Source: Candidatus Enterovibrio escicola (GTDB taxonomy: Bacteria > Pseudomonadota > Gammaproteobacteria > Enterobacterales > Vibrionaceae). Taken from it: a DNA stretch of 64,000 nt. The notes beneath the pieces were generated by a model. The model saw nothing but the letters and a program-made list of their open reading frames with translations, was not told the origin of the DNA and ran no database searches. The stretch is taken from positions 62,001 through 126,000 of the forward strand of contig NZ_NBYY01000034.1 of NCBI RefSeq assembly GCF_002464935.1, read 5' to 3'. Positions 1 through 64,000 of this stretch are shown here, piece by piece. The stretch's first letter is position 1. Every line of letters begins with the position of its first letter. The position numbers were made by a program, and so were the translations under genes.

Positions 1-143
1 CACGGTTTACTGATGCTTGATTATACTGTTCCAGTTGCTAATCTTGTGCTTGGCCTTTCCCTTTCCCATCATCACCTCCCACTTAACTCCATGATAATCT
101 GATCCTAGAAATTACGATTAGTTAAGATATTTAGGAAACAACG
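1..143 (-). mobile_element. IS5-family remnant, left end (lineage A)
   Basis: The first bases are the 5' end of an IS5-type element read on the minus strand. They encode the transposase start (MGK-KAKHKISNW type) and stop at the terminus ending aacaacgcc near 143. The same terminus recurs near 21,544, 33,775 and 41,578. Only the end is left, and a stop codon follows within the visible reading frame. Confidence 0.7.
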
Positions 144-157
144 CCAGTAAAGTATAT

Positions 158-246
158 AACCTCAGATCTGCATAAGCGCTTGCTTAGCAAGCCGAACTTC
201 AAGATGACTAAGTTTGATAAGCAAGCGCTTATGCAGATCTGAGGTT
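158..246. repeat. Palindromic miniature IS982 derivative (copy 1, 89 bp)
   Basis: Two copies of the IS982 right terminus face each other. The left arm starts aacctcagatctgcataag and the right arm ends with its reverse complement, with about 30 bp of subterminal IS982 sequence between them. There is no coding capacity. No clear flanking direct repeat is visible. Related 44-bp forms lie at 3456-3499 and 35,910-35,953. Confidence 0.75.
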
Positions 247-399
247 AACTATGAAAGAATCCATTTTCTATACGGAAATCAACTTATTGAATTCATAACC
301 GACTAATTGCGCAGAATACGTCTTAAAATTACGAAACTTAGATTGATGAAAAGATATAATAATCGTCATTATGTTACTGATTGGAAGGATAAAATGTTT
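247..399. other. Unassigned spacer
   Basis: AT-rich sequence between two IS982-derived pieces. I see no gene and no recognisable element in it. Confidence 0.4.
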
Positions 400-587
400 A
401 TTTCTTGTTTTGAAATCTAAAATCCGGTATTTTTCTAAACAGAAAGGTAAATCTGACAGAAATAGTCGATAATGATAAAAAAGTATCTAACTTATTCATG
501 TTAAAGTATTTTTATAATTGATTATTTGATTCAAACGATCAGATCTCGACTTGGGAAATTAGTTCATTCCTTATGCGCAGATAGGGT
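400..587 (-). mobile_element. IS982 remnant, left end
   Basis: On the minus strand the sequence starts with the IS982 left terminus (aaccctatctgcgcataag) and then encodes a degraded transposase start (MNKLDTF...), matching the MNNLDAVF start seen in better copies. The outer end lies 3 bp beyond the leuS stop codon, so the element abuts the 3' end of leuS directly. Confidence 0.75.
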
Positions 588-590
588 TAA

Positions 591-3014
591 TTATTCATCA
601 GTGAGAACATTGATCCCCCCCCCATAAATATGAATTATTCGTTTTATTTTTTTCCCTTCGAGTGATTCTCTTAGCTCTGAAAGCATTGTTTCTTCATCTT
701 CTTCTTTTTGATGGAAAGAGATGAATTTGCCATTTATCATAAGCTTTATCCTCTTAATAATTTGAGAGGAATTCTGAGGCCACTTTTGTTCATATACGTG
801 TCCTAAATTTCTAGAGAGCGTCCATAACTCGCAACATATGTGTGGTGCAAATGGGTATAGTGTAATGAGAAGCTTTCTTTGGGTTGAAGGAGAAATATTG
901 TTCTCATTCTTCTCTACTACATTGATGAATTCCATGAATGCAGCAACAGCTGTATTGAAGTTGAAGTTCTTAAAGGATCTGTCAACTCTATTGAATGCAA
1001 TTTTCCAAGCATTATCTATTAACTCCACTTTTCCACTATCTAGTTTATTCGATGGTATCGAATATATCGAATAAATACGATTAACTAACCGTTCGCATCC
1101 TTTAATTGAGTTATACTGCCACTTCTTACTTTTTCCCAATGGGCCAATGAACATCATATAGAGACGGAATGTATCAACCCCGTATTTATTAATGACAGTC
1201 TCCGGAGTTACAACGTTTAACAGTGATTTAGACATTTTTGTATGAAAAACTTCAAGTTTTTCACCCGTCTTTTTTGAGACATAACCATCGACTGTAACTT
1301 CCGTTTCATCAACTGGAATAATTCGCCCCGTCTCACTTTGGAAGGCGTCTGCTGTCACAAGTCCTTGATTAAACAGTTTCCTAAACGGTTCCTTAAATGA
1401 AACTAATCCAATATCATATAAAACCTTATGCCAAAATCTTGCATATAGCAGATGCATTGTTGCATGAGCTGCTCCGCCTATATATAAGTCTACTTCTTTC
1501 CAATACTCTAATGCGGCTTCGGAAAATGGTTCAACGTCATTTTTTGGATCCATAAAGCGCAGATAGTACCAGCAAGAACCTGCCCAACTAGGCATAGTGT
1601 CGGTTACCCTAGTTAACTTTTCACCATTTTCTGTTTTCTTAATAACCCACTCTGTTTCCCTAAGCAATGGGCTTTTACCATCTTTGGTTGGAAGGTAACT
1701 CTCTACTTTTGGTAGAGTAATCGGAAGTTCGTTAAGTGATGCTGGTATAATCTTACCACTCTTGTCTTTATAGAGTGGTATAGGCTCACCCCAATAGCGT
1801 TGTCTAGAAAAAATCCAATCATGCAGTCTATAACGTGTGTTAACTTCACCTAATTCATTCTCTTCTATGAATTTGGTTACACTATTACGTGCTATCAGCG
1901 GAGTTAACCCAGTTAGGAAGCTAGAGTTTACTAGTAGTTCCTCTCCTTGGTCATCAGTCTCTATAACTTTAGTGGACGGTAAGCCCATGGACTGAGAAAG
2001 TCGTCGATCACGATCGTCATGTACTGGTACACACATAACGGCTCCTTGACCATAAGAAGACAGAACATAGTTAGAAATTAAAACCGGTAGTTTTTCTTTT
2101 GTCATAGGGTGGATGGCGACAGACCCTGTATGTACACCTACAATTGATTCAACGCTAGCGGAGTTAACTTTATTCAAGCGTGAAATTTGTTCTTCTCTGG
2201 AGAGGGAAATCATCAAATCGGATAAATTAGGGTGCTCGGGAGATATAATTACAGCATTAACACCATAGATGGTTTCTGGTTTAGTTGTAAAAACCTTTAA
2301 ACTATTATCAACACCAACAATATCGAATTTTATATCAGTTCCGGTTGACTTTCCGATCCATTCTCGTTGCATCTTTTTTATGGATTCTGGCCAGTCAAGG
2401 TCATTTAAATCTTCAAGCAATCGTTCAGCGTACTTGGTGATCTTAATAGTCCATTGTTTTAGAGGTTTTCTTATGCACGGATAATCACCACGTTCAGACT
2501 TTCCATCAATTACTTCTTCATTGGCTAGAACAGTTTTTAGCTCCTCACACCACCAAACATATTGCTCTGACTCATATATAAGCCCTCTATCGTATAATTT
2601 CAAGAACAAAAATTGAGTCCATTTATAATAGGACTCCTCACAAGTGGATATTTCACGGCGCCAGTCGTAACTCAGACCCATATTTTTAAGTTGACGTCGG
2701 AAATTATCACAGTTTGTTTTAGTTGATTCTTGTGGACTAATTCCAGTTTTAATAGCGAACTGCTCAGCAGGAAGGCCAAAGGCATCCCAACCCATAGGGT
2801 GTAGAACATTAAAACCACTCATTCGCTTTTTGCGAGCAATTATATCTGAACCTATGTACCCGACAGCATGACCAACATGTAATCCATTTCCTGAAGGGTA
2901 AGGGAACATGTCTAATATGTAGTATTTTGGTTTTTGTGAATTATTGTTTGCTACAAATGCTGAAGAGTCTTCCCAATATTTCTGCCACTTCTCTTTTATA
3001 TACTTTTGATCCAC
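591..3014 (-). CDS. leuS: Leucyl-tRNA synthetase, non-gammaproteobacterial type
   Basis: Class I aminoacyl-tRNA synthetase that charges tRNA-Leu in the cytoplasm. The 807-residue frame looks complete: catalytic HIGH-type motif HVGH near residue 48, a CP1 editing domain with the threonine-rich TTKPET segment and the HDDRD motif, the KMSKS signature (TKMSKSLLN), and a C-terminal tRNA-binding end. The start is GTG with AAGGA about 10 bases upstream. Phrases such as FPYPSGNGLHVGH, VLANEEVIDGKSERG and DLDWPESIK resemble LeuRS of chlamydiae, spirochaetes or Bacteroidetes, not the Vibrio/E. coli protein of about 860 residues. It is not at the native leuS site, where a decayed relic remains (13,683-14,100), so it probably supplies the only LeuRS activity. 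IS982 derivatives lie on both sides. A G9 run sits in the last codons. Function is near certain; foreign origin is a motif-based inference. Confidence 0.95.
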   Translation of the reverse strand: MDQKYIKEKWQKYWEDSSAFVANNNSQKPKYYILDMFPYPSGNGLHVGHAVGYIGSDIIARKKRMSGFNVLHPMGWDAFGLPAEQFAIKTGISPQESTKTNCDNFRRQLKNMGLSYDWRREISTCEESYYKWTQFLFLKLYDRGLIYESEQYVWWCEELKTVLANEEVIDGKSERGDYPCIRKPLKQWTIKITKYAERLLEDLNDLDWPESIKKMQREWIGKSTGTDIKFDIVGVDNSLKVFTTKPETIYGVNAVIISPEHPNLSDLMISLSREEQISRLNKVNSASVESIVGVHTGSVAIHPMTKEKLPVLISNYVLSSYGQGAVMCVPVHDDRDRRLSQSMGLPSTKVIETDDQGEELLVNSSFLTGLTPLIARNSVTKFIEENELGEVNTRYRLHDWIFSRQRYWGEPIPLYKDKSGKIIPASLNELPITLPKVESYLPTKDGKSPLLRETEWVIKKTENGEKLTRVTDTMPSWAGSCWYYLRFMDPKNDVEPFSEAALEYWKEVDLYIGGAAHATMHLLYARFWHKVLYDIGLVSFKEPFRKLFNQGLVTADAFQSETGRIIPVDETEVTVDGYVSKKTGEKLEVFHTKMSKSLLNVVTPETVINKYGVDTFRLYMMFIGPLGKSKKWQYNSIKGCERLVNRIYSIYSIPSNKLDSGKVELIDNAWKIAFNRVDRSFKNFNFNTAVAAFMEFINVVEKNENNISPSTQRKLLITLYPFAPHICCELWTLSRNLGHVYEQKWPQNSSQIIKRIKLMINGKFISFHQKEEDEETMLSELRESLEGKKIKRIIHIYGGGINVLTDE

Positions 3015-3455
3015 TTTAAATTACATCCTTTACTATGTGTATCATGCAAAAATTTAATCATACTCTACTCCCTTACATAATAGGAACTGCTTAGTGTTGA
3101 GTCAATTATGAGTGTCGCACCAAAAATTCTAATTATTCTAGGTTTCACAGATAAAACGGCCGTAGTTTCTGGAATGTTGGCTCTATTCATTCGAGTATAA
3201 GTTATAATTATTGCAGATAGTTTCAGCACAAACGATGCTAACGCAATAGGGTATGAATAGACCTTTTCCTCTAGTCAGATGTATCTTATATATTTTTTCC
3301 AGCTTGTCTTTGATAGCACCACTGCTACCAAGGATAATCAACTAATGAGTGCGAGAGGAGTGGGTTTGATCGCGTACTTTCTTGATTTAAATCGTAACGA
3401 ACGCAATGTTCATTGTTATGTTTAAGGTACAAGCTAGATTGTTAAATATTTAAAT
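3015..3455. other. Non-coding spacer upstream of leuS
   Basis: About 440 bases without a convincing gene. A short open stretch near 3108-3200 (MSVAPKILII...) encodes about 31 hydrophobic residues and then stops. It could be a fragment of a lost membrane protein, but I cannot name it. The leuS promoter would have to lie here. Confidence 0.35.
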
Positions 3456-3499
3456 AACCTCAGATCTGCATAAGCAAGCGCTTATGCAGATCTGAGGTT
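3456..3499. repeat. Perfect 44-bp palindrome from IS982 right ends (copy 2)
   Basis: A nearly perfect inverted repeat of the IS982 right terminus (arms aacctcagatctgcataag), with almost no loop. It is flanked on both sides by atttaaat (3448-3455 and 3500-3507), the size expected for an IS982-type target duplication. That octamer is itself palindromic, so it could instead extend the hairpin. Confidence 0.8.
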
Positions 3500-3696
3500 A
3501 TTTAAATCACAATGAACATATTGAATGCACTTGAATTCAGGTATGACAAAAAAAGATGCACATATACGGCATAATGTAGTGTTGCCACGACTCACATGAT
3601 CAGAAGCTCCTTCCAGGATTGTTGAAATCAGGAAAGGTATCAACATCAGTTAATATAAATGAAAAGAACAAACTACGTTGGGGTGCGCGTAGCACA

Positions 3697-4662
3697 TTAC
3701 TTTATTTCCACACCCATTGCTTGCAGATCAGCATGATAAGAAGAGCGAACAAATGGACCACACGCTGCCTGTGTGAAACCTAGTTCCAAGGCAATCCCTT
3801 TCAGCTCGTCAAACTCACTTGGTGGTGCGTAACGTTTAACGGGTAAGTGATGACGGCTTGGTGCCAAGTATTGTCCGATTGTCAGCATGGTAACGCCGTG
3901 CCTGCGTAGATCTTTTAATACCTCAACGATTTCTTCCTTAGTTTCACCAAGTCCGATCATCAGACCGGATTTTGTCGGTACACTTGGGTGCATTTCATTA
4001 AATTTCTTTAGTAATTTCAGTGACCATTTGTAGTTAGCCCCTGGACGAGCTTCGTAGTATATACGTGGTGCTGTTTCGAGGTTATGGTTGAACACATCGG
4101 GTGGACTCTCTTTTAACAACTTTAATGCTGTGTCCATTCGTCCCCGAAAATCAGGGACTAAAATCTCGATCCTAATTTCTGGATTCAGTATACGAATTGC
4201 TCGGGTACAGTCAGCAAAATGTTGCGCCCCCCCGTCACGAAGATCATCTCGGTCAACCGATGTTACAACCACATACTTTAGTCCCAGATTGCGGATAGTT
4301 TGCGCCAGTTTTATCGGTTCTAGTGCATCTGGTGCATTAGGACGTCCATGTGTAACGTCGCAGAATGGGCATCGTCGGGTACAAATGACACCCAAAATCA
4401 TAAAGGTGGCTGTGCCTTGGTTGAAGCACTCGGAAAGATTTGGACAGGAGGCCTCTTCGCAGACCGAGTGTAGATTATTGTTACGCATGATAGACTTAAT
4501 GTCTTGAATACGTTTTGTATCTGCTGGGAGCTTGATCCTCAACCACTCTGGCTTGTGCTGTCTCTCCTGCTTCTGGATTGGCATATTCTTAACTGGGATG
4601 AGCACCATCTTATCTGCATTACGGTACTTCATGTCTTGTTTTATTTTGGTAGGTTTGCTCAT
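3697..4662 (-). CDS. lipA: Lipoyl synthase
   Basis: Radical SAM enzyme that inserts two sulfurs into protein-bound octanoyl groups to make lipoyl cofactors for pyruvate and 2-oxoglutarate dehydrogenases and the glycine cleavage system. The 321-residue length is normal. The auxiliary cluster cysteines are seen in [12 protein letters not shown] and the radical SAM CxxxCxxC in CTRRCPFC. The C-terminal serine region (FVRSSYHAD) is kept. It lies 26 bp after lipB on the same strand, forming the usual lipB-lipA pair. Confidence 0.97.
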
Positions 4663-4688
4663 AATTAGTTGCTTTTTTCTGTTAGGGA

Positions 4689-5315
4689 CTAGACCTGATC
4701 ATAATTCAGGTGATGAATCAGTTTATCTACTAACACAGGGCAAAGATCAGTCAGTGAAGCAGGACCCCCTAAATCGATAGTTTGCGTCATGGTCATATCA
4801 GTATATCCGCATGGGTTAATGCGCAGAAATGGCGACAAATCCATGTTGACGTTTATCGCTAGACCATGGAATGAATAGCCTCGGCGAATTCGGAAACCCA
4901 ATGAGCAGATCTTATCTTTTCCCACATAGACTCCTGGTGCATCAGGACGTGCATTTGATTCAATACCAAACTGTACCAGTGTATCGATTACTGTATTCTC
5001 GATATGTGAGATGAATTCACGCACACCAATTCTTTTACGTTTTAGATCGATTAAGATGTATGTCACCAGTTGACCTGGGCCATGATAAGTTACTTGTCCG
5101 CCACGATCACTCTGAACTACTGGAATATCTCCTGTTTCCAAAAGATGTTTTGTTTTTCCAGCTTGGCCTTGCGTAAAAACTGCTTCATGTTCAACAAACC
5201 AAATTTCATCAAATGTTTTATTTTGTCGTGTATCAGTGAAGGTATGCATAGCCTGTAAGGTTTGTTGATACTTTCGCAATCCAAGTTGTCTGATAATAAG
5301 ACTGTTTCGTTGCAA
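4689..5315 (-). CDS. lipB: Octanoyl-[ACP]:protein N-octanoyltransferase
   Basis: Transfers octanoate from acyl carrier protein to lipoyl domains, the step before LipA. The 208-residue protein has the family core: [14 protein letters not shown], the catalytic lysine in KICSLGF, and the catalytic cysteine in INPCGY. It starts at ATG 5315 and is followed directly by lipA. Confidence 0.96.
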
Positions 5316-5467
5316 AATGGCACCTGCTTTTTGCTGTTTTAAGAAAAGTTTGTTTTAAACAAACAATAACTGAAAAATTGAGTTAATACCTATGAGTTAT
5401 TATGAGAAATGTCTGAATTAACAGCGATCGGTATTTTTAAGTATATTACTAGAGCGTGAACTTAAAG

Positions 5468-5737
5468 CTAGAGAACCATACGTACGATATCAATCGCACC
5501 CAACTCTTTGTATAACGTTTCAATTTGTTCAATTGAAGTTGCCGTAATCGTAACAGATACTGCGTTATAGGTACCTTTGCCACTCGGAGTCACCTTTGGT
5601 GTGTAAATACCAGGTGCATGACGTTGGATGACTTCTAAAATCCGATCTGTCAGATCTAGTTGTGCATACCCCATCACTCGATAAGAAAAGGTACATGGAA
5701 ACTCAAGTAGATCTTTTAGTGTTGGTTGTTTTTGCAT
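5468..5737 (-). CDS. ybeD: DUF493 family protein YbeD
   Basis: Small cytoplasmic protein of 89 residues with the ACT-like fold of the YbeD/DUF493 family. It begins [19 protein letters not shown] and contains the conserved VMG, RHAPG and SVTITATS segments. Its position between dacA and lipB is the standard enterobacterial and Vibrio arrangement. Its biochemical role is not settled; a regulatory link to lipoate metabolism is often assumed from the neighbourhood. Confidence 0.93.
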
Positions 5738-5922
5738 TAGGCACTCTAAATTTAGTATTGGATATTCCTATGACGAACCTTATTGCGTTGAATTGATCAC
5801 CTACTGTACTTAGAACATATAGCAATCGCTCTGTTATCAGAGAATAACATCCTGAGTTTTGAAGGAGATAGGTAGTTCAAGACACTAAGTGGTAAAATCA
5901 GTTTGTGCCATTTCTTCTACTT

Positions 5923-7104
5923 CTAAATGCGTTGTGAGAATAAGCTTTTGATAAACATGATGATATAATCTAATAAGCGACTTAATAAACCACCTTGTGG
6001 TACATCGTTCAGGGCAACTAGCGGATATTCCGAGATATCTTCACCATCTACTTGATAGAACAATTTTCCTACAATATCACCTTTAGCAATTGGTGCTTTC
6101 AACGTCTTTTCAAGTAAAAATTTTGCTTCCAAGTTACGAGTTTCACCACGAGGTAGTGTCACATAGGTATCTTTATTAACACCTAGCGCGACTCGCTTAA
6201 TATCTCCCATCCACACTTTTTCGATTACAAATGTTTCATTTGCTTTATGTGGTACCACCGTTTCAAAGAAACGGAAGCCGAAGTTCAACAGTTTTTTGCT
6301 TTCTGCCTTACGGGCATTCACGCTATTGGTACCCATAACAACGGCGATTAAACGCATTTTTCCTTCAATTGCAGAGCTCACTAAATTGTAGCCTGCTTTG
6401 TCGGTATGGCCAGTTTTTATGCCATCGACATTCATGCTTTTATCCCAAAGCAAACCATTACGGTTGTATTGGGTAATTTTGTTATAGGTAAACGATTTCT
6501 CTTTGTAAATTCGGTATTCTTGTGGCACATCACGAATCAAAGCTTGTGCCAGTAGTGCAAGATCATAAGACGTCGAATATAAGTCAGGATGATCTAGACC
6601 ATGCGAGTTCGAGAAGTTAGTGTTATTCATGCTCAAGGACTTTGCCCAGTCGTTCATCAGGTCAACAAACGAATCTTCAGAACCGGCTACGTGTTCAGCC
6701 ATTGCGACACAGGCATCGTTACCTGATTGGATAATGATACCACGGTTTAAGTCAGATACTTTTACTGAGGTTCCGACTTCAATGAACATTTTCGAACTGC
6801 CTGGGAAGTTTTTTGCCCATGCATTTTGGCTGATAATGACGTCGTCATCTAAAGTGATATTACCACGCTTGATCTCCTGACCAATTACGTAGCTGGTCAT
6901 CATTTTGGCTAAACTTGCAGGATTTAAACGTTCATAGGGATTGTACTCAGCCAATACTTTTCCTGAGTTGTAATCCATCAAGACATACCCCTTTGCAGCG
7001 ATTTGAGGCGTATCTGGTACAACTAAAGGCACTGCAAAGGAGACTGAAGTTAGAAAGGCAGTCAACAAGGCTAAAGAGCGAAACAAGAAAGGTTTATTTA
7101 TCAT
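5923..7104 (-). CDS. dacA: D-alanyl-D-alanine carboxypeptidase (PBP5-type)
   Basis: Low-molecular-weight penicillin-binding protein that trims the terminal D-alanine of peptidoglycan stem peptides in the periplasm. A signal peptide occupies the first 24 or so residues (FLFRSLALLTAFLTSVSFA). The active-site motifs are SxxK in NPASLAKMM, SxN in QSGND and KTG in IKTGHTDKAG. A C-terminal amphipathic helix (RLLDYIIMFIKSLF) anchors it to the inner membrane. At 393 residues it is full length. Confidence 0.97.
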   Translation of the reverse strand: MINKPFLFRSLALLTAFLTSVSFAVPLVVPDTPQIAAKGYVLMDYNSGKVLAEYNPYERLNPASLAKMMTSYVIGQEIKRGNITLDDDVIISQNAWAKNFPGSSKMFIEVGTSVKVSDLNRGIIIQSGNDACVAMAEHVAGSEDSFVDLMNDWAKSLSMNNTNFSNSHGLDHPDLYSTSYDLALLAQALIRDVPQEYRIYKEKSFTYNKITQYNRNGLLWDKSMNVDGIKTGHTDKAGYNLVSSAIEGKMRLIAVVMGTNSVNARKAESKKLLNFGFRFFETVVPHKANETFVIEKVWMGDIKRVALGVNKDTYVTLPRGETRNLEAKFLLEKTLKAPIAKGDIVGKLFYQVDGEDISEYPLVALNDVPQGGLLSRLLDYIIMFIKSLFSQRI

Positions 7105-7213
7105 AGTTTTAGGTACTTAATTGGCATGTTCTAAGCAAAAACTGCTAACCTTCTGTCAGGTCAGCTAATCTAGTCTCAGAAAGGGCTATATGAACACATA
7201 TATTTATGTCATT

Positions 7214-8011
7214 CTATTTCTTCGAACGTTTATCGGCAATAGGCTCAGTGACGATAAATGCCTCTTTTATTTTATGTTGCCGTACTGTTATTACCACATT
7301 TTGTGTTTGTACGTAGTTATAAAAAGGTCCTAAACGAATACGATATACATCTCCTGATTGATTAATATCAGAAGGAAGGTCAAATCTTTTGCTAAATATA
7401 GCGGCAGCTCGCATTGCTTTTGATCTATCACTGAGGGAGGCCAGTTGTACAAAATAGCGATTTAAACATGCCCTTTGGCATTCGGTATTTCCTGAAGGTT
7501 TGTCCACTGTGAATAAGGTGACTTTCACTAACGCTGTGCCTGTTCTCAGGATATCAAGTTTCAAGGCTGCAGCATAGCTTAAATCTATCACACGTCCCTT
7601 ATAAAAAGGGCCTCTATCATTAACACGCACAATCGTTTTTTTTCCATTATTCGTGTTTTCTACCTCAACATAGCTTGGTAGTGGCAAGCTTTTATGAGCA
7701 GCAGACATGGAATACATATCGTAAATTTCACCATTGGCTGTTTTATAACCGTGAAATTTTTCACCATACCATGACGCCATTCCTGTCTCAGAAAATCCAT
7801 ATGGTGCTGTAAGCACCTCATAATTTTGACCAAGAACTGAATAATTTCGGTTTCCAGCTTGGCTTGAAGGCTCATAGCGTGGCTGCGCATCTTCGATATA
7901 GGTTAATGTTAGCGCGGTTCTTGGCGCTTTGTCGGCCGTCAGGATATAACGGCTTTTATTTGATGCACAGCTTGAGAGTAATATAGTTATGATAATCATG
8001 TATATCCTCAT
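7214..8011 (-). CDS. rlpA: Septal ring lytic transglycosylase, lipoprotein RlpA
   Basis: Outer-membrane lipoprotein of 265 residues. The lipobox LLSSC is at residues 11-15. The double-psi beta-barrel domain (MASWYGEKFHG to VNDRGPFYKGRVIDLS) is followed by a C-terminal SPOR-like domain that would bind denuded septal peptidoglycan. The start codon overlaps the rodA stop by one base (TAATG), showing translational coupling. The second half of the linker is short compared with E. coli RlpA. Confidence 0.93.
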   Translation of the reverse strand: MRIYMIIITILLSSCASNKSRYILTADKAPRTALTLTYIEDAQPRYEPSSQAGNRNYSVLGQNYEVLTAPYGFSETGMASWYGEKFHGYKTANGEIYDMYSMSAAHKSLPLPSYVEVENTNNGKKTIVRVNDRGPFYKGRVIDLSYAAALKLDILRTGTALVKVTLFTVDKPSGNTECQRACLNRYFVQLASLSDRSKAMRAAAIFSKRFDLPSDINQSGDVYRIRLGPFYNYVQTQNVVITVRQHKIKEAFIVTEPIADKRSKK

Positions 8012-9132
8012 TACAAAGCCTTTGAAAGCATTTTCCTGTGAGTGTGGATTGACATCAGTATACCGAAACCTGCCATAATGGTTACCATGGATGTTCCGCC
8101 GTAGCTAACTAGTGGTAGTGGTACACCAACCACGGGTAAGAGACCGCTTACCATACCAATGTTAACAAATACGTAAACAAAGAAACTCAGCACAATACTA
8201 CCTGCCATCATGCGACCAAAAGCAGTTTGTGCACGACTTGCTAGCATTAAACCTCTGCCGATGATAAAAAGGTATAACATTAGTAAGCTCGTCACGCCTA
8301 TCAAGCCCCATTCTTCAGCGAAGACAGAAAATATAAAATCAGTGTGACGTTCTGGTAGGAATTCAAGTTGTGACTGAGTGCCGTGAAGCCAACCTTTGCC
8401 GCTTACCCCTCCTGATCCAATTGCAATTTTTGACTGAATAATATGGTAACCTGCGCCAAGTGGATCAGATTCAGGATTAAACAGAGTACGTACTCTCATT
8501 CGCTGGTATTCATGCATAAAGAAAAACCACAGAACGGGGACAAATGCGGCAATTGAAGTAGTTGCTGAAATGATGATTTTCCAGCTGATACCTGATAAAA
8601 AAAGCACGAATATGCCGGAGGCAGCAATGAGGATTGAGGTACCTAAATCTGGTTGTTTTGCGATCAGAATCGTGGGTATGAATACCAGTAAAAAACCAAC
8701 TAATAAGGTGCGTAAACTTGGGGGTAAAGGTTCTTTACTGAGAAAACGTGCAATCATTAAAGGCACAGCAAGCTTGATTAGTTCTGATGGTTGAAAAGTA
8801 AAAATACCGAAGTCCAGCCAGCGTTGAGCACCTTTGGCTATTTGACCAAATAGGAGGACGGCAATGAGCATAATTATCCCAGTTACATAGAGACAAGGAG
8901 CCCAGAATTCAAAGTATCGAGGTGATATTTGTGCCAGTATGAGCATTACGCAAAACGCTAGCAACAAACGAAATACTTGGCGTTCCATCATGGCAACGTT
9001 TTGTCCGCTTGCACTCCACATTACCATCATGCTAAAGCACATTAGTGCTAAAATACACAATAGCAACGGCACGTCTATGTGGAACCGATCAAAAATGGGC
9101 TTTTTTTGATCCATCGATATAAAACGGCTCAT
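8011..9132 (-). CDS. mrdB: Rod-shape peptidoglycan glycosyltransferase RodA
   Basis: SEDS-family polytopic membrane glycosyltransferase that works with PBP2 in the elongasome. The 373-residue frame has many hydrophobic helices and the family signatures GAQRWLDFG, QPDLGTS, AEEWGLIG and PLPLVSYGGTSM. The start overlaps the mrdA stop (ATGA) and its stop overlaps the rlpA start. Retention suggests the cell still grows as a rod. Confidence 0.97.
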   Translation of the reverse strand: MSRFISMDQKKPIFDRFHIDVPLLLCILALMCFSMMVMWSASGQNVAMMERQVFRLLLAFCVMLILAQISPRYFEFWAPCLYVTGIIMLIAVLLFGQIAKGAQRWLDFGIFTFQPSELIKLAVPLMIARFLSKEPLPPSLRTLLVGFLLVFIPTILIAKQPDLGTSILIAASGIFVLFLSGISWKIIISATTSIAAFVPVLWFFFMHEYQRMRVRTLFNPESDPLGAGYHIIQSKIAIGSGGVSGKGWLHGTQSQLEFLPERHTDFIFSVFAEEWGLIGVTSLLMLYLFIIGRGLMLASRAQTAFGRMMAGSIVLSFFVYVFVNIGMVSGLLPVVGVPLPLVSYGGTSMVTIMAGFGILMSIHTHRKMLSKAL

Positions 9133-11009
9133 TGAAGCTGTTCCTCATTGCTGTTTTTATCGATCAACAAGTGGTCGAAAATCAGGCGGGCAATAGGGGC
9201 GCCTTGGCTTGAACCACCACCAGCATTCTCGAGCACGATCGATACTATTATTTGCGGATTCTCGTATGGTGCAAATCCTGTGTAGAGAGCATGATCTCGA
9301 AGGTGCTCCGAAATTTCATCAGCGTTATATTCTTCGTTCTCACCTAAGCTAAATACTTGTGCAGTACCAGATTTACCACCAGTTAAGTAGCTGGAAGTGG
9401 TAAAAGCCCTGCGGGATGTTCCTCTCTTACCGTGGTTAACCCGTTTCATGCCTTCTAATGCGGTCATCCAATATTTGTCACGAACATTCTCGATTGGGGT
9501 ATAAGATGGAAAAGTAGCCAATTCTTGAATGCCTTCATCGAGCGTTATCCACAACAAGTGTGGAGGATTAACCTGCCCTTTGTTCACTAATACAGCAGTG
9601 ACTTTTGCGAGTTGAATTGGAGTAGCTGTCCAATAACCTTGTCCAATACCTACAGGGATTGTATCACCTTGATACCAAGGTTTGTGGTAGCGGGTCATTT
9701 TCCACTCTCGCGTAGGCATATTAGCTTTATTTTCTTCATGAATGTCGATACCCGTGTAATCGCCAAATCCAAAGCGACTCATCCAGCTGGATAGTCTATC
9801 AATACCCATATCATAAGCGATTTGGTAAAAAAAAGTATCCACTGATTCTTCTATGGATTGTATTAAATTAACACGACCGTGTCCCCATATTAACCAGTCT
9901 CGGAATGGACGTGCATTAGAATTGGGTAATCGCCAAAATCCAGGGTCATCTCGAGTGGTCTTAGTTGTTACCACCTTTTCCTCTAGCGCGGCAACTGCAA
10001 TAAACGGTTTTACTATTGATGCTGGGGGGTAAATACCTAAGGTTGCACGATTTACTAATGGTCGATTTCTATCATTCAGTAATGCACGATACTCTGATCC
10101 TGAAATACCATGTACAAACAAGTTAGGATCATAGCTCGGTGTTGATACCATGGCTAATACTGCGGAATTTTTCGGGTTAAGTACTACGATAGCAGCTCGG
10201 CGGTCGCCGAGAATTGAACGGATAAAGATCTGTAAATCAACATCTAAGTTTAGAATAAGATCTTTACCCGGTTTTGGTGGTACGTATTTTAATGTGCGAA
10301 TCACTCGACCACTGCTGTTTACCTCCACTTTTTGATAACCAGCTGTGCCATGGAGATCGCTTTCATAAAAGCGTTCAATACCTAGTTTACCAATATTCCG
10401 AGTAGCTTTGTAGTTGCTAATACGCTCTGCAAGTTCGAGACGTGTAATATCTTTGTCGTTAATTTTGGCAACATAGCCCATCACATGTGTTAGTACATCA
10501 CCATATGGGTAATGTCGTTGTAGGTGGCTCTTAATTTCAACGCCTGGAAATCTGTGTTTGTTAGCGGAGAAAATGGCGACTTCTTTTTCGGAAAGTCGGT
10601 TCTTTAAAGCAGTAGAATTGAACCGGTGATTATGTTTTTTCTCACGTTCGAAAGACGTAATTTCGTGGTCAGAAATAGGGAAAAGTGTCTTTAAGCGCAT
10701 AATAGTGTAAGGAATATCTTTTACTTTTTCGGGGGTGATCTCAAGCGAAAAAACAGGGCGGTTTTCTGCCAACAGTTTACCAGTGTGATCATAAATAAGG
10801 CCACGGTTAGGTGCAATAGGGACAAGCTTTATACGATTGTCGTCTGAACGAGTAATGTAATTAACATGATCATCGACTTGAAGATGATAAAGATTGAACA
10901 ACATTACGCCGACAAGTGTAACAATACCGCCGAACGCCACGACGGCTCGACGAGAAAACAAAGAGGATTCGGCCTGATGGTTACGTATAGGGCTACGCTT
11001 ATACTTCAT
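9129..11009 (-). CDS. mrdA: Penicillin-binding protein 2 (peptidoglycan transpeptidase)
   Basis: Elongasome DD-transpeptidase with one N-terminal membrane helix (VVAFGGIVTLVGVMLFNLY). The pedestal domain follows, then the transpeptidase domain with SxxK in PPASIVKP, SxN around EESVDTFF, and KTG-type KSGTAQVF. I use the ATG at 11,009 (MKYKRSPIRNHQ). The reading frame stays open upstream through a TTG at 11,015 into the decayed rlmH, probably because the old rlmH stop codon mutated. About 626 residues, normal for the family. Confidence 0.95.
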   Translation of the reverse strand: MKYKRSPIRNHQAESSLFSRRAVVAFGGIVTLVGVMLFNLYHLQVDDHVNYITRSDDNRIKLVPIAPNRGLIYDHTGKLLAENRPVFSLEITPEKVKDIPYTIMRLKTLFPISDHEITSFEREKKHNHRFNSTALKNRLSEKEVAIFSANKHRFPGVEIKSHLQRHYPYGDVLTHVMGYVAKINDKDITRLELAERISNYKATRNIGKLGIERFYESDLHGTAGYQKVEVNSSGRVIRTLKYVPPKPGKDLILNLDVDLQIFIRSILGDRRAAIVVLNPKNSAVLAMVSTPSYDPNLFVHGISGSEYRALLNDRNRPLVNRATLGIYPPASIVKPFIAVAALEEKVVTTKTTRDDPGFWRLPNSNARPFRDWLIWGHGRVNLIQSIEESVDTFFYQIAYDMGIDRLSSWMSRFGFGDYTGIDIHEENKANMPTREWKMTRYHKPWYQGDTIPVGIGQGYWTATPIQLAKVTAVLVNKGQVNPPHLLWITLDEGIQELATFPSYTPIENVRDKYWMTALEGMKRVNHGKRGTSRRAFTTSSYLTGGKSGTAQVFSLGENEEYNADEISEHLRDHALYTGFAPYENPQIIVSIVLENAGGGSSQGAPIARLIFDHLLIDKNSNEEQLQ

Positions 11010-11012
11010 GAA

Positions 11013-11484
11013 CAATTCCCAATGGTGAGGGTTGTTCGCCGTAATGCTCCAAGCACGAAAAGAAGCTTTCTGCCATGACTAGCCTAACTAGAAGGCGAGG
11101 TGGATTAAAAGGAAGTAGTGATCAACTTTTATCCGTTTAAGCTTTACATTTTGGCGATAAACCTTCTGGACTACAAATTAAGTATATACATGTTACGGAC
11201 ATCCAAATTCCAGCCTTTTGGTTGGTGATTTAATTGGGAATTGTCCCAGTGTCTTTAGAGAGTATCACGGTAATGATATTATGCGTCCTCAGCGCAGCTG
11301 CCAACATCTCTTCATTTCATTTTTTTGCTAAAACCTCAAAATGTTGGCGTTTTACCACGTTGTCCCGTAGTGATTTTTAGCTGCTCTATTGGCATCCCAT
11401 TAGGGAATGATGGCTGTAGGCTTCATAGCCTTCCTCAATCTACCTCGTCATCTTGGTACCTATTTCAATCAGTTGTAGTTTCAC
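11013..11484 (-). pseudogene. rlmH: Decayed rlmH (23S rRNA pseudouridine1915 methyltransferase)
   Basis: Reading the minus strand from GTG at 11,484 gives KLQLIEIGTKM, then a stop, then IEEGYEAY, which matches the RlmH N-terminus. Further on, EMLAAALRTHNIITV, a PEGLSPKCKA block and a terminal FRAWSITANNPHHWEL are recognisable. Several stops and frameshifts lie between them. The position between rsfS and mrdA is that of rlmH in Vibrio and E. coli. The terminal block is in frame with mrdA. Confidence 0.88.
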
Positions 11485-11488
11485 TGAG

Positions 11489-11806
11489 TTAGTTCCACAA
11501 TTTCTCTAGCTGATATATCTGACGTTGTTCCTTTTGCATGATATGAAGTATCACATCTATAAGATCGAGAACAATCCATGTACCTTCTTTCTGACCTTCC
11601 ATGCCAAAAGAGGGAATGTTGGCGACTCGTGCTTCATCTTTGATATGCTTTGCGATGGAAGAGACATGACTCCTAGAGTTACCGGTACAAAGTACCATAA
11701 AATCTGTGATGCTACTTTTTTCACGAACATCTATAATGATAATGTCAGTAGCTTTCATATTATCAGCTCTATCGGCGACGAAGAGTTTAAGTTGTTCTGG
11801 AAGCAA
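11489..11806 (-). CDS. rsfS: Ribosomal silencing factor RsfS
   Basis: Binds ribosomal protein uL14 and blocks subunit joining in stationary phase or starvation. The 105-residue protein has the family phrases IIIDVREKSSITDFMVLCTG and S-RSHVSSIAKHI, and the GMEGQKEGTWIVLDLIDVILHIM core. An AAGGA ribosome binding site lies upstream of ATG 11,806. Only about 130 bp separate it from holA, where nadD would be expected. Confidence 0.95.
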   Translation of the reverse strand: MLPEQLKLFVADRADNMKATDIIIIDVREKSSITDFMVLCTGNSRSHVSSIAKHIKDEARVANIPSFGMEGQKEGTWIVLDLIDVILHIMQKEQRQIYQLEKLWN

Positions 11807-11935
11807 TGTTTTTTCCTTGTTGGTAACATGTCATTGTTGCTTGAAGCTTCATTGCTTCTCACCTTATGTAGTTAATTCAGAGGGATTATAACACTGGTGA
11901 CTGGGAATAGAATACGGTGATGATGTTTTTGACAA

Positions 11936-12964
11936 TCAGTTGATAGGGTCGAGTAGAACCGGATAGCCACACATTTCGATGCAAAGTGCTGTCAACTCAG
12001 GCCAAGGTCGACTATCAAAATCAGTTTTAACCATTATTTCAATATTATACAAATGATGAAGCAGTTCTGCAAGTTTCGGTGACGGGAGCCGATGTAACGT
12101 GGACACTAAAGTTTTTTGACGTGTTTTCCAGACCCTAAAATGATCAAATATTTTGTCTAGTGGCATGCCTGATACCCATAACTCCTGCATTTTAAAAAGT
12201 TGTACGATTTCTTTTTGAATGATTCTGAGCAACAGTGTGATTTCGACGGCTTCAGCTTGGAGTTGCCGAACTATCCGCACAGCTCGATTTACTTTGCCTT
12301 CAATCAGAGCATCGGTGAGTTGAAACAGTGTATAGTGGTTGTGGCGAGACAGTGACTCTTGCAACCGGATCAGTGTTAGTGTGCCATCTGGGTAAAGAAA
12401 TTGGAATTTCATCAGGCTTTGCGATAAGCCTTGCAAGTTGCCTTCGTACCACTGCGCAAGTATTAATACAGACTCATGATCTGGTTTTAAATTGAGGTCA
12501 CGACATCGAGCTTTGATAAAGTTAGGCATTTGTTGGGCATTCGGTGTATTGCAAGGCACATACAGACCGTTTTTGTGGAATAAAGTGAACCACTGTTTCA
12601 ATTCTTGTTTTTTGTTTAAACGTGGTCCATCGAGCACTAGCAAAATATCTTGATGAAGATATGGTTTTAAGGCTTTTAGTGCATTCCCTTGAGTAATGTT
12701 AAGAGAAGTTTCTGGTAGAATTATAATTAGCACCTGTCTGACCGAAAATAGGCTTAAGGCTTGGCAAATTTCGTAAACATCTTGCCAATGTAACTGATTA
12801 TCGATAGTGAATCGGTGTTTTTCAATGAACCCCTGTTGTGCTGACGTTTCAAGTATTGATTGCAGTGATTCTTGTTTAAGTAGTAGTTCGTTTCCAAATA
12901 ATAAATAGGTCTGACATAAACCCTGCGCAAGGTGTCGTCTTAACTGTTCTGGATAGACCCTCAT
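11936..12964 (-). CDS. holA: DNA polymerase III delta subunit
   Basis: Clamp-loader delta subunit of 342 residues that opens the beta sliding clamp. It has the family start MRVYPEQLRRHLAQGLCQTY, the LLFGNELLLKQES segment that contacts the clamp, and the conserved LALCIEMCG-type end. It overlaps the lptE stop by 4 bp (ATGA), so the two are coupled. Confidence 0.95.
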   Translation of the reverse strand: MRVYPEQLRRHLAQGLCQTYLLFGNELLLKQESLQSILETSAQQGFIEKHRFTIDNQLHWQDVYEICQALSLFSVRQVLIIILPETSLNITQGNALKALKPYLHQDILLVLDGPRLNKKQELKQWFTLFHKNGLYVPCNTPNAQQMPNFIKARCRDLNLKPDHESVLILAQWYEGNLQGLSQSLMKFQFLYPDGTLTLIRLQESLSRHNHYTLFQLTDALIEGKVNRAVRIVRQLQAEAVEITLLLRIIQKEIVQLFKMQELWVSGMPLDKIFDHFRVWKTRQKTLVSTLHRLPSPKLAELLHHLYNIEIMVKTDFDSRPWPELTALCIEMCGYPVLLDPIN

Positions 12965-13668
12965 GGGGTTATGTCACTCTCAGTGATTATATTTTTTCCG
13001 TCAGTATCGGCTTGAGGTACTATGTGGCTAGAGAACGAGTTTCCTTCCAGTACCTTGGTTTTATTATAAAGATGAGTTTCAATAGTCCGTACTGTTTTAT
13101 CATCGGCAATACCTTGATACAGTTTACGAAGGTTTTTTTCTTTAATCTCTGTACGTTCAAAGTCTTCAATATATGAGTTTAGGCGAGTGAGTTGTCGCAT
13201 GATCTGCTTAGCTGCTTCGATCCGCATTTCCTGTGAAAGCATGTCTATTTCTACTGATTTAGCTAACGCAGATAATGGATTATCGAGGTAGGTGCGACTC
13301 AGTGTTATGGAAAAAGTATAATTGCTTTTTTTTGGCACCATGACTGTATAGCTAACGGAATAGTTAAATTGCTTCTCTGCTATACGCATGTTTTGGTACA
13401 GTGAAAGTGTACTTTCCCTATACGATTCACTGTTAAGGTGTAGGTTGGCGACACCTTCAGCAGGCGGTACAATATCGATACCATGAAAGAGAAGTTGACG
13501 TTTAATTTTACGGGTGAGTATCCCATATTTGTCAAAACTGGTTACGGATAGTTTTTGAATTTCATCGGGCAGATTATAGCTGCCTCGAAGGTAAAATCCG
13601 CAAGACGAGGTGGCCAACGCGGTCACCATGACTAGTAGGATTCGGAGAGAATGAAATAGTATGCTCAC
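12961..13668 (-). CDS. lptE: LPS-assembly lipoprotein LptE
   Basis: Outer-membrane lipoprotein that plugs the LptD barrel for lipopolysaccharide insertion. The signal peptide has the lipobox ATSSC (Cys 23), followed by GFYLRGSYNLP, the typical LptE start. 235 residues, somewhat longer than the E. coli protein. The 5' end is 14 bp from the stop of the decayed native leuS, preserving the ancestral leuS-lptE join. Confidence 0.93.
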   Translation of the reverse strand: MSILFHSLRILLVMVTALATSSCGFYLRGSYNLPDEIQKLSVTSFDKYGILTRKIKRQLLFHGIDIVPPAEGVANLHLNSESYRESTLSLYQNMRIAEKQFNYSVSYTVMVPKKSNYTFSITLSRTYLDNPLSALAKSVEIDMLSQEMRIEAAKQIMRQLTRLNSYIEDFERTEIKEKNLRKLYQGIADDKTVRTIETHLYNKTKVLEGNSFSSHIVPQADTDGKNIITESDITP

Positions 13669-13682
13669 TATGAGTCTCTGTA

Positions 13683-14100
13683 TTAATCTGTAACACTGTT
13701 AACCAGTTTGCCAAGTACATATAGCACCTCTCAGATGGTTTTCCATTTGGTTAACCTCATGATACGCTTATTATTCTTTGCGATGTCCTTGATGTCATCT
13801 TTAGTCGCATCTTAAACGACCGTAATTTTGGCACGAAGTTTACTATTAACCTGAATAATGATCAACTTCTAGTCTTCGACTATTGCCTCATTATCCCAGA
13901 CTAGTTATGATTGCGTAGTCAACATTCAATTTACCCAGTGCAATCTACAACTCATTGATAATGTGTGTGTGATTGGATAAAGCATGATGGCAATGGCTTT
14001 TAATGCTTTATCATTTCTATTATCCATTATCGTAGCAATCCCTGTGTTGAACGTTTGACGGTGATCAACCTCATCCTCTACTTGAAATGGCTTTGTGTCC
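13683..14100 (-). pseudogene. leuS: C-terminal relic of native gammaproteobacterial leuS
   Basis: Translated in one frame on the minus strand, this stretch reads DEVDHRQTFNTGIATIMDN, MLYPITHTL, then IIIQVNSKLRAKITVV, a stop, DATKDDIKD, and finally EVLYVLGKLVNSV before the terminal stop. These align in order with the end of E. coli/Vibrio LeuRS (RRQTFNTAIAAIMEL, MLNPFTPHI, VVVQVNGKVRAKITV, DATEEQV, VIYVPGKLLN). Five in-frame stops interrupt it, and the upstream part is cut off by an IS91-like end at about 14,110. The location directly before lptE is the native leuS site. Confidence 0.92.
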
Positions 14101-14104
14101 TTTT

Positions 14105-14940
14105 CATTTAACCTAGAAATTTCCTCCCAGAAACTATATGTGGTGGGGCTTAAGGCATATCCATTTCTGTGATAGATTTAGCATGCTTGAACAGATAAAA
14201 GGCATGAATGAATTTCAAAGTTATCAAATCGAAACTGCTTCGCTTTAAACATATTTTCACTACGAATTTGGCTATATTCGTATCCAGTCACCACCGCTAT
14301 GACACCAATTATTAGCATTCATAAATCACTAAGATGCTGAAGTGTGGAAGCTCAGAAAATCTCTTTGCCACTTACCGATTGCTTTGGTTCAAGTTAAGAA
14401 TAACATAAAGTTAACTTTAATTGTAAGGGGAAAACTTGTCCGTAATGTGGAAAGCGTGATGCACGGGAGAGTATCGTCAAAATAGGCGTCTGCTTGTTTC
14501 CAAGAGTAAGCTATCAGCAAGTTGTCTTAACATTGCCTGAGTAACTTCGTATTCATTTCCATAATCACTCCAATCAGAAGCGTTTCTATTCTGGGTTTAT
14601 GGTCTTGGCGGAAGCCTGCTTATCAGAGTTGATTCAAGCGTACTTTAAGACCGATGCGTATAAAATCGCCGTCATTGTTTTCATCCATACCCATAGTCGT
14701 AATGGCAACTACAATCCGTATTTACATGTGATGCTGACTGAAGGTGCATTCTTTTCTTCGAACTAGGATTGGAAATGGTTTCAGCCTTTATCGTTATCTC
14801 CGCTACAATTACTTTGGCAAAACACTTACTAAAGTTAATGGAGATTGAGTTTCCGGCGCATCAATATATGATTAGAACCTTATGGACTAATTATCCTGAT
14901 GGTTTCTCTATGCCCATCCTCGCAATGGTCGTAATAAAAG
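14105..14940 (+). mobile_element. IS91-like element remnant (copy 1)
   Basis: Begins with the terminus acctagaaatttcctccc, which recurs at about 25,034, 26,353 and 32,321. The decayed transposase shows a zinc-finger-like CGK-R region, LTLPEQLR-like text, the HUH-type segment HTHSRNGNYNPHLHVML, and FPAHQYMIRTLWTNYPDGF. These resemble IS91-family HUH transposases. It is broken by stops and ends where similarity to copy 2 stops. Confidence 0.65.
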
Positions 14941-15209
14941 CAGGCGCTATAACGCGTACCAATGTTGAAGGACAAACGATTAAGCACGACAATCATACAA
15001 AAATTCACGATATTCTATCAAGTCAAGAATACAGCGAAGTTATTAAGAGCTCAGGGTACCCCTGTGCAAGATACAATAGCTACTATTCAGGTTGGTACAA
15101 GGACGGTGTTGAGCGCAATCTAACTGCGGTACTTTCTAATCAATTACAATCAACGAAAGAACATTCCAGTACTCTGCGTGAAGTTGATCAAACATCTAAA
15201 CAACTAGAT
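14941..15209 (+). pseudogene. Unidentified gene fragment fused to IS91-like remnant
   Basis: The frame that starts in the IS91-like remnant continues into about 85 residues unrelated to it: DILSSQEYSEVIK, GYPCARYNSYYSGWYKDG, and a coiled-coil-like end NQLQSTKEHSSTLREVDQ. It stops exactly at an IS982 left end (15,211). I do not recognise the family. It is probably the tail of a lost chromosomal gene. Confidence 0.35.
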
Positions 15210-15210
15210 T

Positions 15211-16050
15211 AACCTGAACTGCGCATAAAAATGAACTAAATACCCAAGTCTCGATCAGCTTGTTTGAAATAAACTCTTGACTGCACAAGGACTTTGGCAT
15301 GAATAACTTAGACGCTATTTTCGCTATTTTCGCTATTTTCGCTATTTTCGCTATTTTCGCTATTTTCGCTATTTTCGCTATTTTCGCTATTTTCGCTATT
15401 TTCGCTATTTTCGCTGTTTTCGCTGTTTTCGTTGATTTCGACGACTTCTGCCAGACTTTCATCCCTGAATGGGAAAAATACCTCATTTCTTCCTGCATCA
15501 AAGAAAGAAGCCTCCTCGCCTCTCAGTTAGCAAAGTGATGACGATAGTGATAGCCTTTCATCAATCTGGATATCGAGACTTCAAAACCTATTATATCCAC
15601 TTTGTTTGCCGCTACCTCACCAATGAATTTCCTGAATTAGTTAGCTACACGAGGATGCTCAAGCTCATGCAAGGTGTTCTGCTTTGCTTTTACCTCGATC
15701 ACCGTCAGGGATTACCTTCGTTAATTCGTCTAAGCTGCAGGTTTGTTACAACCTACGCATTCTTAGACCTCATGTTTTTAAAAGTAACGCGAAGCGAGAA
15801 AAAGGAATGATAGGGTGGTTCTACGGTTTCAAATTACACCTTATTATCAATGACTAATGTTGCATTATCTCAGTCAAAGTGACGACGGATAACATGGATG
15901 ATAGAAAACCTGTATCGGAAATGGCTGATGAACTTTGGGGTGTTTATACGGAAATAAAGGTTATATTTCTGGTCCATTGGAGCAGGAACTTGCAGACAAG
16001 GGAGTGACACTAATAACGGGTGTAAAAAAATATGAAACTCAAAGTGATGA
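15211..16050 (+). mobile_element. IS982 remnant carrying a tandem-repeat expansion
   Basis: The left terminus aacctgaactgcgcataa starts the element. The transposase start MNNLDA is followed by a 13-unit repeat (15,314-15,430), then by DFDDFCQTFIPEW. After frameshifts come MTIVIAFHQSGYRDFKTYY and the VDDRKPVSE-like segment. The copy ends after MKLKVMKL, where IS256 and other sequence begins. It is inactive. Confidence 0.85.
15314..15430 (+). repeat. 9-bp minisatellite, 13 units
   Basis: Eleven uninterrupted copies of gctattttc (Ala-Ile-Phe) followed by two gctgttttc (Ala-Val-Phe). The array lies in frame inside the IS982 transposase start, where other copies have a single GCTGTTTTC-type unit. 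The gradient at the right edge suggests expansion from the normal GCTGTTTTC GTTGAT sequence. Confidence 0.97.
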
Positions 16051-16240
16051 AACTGGTCTGTTTGCGCCTGTTGATTGATCTTGCCAGATCAACAACCAAC
16101 AAGGAATACACCGCATTGGACAATAATCATTACGTTACCGAGCTTCATAAACTAGAAAACTCACTTAATGCACTGCTGCAACAAGACCCACAGCAATTGT
16201 TGGCTCAAGCTATAAGAAGCCGATGTTCAATCCTTGCTTG
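16051..16240 (+). other. Unidentified open fragment
   Basis: An open stretch encodes LRLLIDLARSTTNKEY and NSLNALLQQDPQQLLAQA. I do not recognise it. It sits between the truncated IS982 and IS256-type sequence, so it is probably a gene or transposon fragment. Confidence 0.25.
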
Positions 16241-16715
16241 ATAATTTTACATCACAAAGTCCCAAAATCTGTTCAACCCAGAATGAAAGAATCGCTTCCC
16301 GATATCTAGACGGCGAAGACACAACAAGAGGCACATAAAACCTTCAGACAGTTCGAAATACGATATGGTGCTAAATATCCCAAAGTAGTGGAGTGCCTGA
16401 AAAAAGACGAGATGGAAATGCTGGCATTTTACGATTTCCTCACCAAGCACTGAATACATATTCGACCGACAAACCCCATTGAATTAATGTTTACAACGGT
16501 GAGGCTAAGAACGAACAAAAACCAAGAATTGTGTAAGCTGAAAAACAACACTTGCAATGGCCTGCACACTAACACGAACCGATTGAGGTTAACTGGCGTA
16601 ACCTACGAGGCTTTAAATTACTCGCGGATATCCACAAAGGAGTGAAATTTAGAGATGGTATTCGTGAAAGAAATATCAATCATCAGGACACTGTTCTGGA
16701 ATCTGTACACTAGAT
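16225..16715 (+). mobile_element. IS256-family transposase remnant
   Basis: Conceptual translation shows VPKSVQPRMKESLPDI, YGAKYPKVVECLKKDEMEML, AFYDFLTKH-IHIRPTNPIE, TVRLRTNKNQ and GFKLLADIHKGVKFRDGI. These match in order the C-terminal half of IS256-type mutator transposases. It has several stops and frameshifts. Confidence 0.8.
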
Positions 16716-16732
16716 TTGACCATAGTTCTTGG

Positions 16733-16875
16733 TGAAGAACTGGCGAATATGAAAGCAATAAACAAAGTCATAAGACTCGGCGTACCTGTTCATCAGCATG
16801 TTCATCAGCATACAAATTTAGATTGTAAAAAAATTTTGAGCCTAGCATTATAGGCCGAATTTAATCAACAACGCC
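16733..16875 (+). mobile_element. IS5-family (lineage A) right end
   Basis: Encodes ELANMKAINKVIRLGVPV, the C-terminus of the lineage-A IS5 transposase, followed by the terminus aatcaacaacgcc. A short local duplication (catcagcatg) follows the last codons. The rest of the element is absent. Confidence 0.75.
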
Positions 16876-17097
16876 GTTATGAGGTATTATTAAAAACGGC
16901 GAACATATGTTCAATCAGTTAGTTTACGTCTAGAAAATAAGTTCTTCATGGTTACAACTCCTGTTAGGACATATGATATCTGTAGTAGTAGACACTTAGA
17001 TTACAAGTCATACTAATAAACCATTTAACTTATTGAATACATAACTTACCTAAGTATTCATAGGATAGCGGAATATTTCGGAATATTTGTGGAAAAC

Positions 17098-17547
17098 TTA
17101 AAACCAGTGATCCACTGAGCTTTTATCCAACTGTTTGAAAGCACGATTCAGAGTTTGCGCCAATTCTTTGTAACGAGGACGACTTCTGATTGGTTGTAAT
17201 ACACCCCCTTCGCTGATAACTTTTTCGTGAAGTGCACGATACCAACCAGCTAGATCTGGTGGTAACAGTGTATCACGACGTTGACCTAACCACCACAAAC
17301 TTTGTAATGGCATGCTTAAAGCAAAGAGTGCCGTTATCATTGCCTGAGGTAACCCAGAGTAATTGTTAAACGCTATTTGCACGAAAACACTGATTATTGC
17401 GACAGCAGGCATCACTTTTATTGCAAACTGCGTTACAACAATTACTCTGTTTTCCGGAAAAATAAAAGTTAACTCTTTCCGAACAGGCCATTCTGTCATG
17501 TACATGTTTCCATCACGGAAGCTGTTCCATATTGTTTTTTTACTCAT
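17098..17547 (-). CDS. yfbV: UPF0208 membrane protein YfbV
   Basis: Inner-membrane protein of 149 residues with two hydrophobic segments ([17 protein letters not shown] and [20 protein letters not shown]) and the C-terminal [10 protein letters not shown]. In E. coli, YfbV has been linked to Ter macrodomain behaviour. It is divergent from ackA-pta, as in Vibrio and E. coli. Confidence 0.92.
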
Positions 17548-17963
17548 ACGGCGTTACCTCTCTCATGATTTTACTGTTTTGCCAGCTACAATATTACTGC
17601 AAATTCTCAACGGAAGTTGAATAATATTCATTCAAGATAATTACTTGGTTAAAAGTTTTTGTTATCTGTAACAAGTATCGCTATCCTTTAGCCGAATCAT
17701 GTCAATTGTTGCTCGGATTTGATTATCTCGCAACCATAGAAACACCATATGGATAATCAGGAGCAAAATAAATCACCAATGAAGGTAGACTGACGGACTG
17801 TCTGTATGACGTTTTACGTTGGTATCGTAGACTGATAGATGATGTTGCTATTACTTGAAAACATTTAACTTACTGCTTAGGTAGGAGAATAGCCACAACT
17901 TTGCCAATATCCTTCTCCCGTTAACCAACACTCTCAATTGTACATTTAATAGGTGGTATCAAA
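17548..17963. promoter_or_regulatory. Divergent yfbV / ackA intergenic region
   Basis: About 416 bp with no gene. It must hold the divergent promoters of yfbV and ackA. I cannot assign specific operators. The ackA start (TTG at 17,964) is preceded by taataggtggtatcaaa, with GGTGG as the likely ribosome binding site. Confidence 0.4.
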
Positions 17964-19160
17964 TTGTCTAAGCTGGTTCTTGTTATTAACTGCGGTAGTT
18001 CATCGCTGAAATTTGCTATTATTGACGCTCAAACAGGCGATGAGCACTTAAATGGTCTTGCTGAATGCTTACACTTGCCAGAAGCTCGTATTAAGTGGGA
18101 ATTGGACGGTAAGCACAAAGCTAAGCTCAGCGAAGATGCTGCACATAAAGAAGCTCTGAGCTTCATCGTTGACACCATCCTAGCCTCAAAGCCTAAACTA
18201 GCACAAAAATTATGCGCAGTCGGTCACCGAGTTGTTCACGGTGGCGAGCAATTCACTGCTTCAGTTGTAATTACGGCCGAAGTACTAAAGGGAATTCAAG
18301 AGTGTTCAATTCTTGCTCCTCTTCACAATCCTCCAGCCCTCGAAGGTATCAGTGCAGCACAAGCTGCGTTTCCAGCGCTTAAAAACGTAGCAGTATTCGA
18401 TACCGCGTTTCACCAGTCTATACCTGAAGAAGCATATTTATACGCACTACCATACAAACTATACAAAGAAAATGCTATCCGTCGTTACGGAATGCACGGG
18501 AGTTCTCACCTGTTTATCACTCGCGCTACCGCAAAAATTCTGGGTAAAGAAGAGAAAGATATAAACATCATCAATTGTCACCTAGGTAACGGAGCGTCAG
18601 TATGCGCGATTAAGAATGGTCAGTCTGTTGATACATCTATGGGTTTAACGCCACTGGAAGGTTTGGTCATGGGTACTCGTTCAGGTGACATCGACCCAGC
18701 AATAATTTTTCACCTGCACGATGTACTAGGATACAGTATTAATAAAATCAATACCATACTGACCAAAGAGTCAGGACTGTTAGGTCTGACTGAAGTGACG
18801 TCTGACTGCCGTTTCGTTGAAGAGAACTATGGTCAGAAAGAAGAAGCAACTCGTACAATGAACGTATTATGTCACCGGTTGGCGAAATATATTGCAGGTT
18901 ATACTGCATGTCTGGAAGGCCGTCTGGACGCAATCGTATTCACTGGAGGTATCGGAGAAAACTCGGGAGCAATCCGTGAGCAAGTTCTGAATCGTCTAGG
19001 TTTGCTAGGTATTGAAATAGATCAAAAGCATAACATGGAAGCACGGTTTGGTAATGAAGGTGTTATCACTACTGATAACAGCCGTATACCTGTGATGGTT
19101 ATTTCTACAAACGAAGAACTGATTATCGCACAAGATACTGCGCATCTGTCTACATTTTAA
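17964..19160 (+). CDS. ackA: Acetate kinase
   Basis: Converts acetyl phosphate and ADP to acetate and ATP in the Pta-AckA overflow pathway. The 398-residue protein carries the ASKHA-type nucleotide motifs [13 protein letters not shown] and FTGGIGENS, the substrate region HNPPALEGI, and [20 protein letters not shown]. It appears intact. The start codon is TTG, as judged from the family N-terminus [12 protein letters not shown]. Confidence 0.97.
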
Positions 19161-19302
19161 GGGTTAATTCAGGATGCTATTTACGGCTAGTTTCTCTGAT
19201 TAGCCGTCATCAGTTTGATGATGTTGTTTGTCAAATTAAACACATTTTAAGGAGCTGCCAATCATAGGTTATGCTCCTGCCGTAGTTAAAGAGGAATCAA
19301 CC

Positions 19303-21459
19303 GTGTCCCGTACTATCATGATCATTCCAATCGGTGCTGGTGTAGGCATGACGAGTATCAGCCTCGGTGTACTGCGTGCATTGGAACACACGGGTGTTCG
19401 TGTTTCGTTTTTTAAACCGATCGCACAATCCCGTCACGGCAGCAATCAACCAGACTTGACTACCGCTATTATAGAATCAAACAGTGACATGAAAGTAGCC
19501 TCGCCACTAAGCATGTCGAGTGCTGAAAAACTGATTCGTACCGACAAAACTGACGTTTTGATGGAAGAAATCATAGCACGTTTTCAAAGAGCGATCGCAA
19601 ATACGGACGTGACAGTTATTGAAGGTCTGGTTCCAACACGTAACCACCCGTTCGCGAACCAAGTGAACTATGAGATCGCAAAAACTTTGGACGCTGAAAT
19701 CGTGTTCGTTGCAAGACCAAGTACTGATAATTTAGCACAATTAAAAGAGCATATTGAGATTGCAGTATCTAACTTTGGAGGTTCCAAGAACAAGTACATT
19801 GCTGGTGTCATCATCAATAAACACAATGCGCCTGTCGATGAACACGGACGGACTCGTCCAGATCTTTCTGATATTTTTGATGGACCGACAGCTGCAAGAC
19901 CAACCAACGTGGAAGTGATGGAGATTTTCAATACTAGTCCAATCCGCGTACTAGGTTGTGTACCTTGGAGTATTGATCTAATCGCGACCCGTGCAAGCGA
20001 TCTCGCTGCACATCTTAACGCAGAAATCATTAATGCAGGAGAAATTAAGACTCGTCGAATTAAGAGCGTCACTTTCTGTGCGCGCTCTATTCCGAACATG
20101 GTTGAACATTTCCGTCCAGGATCTCTGCTAGTCACATCAGCAGACCGTCCTGACGTTATCGTTGCAGCTTGCTTGGCAGTTATGAACGGTCTAGAAATTG
20201 GTGCACTGCTACTAACTGGTGGTTACAGTATGCCTGAACAACTTTATGGTCTATGTGCACGGGCGTTTGAATCTGGCTTACCCGTATTCACCACCAAAGG
20301 TAACACTTGGCAAACGTCTCTACACCTTCAAAGCTTTAGCTTAGAGGTGCCTTCTGACGACAAAGAACGTGTTGAGTTTGTTAAAGAACATGTTGCCAGC
20401 CACGTCGATAGTCACTGGATTACGTCTCTGTCTGAGGGATCTACCCGCGAGCGTCGTCTCAGCCCACCAGCATTCCGTTACCAGTTGACTGAACTTGCAC
20501 GTAAGGCATCAAAGCGTATCGTACTGCCTGAAGGTGATGAACCACGTACCGTGAAAGCGGCTACGATCTGTGCTAAACGTAAAATTGCGGAGTGTGTACT
20601 TCTGGGCAATCCAGAAATCATCAAACGTGTTGCAGAACAGCAAGGTGTCACACTGGGTGATGGTATAACAATCATCGATCCAGATACCGTACGTGAGAAA
20701 TACGTTGCACGTCTGGTTGAATTGCGTAAAAACGCAGGTATGACCGAAGTGGTTGCGCGTGAACAGCTGAAAGATACAGTGGTACTAGGTACCATGATGC
20801 TTGAGTCAAATGAAGTATCTGGTCTGGTATCTGGTGCAATTCACACCACAGCAAACACTATACGTCCGCCACTGCAAATCATCAAAACTTCACCTGGTTC
20901 ATCTCTGGTGTCTTCTGTATTCTTCATGCTGCTACCAGAGCAAGTACTAGTCTACGGTGACTGTGCGATTAATCCAGATCCAAATGCAGAACAACTGGCT
21001 GAAATTGCAATTCAATCTGCAGATTCTGCAAAAGCATTCGGTATTGAGCCGCGCGTAGCAATGATCTCATACTCTACTGGTACTTCTGGTCAGGGTGTAG
21101 ACGTTGAAAAAGTACGCGAAGCGACGCTGATAGCACATCAGAAGCGTCCTGATCTGATCATTGACGGCCCTTTGCAGTACGACGCAGCCATCATGGAAAA
21201 TGTAGCAGCTTCTAAAGCACCTAACTCCCCAGTAGCAGGTAAAGCAACGGTATTCATCTTTCCTGACCTGAACACTGGTAATACCACCTATAAAGCAGTA
21301 CAACGTTCTGCAGAACTAGTGTCTATCGGCCCAATGCTGCAGGGAATGCGTAAGCCTGTTAACGACCTATCACGTGGAGCGCTGATAGACGATATAGTCT
21401 ACACCGTAGCACTGACTGCCATTCAAGCGCAACAAGCTGAGGATACGGCATCGGAGTAA
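19303..21459 (+). CDS. pta: Phosphate acetyltransferase
   Basis: Makes acetyl phosphate from acetyl-CoA, upstream of AckA. The 718-residue protein has the long gammaproteobacterial architecture: an N-terminal BioD-like P-loop domain ([14 protein letters not shown]), a DRTGG middle domain, and the C-terminal PTA_PTB catalytic domain from about residue 390 ([33 protein letters not shown]). It starts at GTG 19,303, 142 bp after ackA. Confidence 0.97.
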
Positions 21460-21543
21460 ATTTTGAACTTATTGCTATAAATAATCGTTCTTTTGAAAAA
21501 CCCTAAGCGAGATGCGCCGGCTTTTTTATTTACACTTCCTTAG

Positions 21544-22105
21544 GGCGTTGTTTCCAAAATATCTGAACTAATCGCAATTCCTAAGATTAGATTATCATGA
21601 AATTAAGCGGGAAAGGTATGCCATTGTCTAAAGCATCAAGGTCATCGTAGCTATGGATTTATATTTTCGTATACCGTGATTGAAGCGGCACTGATGGTAA
21701 AAGGTATTTTAAAACTCCCAGTTCGTGAATTAGAAGGCTTTCTCAATTCGGTTCTTACGTTGATGAATGTTCCGCTGAAATTCTCTACATATACTCGTAG
21801 TAGTAAGCGTTCTAAGAACGTAAAAGTTAAGTATCGTTTGCTAAGTCGAGGAGTTTTCGCCCACGTCTTTATTGATGACACAGGCCTAAAGGTATACGGT
21901 TAAGCTGAATGAAAAACGCGTAAACACGGTAAGGAAAAGCGACATATCTAGCGAAAACTTCATCTCCCAGTTGATATGTCTACTCATTAGGTTATTGCTA
22001 CAGAGGTTAGCACAATTTTTGTGGGTGGATAATGAGGTTTTACCTACATTGCTTAACCCATTACGACGAAAAATACAGCAAGTTAGTGCTGATGGAGCCT
22101 ATAGC
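21544..22105 (+). mobile_element. IS5-family (lineage A) remnant, 5' two thirds
   Basis: Starts with the terminus ggcgttgtttcc. It encodes IEAALMVKGILKLPVRELEGF, KYRLLSRGVFAHVFID, DTGLKVYG, KTRKHGKEKRH and LHLPVDMSTH, the middle of an IS5-type DDE transposase, with stops. The 3' part is replaced by IS630 sequence. Confidence 0.8.
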
Positions 22106-22409
22106 TAGATAAAAATAAATTAGCATAATCCATATGCTGATAAAACAGCTCGTCAATGGAACAGCGCTTTTTTCTTCTTTTAGACTTTACCTCTGCCCAT
22201 TTATTCTCTATTGGGTTAAGATCTGGACAGTAAGGAAGAAGCTACTCTAAAATACAACCACGAGCTTCAATTGCTTCCAGTGTGTCGATACGCTTATGAA
22301 AACTCGCATTATCCATAACAATCACAGCTTGCTCTGGAATTTTCGGAAGTAAATCTTGTTCGATCCATGCGTGAAATACCTCTGCATTGACGTTTCCAAT
22401 TACTAAACT
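22106..22409 (-). mobile_element. IS630-family remnant (copy 1)
   Basis: Minus-strand translation gives VFHAWIEQDLLPKIPEQAVIV, MDNASFHKRIDTLEAIEA and PDLNPIENKWAEVK, the classic IS630 DDE triad region. Its N-terminal half is cut by an IS982 insertion at 22,410. Confidence 0.87.
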
Positions 22410-23155
22410 AACCTGAGCTACGGATAAGAAATGAACTAAATGCCAAAGTCGCGATCAAATCCTTTGAAATAAACTATTGACTGCCCAAGCACTTGGGCAT
22501 GAATAACTTAGATGCCGTTTTCATCAATATCGACGACTTTTGCCAAACTTTCCTTCCTGCAGGGAAAATATCTAATTTCTTCCGGTATCAAATAAAAAAA
22601 CAGGCTTTCTCGCCTCTTATGTTAGCGAAGTGATGACGATAGTGATAGCTTTCCATCAATCTAGGTATCGAGATTTCAAAACTTATTACATCCACTTTGT
22701 TTGTCGCTACCTCACCGACAGGGATTGCATTTGTTGATTCGTCCAAGTTACAGGTTTATAACAACCTACGCATTTTCAGACATCAGACTTTTAAAGGTAC
22801 CGAGAAGTGAGGAAAAGGAACGAGGGGTGGTTATACGGAGATAAAGATTATATCTCTGGTCCATTGGAGCAAGAACTTGCAAATAAGGGAGTGACACCTT
22901 AAACAGGCATAAAAAATATGAAACCCAAAGTGATGAAACTTTGAAACCGCCTGATGCTCCGGAAACGATTTATGATTTAAGCCATTTTTGACCAACTAAA
23001 AAACATATCCAGAATCAAGAATTCTCAGTACCGTAGTTGTATCAGCTTTATGGTCAACTTGCTGGCGGAGCTTATCGCGTATTCATTTAAACCAAAGAAG
23101 CCGAGCATCAAGATGACTCGGTTTGATAAGCAAGCGCTTATGCAGATCTGAGGTT
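22410..23155 (+). mobile_element. IS982 remnant with both ends
   Basis: The left end aacctgagctacggataag and the right end gcagatctgaggtt are both present. The transposase (MNNLDAVFINIDDFCQTF, HQSRYRDFKTYYIHFVCRY, RNSQYRSCISFMVNLLAGG) has internal deletions and frameshifts. The flanks carry aattac on both sides, possibly part of a target duplication. Confidence 0.85.
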
Positions 23156-23358
23156 AATTACCCCATTTCACGGGGATTTAATGACGAAATTAGTATACCT
23201 CTGCCTTCCAGTAGGACTGGTTTGATGACACCATGCCCTGTATTATCTATTTTTGATGGGTCTCACTACACCTACAAATGGATGCCTTGGTCCTGATATC
23301 AGTAAAAACCGTTGAAATCTCCATCTTTACGTTATTTTGGTATGAGGTGATACCTAAA

Positions 23359-23985
23359 TCATTCCGCCTTCTTTTTTAAAGCAATTAGGTATTCTTCTGC
23401 TATCACGAAATCAAATCGATTCACTGCATCTTTTAGATTCTTGAATTCATCCAATTGATTGCACCATCGTGGCAAAACCTTTGACAATAAAGTGAGTGTA
23501 TGATGAGCTCCTATGTCAAAATTCCGCAGATTCACTTGCAACGCATCGAGCTGCTGCATTAAATCAGCCTCGAGCGGTCTAATTTTTTCCTCCGAGACTA
23601 ATATTTCTTCAACAGTAACATGACTCAGAATCTCATCGAATCTGACAATTGCATCAGTAATCATAGTTTGCAGAACAAGAACGTCACATTCAGATACGAC
23701 ATCCCCAGCGTTATATTTCTCTTCTAACACATCTGCCATAGCGGAAATTTCGCCAGCACCAATATTGCCCCCTGCTCCTTTGCATGAATGCGCGAGGATA
23801 GCTTTTTCTCCGTTATTGTCAAGTGTCAACAATTGTTCCATCGCCGATACCTGTGATGTAAGAAACAGCGACAGTATTTCTAGATACTTTGCTTTATTTC
23901 CTCCAAATCTCTTCATACCCTCATTGAGATTAATACCAGGAATATTATCTACCATAAGGTCGAACAGGGTGTCATTGTATTCCAT
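23359..23985 (-). CDS. HPt-domain phosphotransfer protein
   Basis: A 208-residue protein with one histidine phosphotransfer domain. The phospho-accepting histidine is in AHSCKGAGGNIGA (about residue 66). The N-terminal LPGI-like segment (NIPGINLNEGMKRFGGN) is typical of HPt domains at the end of hybrid sensor kinases. A helical C-terminal domain follows (LTLLSKVLPRW, VNRFDFVIAEEYLIALKK). A strong ribosome binding site, AGGAGG, lies 7 bases before the ATG, so it can be made as a free protein. No sensor kinase partner is visible. It may have been the tail of a phosphorelay whose other genes are lost. Partner unknown. Confidence 0.8.
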   Translation of the reverse strand: MEYNDTLFDLMVDNIPGINLNEGMKRFGGNKAKYLEILSLFLTSQVSAMEQLLTLDNNGEKAILAHSCKGAGGNIGAGEISAMADVLEEKYNAGDVVSECDVLVLQTMITDAIVRFDEILSHVTVEEILVSEEKIRPLEADLMQQLDALQVNLRNFDIGAHHTLTLLSKVLPRWCNQLDEFKNLKDAVNRFDFVIAEEYLIALKKKAE

Positions 23986-24009
23986 TTCTTCCCTCCTTAT
24001 ATAACGAGC

Positions 24010-24202
24010 TTACTCTTCGTAACTACCCTCAATGGCCATCTCTTTGATTTCCCTAACATTCTCCGTATTAGCTCTGTCAACAAAGATAGCAATAATTTTT
24101 TCTACCTTTTGTTTCCTCATTGATACCCACTTTAATTTTTCTTGTTTGTATTTACAGACTGTTTTACTATCTTTAAACACAGTCCTCTTAATCTAATTCG
24201 TT
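24010..24202 (-). pseudogene. Short open fragment upstream of the HPt gene
   Basis: An open stretch ending 24 bp before the HPt start encodes KIIAIFVDRANTENVREI and KEMAIEGSYEE. This resembles weakly the first helices of another HPt domain, and no His motif follows. An ATG is available at 24,120, giving 36 residues. It is probably a remnant of an adjacent signalling gene. Confidence 0.3.
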
Positions 24203-24864
24203 ATGTTAGGTTAACTCTAAAATCAGAACGTGTGAACGTTATTTCATCGGCACTTATTTCAACACATTAAAATTAAAAGGTTAGGAAAGATGGTAATTCT
24301 TATTCCAGTAACGCTTTCAATATTTTCACTGGTTTCATAACCGTGGGTTACGAATAGATCTATGAAAATATAAATAGGCTAATCAGTTGTTTGTGATCTA
24401 AAGAATCAACATGATGACACTTACAGAAAAAATCAGTGAAAATAGGATCTCTAAGCTAACTATTACTCCTAAAAAAGTATTGGGAGGGCTAACACCTTTT
24501 GCTTGCTAGCATATTCCTCTTATTTCTTAAATCCATGCCTTCTTCACAAGAGTTGTGTAGGAAAACATGAACACAGCCACATTCACAACTTTAGCTAAAA
24601 TATAAGAGTATTCAGATGTAAATACATCCAGTATATCGTGATGATTATGCCGTAACTGGCAAACTAGCACCATGATACTATCAACCTATCAACCTCTAAC
24701 CATATCAACCAATGACGGCCTTCTGTGGATAAAGTGCCGACTTGTATCGAGAAGAGATTTTATGTCCTTAATTAGGAGCCGTTGATCTCTGCTGTACCAA
24801 AGGCGTTTTCTACTAAATCTAGATGCTTATATAGGAATAAGTTTATACTGTTTTTATTGATATC
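24203..24864. other. Gene-free decayed region
   Basis: About 660 bases with no reading frame I can support and no IS type I can recognise. It is probably neutral debris of deleted genes. Confidence 0.4.
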
Positions 24865-25030
24865 TCGCCTCTGAGTTAGCGAAGTGATGACGATAGTGAT
24901 AGCTTTCCATTAATCATGGTATCGAGACTTCAAAACCCATTACATCCACTTTGTTTCTCGCTACCTCACTAACAAATTTCCTGAATAAGTGAGCTACACG
25001 AGAATGCTCAAGCTCATACAAGATGTTATT
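24865..25030 (+). mobile_element. IS982 internal fragment
   Basis: Encodes EVMTIVIAFH-LWYRDFKTHYI and the FVSRYLTNKFPE block of the IS982 transposase. It has no ends. It joins an IS91-like left end directly at about 25,034. Confidence 0.75.
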
Positions 25031-25033
25031 TTA

Positions 25034-26340
25034 ACTAAGAATTTCCTCCAAGAAACTATATGTAGTAGAGCTTAAGGCATGTCCCTTTCTATGATATATT
25101 TAGCATGCTTAAACATATAAAAGGCATGAATGAATTTAAAAGGTATCAAATCGAAGCTGCTTCGCTTTAAACGTATTTTCACTACAAATTGAGCCATATT
25201 CGTATCCAGTCATCCCCGCTATTACACCGCTTATTATCATTCAGAAATAGCTAAGATACTGAAGTGTGGAAGCTCAGAAAATGGCTTTGCCACTTACTAA
25301 TTCTTGGGTTGCGGTCAAGGGCAACATAAAGTTAATTTCAGTTGTAAGGGGAAAGCTTATCCGCAATGTGGAAAGCGTTCTGCACGAGAAAGTATGGTTA
25401 AAATAGGCATCCGCCTATTTCCTAGAGTGAACTGTCGGCAAATTGTCTTAACATTGCCTGAGCAACTTCTGATTCCTTTCCATAATCACTCCAATCAGAA
25501 GCCTTTGTATTCTGGGTTGATGGTCTTGGTAGAAGCCTGTTTATCAGAGTTGATTTAGGAACACTTTAAGACCGATGCGTGTGAAATTACCGTCATTGTT
25601 TTCATCCATACCCATAGCCGTAATGGCAACTAAAATCCGCATTTACATGTGTAACTAGCTGAAGGTGCATTCTTTTCTTCAAACTAGGATTGGAAATCGT
25701 TTCAGCATTTATCGTTATTTCAGCTAAAATTACTTTGGTACAAACACTTACTGAAGTTAATAGAGATTGAGTTTCCGGCACGGAAATATGTGATTAGAAC
25801 CTTATGGACTAATTATCCTGATGGTTTCTATACCCATCCTAGCAATGGTCGTAAAAATAAAGTCCCACGCAAAAACTACCAAGGGTTAATACAATACCTA
25901 ACCAACTATTTGTCATACCCACCGATAGGCTTATCTAGGATAGTTGGGTATGATGGTCATCAAGTCAGGTATTACTATCAATCACATAAAACGAAGTTGA
26001 AAACTAATGAGACAGTGGATGCTTAGGTATTTGTTGGCAGGCTGGTTCAGCCTATTCTTCCTAAAGAATTTCAACGAGTAAGATATTATGGCCTTCAAGC
26101 GACAGCGCGCTTTAAGAAGGGGTATGGAGTGATAGCGAGGGCAGCAAGAGACTTGGTAGATGCAATGATGAGCTACACCAAACGTATCAGCTATTGTAGA
26201 GCTTTTCCAAGAGGTAGCAGGTCGTAATCCCTTAAAATGTATGTTTTGTGGGAGAAGGATGAAATTGGTTAGGCTCTCCCACCCAAATCATGGTGTATTC
26301 TTCGATTTATTTGCTCCCGATAGTGGTTAATTGATATGGT
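25034..26340 (+). mobile_element. IS91-like element, most complete copy
   Basis: Starts with the shared terminus (atttcctccaagaaacta) and extends for about 1.3 kb. It encodes CGKRSARESMVKIGIRLFP, VLTLPEQLLIPFHNHSNQK, HTHSRNGN-NPHLHV (HUH motif), IRTLWTNYPDGF, and YLTNYLSYPPIGLSRIVGYD (paired tyrosines as in IS91-type Y2 transposases). RVRYYGLQATARFKK follows. Stops and frameshifts disable it. Family placement rests on the HUH and Y2 motifs only. Confidence 0.65.
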
Positions 26341-26352
26341 TTTTGTTTTTTC

Positions 26353-26402
26353 ACTTAGAAATCTCCTATCAGAAACTATATGTGGTCTTAACTCTTCTCG
26401 AG
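26353..26402 (+). mobile_element. Isolated IS91-like left terminus
   Basis: About 50 bp of the same terminus (agaaactatatgtggt) with no element body behind it. It is cut by an IS982 fragment. Confidence 0.6.
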
Positions 26403-26404
26403 TA

Positions 26405-26702
26405 CTATACATCAGCATTAATGCGGTTGTCCTCGTTCCGCTTTGCTCTTCACTCACCGTCAGGAAAGGTTGACAGGGATTGCCTTCGTTGATACGTCCA
26501 CGCTACAGGTTTATCATAACCTCCGCATTCTCGGATATCAGGTTTTTAAAGGTACCGAGAAGCGAGGAAACAATTTATTATTGAAACCATTTTTGACTAA
26601 CTAAAAAATATATCCCAAATTGAGCATTCTCGGCACCCTAGTTGTATCAGCTTTATGATTAACTTGCTGGCGAGACTCATCGCGTATGCAGATCTGAGAT
26701 TA
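26405..26702 (+). mobile_element. IS982 right-end remnant
   Basis: Contains LTGIAFVDTSTLQVYHNLRI-like text, [10 protein letters not shown]-like text, and the right terminus gcagatctgagatt. The middle is deleted. Confidence 0.75.
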
Positions 26703-27200
26703 CTTATATGAAAGTGGGTTTGCCCAGAGTATGCCTCAAACGCAGGGTTACTCTGAAAAAGGAAGTCAATATTATGGAGTTCATGATTGGTGCTCGAAAG
26801 AAAGAGTTAACGACATTTATGCTATCATTAATCCTACGTTTCTAACGCTTAGCTTAGTAATTATAAGCCTCAATGCTGAGGTATTTCACGCATAGATCGA
26901 ACAAGATTTACTTCCGAAAGTACCAGAGGAAGCTATGATTTTTATGAATAATTCAAGTTTTTATAAGCGTATCGACACACTGGAAGCAATTGAAGCTCCT
27001 AGTTGTACTTTAGAGTGGCTGCCTCCTTACAATCCAGATTGTAACCCAATAAAACATAAATGGGCAGAGGTGAAATCTATTAAGAAGGAAAGATCACTGT
27101 TCCATTGACGAACTGTTATATCAGCAGGTGGATTATGCCAATCTACTTTGATCTACCTATATCTGAATGACGTGCTGACATAACCTTTGGCAGCAACTAT
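26703..27200 (+). mobile_element. IS630-family remnant (copy 2)
   Basis: Encodes LNAEVFHA, IEQDLLPKVPEEAMIF, FYKRIDTLEAIEAPS and NPDCNPIKHKWAEVKS, parallel to copy 1 but with independent mutations (MNNSSFYK in place of MDNASFHK). The N-terminal half is also frameshifted. Confidence 0.83.
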
Positions 27201-27229
27201 CGTATTGACTTCGATAAGATGGTCTAATA

Positions 27230-27715
27230 AGACTGTTTGTATGAATCCTATTGTTCTTTTCCTTCTGGTAATTTAAAGTGGATAGGTAATCCGCCATTAA
27301 TCTACGGCAAGATAAATTTTTGTCGAATTAGCGTTACAGTTTTTTCCTATTTGCTCATAGTTTGGAATTGTTATCCAGTACTGTGTTCATATTCTCGAAC
27401 AATTGAACCATCAATAAAAACCCATTCGAAGGCAGTCATTTTAGATGATTTTATAAAAATCCTTCCTAAAATATATTTTTATATACTAAAAATTAAATTG
27501 TCGATACGTACCACTCCACTCTCAAAATTAACGTGGTAAATTACACCATGGAATATCAGTTCGCATCCGATAGAAAATACCATTAAAAGTCATTCCCTAT
27601 TCTGGTTTATCATAAACACGACCCATGCCCTTCATTAGTTATGAGTGACAGTTCCCAGCGATTATCAGTTAACATGGTTTTAGGCATGGTGTTGTAGATT
27701 AGGTTACTTTGGTGA
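27230..27715 (-). mobile_element. IS5-family (lineage B, IS427-like) remnant
   Basis: Minus-strand translation gives LTDNRWELSLITNEGHGS near 27,640, and further on FEWVFIDGSIVREYEHSTG and INGGLPIHFKLPEG. These match IS427-group IS5 transposases. A second copy is at 54,575-55,265. It is heavily deleted. Confidence 0.65.
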
Positions 27716-28690
27716 AGTGATTACGCTCTCCGTCAGATGAAAGGTACAACCTATCGAAGAGCCAGCCATACTAACGTACACTATCCGCATTCTTTTCTGA
27801 TATGGAGATGTCCATACCCCATAAACAGTTAAATAACAACCATCTGTTTTATATTGAACAACGATTGACTGCGGCTTATTCCTTTAACCAAATTGCTAAA
27901 ACATTTGGTTGTACTTACCCCACTATCAGCCGATAAACCAAGTGTCATATCCCAGACAATTTTCACGGAGTGTACTGTCTATCTTGCATCAGGTAAGGCC
28001 AAATAAACCTACTTCAACGCCACGAACAGGCTAGTTTCAAGTGGCATTTCAGAGGGAACTAAGATGTTCATTGAGGAACGTCTCAGCACGCATAGGACAT
28101 CCGATGTGATTAGCGTCAAACAAATGATCAAGCATGATGAGATACTCAGTGAAAGCACTATTTACCGGTATATCTGGCATGACAGGAATAATAGATGAGC
28201 GCTATACAAAGATCTTCCCCTTCATTAAATACCCTACAAAATTAAGATAAGCAGCGATGATAAGGTAAAGATAAATAACCTTATTGTCATTAAGCAACAC
28301 CATGACATTACTGACGAGAAAACCTAATTTTATCATTCCGAAATTGACACTGTCGTCGGGATTTAGCAAAGGTATTTTTTGATTGCAGTGGTTGATAAAG
28401 TCAATACGCTCTGCTGTATCAGCAAAATGCCCAATAAGTAGGTAGGTACTGTAGTGGAAATATTTTTGAGATTATGAATTCCATCTTTTATAACTTTAGA
28501 ATTCTCACGTCAGATAACGGTATAAAGTTCGCTGGTTATGAGGAGGTTCTAAAATTAAAACCGCTAATTTCTATTTTACCAGATTTTATCTGCTCAAGTG
28601 ATCGGAGGCTGAATGAGCATACAAATAATCTGATAAGGAGATTTTAACTCAAAGAAAATAACTTCAATGAGGTTAGTCATGAGGAAATTA
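27716..28690 (+). mobile_element. IS30-family remnant (copy 1)
   Basis: Encodes the N-terminal helix-turn-helix-like region, then MFIEERLSTHRTSDVISV, KQMIKHDEILSESTIYRYIW, a HSEIDTVVGI-like DDE start and RILTSDNGIKFAGYEE-like text. The order is that of IS30 transposases. Multiple stops. Confidence 0.78.
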
Positions 28691-28957
28691 CCAAGATAAA
28701 ATATATCCTCAACACACATGGTAGAACAACTCTTTGGTATTGTTCACCTAACGATGTTTTTTAGAGTATTTGAGGGCAACTTAAGATATAACACCTGTAA
28801 ATTTGACATAGTGGAAGGCGTTATAATGCTTCACTATTTTGTTCAAAAAATACGCATTAAATATCAACATACCATAATTATGGAAGCACAGAATTGGATC
28901 AATATAAATTGTAGACCTAGGATTATAGTACGTAGGAAGTTAATTGAGATCCCTTGG

Positions 28958-30058
28958 ATGTTGTCAACAGAAAATTATTTGAAGAAACGCCCAACCATCT
29001 TAGTCGTCGATGATACCCCCGAGAACTTGGCTTTCATCAGCGAAATATTGAAATATAAATATGAAGTAAAGGTCGCGATAAATGGCAAGACGGCATTAAC
29101 TATTGTTGATAGATTTTCTATTGATTTAATATTGCTTGATGTCATCATGCCAGGTATGAATGGCTATGAAGTATGTCGCCAGATCAAAGCGAAAAAAAAC
29201 GGGCATAGCATCCCAGTTATCTTTTTGACGTCAAAATCAAAAGCCAAAGATCAAGAGTTTGGTTTCTCTGTTGGCGCTGCAGATTATATAAATAAACCTA
29301 TGAGCCCGCCCATCACCATGGCGAGGATCAATATTCATTTAGAGAACAAGGCGTCAAGTGATTTCCTCCATGACCAAAATGCATTTTTAGAAACAGAGGT
29401 TCAACGACGAGTGAAAGAACTCAGCGTCATTCAAGATGTCACCATCAATGCGTTAACAGGCCTAGCTGAAACACGTCATAAAGAAACAGGTAATCACATT
29501 GTACGTACCCAGTATTACGTCAAGATACTCGCTGACCAACTATATTTACATGGTAAAGACCCTAAGATTGTGACACAGGAATACATCACTATGGTATTTA
29601 AAACAGCTCCTCTCCACGACATAGGTAAAGTAGGCATTCCTGATTCCATTTTACTCAAACCAGGAGAGTTAACCACTAAAGAGTTCGAGATTATGAAGTC
29701 ACACGCCAAACTAGGTTATGACGCAATTGTTAAGGCTGAATATGAGGTTGATTCAGAATACCCTTTCTTGAATTCGGCAAAAGAGATTGCGCTAGGGCAC
29801 CATGAAAAATGGGATGGTTCTGGGTATCCCTCAGGTTTGAGTGAGGAGGATATCCCTCTCAGTGCTAGATTAATGGCCGTCGCTGATGTGTTTGACGCAC
29901 TCGTCAGCAAGCGAGTTTACAAAGAGGCCATGACACACGACGAAGCGTTTGAGATTATCAATGAAGGCCGTGGTACTCATTTTGATCCTTTACTCGTAGA
30001 TATCATGTTTGAACGAAGAAATGACTTTATACACATCTCCGAAAAATACAAGGATTAG
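28958..30058 (+). CDS. Response regulator with HD-GYP phosphodiesterase domain
   Basis: About 366 residues. The receiver domain (residues 12-130) has acidic VVDDTP, the phosphoacceptor aspartate in LLDVIMPGMNGYEV, and the lysine in INKPMSPP. A linker helix leads to an HD-GYP domain (about 165-350) with HIVRTQYY, LHDIGKVGIPD, GHHEKWDGSGYPSGL and VADVFDAL. All metal-binding residues I can identify are present, so it should hydrolyse cyclic di-GMP. The frame is open 240 bp further upstream, but that part encodes IS30 debris. I choose ATG 28,958 because the family homology starts there. It is one of only two intact genes in 12 kb of IS remnants. Confidence 0.9.
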   Translation: MLSTENYLKKRPTILVVDDTPENLAFISEILKYKYEVKVAINGKTALTIVDRFSIDLILLDVIMPGMNGYEVCRQIKAKKNGHSIPVIFLTSKSKAKDQEFGFSVGAADYINKPMSPPITMARINIHLENKASSDFLHDQNAFLETEVQRRVKELSVIQDVTINALTGLAETRHKETGNHIVRTQYYVKILADQLYLHGKDPKIVTQEYITMVFKTAPLHDIGKVGIPDSILLKPGELTTKEFEIMKSHAKLGYDAIVKAEYEVDSEYPFLNSAKEIALGHHEKWDGSGYPSGLSEEDIPLSARLMAVADVFDALVSKRVYKEAMTHDEAFEIINEGRGTHFDPLLVDIMFERRNDFIHISEKYKD

Positions 30059-30297
30059 CTCGCTAGCCAAATACCCACAATTATCACTGATTATCAAGGT
30101 GCTCGTAATTTTATTCATCAAAATGCACGTAGACACTTCTTGTGGGCAATTAGGCCACGTTCAGCCTCATTAGAGCAAGTGAAACGGTTCCAAAAGATAT
30201 AAGGATACAAATTGCAGAAAATATTGATTAAAGAATACGTAAAATAATTCTGATACTAAAAATCAAGCACCTTCAATAATTTGATTTTTCTTTAATT
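30059..30297. other. Spacer after the HD-GYP gene
   Basis: An open fragment reads QIPTIITDYQGARNFIHQ and RRHFLWAIRPRSASLEQVK. I do not recognise it. It is probably part of an unrelated remnant, cut by an IS982 end at 30,298. Confidence 0.25.
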
Positions 30298-31186
30298 AAC
30301 CTCAGACCTGCATAAGCACTTGCTTATCAAACTTAGTCATCTTGATGCTCGACTTCTTTGGTTTAAATGAATACGGGATAAGCCACACCAGCAAGTTGCC
30401 CATAAAGCTGATACAACTAGGGTGCCGAGAATGCTCAATTTGGGATATGTTTTTTTCCGCCCGTTATTAGTGTCACTCCCTTGTTTACAAGTTCCCGCTC
30501 CAATGGACCAGAGATATAACCTTTATCTCCGTATAAAGACCCCCAAATCTCGTCAATCATTTCCGATATAGGCTTTCTATCATCCACGTTAACCGTCGTC
30601 ACTTTGACTGAGATAATACCAACCTTGGTCATTGACCATAGGGTGTAATTTGAAACCGTAGAACCACCCCATCGTTCCTTTTCCTCGCTTCGAGGTGCCT
30701 TTAAAAATCTGATGTCTGAGAATGCGTAGGTTATGACAAACCTGTAGCTTGGATGAATCAACGAAGGCAATTCCTATCGGCCTTGTTTGACGGTAAATGA
30801 GGTAAGGCAAAGCGAAACCAGAACACCTTGCATGAGCTTGAACATCCTCGTGTAGCTAACTAATTCAGGAAATTCGTTGGGGAGCTAGCGGCAAACAAAG
30901 TGGATGTAATAGGTTTTGAAGTCTCGATACCCAGATTGATGGAAAGTTATCACTATCGTCATCATTTCGCTAACGAAAAGGCGAGAAGGCTTGTTTCTTT
31001 GTTTGATATCGGAAGAGATTAGGTGCTTTTCCCATGCAGGGAGGAAGGTCTGGCAGAAGTCGTCGACATCGACGAAAACAGCGTCTAAGTTATTCATCCC
31101 CAAGTCCTTGTGCCGTCAATAGTTTATTTCAGACGACCAGATAGCGACTTTTGAATTTAGTTCATTTTTTATGTGCAGCTCAGGTT
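30298..31186 (-). mobile_element. IS982 copy, longest (889 bp, both ends)
   Basis: Right end aacctcagacctgcataag at 30,298 and left end at 31,186. In pieces the transposase shows MNNLDAVFVDVDDFCQTFLP, GIAFVDSSKLQVCHNLRILRH, GTMGWFYGFKLHPMVNDQG, NVDDRKPISEMIDE, and LYGDKGYISGPLERELVNKG. This is the basis of the family call. Several frameshifts (for example at 30,600-30,800) make it non-functional. Confidence 0.92.
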
Positions 31187-31194
31187 AATTATAA

Positions 31195-31615
31195 TTATAT
31201 CGCCTTCCGTTAGGTGAAATACACAATTTATCGGAGAGCCAGTCAGACTGAAATACACTCTCCGGATTCTATTTTGATATAAAGATTTGCATGATCCATA
31301 AACGATTAAATGATAAAATCGGTTTTTTACTGAACAACGATTGGTTGAGGGTAACTATTTTAGCCAGATAACTTGCACTGCGTGTACTTGCATAACCTAT
31401 GCATCAACATAAGGCAGAAAAACCATTTTAACGCTACGAACTTAACGGCTTTTAGTAGCATATCAGAGAGTACTAAGACGTTCATTTATAAGTATTTCAG
31501 CACACATACGTCATCCGATATGATTAGTAGCGGACTTGCGCTCAAGAACGATGAGGTGCTCAGTGAAAGCATTATTTACCGGTATATATGGTGCTATTGA
31601 TTAAATCAGGACTAT
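31195..31615 (+). mobile_element. IS30-family remnant (copy 2)
   Basis: Aligns base by base with the first 400 bp of copy 1 at 27,716, ending in the same ALSESIIYRYIW-type block. It contains deletions and stops. Confidence 0.7.
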
Positions 31616-31756
31616 AATGAACTGATCCCAATATTTGTTACAGTCTTAATTTGTGTAATCGTTTACCAGTCCCCCAGTGAAAAGCAATAAATGATGATTA
31701 TTTTCCGATCAATAATTGACTATTAAGTGATCTTCTCAGCCTGCCAAACTGGCTTC

Positions 31757-33225
31757 ATGAAAAAGAAGCATTTTAAAAATGGACCACCCACTGTGGAACA
31801 ATTGAGATCCGAGCAAACTAACGCACTCATCCGTGAATTATGAAACAAGCTTCGTGAGAGGTTGTTTGCTAGTTCACAGAACTCCTCATCCTATCCGTCG
31901 TCTGATTCCCTCGCAGCAAAGGACGCGCGATAAAAGATGAACACCCTCACAACTGAAATCAGATAGGCGCTCAGCCTAGCCATGAGGGATACAAAAGACC
32001 AGTAATCGGGCTCAAAGAAACCGATTCCATTGTGTGTTATTAGCCAGATACTTGCTGCACCCAATACGGTGGAAATGTTGTTCCTAACACGAAGTTTACC
32101 CATAGTCATCAAGTCTTTGAGTTACCCAAAGCATCATTGGATATTACTGGAATATCCATTATTCCATGGTCGGTGCCAGCACTGTAACCATACCGTCCGA
32201 GTTAATTTGCCCGATGATGCCAACATTAAGTAAGTTAGGTCCTCGGTTGCTTAGCCACATTGCTGTTTTATCTGGTCAAGATCACCTGAGTATCCGAAAA
32301 ATAAAGCGCCTTTTTATTTCACCTAGGAATTTCCTCCTAGAAACTATATGTGGGGGGCTTAAGGCATGTCCTAGATCAATACGGTATGCATTTTTCTATC
32401 AGACTGATTAGTTATACCCAAGGATGAATCAGTAGTATTTTAACGCCGTTGCACTAGGCGCTGCATCACCATATAGAAATCTGCTGTTATTCATATAGAT
32501 GAAACAACGCACAAACGAAATGGGGAAGCGGCTACCCGAGGGGTCTGGCTCCTCAGTGACAGTGATGCGGTATATCAGACCATTCATTATCATCGTAATG
32601 CGGAAACAGCAAAAGCAATGTTAGATGAACAGTGCCACACGATAGTGATAACCGACCAATGTGGTAGTTATAACTGACTGAATCCTACGCGCCACCCGTT
32701 CTGTTAGGCTCATGTCACCCGCAATTTACAACAAATGGCGGAGTACATCGGTGGAGGTTTAACGTCTCATATTAGCAAACTTTTTATTCTGCTCTGCCAT
32801 GCAGAATTCCGAATTCAGCACCGCTATGAGCAAGGAAAGATCACCGACATCAAGTGGCGGGGGAATGTCTAGTCTTATAAAAATCTTTCAGCTTGACTAA
32901 GAAAAGGCGAACAGGTTCCAACATTTTGGTATGCTGAAAGATGTGTCTATATCTTGAAGCACGAATAGGGACTCTGGATTTTCCTTGATCATGAAGGCGT
33001 ACCTTTGACCAATTATAAAGCTTAGCGGTGTATTCGTGGCAGCGTCATCATGCGGAAAATCTGCTTCGGTACCAGCTCTCACTAAGGAGAACGGTTCCGT
33101 TCATGTGTTCTGTCCGTGGTGGAAACCTGTAAGACACGTGGGCTGTCTGCATGGGATGTCATTAGTGATGTAGTGTCATCGGTGATCCGCAAGCAATCCT
33201 ATTCCGACGTGTTTAATCTCATAAA
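31757..33225 (+). mobile_element. IS66-family TnpC remnant
   Basis: Successive blocks match IS66-type TnpC: LRERLFASSQNSSSYPSSD, a zinc-finger-like HGRCQHCNHTV, GPRLLSHIAVLSGQDHLSIR, TIVITDQCGSYN, DHEGVPLTNYKA, VIMRKICFGTSSH, and TRGLSAWDVISDVV. It is shattered by stops and interrupted at 32,321-32,375 by an isolated IS91-like terminus. Confidence 0.78.
32321..32375 (+). mobile_element. Isolated IS91-like left terminus inside IS66
   Basis: About 55 bp matching the terminus at 14,111 (ttcctcctagaaactata, then cttaaggcatgtcc). The element body is absent and IS66 sequence resumes afterwards. Confidence 0.6.
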
Positions 33226-33229
33226 CACC

Positions 33230-33775
33230 TAGTCAAGCAACCTCTGGTGAACGCTTACGAAGTTTGCACCAGATATGCCGCTTATCATTACCGTGTTTAC
33301 ATGTTTTCCATTCACCTCCATCGTATACTTTTAGACTTGTGACATCGATAATAACTCCTCGACCAAGCAAATAGTACTTAACTTTTACGGTCTTAGAACG
33401 CATTACTAATGCAGGTGTATGTAGGGGATTTCAGCGGGATATTCATCAACGTAAAAACTGAATTGAGAAATATTTCTAATCCACGAAGTAGGAGTTTAAA
33501 AATACCTTTCACCATCAGTGCCATTTCCATCGAGGTATCCTAAAATATAAACCCACAGCCACGATGACCATGCTGTTTTAGAGAATGCATGCCTTAAAAG
33601 CAGCGACATTTACCCAAAAAGGCACTGAGCTACAGTTTACTAATGCTGGATTATATTATTTCCAATTACTGATCTTGTGCTTTGCTTTTTCCATCATCAC
33701 CTCCCGCTTAATTCCATGATAATCCAATCGTAGGAATTGCTATTAGTTCAGATATTTTGGAAACAACACCTTTGA
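33230..33775 (-). mobile_element. IS5-family (lineage A) remnant, 5' half
   Basis: Minus-strand text matches the left half of lineage A: the terminus near 33,775, a MEKAKHKIS-like start, an MALMVKGIFKLLLRGLE-like block and KVYDGGEWKT-like text. Frameshifts and internal deletions are visible. It joins an IS982 left end at about 33,780. Confidence 0.75.
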
Positions 33776-33779
33776 CACC

Positions 33780-33953
33780 TGAAATCAGGTGTTTTCCCAT
33801 GCAGGAAGGAGAACTTAACAGGAATCGTCGATATCGGTAAAAACTGCATTTAACTTATTAATTTTAAAGTTTTTTTACGACTGATGATGTGTTCCAAACT
33901 AGCAGATTTCTAATTAGCTATTTAGTTTGTTTCTTATACGTGACTCAGGTTAT
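33780..33953 (-). mobile_element. IS982 left-end remnant
   Basis: The terminus at 33,953 (minus strand: aacctgagtcacgtataag) and the decayed transposase start remain. It lies about 100 bp from the 3' end of thiI and is inverted relative to the IS982 end at 35,579. Confidence 0.75.
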
Positions 33954-34056
33954 CAGAGGCTTTCGCGTCACTATAACAAGTGTAATCTTGATGGTGAACT
34001 GATACTGACTTCTTTCGAAAGTTTGTGATCTATCATCGATAGTATTAGCATTATGA

Positions 34057-35505
34057 TTAAGGAAGATACATTTTTACATTACTATAACCGTTCTCTTGCA
34101 GATATAGGGTTTGTAGGTAACTCATCACGCCACGTTCACAATATAGCAAGTAATTTTTACTCTGATCTAACTCGCTAAATTTGGTAAACAGCCTGAAGAA
34201 AGGAATATGGATCACTTCAACGCCATCGATCTTTAGCGGCTTGCGCTCTTCCTCTTCTTGGCTTCGGATATCCAAAACCACTGCTTCAAGAGTTATGCTG
34301 CTCCCATATTCATCCTCTGGAATTTTTTCTTTGCGTAACTTTCCAATCTCACGGATATCTAAGATACACGCTTTACTAACGACTTGTTTCAGAATATCAA
34401 AATTGAATTTTGCTTCTTCAATTTCCAGCTTTAATTTCTTAGCCTTTATGGTAGGTTTCCGTGAAATCACGCCACAATACTCAGGTACGGTTTTCGAGAA
34501 ATCTTCAGTGCCAATATTGCGTGCCAAATTGATGATGTCTTCCTTGTCCCAATTGATTAAGGGACGTAAGATTAGAATATCTGTCACATTGTCAATCATA
34601 CGAAGGTTGGTTAACGTCTGGCTAGATACTTGGCCTAACGCTTCACCAGTCACCAATGCTTGAATACCATTCTTTTCTGCAATCATCGATCCTGCACGCA
34701 CAAACATGCGTTTCAGCACGACGCCCATTTGGCTGTTATCAATATTCTCCAGAATTTCAGCAACTACAGGTTTGAAATCGATCGACACGAATTTTACTTT
34801 CGCAGAAGAACCAAATTTCTCCCATAGATAGTACGCAATTTGTTGTACACCAATTTCATGAACAGCGCCACCAAGATTAAAGAAACAGTAATGCACTTTG
34901 CTGCCGCGTTTAATGTGAAGGTAACTAGACACACTTGAGTCGAAACCTCCAGAAATTAAGCTAAGTAAATCTTCTTGTGTGCCTAGAGGAAAACCACCTA
35001 AGCCTTTATAACGGTTACGTATCACATTGACGTTTTCCTTATCAACGTCAAGGTACACGGTGACTTCTGGATTCTTAAGCTGTACTTTTGCTGACTCCAC
35101 GTCCTTATTCAAGCCACCACCTACATATCGTTCGACATCTGTAGAGGTGAATGAATGGTTACCACGTCGTTTAGTACGTACACAAAAGGTTTTACCTACG
35201 ATTTGATCACACACGGAAGCGGAGACGATCTCATAAATATGATGGAGATCCGTGAACACGGTTTGTTCCACTTCCAACACATGGTGAATACCTGGTGTAT
35301 TGGTCAGCACTGCCAGTGCAGTGTGATGTTGCGAGTTATCTTTCAGCGAAACCTCGATATGAACATAGCGATTAAATACAGTGATAGAATTTAACTTTCT
35401 CTTTAGAACATTCCTGATATTGGCGACCAATATTTTCGTGAAACGTTTCCGTACAGATTCACTTTTAACCATCACCTCTGGATGAATTTTTACGATAAAT
35501 TTCAT
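34057..35505 (-). CDS. thiI: tRNA 4-thiouridine synthase / sulfurtransferase ThiI
   Basis: Transfers sulfur to uridine 8 of tRNAs and to ThiS for thiazole synthesis. The 482-residue protein has the N-terminal ferredoxin-like/THUMP region ([15 protein letters not shown]), the PP-loop [11 protein letters not shown], a conserved cysteine in [11 protein letters not shown], and the C-terminal rhodanese domain with its active cysteine in [10 protein letters not shown]. Frame homology starts at ATG 35,505; an upstream extension to 35,538 is possible but unsupported. It lies between inverted IS982 ends and beside dxs. In Vibrio cholerae, as I recall, it follows pomB. Confidence 0.96.
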
Positions 35506-35578
35506 ATCAAATTTTGCTACCGCGTTATTAAAGCCCAAGATTATACAATAAGTTAACTTGATTCGAAATATACTAGCT

Positions 35579-35953
35579 AACCTGATCTGTGCATAAGAGA
35601 TGAACTAAATGCCAAAGTCGAGATCTGATAGTTTAGAAAAAACTATTTACTCCATAAGGACTTATGGCATGAATAACTTAGATGCTGTTTTCGTCGATAT
35701 CGACGCTTTTTACCAGACTTTCCTCCCTGCATCAGAAAAACACCTCATTTCTTCCGATGTTAAACAAACAAAGAAACAAACCTTTTCGCCTCTCACGTTA
35801 GCGAAGTTATGACCATAGTGATAACTTTCCATCAATCGGGGTATTGAGACTTCAAAACCTATTACATCCACTTTGTTTACCACTACCTCACCAAATAATT
35901 TCCTGAATTAACCTCAGATCTGCATAAGTAAGCGCTTATGCAGATCTGAGGTT
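35579..35953 (+). mobile_element. IS982 left part ending in a right-end palindrome
   Basis: The left terminus and about 330 bp of transposase start (MNNLDAVFVDIDAFYQTFLP) are followed directly by a 44-bp palindrome of right ends (35,910-35,953). It resembles an internally deleted element whose right end was duplicated in inverted orientation. Confidence 0.82.
35910..35953. repeat. 44-bp palindrome from IS982 right ends (copy 3)
   Basis: Arms aacctcagatctgcataag and reverse complement around a short taagcg core. Same length as copy 2 at 3456-3499, differing by one base in the centre. Confidence 0.85.
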
Positions 35954-36105
35954 AATTACAATGCCCAAGTTATGGCAGCACTGGTAAATGTGAAAGCGAT
36001 AAGCAAAGTTATACGACTCGGTATTCCTGTTTGCCAGTAGACAAATTAAGACTGTAAGAAAGATTGGGATCAGTACGTTATAGATCTGATTTAATCAACA
36101 ACGCC
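35954..36105 (+). mobile_element. IS5-family (lineage A) right end
   Basis: Encodes NAQVMAALVNVKAISKVIRL and GIPVCQ and ends in the terminus aatcaacaacgcc at 36,105. It starts exactly at the IS982 junction, as do the IS5 tails at 43,060 and 46,246. Confidence 0.78.
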
Positions 36106-36205
36106 TAGGCTAGACCATAAGTGACGCACTTATTATCTAAATTTAGGAGTAATGCAATCATGTTTACTATGTGATCTTGACTGGTTTTACTTTAGTTGAA
36201 GTTCC

Positions 36206-38071
36206 TTATTGATTTAGATAACGCTGGATTTGTGCTTCGATGCCTTTAGCATCTATTTCTAATTCTTCATGCAATTCTTCCTGCGTTCCTTGATGCACAA
36301 ACTTATCAGGGAGGCCAATTTGTAGCACTGGCTTAATTTGATACGATTTCATCAGGTATTCCAAAATCCCCGTCCCTGCTCCACCAGCAATTGCATTTTC
36401 TTCCACTGTAACCAATACATCATGATTGGCAACCAATTGATCAATTAACGCTTCATCTAGAGGTTTAACAAAGCGCATATCTGCCACTGAGCTATTCAGC
36501 CGTTCTGCAACTTCCAATGCCGCAGACAACATGGTGCCAAAACTCAAAATTGCAATACCTTCACCTTGTCGACGTATTACACCTTTACCGATTGGCAGCG
36601 CCGTCATTTGTTTTTGAACCTTCGCACCGCAGCCGGTTCCACGAGGGTAACGTACTGCAGAGGGTCCTGAATGTTTGTGACCTGTATAAAGCATTTGGCG
36701 ACATTCATTTTCATCGCTTGGCGCCATGATCACCATATTGGGAATACACCGCATAAAGCTTAGGTCAAAGGCACCTTGGTGGGTTTGACCGTCTGCACCG
36801 ACCAACCCACTACGATCTATAGCGAACATCACAGGTAATTCCATTATAGCGACATCGTGGATCAGTTGATCATAGCTACGTTGTAAGAATGTTGAATATA
36901 TAGCAATAACTGGGTTGTAGCCACCAATCGCCATGCCTGTCCCAAGCGTCACTGCATGTTGCTCTGCGATTGCCACGTCAAAATAACGGTCAGGAAATTC
37001 CTCAGAAAAACGCACCATGCCGGAACCTTCGCGCATTGCTGGTGTAATAGCGAGCAGTTTATCATCTTCGGCTGCCATGTCACATAACCAATCGCCAAAT
37101 ACCTTAGAAAAAGTAGGACCAGAGGCTATTGCTTTTGGCAAGGTGTTTTCAGCTGGATTGAATTTTGGTACGGCGTGATAGCCGATAGGATCTTTTTCAG
37201 CCGGCTCGTAACCTTTGCCTTTTTTTGTCATAACATGAAGTAATTGCGGCCCTTTGAGGTTACGCATATTTTTTAGGCTTTTAACCAAATCTTCTACGTC
37301 GTGCCCATCAACAGGACCAATATAGTTAAAACCTAATTCTTCAAACAGTGTACTAGGAACTACCATTCCTTTGAGGTGCTCTTCCGCGCGACGAACCCAT
37401 TCTTTAATAGGTGGTGAACCTGCCAATATTTTCTTTCCACCTTCACGGATAGACGTATAAAAATTACCTGAAAGTAATTGTGCTAAATGGTTATTCAGTG
37501 CACCAACATTTTTAGAAATCGACATTTCATTATCATTGAGTACAATCAGCATATCTGAGTGGACATCACCCGCATGGTTCATAGCTTCAAAGGCCATACC
37601 GGCGGTAATCGCACCATCACCAATTACACTTACGACTTTACGATTACTACCTTCTTTTGCAACAGTAATGGCAAGGCCAAGCGCCGCGCTGATTGAGGTT
37701 GAGCTATGGCCAACAGAAAGGACGTCGTATTCACTCTCTTTCCTCCACGGGAAAGCATGCAAACCATTTCTTTTTCGAATAGTTTGCATGTTTTCCCGAC
37801 GACCCGTTAAAATTTTGTGTGGATATGCCTGATGGCCTACATCCCAGATCAAATGATCAAACGGAGTGTTGTAGACATAGTGTAGTGCCACTGTTAACTC
37901 TACAGCACCCAGTCCTGACGCGAAGTGGCCGCTAGAATGGCTGACAGAATTAAGCAGATACATTCGTAACTCGTTACATAGGATCAGTAATACGTCCCGC
38001 GGAAGCATCCGCAATTTATCAGGAGTATTTGCCAGCGCGAGCGTTGGGTATTTTTTTATATCGAGAGTCAT
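36206..38071 (-). CDS. dxs: 1-deoxy-D-xylulose-5-phosphate synthase
   Basis: Thiamine-diphosphate enzyme that condenses pyruvate and glyceraldehyde 3-phosphate, the entry step of the MEP isoprenoid pathway. 621 residues, full length. The ThDP-binding motif starts at [20 protein letters not shown]. Conserved stretches include [15 protein letters not shown], the acid-base histidine region VGHSS, and [18 protein letters not shown]. It is 29 bp downstream of ispA, in the standard dxs-ispA-xseB order. Confidence 0.97.
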
Positions 38072-38100
38072 AAATTCGTATTGACGTGACTTAATTGTTT

Positions 38101-39003
38101 TCAGTTCTTGCGGTCAATTATATACTGGGCAAAGAATCCCAGTTGCTGTGTGTCATAAGGGATAGCGTATAGCGCGTGCAATGCCTCTTGATAGAGATAT
38201 TCCGCTTTCTTTCGCGCCCCGTCAAGGCCAAGTAGAGCAGGATAGGTATTTTTCGCTGCGGTGACGTCGGAACCCTGTGGTTTTCCGAGTGTAAATGTGT
38301 CACTTGTGACGTCGAGAATGTCATCTTGCACTTGGAAGGCGAGGCCAATAGCTTCTGAAAATTTATCAAGCTGAGGCAGGCATACCACTCCTTTTTCACC
38401 GGCAGAAAAAGCGCCAAGTCTTATGGCACAACGTATAAGAGCACCCGTCTTGTTGCGGTGTATAACTTCCAATTCGGGAAGGTCGATTTTTTCTCCTTCT
38501 GCAGCGAGGTCTAATGCCTGTCCTAGGCACATACCTGCCGCGCCAGAGGCCTCAGCAAGTTCCCGAACCATATGAATGCGATACGCATCACCCTCCACAG
38601 ACAGGTCACCGTTTGCAAGAATAGTGAAGGCCAACGTTTGCAATGCATCTCCTGCTAAAATGGCATTAGCTTCATCAAACATGATGTGGCATGTCAGTTG
38701 TCCTCGGCGCAAATCGTCATTATCCATCGAGGGTAAATCATCATGAATAAGTGAATAAGCGTGAATACACTCGACTGCCGCTGCGGGTGTGTCTAGGGTG
38801 TTATCCGTTAAACTAAACAATTTACCAGTGACATAGGTGAGATAGGGACGTACTCGTTTTCCACCGAGCAATAGTCCATGCTTCATTGCTTGAATTAACG
38901 GTTGGTCTTCGCAGCCTAAAGAGGCTATCCAGTACTCAAGTTGTGCATTGCTGCGTTGCTGATAGTATTGACAAGTCATTTCCAGAGAAGTATCAGTCAT
39001 CAA
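38101..39003 (-). CDS. ispA: Farnesyl diphosphate synthase
   Basis: Chain-elongating prenyltransferase that makes C15 farnesyl diphosphate for undecaprenol and quinones. The first aspartate-rich motif is in [10 protein letters not shown] and the second in [21 protein letters not shown] near the N-terminus binds substrate. 300 residues. It overlaps xseB by 11 bp. Confidence 0.97.
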
Positions 39004-39238
39004 GAGTATCTACGAATGATTCCAGAGGAGTATTATCATCCTGAGCTAAAAGGATTTCTACTCGTTGTTCAGCATCTGTTAAAGTTTTTTGTCCTTGTCG
39101 TGCTAGCGAAATACCGCGCTCAAACTGTTTAAGCGCTGAATCTAGAGGTAACTCACCACTTTCAAGGGCGTTAACTATCACATCTAACTCTTTGAGCGTA
39201 TCCTCAAAAGTCATATTTTCTGGTCTTCTAAATGCCAT
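38993..39238 (-). CDS. xseB: Exodeoxyribonuclease VII small subunit
   Basis: 81-residue subunit of exonuclease VII, with the characteristic helical hairpin (FEDTLKELDVIVNALESGEL, then QFERGISLARQGQKTL). It is the first gene of the xseB-ispA-dxs operon, divergent from pomA. Confidence 0.95.
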   Translation of the reverse strand: MAFRRPENMTFEDTLKELDVIVNALESGELPLDSALKQFERGISLARQGQKTLTDAEQRVEILLAQDDNTPLESFVDTLDD

Positions 39239-39456
39239 AAGAGTCCTCTATTAAGGAGCATAATTGATAATTTAACTCAGTGTGTTATAGGGGTCAAATG
39301 TTTGAATAGAATTATGTATACTTAGGATGCTTCCCTACAATTCACAATTACACGCTAAAACTAATAGAACAAATGCCGTTAAACAAAATAGCTGATTAAG
39401 ATAAATGGGTAAATTTAATAGTCATTTTGCTTTTTATTCGTTAAGAGGATCAATCT

Positions 39457-40218
39457 GTGGATTTAGCCACACTTATTGGGATTTTAGGTGCATTTGCCTT
39501 TATTATAATGGCAATGCTATTGGGTGGAACCTTGAGTATGTTCGCTGATGTCCCATCGGCGCTAATTGTATTTGGTGGTAGCTTCAGCGTTGTATTGATG
39601 AAATACACAGTGGGGCAGTTTTTGGGCGCATTCAAAATTGCAGGTAAGGCTTTCATGTTCAAGGCTGACGATCCTGAAGATTTGATTGCTAAAGTCGTAG
39701 AAATGGCAGACTCAGCACGAAAAGGTGGTTTTTTGGCCTTGGAGGAAATGGATGTTTCTAATTCTTTCATGAAAAAAGGCGTGGATATGTTAGTGGATGG
39801 GCATGACGCCGAAGTAGTAAAAATTACGCTGAAAAAAGACATTGTCCTAACTGAGGAACGTCATGACAACAGCGCACAGTTTTACAGTGCACTCGCAGAT
39901 GTGGCACCTGCAATGGGAATGATTGGTACACTTATCGGACTGGTTGCCATGCTTTCAAACATGGATGACCCAAAAGCCATCGGCCCTGCAATGGCGGTAG
40001 CTCTCCTTACCACTCTTTATGGTGCAATGTTGGCGAACATGGTTGCCATTCCTATCGCGGATAAACTTCGTTTAAGAAAAGATCAAGAAAAACTTAATCG
40101 TCGTCTCATTATGGATGGCCTACTGGCGATACAGGATGGTCAAAATCCACGTATTATTGGTAACTATCTTAAAAACTACCTCAACGAGAAAAAACGTATC
40201 GTTGACATAGACGGATAA
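39457..40218 (+). CDS. pomA: Sodium-driven flagellar stator protein PomA
   Basis: MotA-type stator subunit of 253 residues with four predicted membrane segments, including LIGILGAFAFIIMAMLLG and AMGMIGTLIGLVAML, and a large cytoplasmic loop with charged residues that contact FliG. It starts at GTG 39,457 after an AAGAGGA-like site. It pairs with pomB 10 bp downstream. Retention suggests motility is still selected. Confidence 0.95.
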   Translation: MDLATLIGILGAFAFIIMAMLLGGTLSMFADVPSALIVFGGSFSVVLMKYTVGQFLGAFKIAGKAFMFKADDPEDLIAKVVEMADSARKGGFLALEEMDVSNSFMKKGVDMLVDGHDAEVVKITLKKDIVLTEERHDNSAQFYSALADVAPAMGMIGTLIGLVAMLSNMDDPKAIGPAMAVALLTTLYGAMLANMVAIPIADKLRLRKDQEKLNRRLIMDGLLAIQDGQNPRIIGNYLKNYLNEKKRIVDIDG

Positions 40219-40228
40219 GGAATTAGGT

Positions 40229-41152
40229 ATGGCTGAAGAATGTAAATGCCCTCCCCTTGGTCTTCCTGCTTGGATGGGTACGTTCGCAGACTTGATGTCA
40301 CTACTCATGTGCTTCTTCGTACTTCTGCTTTCTTTTTCAGAAATGGATGTATTAAAGTTTAGACAGATTGCAGGCTCCATGAAACTGGCTTTTGGTGTAC
40401 AAAACTTGCTTGAAGTGAAAGACATTCCTAAAGGTACCAGTATTATTGCGCAAGAATTTCGTCCTGGGCGCCCTGAACCCACCCCCATCGAAGTGATCAT
40501 GCAACAGACCATTGATATAACGCAACGTACATTAGATTGGCAAGAGGGTGAGTCTGAACGTTCTGGAGGTTCACAACGTAACTCTTTAACGTTGAATGTG
40601 GGTTCAGAGACCAGTGAAGACTTGATGCAGGTGTACAATATAAAACGAATGTCAAACACGGTTAAAATGATGATAGAGGTTCTCGAACGAGAAGTTGATG
40701 AAGGTGCGATTGAAATAGAGAATCTTGGACAACAATTGATTATTCGTATTCTAGAGAAAGGGGCATTTCCTGCAGGTTCTGCGTTCCTACAGCCCAAGTT
40801 TCGTTCTTTAGTACATAAAATCACCAGTCTTGTAAAAGACGTTCCCGGCGAAATACGAGTGTCTGGTCATACAGATGATTCACCATTAGATTCTGAATTG
40901 TATCGCTCGAACTGGGATTTATCAGCACAGCGCGCGGTATCAGTAGCACAGGAAATGGAGAAAGTTGCGGGCTTTGACCCGATGCGTATGCGTGTCGAAG
41001 GTTTTGCAGGATCTATGCCTCTCGTTCCAAATGACTCACCACTAAATCGTTCACTGAATCGTCGTGTAGAAGTATCTGTCATGCAAGGTAAGCCGATAGA
41101 ATCAGATCAATTATCAGCGGATTTACCTATTCAACCAATTAAAAAATACTAA
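40229..41152 (+). CDS. pomB: Sodium-driven flagellar stator protein PomB
   Basis: 307-residue MotB-type subunit. The single membrane helix (FADLMSLLMCFFVLLLSF) carries the ion-binding aspartate in ADLMS. The C-terminal OmpA-like peptidoglycan-binding domain has ISGHTDDSP-like and SNWDLSAQRAVSVAQ motifs and NRSLNRRVEVSV. It forms the Na+ channel with PomA and anchors the stator to the wall. Confidence 0.95.
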   Translation: MAEECKCPPLGLPAWMGTFADLMSLLMCFFVLLLSFSEMDVLKFRQIAGSMKLAFGVQNLLEVKDIPKGTSIIAQEFRPGRPEPTPIEVIMQQTIDITQRTLDWQEGESERSGGSQRNSLTLNVGSETSEDLMQVYNIKRMSNTVKMMIEVLEREVDEGAIEIENLGQQLIIRILEKGAFPAGSAFLQPKFRSLVHKITSLVKDVPGEIRVSGHTDDSPLDSELYRSNWDLSAQRAVSVAQEMEKVAGFDPMRMRVEGFAGSMPLVPNDSPLNRSLNRRVEVSVMQGKPIESDQLSADLPIQPIKKY

Positions 41153-41370
41153 TTTGCATTAGTAGCTATATGTTATGAAAAATCCTAACTTTTTCCAGAC
41201 TCAAGTCTAAAGTGCGACACTTTCTAATCAAACTGCTAATGCCATTCCATTTAAAAATAACAACAGACTGCTAAAACCAGAAATATTTCTTAGGCTGCTG
41301 TTTAATCCTTGCTTAAAAAAGGTAATATTTAGAGCTGTATAAATTTTCAATTTTATCTTTTTCTTTACGT
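41153..41370. other. Spacer after pomB
   Basis: About 220 bp with no gene. In Vibrio cholerae, as I recall, thiI follows here; instead IS982 sequence starts at 41,371. Confidence 0.4.
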
Positions 41371-41567
41371 AACCTAGGCTGCGCATCAGAACTTTAGCAT
41401 GAATAATTTAGATGCGTTATTCACCGATATCAACGATGATTATTTCTTTCTTCTATCTGGATTTCGTGACTTTAAAATGTATCACACGCAATTTATCTAC
41501 CGTCACATCACATGTGAATTCCCTGATTTGGTTAGTGGTACACGAATGCGGTCATGTGTTCAATAGG
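41371..41567 (+). mobile_element. IS982 remnant, strongly diverged
   Basis: The left end aacctaggctgcgcat and pieces of the transposase (MNNLDALFTDINDD, SGFRDFKMYHTQFIYRHIT) remain. It is more diverged than other copies, so probably an older insertion. Confidence 0.65.
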
Positions 41568-41577
41568 TTGTACTTTG

Positions 41578-42290
41578 GGCGTTGTTTCCCAAATATCTGA
41601 ACTAATCGCAATTCCTACGATCAGATCATCATGGAATTAAACGGAAGGTTATAATGGGAAAGGCCAAGCACCAGATCAGCAACTGGAAATAATATAATCA
41701 AGCATGAGTAAACCGTGGCTCAGTGACTTTTTAGATAGACTTCACTACTATTAAGACATCCCATTGTCTAATGCATCACGGTCATAGTGGCCATTAGTTT
41801 ATATTTTGGATACTGCGATTGAAACAGCACTGATGGTGAAAGGTATTTTTAAGCTCCCACTTCTGTGGATTAAAAGGTTTTCTCAATTCAGTTTTTTCGT
41901 TGATGCATGTCCCGCTGAAATTTCCTACATACACCTGTATTAGTAAGTATTTGAAAAGCGTAAAAGTTAAGTACCGTTTGCCGCTCCGCTCTAGGAGCTG
42001 TAGCCCACGTCTTTATTGATGCCACAGGCCTGAAAGTATACAACGAAGGTAAATGAAAAACGCGTAAACACGGGAAGGAAAAGCGGTGTATCTAGCGCAA
42101 ATTTCATCTTGCCGTTGATGTGTCTACTCATGAGGTTATTTCTGCAGAAGTTAATTATAGTTTCAGTGGATGATAATGAGATTTTACCTATGATTATTTA
42201 ATCCATTACGACGAAAGATACAGAAAGTCAGTGCTTATAGAACCTCTGACACAAAAGCATATCACCACGTACAGAAGAACAAAGGAATAA
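41578..42290 (+). mobile_element. IS5-family (lineage A) remnant, 5' part
   Basis: The terminus ggcgttgtttccc is followed by MGKAKHQISNW, an IETALMVKGIFKLP-like block, DATGLKVY, KTRKHGKEK and DTKAYHHVQKNKGITP. It has stops and frameshifts. IS982 sequence on the other strand begins at 42,291, and an IS5 tail resumes at 43,060, so the IS982 copy is nested in the IS5 element. Confidence 0.8.
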
Positions 42291-43059
42291 CGCCAAAGTT
42301 TCATCACCTTTTGTTTTATATTATTTTTCAGACCCGTTATCAGTATCACTCCCTTGTCTGCAAGTTCCCGCTCCAATGGATCAGAGATATAACCTTTGTC
42401 TCCGTATAAACACTCCAAATGCTCGTCAACCATTTCCGACACAGGCTTTCTATTATTCACGTTAGTCTTCGTCACTTTGACTGAAATAATGCTACCTTGG
42501 TCATTGACAATAAGGTGTAAATTTAAGCCGTAGAATTACCCCATCGTTCCTTTTCCTCTCTTCGAGGTACCTTTAAAAACATGATGTCTGAAAATGAATA
42601 GGTTGTGATGAAGCTGTAGCTTAGATGAATCAACGAAGGCAATCCCTGTTGGCCTTGCGTGACGGTGAGTGAGGTAAGAGCAAAGCAGAACCAGAACACC
42701 TTGCATGAGCTTGATCATCCTCGTTTAGCTAACTCATTCAGGAAATTCGTTGGTGAGGTAGCGGCAAATAAAGTGGATGTAATAGCTTTTAAAGTTTCGA
42801 CACCAAGATTGATGGAAAACTATCACTATCGTCATCACTTAGCTAACTGGGAGTTAAAAAGGCTTGTTTCTTTGTTGGACACCAGAAGAAAATTAGGTGT
42901 TTATCCCATGAAAGGAGGAAAGTCTGGCAGAAATCATCGACATCGAGGAAAACAGCGTCTAAGTTATTTATGCTCAAATCCTTATGCAGTTAATAGTTTT
43001 TTTAAACGATCAGATCGCAAGTTTGGCATTTAGTTCATTTCTTATGCGCAGCTCAGGTT
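42291..43059 (-). mobile_element. IS982 copy nested in IS5
   Basis: The left end is at 43,059 (caggtt on the plus strand). The transposase is readable in pieces (LYGDKGYISDPLERELADKG, PTGIAFVDSSKLQLHHNLF, KGTSKRGKGTMG). The right terminus is missing. Confidence 0.82.
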
Positions 43060-43210
43060 AATAAAATGCTCAAGTTAGTGAAACGCTGAAAAATAGGAAA
43101 GTGATGAACAAAGTTATAATATTCGGTATGCCTGTTCGCTAGTAGACAAATTAAGACTGCAAAAAAGATTGGGATCAGTGCATTATAGGCCTTATTTAAT
43201 CAACAACACC
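43060..43210 (+). mobile_element. IS5-family (lineage A) right end
   Basis: Encodes NAQVSETLKNRKVMNKVIIF and GMPVR, then the terminus aatcaacaacacc. The split at the IS982 junction is at the same codon as at 35,954. Confidence 0.78.
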
Positions 43211-43483
43211 AGTCATGGTACCTTTTTGGAAAGGTGAAGCTGTGCTAGTGGTCTAAACAATGGTTTCTTGGCTATAACTCTTGATATTATAACCTAGGAT
43301 AGGTTCGTTAGCATCTGGAATGAATTTGAACCTGCTTCGTACCAAACACTAGTTAATATCAAGTTTATGGTCTTAAATGGTGTAGTTAGCCTTTGGTCTG
43401 ACATTACTGATAGTGTGTATACAGGTTAGACCTACTGCTACCCCCTCAAATCAATTGATATGTGTACAGAAATGAGAAAAAAT

Positions 43484-43507
43484 AAAAGACACTTATAGGT
43501 CTTTTTT
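43484..43507 (+). terminator. Rho-independent terminator, possibly bidirectional
   Basis: Stem aaagac / gtcttt around an 8-base loop, with A-rich sequence before and a T run after. It stands between IS debris and nrdR. In Vibrio, glyA usually precedes nrdR; if so, this may be the surviving terminator of a lost gene. Confidence 0.55.
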
Positions 43508-43592
43508 CTAAAAACGACGATTTAACGCCATAACCCACTTACCATTTTATCTAAATCGGTTACACTTGCTTCTATTCTTTCAAGGAGGCAAG

Positions 43593-44042
43593 ATGCACTG
43601 TCCATTTTGTGGTGCGAATGACACTAAGGTCATTGACTCAAGGCTAGTGGCTGATGGTCATCAAGTTCGTCGCCGTCGCTTATGTCTAGCATGTAGCGAA
43701 CGTTATACCACGTTCGAAACTGCGGAATTAGTGATGCCACGAATCATAAAAACGAATGGTAATCGAGAACCCTTCAACGAAGACAAATTACGTGGAGGCA
43801 TTCAACGTGCACTGGAAAAACGTCCAGTGAGTGCTGATGATATTGAAAAATCGATAAACAATATGAAGTCAATGATTCGTGCGGTAGGTGAGCGTGAACT
43901 TTCTTCTACCATGGTTGGTAACTTAGTTATGGATGAACTGAAAGAACTCGATAAAGTCGCATATATACGGTTTGCTTCTGTGTATCACTGCTTTGAAGAT
44001 ATTCGAGATTTTGGTGTAGAAATTGCTCGGTTGGAAAAATAA
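43593..44042 (+). CDS. nrdR: Transcriptional repressor NrdR
   Basis: ATP/dATP-sensing repressor of ribonucleotide reductase genes. 149 residues. The N-terminal zinc ribbon has cysteines in MHCPFCGA and [10 protein letters not shown]; the ATP-cone domain follows ([18 protein letters not shown]). The start ATG 43,593 is set by AAGGAGG five bases upstream and by the family N-terminus. Confidence 0.97.
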
Positions 44043-44050
44043 GCGGTTAC

Positions 44051-45199
44051 ATGTTTTCAATTTTTGATTATCAGATGATGCAGCGTGCGCTCGAATTAGC
44101 TGAGCGTGGCATATATACTACAACACCTAACCCGAATGTAGGTTGTGTGATCACCCAAGATAACAAAATTGTGGGGGAAGGTTTTCACTATCGTGCGGGA
44201 GAACCGCATGCTGAGGTGCATGCATTGCGTGCAGCTCGAGAGCGGGCAGCGGGTGCAATTGTCTATGTGACACTTGAGCCTTGTTCACATGTTGGGCGAA
44301 CACCGCCTTGTAGTGATGCATTGATCGAAGCAAGAGTAAATCGTGTAGTGTGCGCCATGGTTGATCCTAACCCTGAAGTTTCAGGTTGCGGTATTCAATG
44401 TCTTCGCGATGCAGGTATTCAGGTAGATGTCGGTTTAAGGCAAGTACAGGCAGAGAAATTAAATCTTGGCTTTATCAAAGTAATGCAAACTGGATTACCG
44501 TATGTTCAGTTAAAACTTGCCTCTAGTCTAGACGGTCGAACTGCGTTGTCGAACGGTCAAAGTAAATGGATCACAGGAACAGAAGCGCGTGCTGATGTGC
44601 AAAAGTTTCGTGCAAAAACTGGTGCGATTTTATCGACTAGTAAAACTGTATTGGAAGATGATCCTTCATTGAACGTACGTTGGAAGTTGTTGCCTGTTGA
44701 GGTTCAATCACAATACGACGAAGCTTCGTTACGTCAACCTGTTCGAGTTATCCTAGATAGGAAATGCTCGATACCTACATCATCACATTTATTTACATTG
44801 CCGGGGCATATTATTATTTTGACGTCGAAGAACGAACCCTCTACACGAAACTACTTGATTTCACAAAGAGAGCGATTTTTCGAAAAAGATAATGTTGAAG
44901 TGATGACGATTTCTAACGTTGAAAAGGGACTCGACCTGAACATGGCCATGCAAATGTTGGCGAGAAAAGGTATTAACCATATATGGGTGGAAGCAGGTGC
45001 GACGTTTTCGGGTAGTTTGCTTGAAGCGGATTTGGTTGATGAACTCATTGTGTATCAGGCTCCAAAATTAATGGGTGTTGACAGCCGAGGGTTAGTAAAC
45101 ATCAGTGGGTTCACAGCTATGGAGCAGGTCTTAACATTTACATTGACAGATGTACATCGTTTGGGCAACGATATTCGCATTCGGATGCAGAGACCGTAA
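44051..45199 (+). CDS. ribD: Riboflavin biosynthesis deaminase/reductase RibD
   Basis: Bifunctional enzyme of 382 residues for the second and third steps of riboflavin synthesis. The N-terminal deaminase domain has the zinc ligands HAEVHAL and CSHVGRTPPCSDAL. The C-terminal reductase domain starts near residue 150 (LKLASSLDGRTALSNGQSKW). It follows nrdR by 8 bp. Confidence 0.96.
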   Translation: MFSIFDYQMMQRALELAERGIYTTTPNPNVGCVITQDNKIVGEGFHYRAGEPHAEVHALRAARERAAGAIVYVTLEPCSHVGRTPPCSDALIEARVNRVVCAMVDPNPEVSGCGIQCLRDAGIQVDVGLRQVQAEKLNLGFIKVMQTGLPYVQLKLASSLDGRTALSNGQSKWITGTEARADVQKFRAKTGAILSTSKTVLEDDPSLNVRWKLLPVEVQSQYDEASLRQPVRVILDRKCSIPTSSHLFTLPGHIIILTSKNEPSTRNYLISQRERFFEKDNVEVMTISNVEKGLDLNMAMQMLARKGINHIWVEAGATFSGSLLEADLVDELIVYQAPKLMGVDSRGLVNISGFTAMEQVLTFTLTDVHRLGNDIRIRMQRP

Positions 45200-45218
45200 C
45201 ATTTTAAAGTGGAATAGT

Positions 45219-45881
45219 ATGTTCACAGGTATTATCGAAGCAGTTGGTAGCATTCAGAAAATCACGTCAAAGGGCAAAGATATTGTGCTTACAATCGACA
45301 GTGGCAAATTAGATTTGTCTGATGCTAAACTTGGAGACAGTATAGCCACAAATGGTGCTTGTTTGACAATTGTTGAATTGACAGTTAATGGTTATATTGC
45401 AGATCTATCAACAGAAACACTTCAACGCACCGCATTTGTTCATTATAAATCAGGTCAGAAAGTAAACTTGGAAAAAGCCATGCTTCCGACTACCCGATTT
45501 GGTGGGCATATTGTGTCAGGTCATGTGGATGGGTTGGCAATCATCATGTCACAATTACAAATTGGTCGTGCGATTGAGTTATGGTTGGAGACATCGGCAA
45601 GTCTTGCTAAATATTTAGCAGAAAAAGGCTCTGTCACTGTTGATGGTATCAGCTTGACCATTAATGAAGTAGAGGGTGCATGCTTTAAGCTGACTATTGT
45701 ACCGTATACTGCATTGGAAACAACGATTTCAGTTCTTAAGGTAGGGCAGTTTGTTAATATAGAAGTAGACGTGATTGCTCGCTATTTAGAACGATTAGTG
45801 ATGGGGGATCGCGCTGTACAGCGGACTGACGTTGGTGGATTAACCCTGGAAAAACATGCAGAATCTGGCTTTTTGAGATAA
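45219..45881 (+). CDS. ribE: Riboflavin synthase alpha subunit
   Basis: Dismutates two 6,7-dimethyl-8-ribityllumazines to riboflavin. 220 residues with two lumazine-binding repeats: MFTGIIEAVGSI with NGACLTI, then GGHIVSGHVDG with VDGISLTINEV. The start is placed at ATG 45,219 by the family N-terminus; upstream in-frame sequence overlaps ribD. ribBA is expected next but is missing. Confidence 0.95.
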   Translation: MFTGIIEAVGSIQKITSKGKDIVLTIDSGKLDLSDAKLGDSIATNGACLTIVELTVNGYIADLSTETLQRTAFVHYKSGQKVNLEKAMLPTTRFGGHIVSGHVDGLAIIMSQLQIGRAIELWLETSASLAKYLAEKGSVTVDGISLTINEVEGACFKLTIVPYTALETTISVLKVGQFVNIEVDVIARYLERLVMGDRAVQRTDVGGLTLEKHAESGFLR

Positions 45882-46104
45882 TTAAATGGGTTGTCGTTTC
45901 GACATAAACAGGAGTAACAAGGGAAAATCATGTATTCAATAAATTGATTATTATTTAAAATAAATACTCACATTCAATGAATATACTGCTCTTTTTTCAT
46001 ACATTTTGGTTGATTTTGAGTATCCAATCGTTCTCAGATTGAGTAAGTACAAGATTGTATAGTGTCTAGATGGGTATTTTTTGTCTCTCAATGGGAGAGA
46101 TTAT
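45882..46104. other. Spacer where ribBA is expected
   Basis: No gene and no recognisable remnant of ribBA. AT-rich sequence up to an IS5 tail. Confidence 0.4.
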
Positions 46105-46246
46105 ATTAAATAAGGCTCATAATACACTGCTCCTAATCTTTTTTACAGTCTCAATTTGTCTATAGCCGAACAGGCGTAGCGAGTCTTATAATTTTGTTCA
46201 TCGCTTTTATATTTGCCAGCACTTCACTAACTGGAGCATTGTAATC
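46105..46246 (-). mobile_element. IS5-family (lineage A) right end
   Basis: Minus-strand translation: NAPVSEVLANIKAMNKIIRL and ATPVRL, then the IS5 end. It begins at the same codon junction with IS982 as the tails at 35,954 and 43,060. Confidence 0.72.
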
Positions 46247-47077
46247 AACCTCAGACCTGCATAAGCGCTTGCTTATTAAGCCTAGCCATCTGGATGCTCA
46301 ACTGCTTTGGTTGAAATGAATACACGATGAGCTGTCAGCGAGTTTCCCATAAAACTGATACAACTACGGTGCCTAGAATGCTTGATTTGAGATATGTTTT
46401 TTAGTTGGTCAAAAACGGTTTCCATAATAAATTATTTCCGGAGCATCAGGCAGTCCTAAGGTTTCATCACTTTTAGTTTCATATTCTTTTTGACACCCGT
46501 TATCAGTGTCACTCCCTTATCTGCAAGTTCCCGATCCAATGGATCAGATATATAACCTTTATCTCCGTATAAACACCCCATCGTTCCTTTTCCTCGCTTC
46601 GCGGTACTTTTAAAAAACTAATAGATGAAAATGCATAGGGTGTTATAAACCTGTGTCTTGGACGAATCAACGAAGGCAATCCCTGACGGTGAGTGAGGTA
46701 AGAGCAAAACGGAACCAGAACACCTTGCATGAGCCTGAATATTCGCGTGTAGCTGACTAATTCATTGGTGAGCTAGCGGCAAACAAAGTGGATAATAATA
46801 GGTTTTAAAGTCTCTATACCCCGATTGAGGGACAGCTATTACTACAGTCATCACTTCAGCTAACATGAGAGGCGAAAAGGCTTATTTCTTTGTTTAACAC
46901 CGAAAGAAATTAGGTGTTTTTTCCATTCAGGGAGGAACGTCTAGTAGCAGTCGTCAACATCGACGAAAACACCATCTCAGTTATTCATGCCAAACTCCTT
47001 ATGCAGTCAATAGTTTTTTCTAACGATTCAGATCCCGACTTTGGCATTTAGTTCATTTTTTATGCACAGATCAGGTT
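46247..47077 (-). mobile_element. IS982 copy with both ends
   Basis: Right end aacctcagacctgcataag at 46,247 and left end at 47,077. The transposase is frameshifted and partly deleted (VKVIYLIHWIGNL-like and FVRSSYRFITPY-like text, MNNLRWCFRRC start). It sits between ribE and ribH. Confidence 0.85.
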
Positions 47078-47450
47078 AGTTAGAAATGTCGCATTCATCC
47101 TCAATATCCAACTTCACTATCTACTCCCCTTACAACCAAAATCTGGATCCAAGTAGGAAGGCTTTAGAGAGTGATGAATGAAAGATCGAGGAATAACGAT
47201 TACTTTTAAAATAAACACGATTTCAAAGAGGCCATTTAACACTGAAACTCTTTTAAATATTGCAGACTCTTTGGTATATCGAGCGAACGATAAATTTCAG
47301 CCCCCCCAACCTGTATTTTTAAGTTGATTGAGTATATATACAATTCACTATTCTGTCTAACGATAAGGAACAAGTACTAGATAATTTACCATTAAGTATG
47401 GTAGCATCTTGCATGTTATTTGTATGGATAAAAACGCCACAGGAAGGCTC
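47078..47450. other. Spacer before ribH with a repeat shared with 50.85 kb
   Basis: No gene. The last 110 bases (from about 47,238) resemble 50,850-50,947 closely. The ribH ribosome binding site (aggaagg) ends this region. No FMN riboswitch is apparent to me. Confidence 0.4.
47238..47345 (+). repeat. Diverged repeat, copy 1
   Basis: Shares cactgaaactctt, atttcagact-like, acgataaatttcag and aagttgattgagtatata with 50,850-50,947. Both copies follow an IS982 element, but the repeat itself is not IS982. Confidence 0.65.
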
Positions 47451-47921
47451 ATGAAAGTGATCGAAGGTGCGAGCGCAGCGCAAAATGCTCAATTCGCTAT
47501 CGTTATTTCGCGCTTCAATAGTTTTATCAACGAAAGGCTGCTGGAAGGAGCCCTTGATGCACTTAAGCGCCAAGGTCAAGTCAGCGAAGGGAATATTATA
47601 GTTGTACGTTGTCCAGGCGCTTACGAGCTTCCATTGGTTGCGCAACGCGTTGCAAAAAGGGGTTGCTATGATGCAATTATCGCTCTAGGTTCCATAATAC
47701 GAGGCGGTACACCACATTTTGATTATGTGGCCGGGGCATGTAACAAAGGGTTAGCACATGTGGCTTTAAAGTTTGATATACCTGTGGCTTTCGGTGTGCT
47801 GACTGTAGATACCATAGAGCAAGCCATTGAACGTGCGGGTACCAAGACCGGTAATAAAGGGGCAGAAGCCGCGCTAAGCGCGCTTGAAATGGTAAATGTT
47901 CTGTCTCAAATTGAATTCTAA
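47451..47921 (+). CDS. ribH: 6,7-dimethyl-8-ribityllumazine synthase
   Basis: Condenses 3,4-dihydroxybutanone phosphate with the pyrimidine made by RibD. 156 residues, start [20 protein letters not shown], catalytic-site phrases [23 protein letters not shown] and [17 protein letters not shown] 47,451 is preceded by aggaagg. It is 12 bp before nusB. Confidence 0.96.
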
Positions 47922-47933
47922 ACGGGGGTTACG

Positions 47934-48407
47934 GTGAAACCAGCCACACGGCGGAATGCAAGACATTTTGCACTACAAGCTATTTATTCGTGGCAACTGA
48001 CCAAAGATAATATTGCTGAAATAGAAGCTCAATTCTTGTCTGCGGATCATTACGAAGAAGAAAAATATCAGGCTGAAGAACCACGACTACGTCAACCAGA
48101 CACTGATGTAGAACACTTTCGTGATTTATTCTCGGGTGTAGTGATTAATCACTTGGAAATGGACAATAAAATGCGTCCTTACTTGTCTCGTCCACTGAAA
48201 GATTTAGATCAAATGGAACATGCACTTCTACGTCTGGCAACGTATGAACTTTGCAAATGTGAAGATGTTCCGTTTAAAGTGGTGATTAACGAGGCCATTG
48301 AAATGGCAAAACGCTTCTGCTCAAAAGATAGTCATAAGTTCGTGAACGGTGTCTTGGATAAAGTGGCACCGACGATACGGAAAAAGAACAATTTAAAATT
48401 CAAATAA
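47934..48407 (+). CDS. nusB: Transcription antitermination factor NusB
   Basis: All-helical RNA-binding protein that joins NusE at boxA to promote rRNA antitermination. 157 residues, GTG start ([20 protein letters not shown]). Conserved [20 protein letters not shown] and EAIEMAKRF near the end. Confidence 0.96.
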
Positions 48408-48465
48408 CAGGCCAGCAATGCTAACCTGTTTCTTAGCGGGTGCCCTTTACGTTTGGAATGAAAGA

Positions 48466-49443
48466 ATGTCAGGTAATGAATTTGACTTGATCAACCGTTA
48501 TTTCAAATCTCAACCTGTTAACAGGAAAGACGTAGTGTTAGGAATTGGAGACGATGCGTCCGTGATTTCTGTTCCTGAAAACAGTCAATTAGTGGTAACG
48601 ACCGACACACTCGTTGCAGGAACCCATTTCCTTAAGAATACTGATCCCGTGAAAGTTGCGTATAAAGCACTCGCTTCTAACTTGAGTGATTTAGCTGCAA
48701 TGGGGGCAGTACCATCATGGTGTTCTCTTGCATTGACCATGCCTAAGTTAGATGAAGTGTGGCTAAAGGGTTTTTGTGAAGGCTTTTACAAACTTGCTGA
48801 ATACTATCACGTACAACTTATAGGAGGTGATACCACGAGGGGCCCTCTGAGTCTAACCATTACGTTGCAAGGTATAGTCCCCGCGGACACGGCCATTCGT
48901 CGTGATGGAGCAAAGGCTGGTGATTGGCTATACGTCACAGGTAATTTGGGTGATAGTGCAGCAGGGCTTGATGTTATTTTATCAGGTCTAGCACCTAAAA
49001 ACAGTACGGAAGAAATATTAGTTGAACGTCACTATTATTCACAACCGCGTGTTCTTGCAGGACAGGCCTTGCGTAGTGTGGCATCCTCTTCGATAGATAT
49101 TTCCGATGGTTTGATTACCGATTTAGTACACATTCTTAAAGCTAGCAATGTTTCGGCGATCGTGAACGCGGATCAACTGCCAGTATCCGAAGAGTTATTA
49201 CAATTTGTGGATAACCCCAAAGACGCTGCAAAGATCGCACTGTGTAGTGGCGAGGAATACGAGCTTTGTTTTACCGTGTCAGAAAGCCAACGGGATAAAT
49301 TAGATGCCGTTTTATTGGATACAACAACACCTATCACTTGCATTGGCAAAATTTATCCTGGTGAGGGATTACGTGTCAATTGGAAGGGAAAATCTATTGA
49401 TTGGCCACTGTCTGGTTGGGTTCATTTTCTGAAAAACAAATGA
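48466..49443 (+). CDS. thiL: Thiamine-monophosphate kinase
   Basis: Phosphorylates thiamine monophosphate to the active diphosphate. 325 residues. PurM-like fold motifs GIGDDASVI, TTDTLVAGTHFL, NLSDLAAMGA, IGGDTTRGPL and DISDGLITDL. I use ATG 48,466 (MSGNEFDLINRYF) by family alignment. The stop overlaps the pgpA start (ATGA). Confidence 0.95.
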   Translation: MSGNEFDLINRYFKSQPVNRKDVVLGIGDDASVISVPENSQLVVTTDTLVAGTHFLKNTDPVKVAYKALASNLSDLAAMGAVPSWCSLALTMPKLDEVWLKGFCEGFYKLAEYYHVQLIGGDTTRGPLSLTITLQGIVPADTAIRRDGAKAGDWLYVTGNLGDSAAGLDVILSGLAPKNSTEEILVERHYYSQPRVLAGQALRSVASSSIDISDGLITDLVHILKASNVSAIVNADQLPVSEELLQFVDNPKDAAKIALCSGEEYELCFTVSESQRDKLDAVLLDTTTPITCIGKIYPGEGLRVNWKGKSIDWPLSGWVHFLKNK

Positions 49444-49928
49444 ATAATCCAATCAATAAAATTCAGCTATCCAATCCAGTTCATCTGTTAGCAACGGGCT
49501 TCGGCTTAGGGCTATCGCCTTTTATACCTGGCACAATAGGCACCTTGGCTGGTCTTCTCATATATTTACTGATTGTATCTATTTCATCGGTACTATTACC
49601 AATTACAATAATGATTGGGTCTATTGTTGGTATTTATCTTTGTGGACGAACTGCCGAAGACATGAGTGTACACGACCACGGCAGCATTGTTTGGGATGAA
49701 TTTATCGGATTTTGGATAACCATGTTGTTGGTCCCTGTTACTGATTGGCAAATAGTGTCGGCAGGTTTTATTATCTTCCGTTTCTTTGACATGATTAAAC
49801 CGTGGCCGATCTGCTTATTGGATACTAAAGTCCCCGGTGGCTTAGGCATAATGCTTGATGATATTGTCGCTGGACTAATATCGATGGTGGTTCTTTGGGC
49901 AGGGAATCATTATTTAGGTCAGTGGTAA
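49440..49928 (+). CDS. pgpA: Phosphatidylglycerophosphatase A
   Basis: Inner-membrane phosphatase producing phosphatidylglycerol. 162 residues, with GFGLGLSPFIPGTIGTLAG, the DEFIGFWI motif and several membrane helices. Translationally coupled to thiL. Confidence 0.94.
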   Translation: MNNPINKIQLSNPVHLLATGFGLGLSPFIPGTIGTLAGLLIYLLIVSISSVLLPITIMIGSIVGIYLCGRTAEDMSVHDHGSIVWDEFIGFWITMLLVPVTDWQIVSAGFIIFRFFDMIKPWPICLLDTKVPGGLGIMLDDIVAGLISMVVLWAGNHYLGQW

Positions 49929-50042
49929 TTTCACTGGTAATTTCACTCTGAAAAAACCAATACTTGACAGTAAGTGATTTAAACATTTTTTCTAGAAAAA
50001 TTGATGGAGCATCTCTTTTTGAACATTAATAATTATGTAATT

Positions 50043-50801
50043 AACCTGATCTGTGCATAAAAAATGAACTAAATGCCAAAGTCGGGATCTGAATCGTTTG
50101 AAAAAACTCTTGTCTGCATAAGGAGTTTGGCATGAATAACTGAGATGGTGTTTTCGTCGATGTTGACGACTGCTACTAGACGTTCCTCCCTGAATGGAAA
50201 AAACACCTAATTTCTTCCGGTGTTAAACAAAGCAACAAGCCTTTTCTCCTCTCAGTTAGCTAAAGTAATGACGATAGTGATAGTTTTCCATCAATCGAGG
50301 TATCGAGACTTTAAAATCTATTATATCCACTTTATTTGCCGCTACCTCACCAATGAATTAGTCAGCTACACGCGAATATTCAGGCTCATGCAAGGTGTTC
50401 TGGTTCCGTTTTGCTCTTACCTCACGCACCGTCAGCCAAGGTCAACAGGGATTGCCTTCGTTGGATTCGTCCAAGATATAAGTTTATCACAACCTATGCA
50501 TTCTCAGATATCAGTTTTTTAAAAGTACCGCGAAGCGAGGAAAAGGAACGGTGGGGTGTTTATACGGAGATAAAGGTTATATATCTGATCCATTGGAGCG
50601 GGAACTTGCAGATAAGGGAGTGACACTGATAACGGGTGTCAAAAAGAATATGAAACTAAAAGTGATGAAACTTTAGGACTGCCCGATGCTTCGGAAACAA
50701 TTTATTATTGAAACAGTTTTTAACCAACTAAAAAAGATATCCCAAATCGAGCATTCAGATGACTCGGCTTGATAAACAAGTGCTTATACAGATCTGAGAT
50801 T
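50043..50801 (+). mobile_element. IS982 copy with both ends
   Basis: Left end aacctgatctgtgcataa and right end gatctgagatt. The transposase is in pieces (FHQSRYRDFKIYYIHFICRY, LTHRQPRSTGIAFV, VYTEIKVIYLIHW) with a central deletion. Confidence 0.85.
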
Positions 50802-50849
50802 ACTTTTATAACAAACGCGGATCCCAATAGGTCATTGACCAATGCTTCA

Positions 50850-50947
50850 CTGTAACTCTTCCAGATATTTCAGACTTTGTGACATATCAAATAAACGATA
50901 AATTTCAGGTAGTCAGACCTGCCTCTTCAAGTTGATTGAGTATATAC
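50850..50947 (+). repeat. Diverged repeat, copy 2
   Basis: Counterpart of 47,238-47,345. Its end overlaps the first codons of the hypothetical gene at 50,932. Confidence 0.65.
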
Positions 50948-51360
50948 TTATTCAAAAAATACAATTTTCAATTAATGATGGACTTAAAAAAGACATGTTA
51001 AAACTTGTTGCAGATAATTTCGAAGAGAATGATACACATTGCGCCGTAGAACATATTGCCAAATATGCTCCGGCTTTTGCGTCAGATGTTATTTGTTTCA
51101 TTATCCGTCAATCTAATTTTCAGACGCTCAGTACCTCCATCAGAAATCAGTTTTATGATTGGTGGCAATTATCCCTACCAAGTGGCTCTACAGAAAATAT
51201 TTATGAATCTGTTTACTGGTATTTACTTTATTTCATCGAATCTCGCAGGGAAGATGAGCTGCGCGGTAATAGATTTGTGAAACAGCGCATTAAAGAATGC
51301 GCCTGTTATTTGATCAATAAGGGGAAAACTCCAGATTTTGCCCGGGGTATTCGTCCTTGA
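50932..51360 (+). CDS. Hypothetical protein (142 aa)
   Basis: Open frame from TTG 50,932 to 51,360. An internal ATG at 50,995 (MLKLVADNFEENDTHCA) gives 121 residues and is the more likely start, because the first codons come from a repeat also found at 47.3 kb. The soluble, helix-rich protein has FYDWWQLSLPSG, YWYLLYFIESRREDE and CACYLINKGKTPDF. I do not recognise the family. The 50-bp gap to ampG allows co-transcription. Confidence 0.6.
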   Translation: MIEYILIQKIQFSINDGLKKDMLKLVADNFEENDTHCAVEHIAKYAPAFASDVICFIIRQSNFQTLSTSIRNQFYDWWQLSLPSGSTENIYESVYWYLLYFIESRREDELRGNRFVKQRIKECACYLINKGKTPDFARGIRP

Positions 51361-51410
51361 AGCACTGTAGGATGATTATGTCTTAATGTTACTTACAAGA
51401 ACACCTGTTT

Positions 51411-52793
51411 ATGTCACAAGGTACTGTTCACAATTGGCGTATTACGCTAACAAGTTATCTTGACCGACGATTGCTTTGGGTCTTCCTTTTAGGCTGTTCC
51501 AGTGGTTTTCCTTGGCTCTTGATTGGATCGAATATGTCCGGTTGGCTCACAGATTCTGGCCTTACTAGAACCACTGTTGGTTTGTTTGGGTCTGTCTTTG
51601 TAGTCTACGCAATTAATTGGCTTTGGGCACCCTTGATTGATCGCGTCAAACTACCTTTCCTCTATAAAAATTTGGGACAGCGAAGAAGCTGGATTTTCTT
51701 GATGCAAGTCATTATGCTCATCTGTACCTTGAGCATCTCCTATACGGACCCTTCATTAAATCTCTGCTTAACTATGATTCTTGCCTTTGCGATCGCGATC
51801 GCTTCATCCACACAAGATATTACGATTGATGCATTCCGTATCGATAGTTTTCAAGAACACGAGAAAAATAAACTTCCTCAGGCCGCTGCAATGACCATTA
51901 TAGGATGGTGGACAGGTTATAGTCTTCCTGGGTACTTCTCGTACATTAATGCAGACAGTATCGGTTGGGATGGCGTTTACTTGTGGATGACTGGTTTTAT
52001 CGGTCTATTAATTTTATTTACGCTATTTATAGATGAACCTAATTCCAATCGAGAAGCATTACAGGCAGAAGCTGAATCGGACTATGCTATGAAATTGCAG
52101 CAGATGAATAATAGTTTTTTTCTATGGTTTTCTGTCACGATTGTTGAACCTTTTGCTGAATTCTTCCGCCGTAATGGAATTAAAGTCGCACTTATATTGC
52201 TGCTCTTTATCTTTCTATTCAAAATAGGCGAAGCCTTCCTCGGACGAATGTCGATTATATTCTATAAAGAAATTGGCTTTAGCAATATACAAATCGGCCA
52301 GTATTCAAAACTCATCGGATGGGGTGTAACCGTTGTCTTTACCTTGATTGGGAGTGCAATAAACATACGATTAGGTATAGTAAAAGGATTGCTGATTGGT
52401 GGAATTTCAATGGCTGCCAGCAATCTTATGTTTGCAGTAATGGCCCAAATTGGTCCAAACGAACAACTCTTTTTAGCCACGCTTATTGTCGATAACTTTA
52501 CTAGTGCGTTTGCCACGATAGCATTCGTATCCTTCCTGACGTTTCTAACAGGACGGGCATTTTCTGCTACGCAGTATGCACTACTGTCATCATTAGGTAA
52601 TTTAGGCCGAACTACCTTATCCTTATTCAGTGGCGTAACAGTAGATTGGATATCTACATTCAACTGGTTGGAATGCATTTCATGGCTTAACCCATGGTCA
52701 ATATTTTTCATTATAACCACCTTAATGGTGTTACCAAGCCTTACCATGCTTATGGGCTTACACCCGTATTTCCGACGCCTTACTAATCCCTGA
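51411..52793 (+). CDS. ampG: Muropeptide (anhydromuropeptide) permease AmpG
   Basis: Major-facilitator protein importing GlcNAc-anhydroMurNAc peptides during cell-wall recycling. 460 residues with about 12-14 hydrophobic segments. Signature text: RRLLWVFLLGCSSGFPWLL, NWLWAPLIDRV, SSTQDITIDAFRID, LGRMSIIFYKEIGFS and FSATQYALLSSL. It starts at ATG 51,411. yajG, which I would expect next to it, is not seen. Confidence 0.94.
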   Translation: MSQGTVHNWRITLTSYLDRRLLWVFLLGCSSGFPWLLIGSNMSGWLTDSGLTRTTVGLFGSVFVVYAINWLWAPLIDRVKLPFLYKNLGQRRSWIFLMQVIMLICTLSISYTDPSLNLCLTMILAFAIAIASSTQDITIDAFRIDSFQEHEKNKLPQAAAMTIIGWWTGYSLPGYFSYINADSIGWDGVYLWMTGFIGLLILFTLFIDEPNSNREALQAEAESDYAMKLQQMNNSFFLWFSVTIVEPFAEFFRRNGIKVALILLLFIFLFKIGEAFLGRMSIIFYKEIGFSNIQIGQYSKLIGWGVTVVFTLIGSAINIRLGIVKGLLIGGISMAASNLMFAVMAQIGPNEQLFLATLIVDNFTSAFATIAFVSFLTFLTGRAFSATQYALLSSLGNLGRTTLSLFSGVTVDWISTFNWLECISWLNPWSIFFIITTLMVLPSLTMLMGLHPYFRRLTNP

Positions 52794-53046
52794 TGTCAGA
52801 TAACAACTATGACATTTATGGTCTATCATAGAAGATGAAGCCAACTACCAAAAGTTATACGCTCTTCTCATCAAAGATACAACTCAGCCACTTAAAATTA
52901 TTTTGGGTTAACCAAAGAATTAAATACTAAACTGTCGCCATTTTTAAATGATGAATTCCAATCTAAGATATTGTAAAGACAATTAAGTGCCATCGTATCT
53001 CAGTTTATCTGAGAGTTAAAAAGGTACTGTCAAAGGTCGTATATTT
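52794..53046. other. Spacer after ampG
   Basis: About 250 bp with no recognisable gene, ending at the right end of an IS982 copy. Confidence 0.4.
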
Positions 53047-53805
53047 AACCTCAAATCTGCATAAGTGCTTGCTTATCAAGCCTAGTCATCTTGATATTCG
53101 ACTTCTTTAATTGAAATTAATACACGATAAAACCCGCCAGCAAGTTGACCATAAAGCTGATACAATCACGGTGCCGAGAATGCTTAATTTGGGATATTTT
53201 TTAACTGGTCAAAAATAGTTTCAATAATAAATCGTTTCCGGAGCATTAGGCGGTTCTTAAGTTTCATCACTTTTGGTTTCATATTTTTTATACCAGTTAT
53301 CCGTATCACTCTCTTGTCTGCAAGTTTCCGCTCCAATGGATTCAGATATATAACCTTTATCTCCGTATAAACACCCCCAAAGCTCGTCAACAATTTCCGA
53401 TACAGGCTTTCTATTATCCACGTTAGACATCGTCACTTTGATTGAGATAATTCTAACTTGGTCATTGATAGTAAGGTGTAATTTAAAACCGTAGAACCAC
53501 CCCTCGTTCCTTTTCCTCGCTTCGCGGTACCTTTAAAAACCTGATGTTTGAGAATGAGGAGGTTGTGACAAACCTGTAACTTAGACGAATAAACAAAGGC
53601 AATTCCTGTCGGCCTTGCCTGACGGTGCGTGAGGTAAGAGCAAAACAGAACTAGAACACCTTGCATGAGCCTGAGCATTCGCGTGTAACTGACTAATTTA
53701 GGAAATTTATTGGTGAGGTAGAGGCAAACAAAGTGGATATAATAGGTTTTGAAGTCTCGATATCCTGATTGATGGAAAGCTATCACTATCGTCATCACCT
53801 CGGTT
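53047..53805 (-). mobile_element. IS982 copy truncated at its left end
   Basis: The right end aacctcaaatctgcataag is at 53,047. Transposase segments (EVMTIVIAFHQSGYRDFKTY, RQARPTGIAFVYSSKLQVC, KRGKGTRGGS) are in different frames. The left end is missing; similarity stops near 53,805. Confidence 0.85.
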
Positions 53806-54178
53806 ATATCTAGCACCATCTAAGATTATAGGCAACTTATGCGTTAATGAGGAAATGTCTCTAAACTTATTGGATACATAACCCTATTAAGGATATTATT
53901 GTTGATAATCATCATTTCTGATTGCGTTGGTAATGACAAGCATTTGGGTGTCGAAATAGGGTATACATCCTTTCTGAGTAACCTTTTTAAGGGGAGAACT
54001 ACGTTGTTCAAAAACAGCTAGTACAATTTGAATACTGGTTTTCATTGAAAATATTTGCTATGTGCGCAAAAAAATAAAATTCATTGTTACAGGTAACAAA
54101 ATACGACAATCGTCTTTAACCTCCAATCTAAATCTGGTTGAGCTTTAAACGAAAAAAATGAATGTGGAGTTAAAAAAC
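53806..54178. other. Spacer before bolA
   Basis: No gene recognised in about 370 bp. It presumably holds the bolA promoter; I see no clear operator. Confidence 0.4.
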
Positions 54179-54526
54179 ATGCTGGTTCAGATGAACATTG
54201 AGCAGAAATTATCGGCAGCGTTTTCACCGATATTTCTCCATGTGATGAATGAAAGCCATATGCATAATGTACCAATAGGATCAGAAAGCCATTTTAACGT
54301 CACTATTGTTAGCGAATGTTTTGTCAGTCAGTCTTTGTTAGCAAGACATTGTGCGGTTCATCAGTCACTGGCAGAAGAATTGAAAAATGATATCCATGCC
54401 TTGGCAATCCACACTTATACTGAAAGGGAGTGGCATACTTTAAATAATCAATTACCTGTGTCTCCACCTTGTTGTGGAGGGTTTACTGATAAAAGAAAAG
54501 GATCAAAAAAGTCTGTGAGTGATTAG
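54179..54526 (+). CDS. bolA: BolA family protein
   Basis: Stress-response protein with a class II KH-like fold that works with monothiol glutaredoxins in iron-sulfur handling. About 115 residues from ATG 54,179 (MLVQMNIEQKLSAAF), which follows a GGAG site; ATG 54,191 is an alternative. Conserved VMNESHMHNVPIGSESHFNV, ARHCAVHQSLAEEL and IHALAIHTYTEREW. BolA genes lie next to nqr in other Vibrio, which fits. Confidence 0.92.
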   Translation: MLVQMNIEQKLSAAFSPIFLHVMNESHMHNVPIGSESHFNVTIVSECFVSQSLLARHCAVHQSLAEELKNDIHALAIHTYTEREWHTLNNQLPVSPPCCGGFTDKRKGSKKSVSD

Positions 54527-54574
54527 GACGTATTTATCTTTGATGAGTGCTTTAGGAATAATCTGGTGGAAAGT

Positions 54575-55265
54575 TATAATCACTTCGCCAAAACAACCTA
54601 ACCTACAACACCATACCTAGAACCATGTTAACGGATAATCGCTGGGAACTATTACTCTAACTAATGAAAAAGATTGGTAATATTTATGACAAGCCAGAAC
54701 ATAAAATGACTCTTTAAGGTCTTTTTCATCGGATGTGATCTAGTATTCCATGGTGAGATTGAAGACGTTACTTTAGAAAATAGAATCAGTGTATATCGAC
54801 GATTTAATATTTAGCCTAAAAAAGGAATTCTTTAGAAATATTGCAAGCAAAGAGTTATCTAAAATTTCGACTTCCAATCGGTTCCTATGGAGGGTTCAAT
54901 TGTTGGAACACCTCAACACAGTACTGAGGCAATGATTCCGAATCATGAGTAAATAGGAAAAAGCTGTGGTGGTAATTTAACAAAGGTTTTGTCAGTACGT
55001 CATTCAGCAATGATGTAGACCTTTAAAGAGGGAAAAACTCTCAATGACAATTAAAATTGTGGGCGAGATATCGATAAAAGTAGTATAGGTTAATCACTAT
55101 ATGTGTATCTACTTTTTTAGTAGAAAATACCTTAGGGCGAATTAAATAATATCGTTAAGTTCCAACTAGATATTATAAATTAGAACGAAATTATGTCAGC
55201 AGGGTATCACTGGAATTTATATGAATATGACGACCGTAGTATTGTTGAATGAGTTTTGTAGAGCA
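54575..55265 (+). mobile_element. IS5-family (lineage B, IS427-like) remnant
   Basis: Encodes TMLTDNRWELLL, LMKKIGNIYDKPEHKMTL, FRKLNQCISTI-like text, FDFQSVPMEGSIVGTPQHST and IGKSCGGNLTKVL in order, as in IS427-group transposases. Many stops. A fragment of the same lineage is at 27,230-27,715. Confidence 0.75.
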
Positions 55266-56194
55266 AAGATCAACAGCTCCTAGTCTTTTTGTTACCCAAA
55301 GTGAAATATAGAATGAGAAATTAACAATTTGAGGTAAAAAATGTCATTTTGAATGAAAAGTTGGCAGTTATACTTAATTACATATTCGAATAGTGATATT
55401 TATAAACTAAAATTCCCTTACAAAAAGGGTTAGATCATGGAAGTTTCTTTGCACTTTTCCTGATGATTCGAACGGAATTAGTGTGAATATCAACCGACGT
55501 ATGAGTAAAAATTAGACAAGTTGTCTGTTTTTTGCGCAGGTTATTTTAGGAGTTATACAACGCAAGAATAACGTCAAGGTATAATCTGGTTGGAACTGCT
55601 GGTAATTAATATCAAACCAATTCGTGATCTTTTCCTGTTCTTACCAGTTATTTACGCTTACTAACAAATCTTGGAATATCTCTGTTATGTTTGATTTTTT
55701 CACTTACTAATACTTATTAGTTCGCATTGATGGTTAGATTTCCAATCTTATTGATCTTTGATATCATCTCTGTATTTAGAAGTGTTTATGATAATTATTG
55801 AAGTGCTGTATCCATTTCGTAATCAAACTCAACCGATTGTTAAGGAAAACAATTGGTTACTTAAAATATACAAAATGAACGGCAAAGTGATAAACGCTTT
55901 TAGCGAGCGCAAGTTTTACCACTACTCACGATATTGGAGCCATGACCAAATTGATGAAAGTTTATCCAGTTCTAGTAATTCAAGGCATATCATGAGGATT
56001 ACTGAGGAATAGCGATTTTGCTTGATGAGAGAATCCTCGGCTTGAAAACTGCTCCCTAGCGCATAAATTTTGCTTAATTAGTGTTGAAGACAATGTGAGG
56101 ATAGTCGATTAGCATGTTCGGCTAGACAGTGAAAGTAGTGTATTAACTGCGCCACAACAGAATTCTTTTTTCCGTTAATATAGTGCAAGTGCGT
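55266..56194. other. Upstream region of the nqr operon
   Basis: About 930 bp with no gene I can name. An open stretch from ATG 55,788 to 56,012 encodes a 74-residue peptide (KENNWLLKIYKMNGKVIN, RYWSHDQIDESL) that I do not recognise and that may be a gene fragment. The nqr promoter should lie in the last 200 bp. Confidence 0.35.
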
Positions 56195-57535
56195 ATGATT
56201 ACAATAAATAAAGGCTTGGATCTCCCTATCTCAGGGATTCCTGCTCAGGTGATTAGCGATGGTCCTGTCATAAGAAAAGTTGCCTTACTTGGCGAAGAGT
56301 ATATTGGAATGCGTCCAATGATGCATGTAGGTGTTGGAGACGTAGTAAAAAAAGGAGAGGTTCTTTTTGAAGATAAGAAAAATCCGCATGTTAAATTTAC
56401 TGCTCCTGCCTCGGGCACAGTAATTGAAGTAAACCGTGGTGAGAGACGTGTTCTTCAATCAGTTGTCATTGAAGTAAAAGGTAACGAGCAAGTCATCTTC
56501 AATAAGTATGATGCCACTGAAATCGCTGCTTTAGATCGCCAAGTTATTGTAGAGCAGCTGGTTGAGTCAGGCATGTGGACAGCACTACGAACGCGTCCCT
56601 TTAGTAAAACCCCTTCAGTAGATGGGAAACCTGCTGCCGTATTCGTTACAGCAATTGATACTAACCCTCTTGCGGCGAATCCAGTGCAGATTATCAATGA
56701 GCAGAAAGAATCATTTGTTGCAGGCTTAGATCTCGTATCACATCTGACCGATGGAACAGTGTATGTATGTAAAAGTGAAGAAAACCTACCTTGTAGTACT
56801 CAGTTGAATGTCGAGGAACGTGTGTTTAAGGGTCCTCATCCAGCAGGTCTGGTAGGTACCCATATTCACTTCCTTCGTTCTGCTGGTTTATACATGCAAG
56901 TTTGGCATTTAAACTACCAAGATGTTATTGCATTCGGTAAGCTTTTTCTTACGGGTGAAATTTATACAACTCGTGTGATCTCCTTAGCGGGTCCTGTGGT
57001 TAAGAACCCTCGACTGATTCGTACACAAATTGGTGTATCTATCCAAGAGTTGACTGAAAATGAATTGATGCTAGGTGAAATCCGCCTCGTTTCAGGATCC
57101 GTATTAAGTGGTACTCAAACCGATTGTGTATACGGTTATCTTGGTCGTTTCCATTTGCAGGTGAGTGCACTAAGAGAAGGTCGCGAAAAAGAACTGTTTG
57201 GCTGGTTAGTACTAGGTAAAAATCAGTTCTCTATTACGGGTGCTTTTATGAGCCATTTCTGTAAAGGACAGCTATTCAACATGTCAACGACTACCAATGG
57301 TAGTGAGCGTTCGATGGTGCCAATTGGTAGCTACGAGCGTGTTATGCCTCTGGATATTGAACCTACAATGTTGCTTCGTGACATTTGTTCGGGTGATTTG
57401 GATAGTATGGTCCAGTTAGGTGCGCTAGAACTAGATCCTGAAGATCTTGCTCTGTGTACCTTTGTTTGCCCTAGCAAATATGATTATGGTTCGATGCTTC
57501 GTGAACACCTTAATCAAATTGAAAAGGAAGGATAA
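56195..57535 (+). CDS. nqrA: Na+-translocating NADH:quinone reductase subunit A
   Basis: Quinone-interacting peripheral subunit of Na+-NQR. 446 residues from ATG 56,195 ([20 protein letters not shown]), chosen by family alignment over the GTG 12 bp upstream. Conserved [43 protein letters not shown] and [15 protein letters not shown]. First gene of a six-gene operon. Confidence 0.97.
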
Positions 57536-57538
57536 CTG

Positions 57539-58780
57539 ATGACCCTAAAGAAATTTATTGAAGATATCGAACCGCATTTCGAACCCGGCGGAAAGTACGA
57601 AAAATGGTTTGCACTGTATGAAGCCACTGCCACTCTACTTTACACGCCAGGTTTAGTAACAAAAAATGGTGTGCATATTCGTGACAGTATAGATCTTAAG
57701 CGTATAATGATCATAGTGTGGTTGGCTGTATTTCCAGCAATGTTATTTGGTGTGTATAACACGGGAAATCAAGCAATTACAGCATTAAATTGGATGTATG
57801 GCAGTGTCGATCTAGCTATGATTATCGATGCAAACTGGCAGTACTGGCTAACCGAGATGTTAGGGGGTTCCATATCAACCGACGCAGAGTGGCCAAGCAA
57901 AATGTTGTTGGGTACAACCTACTTCCTGCCTATTTACGTGACTGTTTTTATTGTTGGTGGTTTTTGGGAAATGCTGTTTTGTATGGTTCGCAAGCACGAA
58001 GTCAACGAAGGTTTTTTTGTGACCTCCATCTTATTTGCGTTGATTGTGCCTGCGACATTACCTTTATGGCAAGCAGCTATCGGTATTACCTTCGGTGTTG
58101 TTGTCGCGAAAGAAATTTTTGGTGGTACAGGCCGTAACTTTTTAAACCCAGCATTAGCGGGTCGTGCATTTCTATTTTTTGCATATCCTGCTCAGATTTC
58201 TGGTGATTTAGTTTGGACTGCTGCGGACGGTTTCTCTGGCGCAACAGCGCTCAGCCAATGGGCTACGAGTGGTCAAAGTGCACTGGTAAATAATGTTACA
58301 GGACGCACTATTTCTTGGATAGATGCATTCCTTGGTAACATTCCAGGTTCAATCGGTGAAGTTTCTACATTGGGCATTTTGATCGGTGGTACCATGATTG
58401 TAGCTACTCGTATTGCATCGTGGCGCATCATTGCTGGCACCCTGATTGGTTTGGTTACAACATCGACACTGTTCAATATCACTGGTTCTGATACCAACCC
58501 AATGTTTAGCATGGCGTGGCATTGGCATTTAGTTCTAGGTGGTTTTGCCTTCGGCATGGTGTTCATGGCGACTGACCCAGTTACAGCATCGTTTACTAAT
58601 AAAGCAAAGTGGTGGTACGGCATACTGATTGGTGTGATGGCAGTGATGATTCGTGTGGCAAACCCCGCATATCCTGAAGGTATGATGCTAGCGATTCTGT
58701 TTGCAAACCTTTTTGCACCGCTGTTCGACAACCTTATAATTCAGGGTAATATCAAACGGAGGTTGGCTCGTGTCAAGTAA
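57539..58780 (+). CDS. nqrB: Na+-NQR subunit B
   Basis: Integral membrane subunit of 413 residues. It carries a covalent FMN on the threonine of SGATALSQ and binds riboflavin. About ten membrane helices. The DGFSGATAL context fits the ApbE flavinylation motif. It begins 3 bp after nqrA. Confidence 0.97.
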
Positions 58781-59552
58781 TAACGATGGTGTTAAAAAAA
58801 TATTGACTGTTGTTGTCACACTGAGTTTAGTGTGTTCAGTTGTAGTTTCGTTTACAGTGGTCTCTCTACGTTCCTTGCAAGAGAAAAATGTTGCGTTGGA
58901 CGAACAGCGTAATATCCTTTCCGTTGCTGGGATTGATGATGACGGTGATATTCAAACCGCTTTTGAGGAGTATATCGAACCACAACTGATAGATCTTTCT
59001 ACTGGTGACATGGTTGGTACGTTAGAGGAGGCACGGGAATACAATCAGCGTCTAGCTGCTAATAACCTTGAGAAATCTATATTACTGTCTTCTAATGTGG
59101 ATGTTGTAGGTATTGGTCGCCAAGCGAAGTTGGCAAAAATCTATTTGGTAAAAAACGATAGAGGTGAAACTCGGGAAATTATTCTTCCAATACATGGAAA
59201 TGGACTTTGGTCAATGATGTATGCCTTTATTGCAGTTAAAACTGACGGTAATACTGTTGGTGGCATCTCTTACTACCAACAGGGTGAAACCCCAGGATTG
59301 GGTGGTGAAGTTGAAAATCCTCGCTGGCGTTCCCAGTGGGTCGGAAAAAAACTTTTTGATGATGAGGGTAAACCAGCTATTCACATCGTAAAAGGTGGTG
59401 CGAGATTAGGTGACATCCATGGTATAGATGGTCTATCAGGTGCGACACTGACTAGTAATGGTGTTCAACGCACCTTTGACTTTTGGTTAAGTACCAATGG
59501 GTTTGGACCATTCCTAGCGAAAGTTCGCGAAGGAGGTTTAAAAAATGGCTAA
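58770..59552 (+). CDS. nqrC: Na+-NQR subunit C
   Basis: Subunit with one N-terminal membrane helix and a periplasmic FMN domain. The flavinylated threonine is in [12 protein letters not shown]. 260 residues, GTG start, overlapping nqrB by 11 bp and nqrD by 8 bp. [13 protein letters not shown] is also conserved. Confidence 0.97.
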
Positions 59553-60177
59553 TACTAAAAAAATTAGAGAGAATTTTTGGTCACCGATTATTGAAAATAA
59601 CCCTATTACACTTCAGGTGCTAGGTGTATGTTCGGCATTGGCCGTTACCACTAAACTTGAAACAGCGTTTGTCATGTCATTTGCGGTACTATTCGTCACT
59701 GCCTTCTCAAATTTATTTGTTTCCTTAATACGTAATCATATCCCAAATTCTGTGCGCATTATCGTGCAGATGACGATTATTGCATCGCTAGTTATTGTTG
59801 TAGATCAGATCTTGAAAGCCTACATGTTTGGTATTTCTAAACAATTATCAGTGTTCGTTGGTTTGATCATTACTAACTGTATTGTAATGGGTCGCGCTGA
59901 GGCCTACGCAATGAAATCAGCACCGATACCTTCGTTCATGGATGGTATTGGTAACGGTCTTGGCTACGCTTTTATTCTATTATCCGTTGGGTTCTTTCGT
60001 GAGTTATTGGGTTCAGGAAAGCTGTTTGGTGTGTCTATCCTACCTCTAACATCAGAAGGTGGTTGGTATCAATCAAATGGCATAATGCTTCTTGCACCAT
60101 CTGCATTTTTCTTGATTGGTTTCCTTATTTGGATTGTACGTATGATCAAGCCTGAGCAGATAGAAGCGAAGGAGTAA
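59545..60177 (+). CDS. nqrD: Na+-NQR subunit D
   Basis: Membrane subunit of 210 residues with six hydrophobic segments. With NqrE it holds an intramembrane iron centre through conserved cysteines (LGVCSAL and [13 protein letters not shown]). [13 protein letters not shown] is typical. Confidence 0.97.
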
Positions 60178-60181
60178 GGAC

Positions 60182-60781
60182 ATGATGGAACATCACATTA
60201 GCTTGCTGGTGCGATCGATCTTCATCGAAAATATGGCACTTTCCTTCTTTTTGGGGATGTGTACATTTTTGGCCGTATCTAAGAAAGTAAAAACTTCTTT
60301 TGGTTTAGGTATCGCAGTAACGGTGGTTTTAACCATTTCTGTACCTGTAAATAATCTAGTATATAATCTAGTTTTAAAAAACGGTGCCCTTGCACCGAGT
60401 GTAGATCTTAGCTTTTTGAACTTTATCACCTTCATTGGTGTTATCGCAGCGTTGGTTCAGATCCTTGAAATGATCTTGGATCGTTACTTCCCACCCCTTT
60501 ACAACGCCTTGGGAATTTTTTTACCTCTAATCACAGTTAATTGTGCAATTTTCGGCGGTGTTTCGTTCATGGTTCAGCGTGACTACAACTTCAGTGAGTC
60601 AGTGGTGTATGGTTTCGGGTCGGGTATAGGCTGGATGCTGGCGATTGTTGCACTAGCAGGTATCCGTGAAAAGATGAAGTACTCAGATGTACCACCTGCT
60701 CTTCGTGGTTTGGGTATTACCTTTATCACTGTAGGTCTGATGGCACTAGGCTTTATGTCTTTCTCCGGTGTTCAACTGTAA
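60182..60781 (+). CDS. nqrE: Na+-NQR subunit E
   Basis: Membrane subunit of 199 residues, homologous to NqrD in inverted topology, with the iron-ligand cysteines in [10 protein letters not shown] and VNCAIFGGV. Starts ATG ATG; the second ATG (60,185) may be the true start. Confidence 0.97.
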
Positions 60782-60812
60782 GTCGGTTAAACCGCGATAT
60801 AAGGAATAGTCA

Positions 60813-62036
60813 ATGGACATTATTCTTGGCGTAGTAATGTTTACTCTTATCGTACTGATGCTCGTACTGGTGATTCTTTTCGCCAAGAGCAAGTTGGTAC
60901 CTTCGGGTGACATAACCCTTTCTATAAACGGCGATGATTCTCTAGAGATTATTACACAACCAGGAGGTAAATTATTGACTGCTCTGGCAGATGCTGGTTT
61001 ATTTGTGTCTTCTGCTTGTGGTGGTAGTGGTTCCTGTGGACAGTGTCGCGTAAGAATAAAATCAGGTGCTGGTGATATATTGCCAACAGAACTTGATCAT
61101 ATTAGTAAAGGAGATGTTCGAGAAGGAGAGCGTCTGGCATGTCAGGTAGCCATGAAAACTGACATGGATATCATTTTGCCAAAATACATTCTTGGCGTAA
61201 AGAAGTGGGAATGTATCGTTATCTCTAACGGTAATAAAGCTACCTTCATAAAAGAACTAAAACTTCAGATCCCTGATGGTGAGTCGGTACCTTTCCGTGC
61301 AGGCGGTTATATTCAGATTGAAGCACCTGTTCATCATATTAAATACTCTGATTTTGATATTCCGGAAGAGTACTGGGCAGATTGGGACAAGTTAAACCTG
61401 TTTCGTTACGAGTCTAAGGTTAACGAAGAAACTAGTCGTGCATACTCGATGGCAAACTATCCAGGAGAGTCTGGAATTATTATGCTGAATGTACGTATCG
61501 CTACGCCACCACCGAATAATCCAGATGCTTCACCAGGTATCATGTCTTCCTATATTTGGTCTCTGAAAGAAGGTGACAGGTGTACAATATCTGGACCGTT
61601 TGGTGATTTCTTCGCGAAAAATACTGATGCAGAAATGGTATTTGTCGGGGGTGGTGCAGGTATGGCCCCTATGCGTTCTCACATCTTTGACCAATTGAGA
61701 CGTCTTAATTCTAAGCGGAAGATATCTTTTTGGTATGGTGCCCGTTCTAAACGTGAAATGTTCTATATAGAGGATTTTGATATGCTTCAGGCTGATAATG
61801 ATAACTTCGTTTGGTACTGTGCACTGTCTGATCCTTTGCCAGAAGATCATTGGGAAGGTTACGTCGGCTTTATTCATAATGTACTTTATGAAAACTACCT
61901 AATGGATCATGAAGCACCAGAAGATTGTGAGTTTTACATGTGTGGACCTCCAATGATGAACGCTGCGGTGATAGGCTTACTGAAAGAATTGGGCGTTGAA
62001 GATGAAAATATCCTGCTGGATGACTTTGGCGGTTAA
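60813..62036 (+). CDS. nqrF: Na+-NQR subunit F (NADH dehydrogenase component)
   Basis: Takes electrons from NADH. An N-terminal membrane helix, then a 2Fe-2S ferredoxin domain with cysteines in [12 protein letters not shown] and ERLACQV, an FAD domain with RAYSMANYP, and an NADH domain with [13 protein letters not shown] and YMCGPPMM. 407 residues, full length. Confidence 0.97.
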
Positions 62037-62135
62037 TCCCTTCTGAGTCTGAACGATGAATACTATTCCGATGGTCAACCATTTATTCTTCAGACTCAGA
62101 AACTATCGTCTTCTTGAAATTAATTGTATGAAATA

Positions 62136-63152
62136 ATGTTAAAATTTCTGTTGATAACTATTTTTCTTATCGTATTACTGGTGCTGGGTGGTGGCAAAAA
62201 AGCATCAAAACAAACTCATTTAATAGGTTACACGATGGGAACATATTATTCCATTAAATACCTGAACGATGAGGGGCTTCCTAGTGCGGAGGAAATTCAA
62301 GCTGAAATTGACAGTCGTCTTGAGACGGTTAATAACCAGATGTCGACGTTTCGAAGGCAATCTGAACTAAGTCGGTTTAATCATCATAAAGATAATTCTC
62401 CTTTTACAGTATCACGTGATACGATAAAGGTCATTAGTGAAGCAATTCGCATTAATAAGCTATCTGAAGGTGCGCTTGATATAACTGTAGGATCGTTAGT
62501 AAATCTTTGGGGATTTGGAACTGAAGGAAGTTCGAATAGTGTTCCTACGGATATACAGATCGCTAATCGGTGCCTGATGACAGGTATTGGACACCTAAGT
62601 ATAATAGGGAATAATCTTATAAAATCAGATCCAGATCTGTATGTCGATCTCTCGTCGATAGCAAAAGGATTTGGGGTTGATGTGGTGGCGAATTACCTAT
62701 CTGAATTGGATCTCAAAAACTATCTTGTTGAGATTGGCGGTGAATTACGGTTAAAAGGAGTAAATATGGAAGGGCAACCTTGGCGTATTGCGATTGAAAA
62801 ACCAAGAAACGGCCAGCAAAGCATTCAAGAAATTATCACACCTGGTGATATGTCCGTCGCAACGTCTGGCGATTATAGAAATTTTTTTGAAGAAAATGGT
62901 ATTCGCTATTCACACACTATAGATCCTACGACGTGCAAGCCGATTAATCATCATCTTATATCGGTGACTGTTCTTGATAAGCATTGTATGACGGCAGATG
63001 GCTTATCGACTGCATTTATGGTCATGGGGCCTGAAAAGGCATTAGCTTTAGCAAACAGTGAAAAGATCTTAGCATTTTTTATCGTAAAAACAGATAATTA
63101 TTATAAATCAATAGCATCAGACGAGTTTAAAAAATATTTAATTCCGGATTAA
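62136..63152 (+). CDS. apbE: FAD:protein FMN transferase ApbE
   Basis: Attaches FMN to threonines of NqrB and NqrC. 338 residues from ATG 62,136. Conserved GYTMGTYYSIKY, STFRRQSELSRFN, DLSSIAKGFGVD, the GGELRLKG and HTIDPTTCKP motifs, and MTADGLSTAFMVMG. The N-terminal hydrophobic stretch (LLITIFLIVLLVLGGGKK) lacks the lipobox cysteine that Vibrio ApbE normally has, so it is probably an uncleaved inner-membrane anchor here. Confidence 0.94.
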   Translation: MLKFLLITIFLIVLLVLGGGKKASKQTHLIGYTMGTYYSIKYLNDEGLPSAEEIQAEIDSRLETVNNQMSTFRRQSELSRFNHHKDNSPFTVSRDTIKVISEAIRINKLSEGALDITVGSLVNLWGFGTEGSSNSVPTDIQIANRCLMTGIGHLSIIGNNLIKSDPDLYVDLSSIAKGFGVDVVANYLSELDLKNYLVEIGGELRLKGVNMEGQPWRIAIEKPRNGQQSIQEIITPGDMSVATSGDYRNFFEENGIRYSHTIDPTTCKPINHHLISVTVLDKHCMTADGLSTAFMVMGPEKALALANSEKILAFFIVKTDNYYKSIASDEFKKYLIPD

Positions 63153-63276
63153 TTGAAGTTTAAGATCCGCATTAAATTTTATTTAATATGAGCTTATTTT
63201 ATCTAGGTGATTGGTGCGCGTGAGATCGTTAAAGGGAATTATTTCTTTAAAATAAAAGTGACATAAGGGTAATCGA

Positions 63277-63480
63277 ATGTCTGTATATTTGATAGCATGC
63301 TCAGTTTACCTTCTGGTAATAGCTTGTATGTTAATTGGCTACGTTATTCAACGTAAAATCATTACTGGCAGTTGTGGTGGCTTAGCTTCAATAGGTATAG
63401 AAATGAAATGTGACTACTGCTCAGATCAGTGTGATGCTCGAAAACACCGAGAAGCGCTTACAATCAAAAAAGTGGAATAA
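63277..63480 (+). CDS. nqrM: Na+-NQR maturation protein NqrM
   Basis: Small protein (67 residues) needed to load iron into the NqrD/NqrE centre. One membrane helix (YLIACSVYLLVIACMLIGYV) precedes a cysteine cluster: GSCGGL, KCDYC and DQCDARK. Downstream of apbE, the usual position. Confidence 0.93.
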   Translation: MSVYLIACSVYLLVIACMLIGYVIQRKIITGSCGGLASIGIEMKCDYCSDQCDARKHREALTIKKVE

Positions 63481-63510
63481 CAATAAAATTATCTAGTGCG
63501 GTGATAACCA

Positions 63511-63531
63511 ACATCCTAAAGATAAGGATGT
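63511..63531 (+). terminator. Possible terminator of the nqr operon
   Basis: Stem acatcct / aggatgt with a 7-base loop, followed nine bases later by a short T run. The stem is A/T-rich and the distance to the T run is long, so the call is weak. Confidence 0.35.
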
Positions 63532-63779
63532 CTCGATGTTTTTGAAAAGGTTAGTCTTCTAATTTTAGGAGTTCAGTAATATCTGGCAGGATAAGTAATG
63601 ATCTTGGTTATATTACCTTTTGTCATTGGTGAAGCGACACAGTAACTCTCAAAACCCAACAAATTACATGCATAGGATGAATTCATAGAGATCTACTCTT
63701 ATTTATCCTTCCCTCATCGTGGAATAACCTAGAGTCTCTGTCTGTTTCCCCCACATCCGTACCCACCGCTTAGTAAATC
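63532..63779. other. Decayed spacer
   Basis: No gene or motif that I can support. In Vibrio, dinB is often near nqrM; I do not find it here. Confidence 0.3.
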
Positions 63780-64000
63780 GCAAGTAGTATATTCTTGAAT
63801 TACTCAAGTTGCTTGAAATAACATGCTCTTTGATCACCCTAGATGCGATGGGTTGCTAGCGAGAAATTACCCAAACCATTATAGAGGGTGATGCGAATTA
63901 TCTGCGCATAGTGAAAAGAAAAAAACGCTTGCAGGTTGTTGTATCTAAGTGTTTTCTCCTCTCTAAGGCCACGTATACTTTCAGCAGTATTTTTCCTCGC
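63780..64000 (+). mobile_element. ISAs1-family remnant, runs off the window
   Basis: One frame reads ILELLKLLEI, LITLDAMGC, stop, REITQTIIEGDANYLRIVKR and KKRLQVVV, which matches the IDAMGCQ-EIAKTI-GDYLLAVKGNQ region of ISAs1-type transposases. The rest lies outside the window. Confidence 0.65.

Follow-up and report, generated by a model that had tools for sequence, protein, structure and literature searches.

Probable displacement of the essential leucyl-tRNA synthetase gene by a divergent foreign copy in Candidatus Enterovibrio escacola

Genes and features at the locus

The window analysed here is a stretch of 64,000 nucleotides from the genome of Candidatus Enterovibrio escacola MJ02, which lives as a symbiont in the light organ of the anglerfish Melanocetus johnsonii (PMC6020299, partial text). 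Two leuS sequences for leucyl-tRNA synthetase (LeuRS) lie in it, 10.7 kb apart (Table 1). One is an intact gene placed 682 bases downstream of a frame which we take from gene order to be lipA, in the same orientation, and the other is a decayed 3′ end at the native place of the gene, before a frame which by the same gene order is presumably lptE. A reading made earlier from the letters alone (the sequence-only reading) had described an intact leuS of 807 codons with HVGH, KMSKS and editing motifs downstream of lipA, and a relic with five stops before lptE. Both descriptions hold for the genes themselves; the reading left out the strand of the intact gene, which is minus, and it missed the loss of a catalytic glutamate that is described below.

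Table 1. Coordinates of the genes and elements around the two leuS sequences of the window.
Feature	Coordinates	Strand	Basis or remark
Palindromic repeat element	157..247		repeat comparison within window
Repeat, probable insertion-sequence remnant (inferred)	315..593		extends to the leuS stop codon
Foreign-type leuS, intact	591..3014	minus	807 codons, GTG start; open frame and LeuRS profile match
Codon 516, GCT (Ala), aligned with Glu532 of E. coli LeuRS	1467..1469	minus	alignment and motif comparison
DNA before leuS, 364 bases	3015..3378		matches nothing else in the genome; repeat sequence follows for 75 bases
Possible ribosome-binding site AAGGAT	3025..3030	minus	10 bases before GTG; read from sequence
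Palindromic repeat element, same kind as 157..247, between leuS and lipA	3448..3507		repeat comparison within window
lipA, neighbour of foreign leuS	3697..4662	minus	name from gene order
lptE, neighbour of native leuS	12961..13668	minus	name from gene order
Native leuS relic	13686..14084	minus	3′-terminal 399 bases with five stops in frame, beside lptE

The plus strand across the intact gene is packed with stops and the open frame is that of the minus strand. In 2000 base shuffles of the gene the mean number of in-frame stops was 58.1 and the minimum 33, so the frame is not due to chance. Its product scores 908.9–909.2 bits with the profile TIGR00396 against a curated cut-off of 548.4, which places it among the bacterial LeuRS, and it carries the HVGH signature (HIGH class), KMSKS, the motifs of the editing domain and an anticodon-binding domain. 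The predicted fold has a mean pLDDT of 84.4, and 49 of the 50 solved structures listed as matches to this prediction are LeuRS. The codon-usage z of the gene is 10.0, the highest among 32 frames (next 8.1). Because z rises in longer and more highly expressed genes, with 8.1 for pta and 7.5 for a further long synthetase frame, it is taken as supporting evidence only. A promoter scan gave 8 sites against 13.2 in shuffles and thus no promoter evidence. Nine consecutive C of the plus strand (615–623) lie inside the gene about 7–10 codons before its stop and form a possible slippage site.

Repeats around the gene and soundness of the assembly

The foreign-type leuS is bordered by repeats. The repeat that reaches its stop codon has at least eight other diverged copies in the window, 67–73% identical, and stretches of it resemble conjugative plasmids of Vibrio nigripulchritudo and Proteus penneri. 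The end of the palindromic repeat has 12 matches in the window at up to 3 mismatches, where 0.03 are expected. The genome is reported to be full of transposon remnants (PMC6020299, partial text), and with such remnants abundant genome-wide the flanking repeats need not be the vehicle on which the gene arrived.

When 591–3440 is compared with 142 kb of other sequence of the genome, no 20-mer recurs, and exact repeats of the region reach 45 bases at most. A join made through repeats is thus improbable, and a misassembly around the foreign gene appears unlikely as well. The published coverage of the genome is 58x (PMC6020299, partial text).

Number of LeuRS genes in the genome

The assembly comprises 2,645,619 bases in 39 contigs, with 39 tRNA matches and a listed completeness of 99.73%. 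A whole-genome search with the LeuRS profile gave 11 matches, among which one was above the cut-off (the foreign-type leuS), one was the relic and nine were weak. The weak matches fall in four long frames of 968, 962, 554 and 478 residues; that of 554 residues is MetRS by profile score, and the other three would be further class I synthetases. This search of all 39 contigs found no second LeuRS gene, and hence no intact Vibrio-type leuS elsewhere, in agreement with the sequence-only reading. The foreign protein is present in 1/18 genomes of the genus and, among the matches listed, in 1/150 genomes sampled from the family.

Four leucine tRNA genes are present, with the anticodons CAG, TAG, TAA and GAG. 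The two that were compared with free-living genomes of the genus, TAG (97–98% identical) and CAG (91%), are of native type, so the foreign enzyme would have to serve native tRNAs.

Relic of the native gene and time of its death

The sister symbiont E. luxaltus keeps an intact leuS of 857 codons directly before two frames which we take, from conserved order, to be lptE and holA. No leuS-like frame was found after its lipA in the 3.7 kb read, and the only match of LeuRS length in that genome is the native gene, without a foreign copy. The relic aligns to residues 709–857 of the E. luxaltus LeuRS with identity at 63 of 152 alignment positions. In the other genomes of the genus the native-type leuS is in one piece in 15/17 and in pieces in 2/17. 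These fragmented genes lie at G081:C2:115214-117751 and G078:C60:203180-205719, one of them with a TGA; contamination is listed as 6% for G078 and 5% for G081, and an assembly error is likelier than decay in both.

Identity at the three codon positions between the relic and E. luxaltus is 0.71/0.81/0.59 over 391 aligned bases, and for the same region of an intact pair (E. luxaltus and genome G014) it is 0.79/0.94/0.44. Six genes compared between the two symbionts (holA, mrdA, rodA, rlpA, dacA and lptE, the last over 530/666 bases) gave 0.74–0.81/0.82–0.94/0.47–0.52. The weakened yet persisting codon-position bias of the relic suggests that selection probably still acted on the native gene during much of the period after the two symbionts separated, and that the gene probably died after this split. 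The genes rlpA and holA, which are intact but variable, have second-position identities of 0.82 and 0.84, close to the 0.81 of the relic, and with 391 aligned bases this makes the dating rough.

Beyond the relic the sequence includes a repeat (15208–15338) that is also present beside the foreign leuS. The debris there holds a tandem array (15313–15431) of the 9-base unit CGCTATTTT in 13.2 copies with 99% matches. The genes of acetate kinase and phosphate acetyltransferase are intact beside repeat debris at 17964–21459.

Phylogenetic placement and search for a donor

In a tree of 54 LeuRS rows the foreign protein falls in a 26-row group with support 100/99, apart from the gammaproteobacterial rows. 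The group holds Bacilli, Bacteroidota-type, Tsukamurella (actinobacterial), Mycoplasmopsis, rhizobial-plasmid and viral-contig rows. A second tree of 45 rows, made under a mixture model after removal of several other long branches, gave the same placement (19-row group, 100/99). Forcing the protein together with four Vibrionaceae rows was rejected by the AU test (p=2.1e-34, cost 202 log units), as was forcing it with ten gamma-type rows (p=7.8e-9, cost 146 log units). The protein thus stands outside the Vibrionaceae LeuRS, as the sequence-only reading had expected, and the phylogeny of the resident LeuRS conflicts with that of the organism. These trees and tests show that it is not descended from the sampled Vibrionaceae or gammaproteobacterial LeuRS.

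The end branch of the foreign LeuRS is long (1.13 and 1.75 changes per column in the two trees) and its amino-acid make-up was flagged as odd by the tree program, so its exact place inside the group is unsure. In the 54-row tree the end branch of the native E. luxaltus LeuRS measures only 0.18, which suggests that most of the divergence of the foreign protein predates its arrival and probably arose in the donor lineage.

The sequence-only reading had likened the protein to the LeuRS of chlamydiae, spirochaetes or Bacteroidetes; a donor among these is not shown by the trees, which sample the last of the three groups. The four Bacteroidota-type rows (one named row and three viral-contig rows grouping with it) have no special affinity to the foreign LeuRS, and the row of highest identity is from a Bacillota genome (47–48% over tree columns). 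In full-length blastp the best identities are 42.7–45.0% (Bacillota) and the others fetched are 37–39%; printed identities of 52–55% and 45–48% among the matches listed cover only about the first 555 residues. Bacilli LeuRS thus share the same large side of the tree and the highest identities, but except for a streptococcus-like row they are without the insert that the foreign LeuRS has before KMSKS. A mitochondrial origin was set aside on the GLHVGH form, which presumably speaks against it.

A close donor was not found in 275 plasmid records (best places at most 43.9% identical) or in 63 phage records (all below 60%), nor among the matches listed for 299 genomes of the symbiont's phylum, 369 of its class (323/369 with a match at 1e-100 among the matches listed), 149 of the phylum of genome G442 and 148 of the family of genome G547. 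Patterns specific to the foreign protein gave one locus in genome contigs, in a frame of 683 residues and with 27% identity, and none in viral contigs.

Some other LeuRS genes met in these searches may be recorded here. Three leuS genes on large Rhizobiaceae plasmids (L078, L079 and L080) form their own clade (100/100) within the Bacilli/Bacteroidota-type side, and one of them lies near transposase and traG genes. The Bacillota genome G496 has, among the matches listed, two LeuRS frames of 874 and 821 residues (contigs C14 and C41), and in the tree the one on C14 (L104) falls on the proteobacterial side.

Missing transfer glutamate and function of the enzyme

In the E. coli enzyme D80 and E532 are two conserved residues proposed to assist the transfer of the aminoacyl group (PMC9424281, partial text), and the role of both is also given in PMC5059758 (partial text). 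The foreign LeuRS keeps the counterpart of Asp80 (D77), and the glutamate of its GGxEHA loop is replaced by Ala516. Since either glutamate codon is two changes away from GCT, the alanine is not accounted for by an error in one base. Family and fold are clear and the protein is still filed as LeuRS; what lapses is the standard transfer site.

After strict removal of duplicates, glutamate stands at this position in 60/61 motifs of whole genomes, the exception being the foreign protein, and in 13/13 of plasmids, so that all 73 others have it; many of the whole-genome rows are close kin (Vibrionaceae, one Bacillota family) and are not independent. In viral contigs it was 58/58 in a partly selected sample, and pattern scans of these contigs gave no stretch with the alanine version and 60 with the glutamate version. 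A looser count of 150/151 distinct motifs with glutamate included 60 loci chosen by a pattern that requires it. Of 70 columns that do not vary among the other 53 rows the foreign LeuRS keeps 69, the lost one being the Glu532 column; of the nearly invariant columns it keeps 167/193 (26 departures). The corresponding figures are 165/193 for Mycoplasmopsis (28 departures) and 163/190 for AgnB2 (27 departures).

Leucine charging is essential to cells, and since no other LeuRS was found the foreign enzyme should be active. It would act as an ordinary LeuRS in activation, transfer and editing, with transfer being slower or compensated without the usual glutamate. As a possibility that we put forward tentatively, and regard as somewhat less probable than its contrary, this may be a natural and apparently essential LeuRS that transfers leucine without the glutamate through substrate assistance or a compensating residue, its takeover being tolerated in the slow-growing life of the light organ. 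The lost glutamate and the 26/193 departures could also mark a weak or decaying enzyme.

Loss of the E292–R416 salt bridge (PMC9424281, partial text) was considered as a further peculiarity and was dropped, because the acid is also missing from three other rows and the alignment has gaps in this part. The foreign LeuRS has Val in the E292 column with a shorter loop, and the other rows have Glu (43/53), Asp (7) or Ala (3); R416 appears conserved as R396, with numbering inferred after removing a 20-residue tag.

Comparison with known systems

Orthologous displacement of universal single-copy genes is known, and the table of Creevey et al. 2011 (PMC3151239, partial text) lists 2 events for leucyl-tRNA synthetase, COG0495. 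The same source (partial text) reports larger genomes in acceptors than in donors, and a lower likelihood for distant donors. The present locus is alike in that a housekeeping gene was replaced by a distant homologue; it differs by its shrinking acceptor genome, its distant donor and the persistence of the dead native copy as a visible relic.

AgnB2 of plasmid pAgK84 is an agrocin 84-resistant LeuRS, the self-immunity enzyme of an antibiotic producer (PMC5059758, partial text). It too was acquired and has an unusual active site, but it keeps the glutamate (E528), has KQSKS in place of KMSKS, is 33% identical to the foreign LeuRS and stands elsewhere in the tree. The native LeuRS of E. luxaltus is of the same enzyme family and would do the same job in the cell; it is 37.7% identical to the foreign LeuRS, has LHMGH and carries a different insert before KMSKS. 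The Bacilli LeuRS have the glutamate.

Alternative explanations

That the foreign-type gene is a native Vibrionaceae LeuRS which moved within the gene cluster and then evolved very fast would suit its long end branch, its nearness to the relic and the fast evolution reported for these symbionts (PMC6020299, partial text). It is hardly conceivable in view of the AU test with the Vibrionaceae rows, of the signatures GLHVGH in place of LHMGH and WAGS in place of FMES, which follow those of the opposite side of the tree, and of the separate native relic at the native site. An assembly chimera, in which the leuS of a contaminant was placed between symbiont repeats, is highly improbable: repeats do lie on both sides and nothing else in the genus resembles the gene, but the genome would then hold no LeuRS at all, the repeat at the stop codon is diverged from its other copies and runs right up to that codon, the 20-mer and exact-repeat results argue against such a join, and the published coverage does so too.

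Two other readings accept the gene as foreign. The sequence-only reading had suggested that it was first kept as resistance to a LeuRS inhibitor and that the native gene was displaced later, for which AgnB2 is a precedent (PMC5059758, partial text) and the Ala516 change adjoins the active site. We found no evidence for this and hold it to be very unlikely, given that the foreign LeuRS has neither the KQSKS loop of AgnB2 nor its Thr before the HIGH motif, lies far from it in the tree, is not an extra copy beside a working housekeeping LeuRS, and has no biosynthesis genes known nearby (by no systematic search). That the foreign gene is itself impaired or decaying, with the working LeuRS absent from the assembly, is quite unlikely too. 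The lost glutamate and the departures at nearly invariant columns would fit it; the frame, however, is unbroken over 807 codons where every shuffle has at least 33 stops, all but one of the invariant columns are kept, the departures do not exceed those of Mycoplasmopsis or AgnB2, and the listed completeness is high, with no other LeuRS in the contigs.

Proposed history

Orthologous (xenologous) displacement of the essential leuS in Candidatus Enterovibrio escacola is in our judgement very probably what occurred. The native orthologue is dead here and retained in relatives, and the sequence-only reading, which had a foreign synthetase taking over while the native gene died, is borne out by the trees, the AU tests, the single LeuRS and the relic. 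Its remark that both stages are visible in one window is likewise confirmed by the intact foreign gene and the decayed native tail, and the inspection of the sister locus that it had called for agrees, with an intact native leuS and no foreign copy in E. luxaltus.

In the proposed course of events, a leuS of bacterial origin, from a divergent donor outside the sampled rows, would have entered after the split from E. luxaltus and settled beside lipA among the repeats. The foreign LeuRS would have charged the resident leucine tRNAs and so made the native copy redundant, and this copy may then have been lost through drift and mobile-element traffic, like many genes here. The genome has 974 predicted pseudogenes (PMC6020299, partial text).

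Significance

A search of mostly open-access literature on these symbionts gave no account of such a displacement, and the main texts of PMC6020299 and PMC6773444 mention neither leuS nor a tRNA synthetase. Displacement of a synthetase is known as such; what sets this variant apart, in a form open to testing, is the combination of a visible dead native copy, a shrinking genome and an odd active site. As a rule, takeovers of universal essential genes are inferred only well after they took place. Here the foreign newcomer, the native gene in decay and the intact genome of the sister symbiont can be set side by side. The acceptor is a host-associated bacterium that is losing genes, which on the published trends would be an unlikely acceptor (PMC3151239, partial text). 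If it is true that the enzyme works without the transfer glutamate, it would provide a natural test of the role of this residue, and the missing catalytic glutamate in a seemingly indispensable enzyme is the part most worth an experiment.
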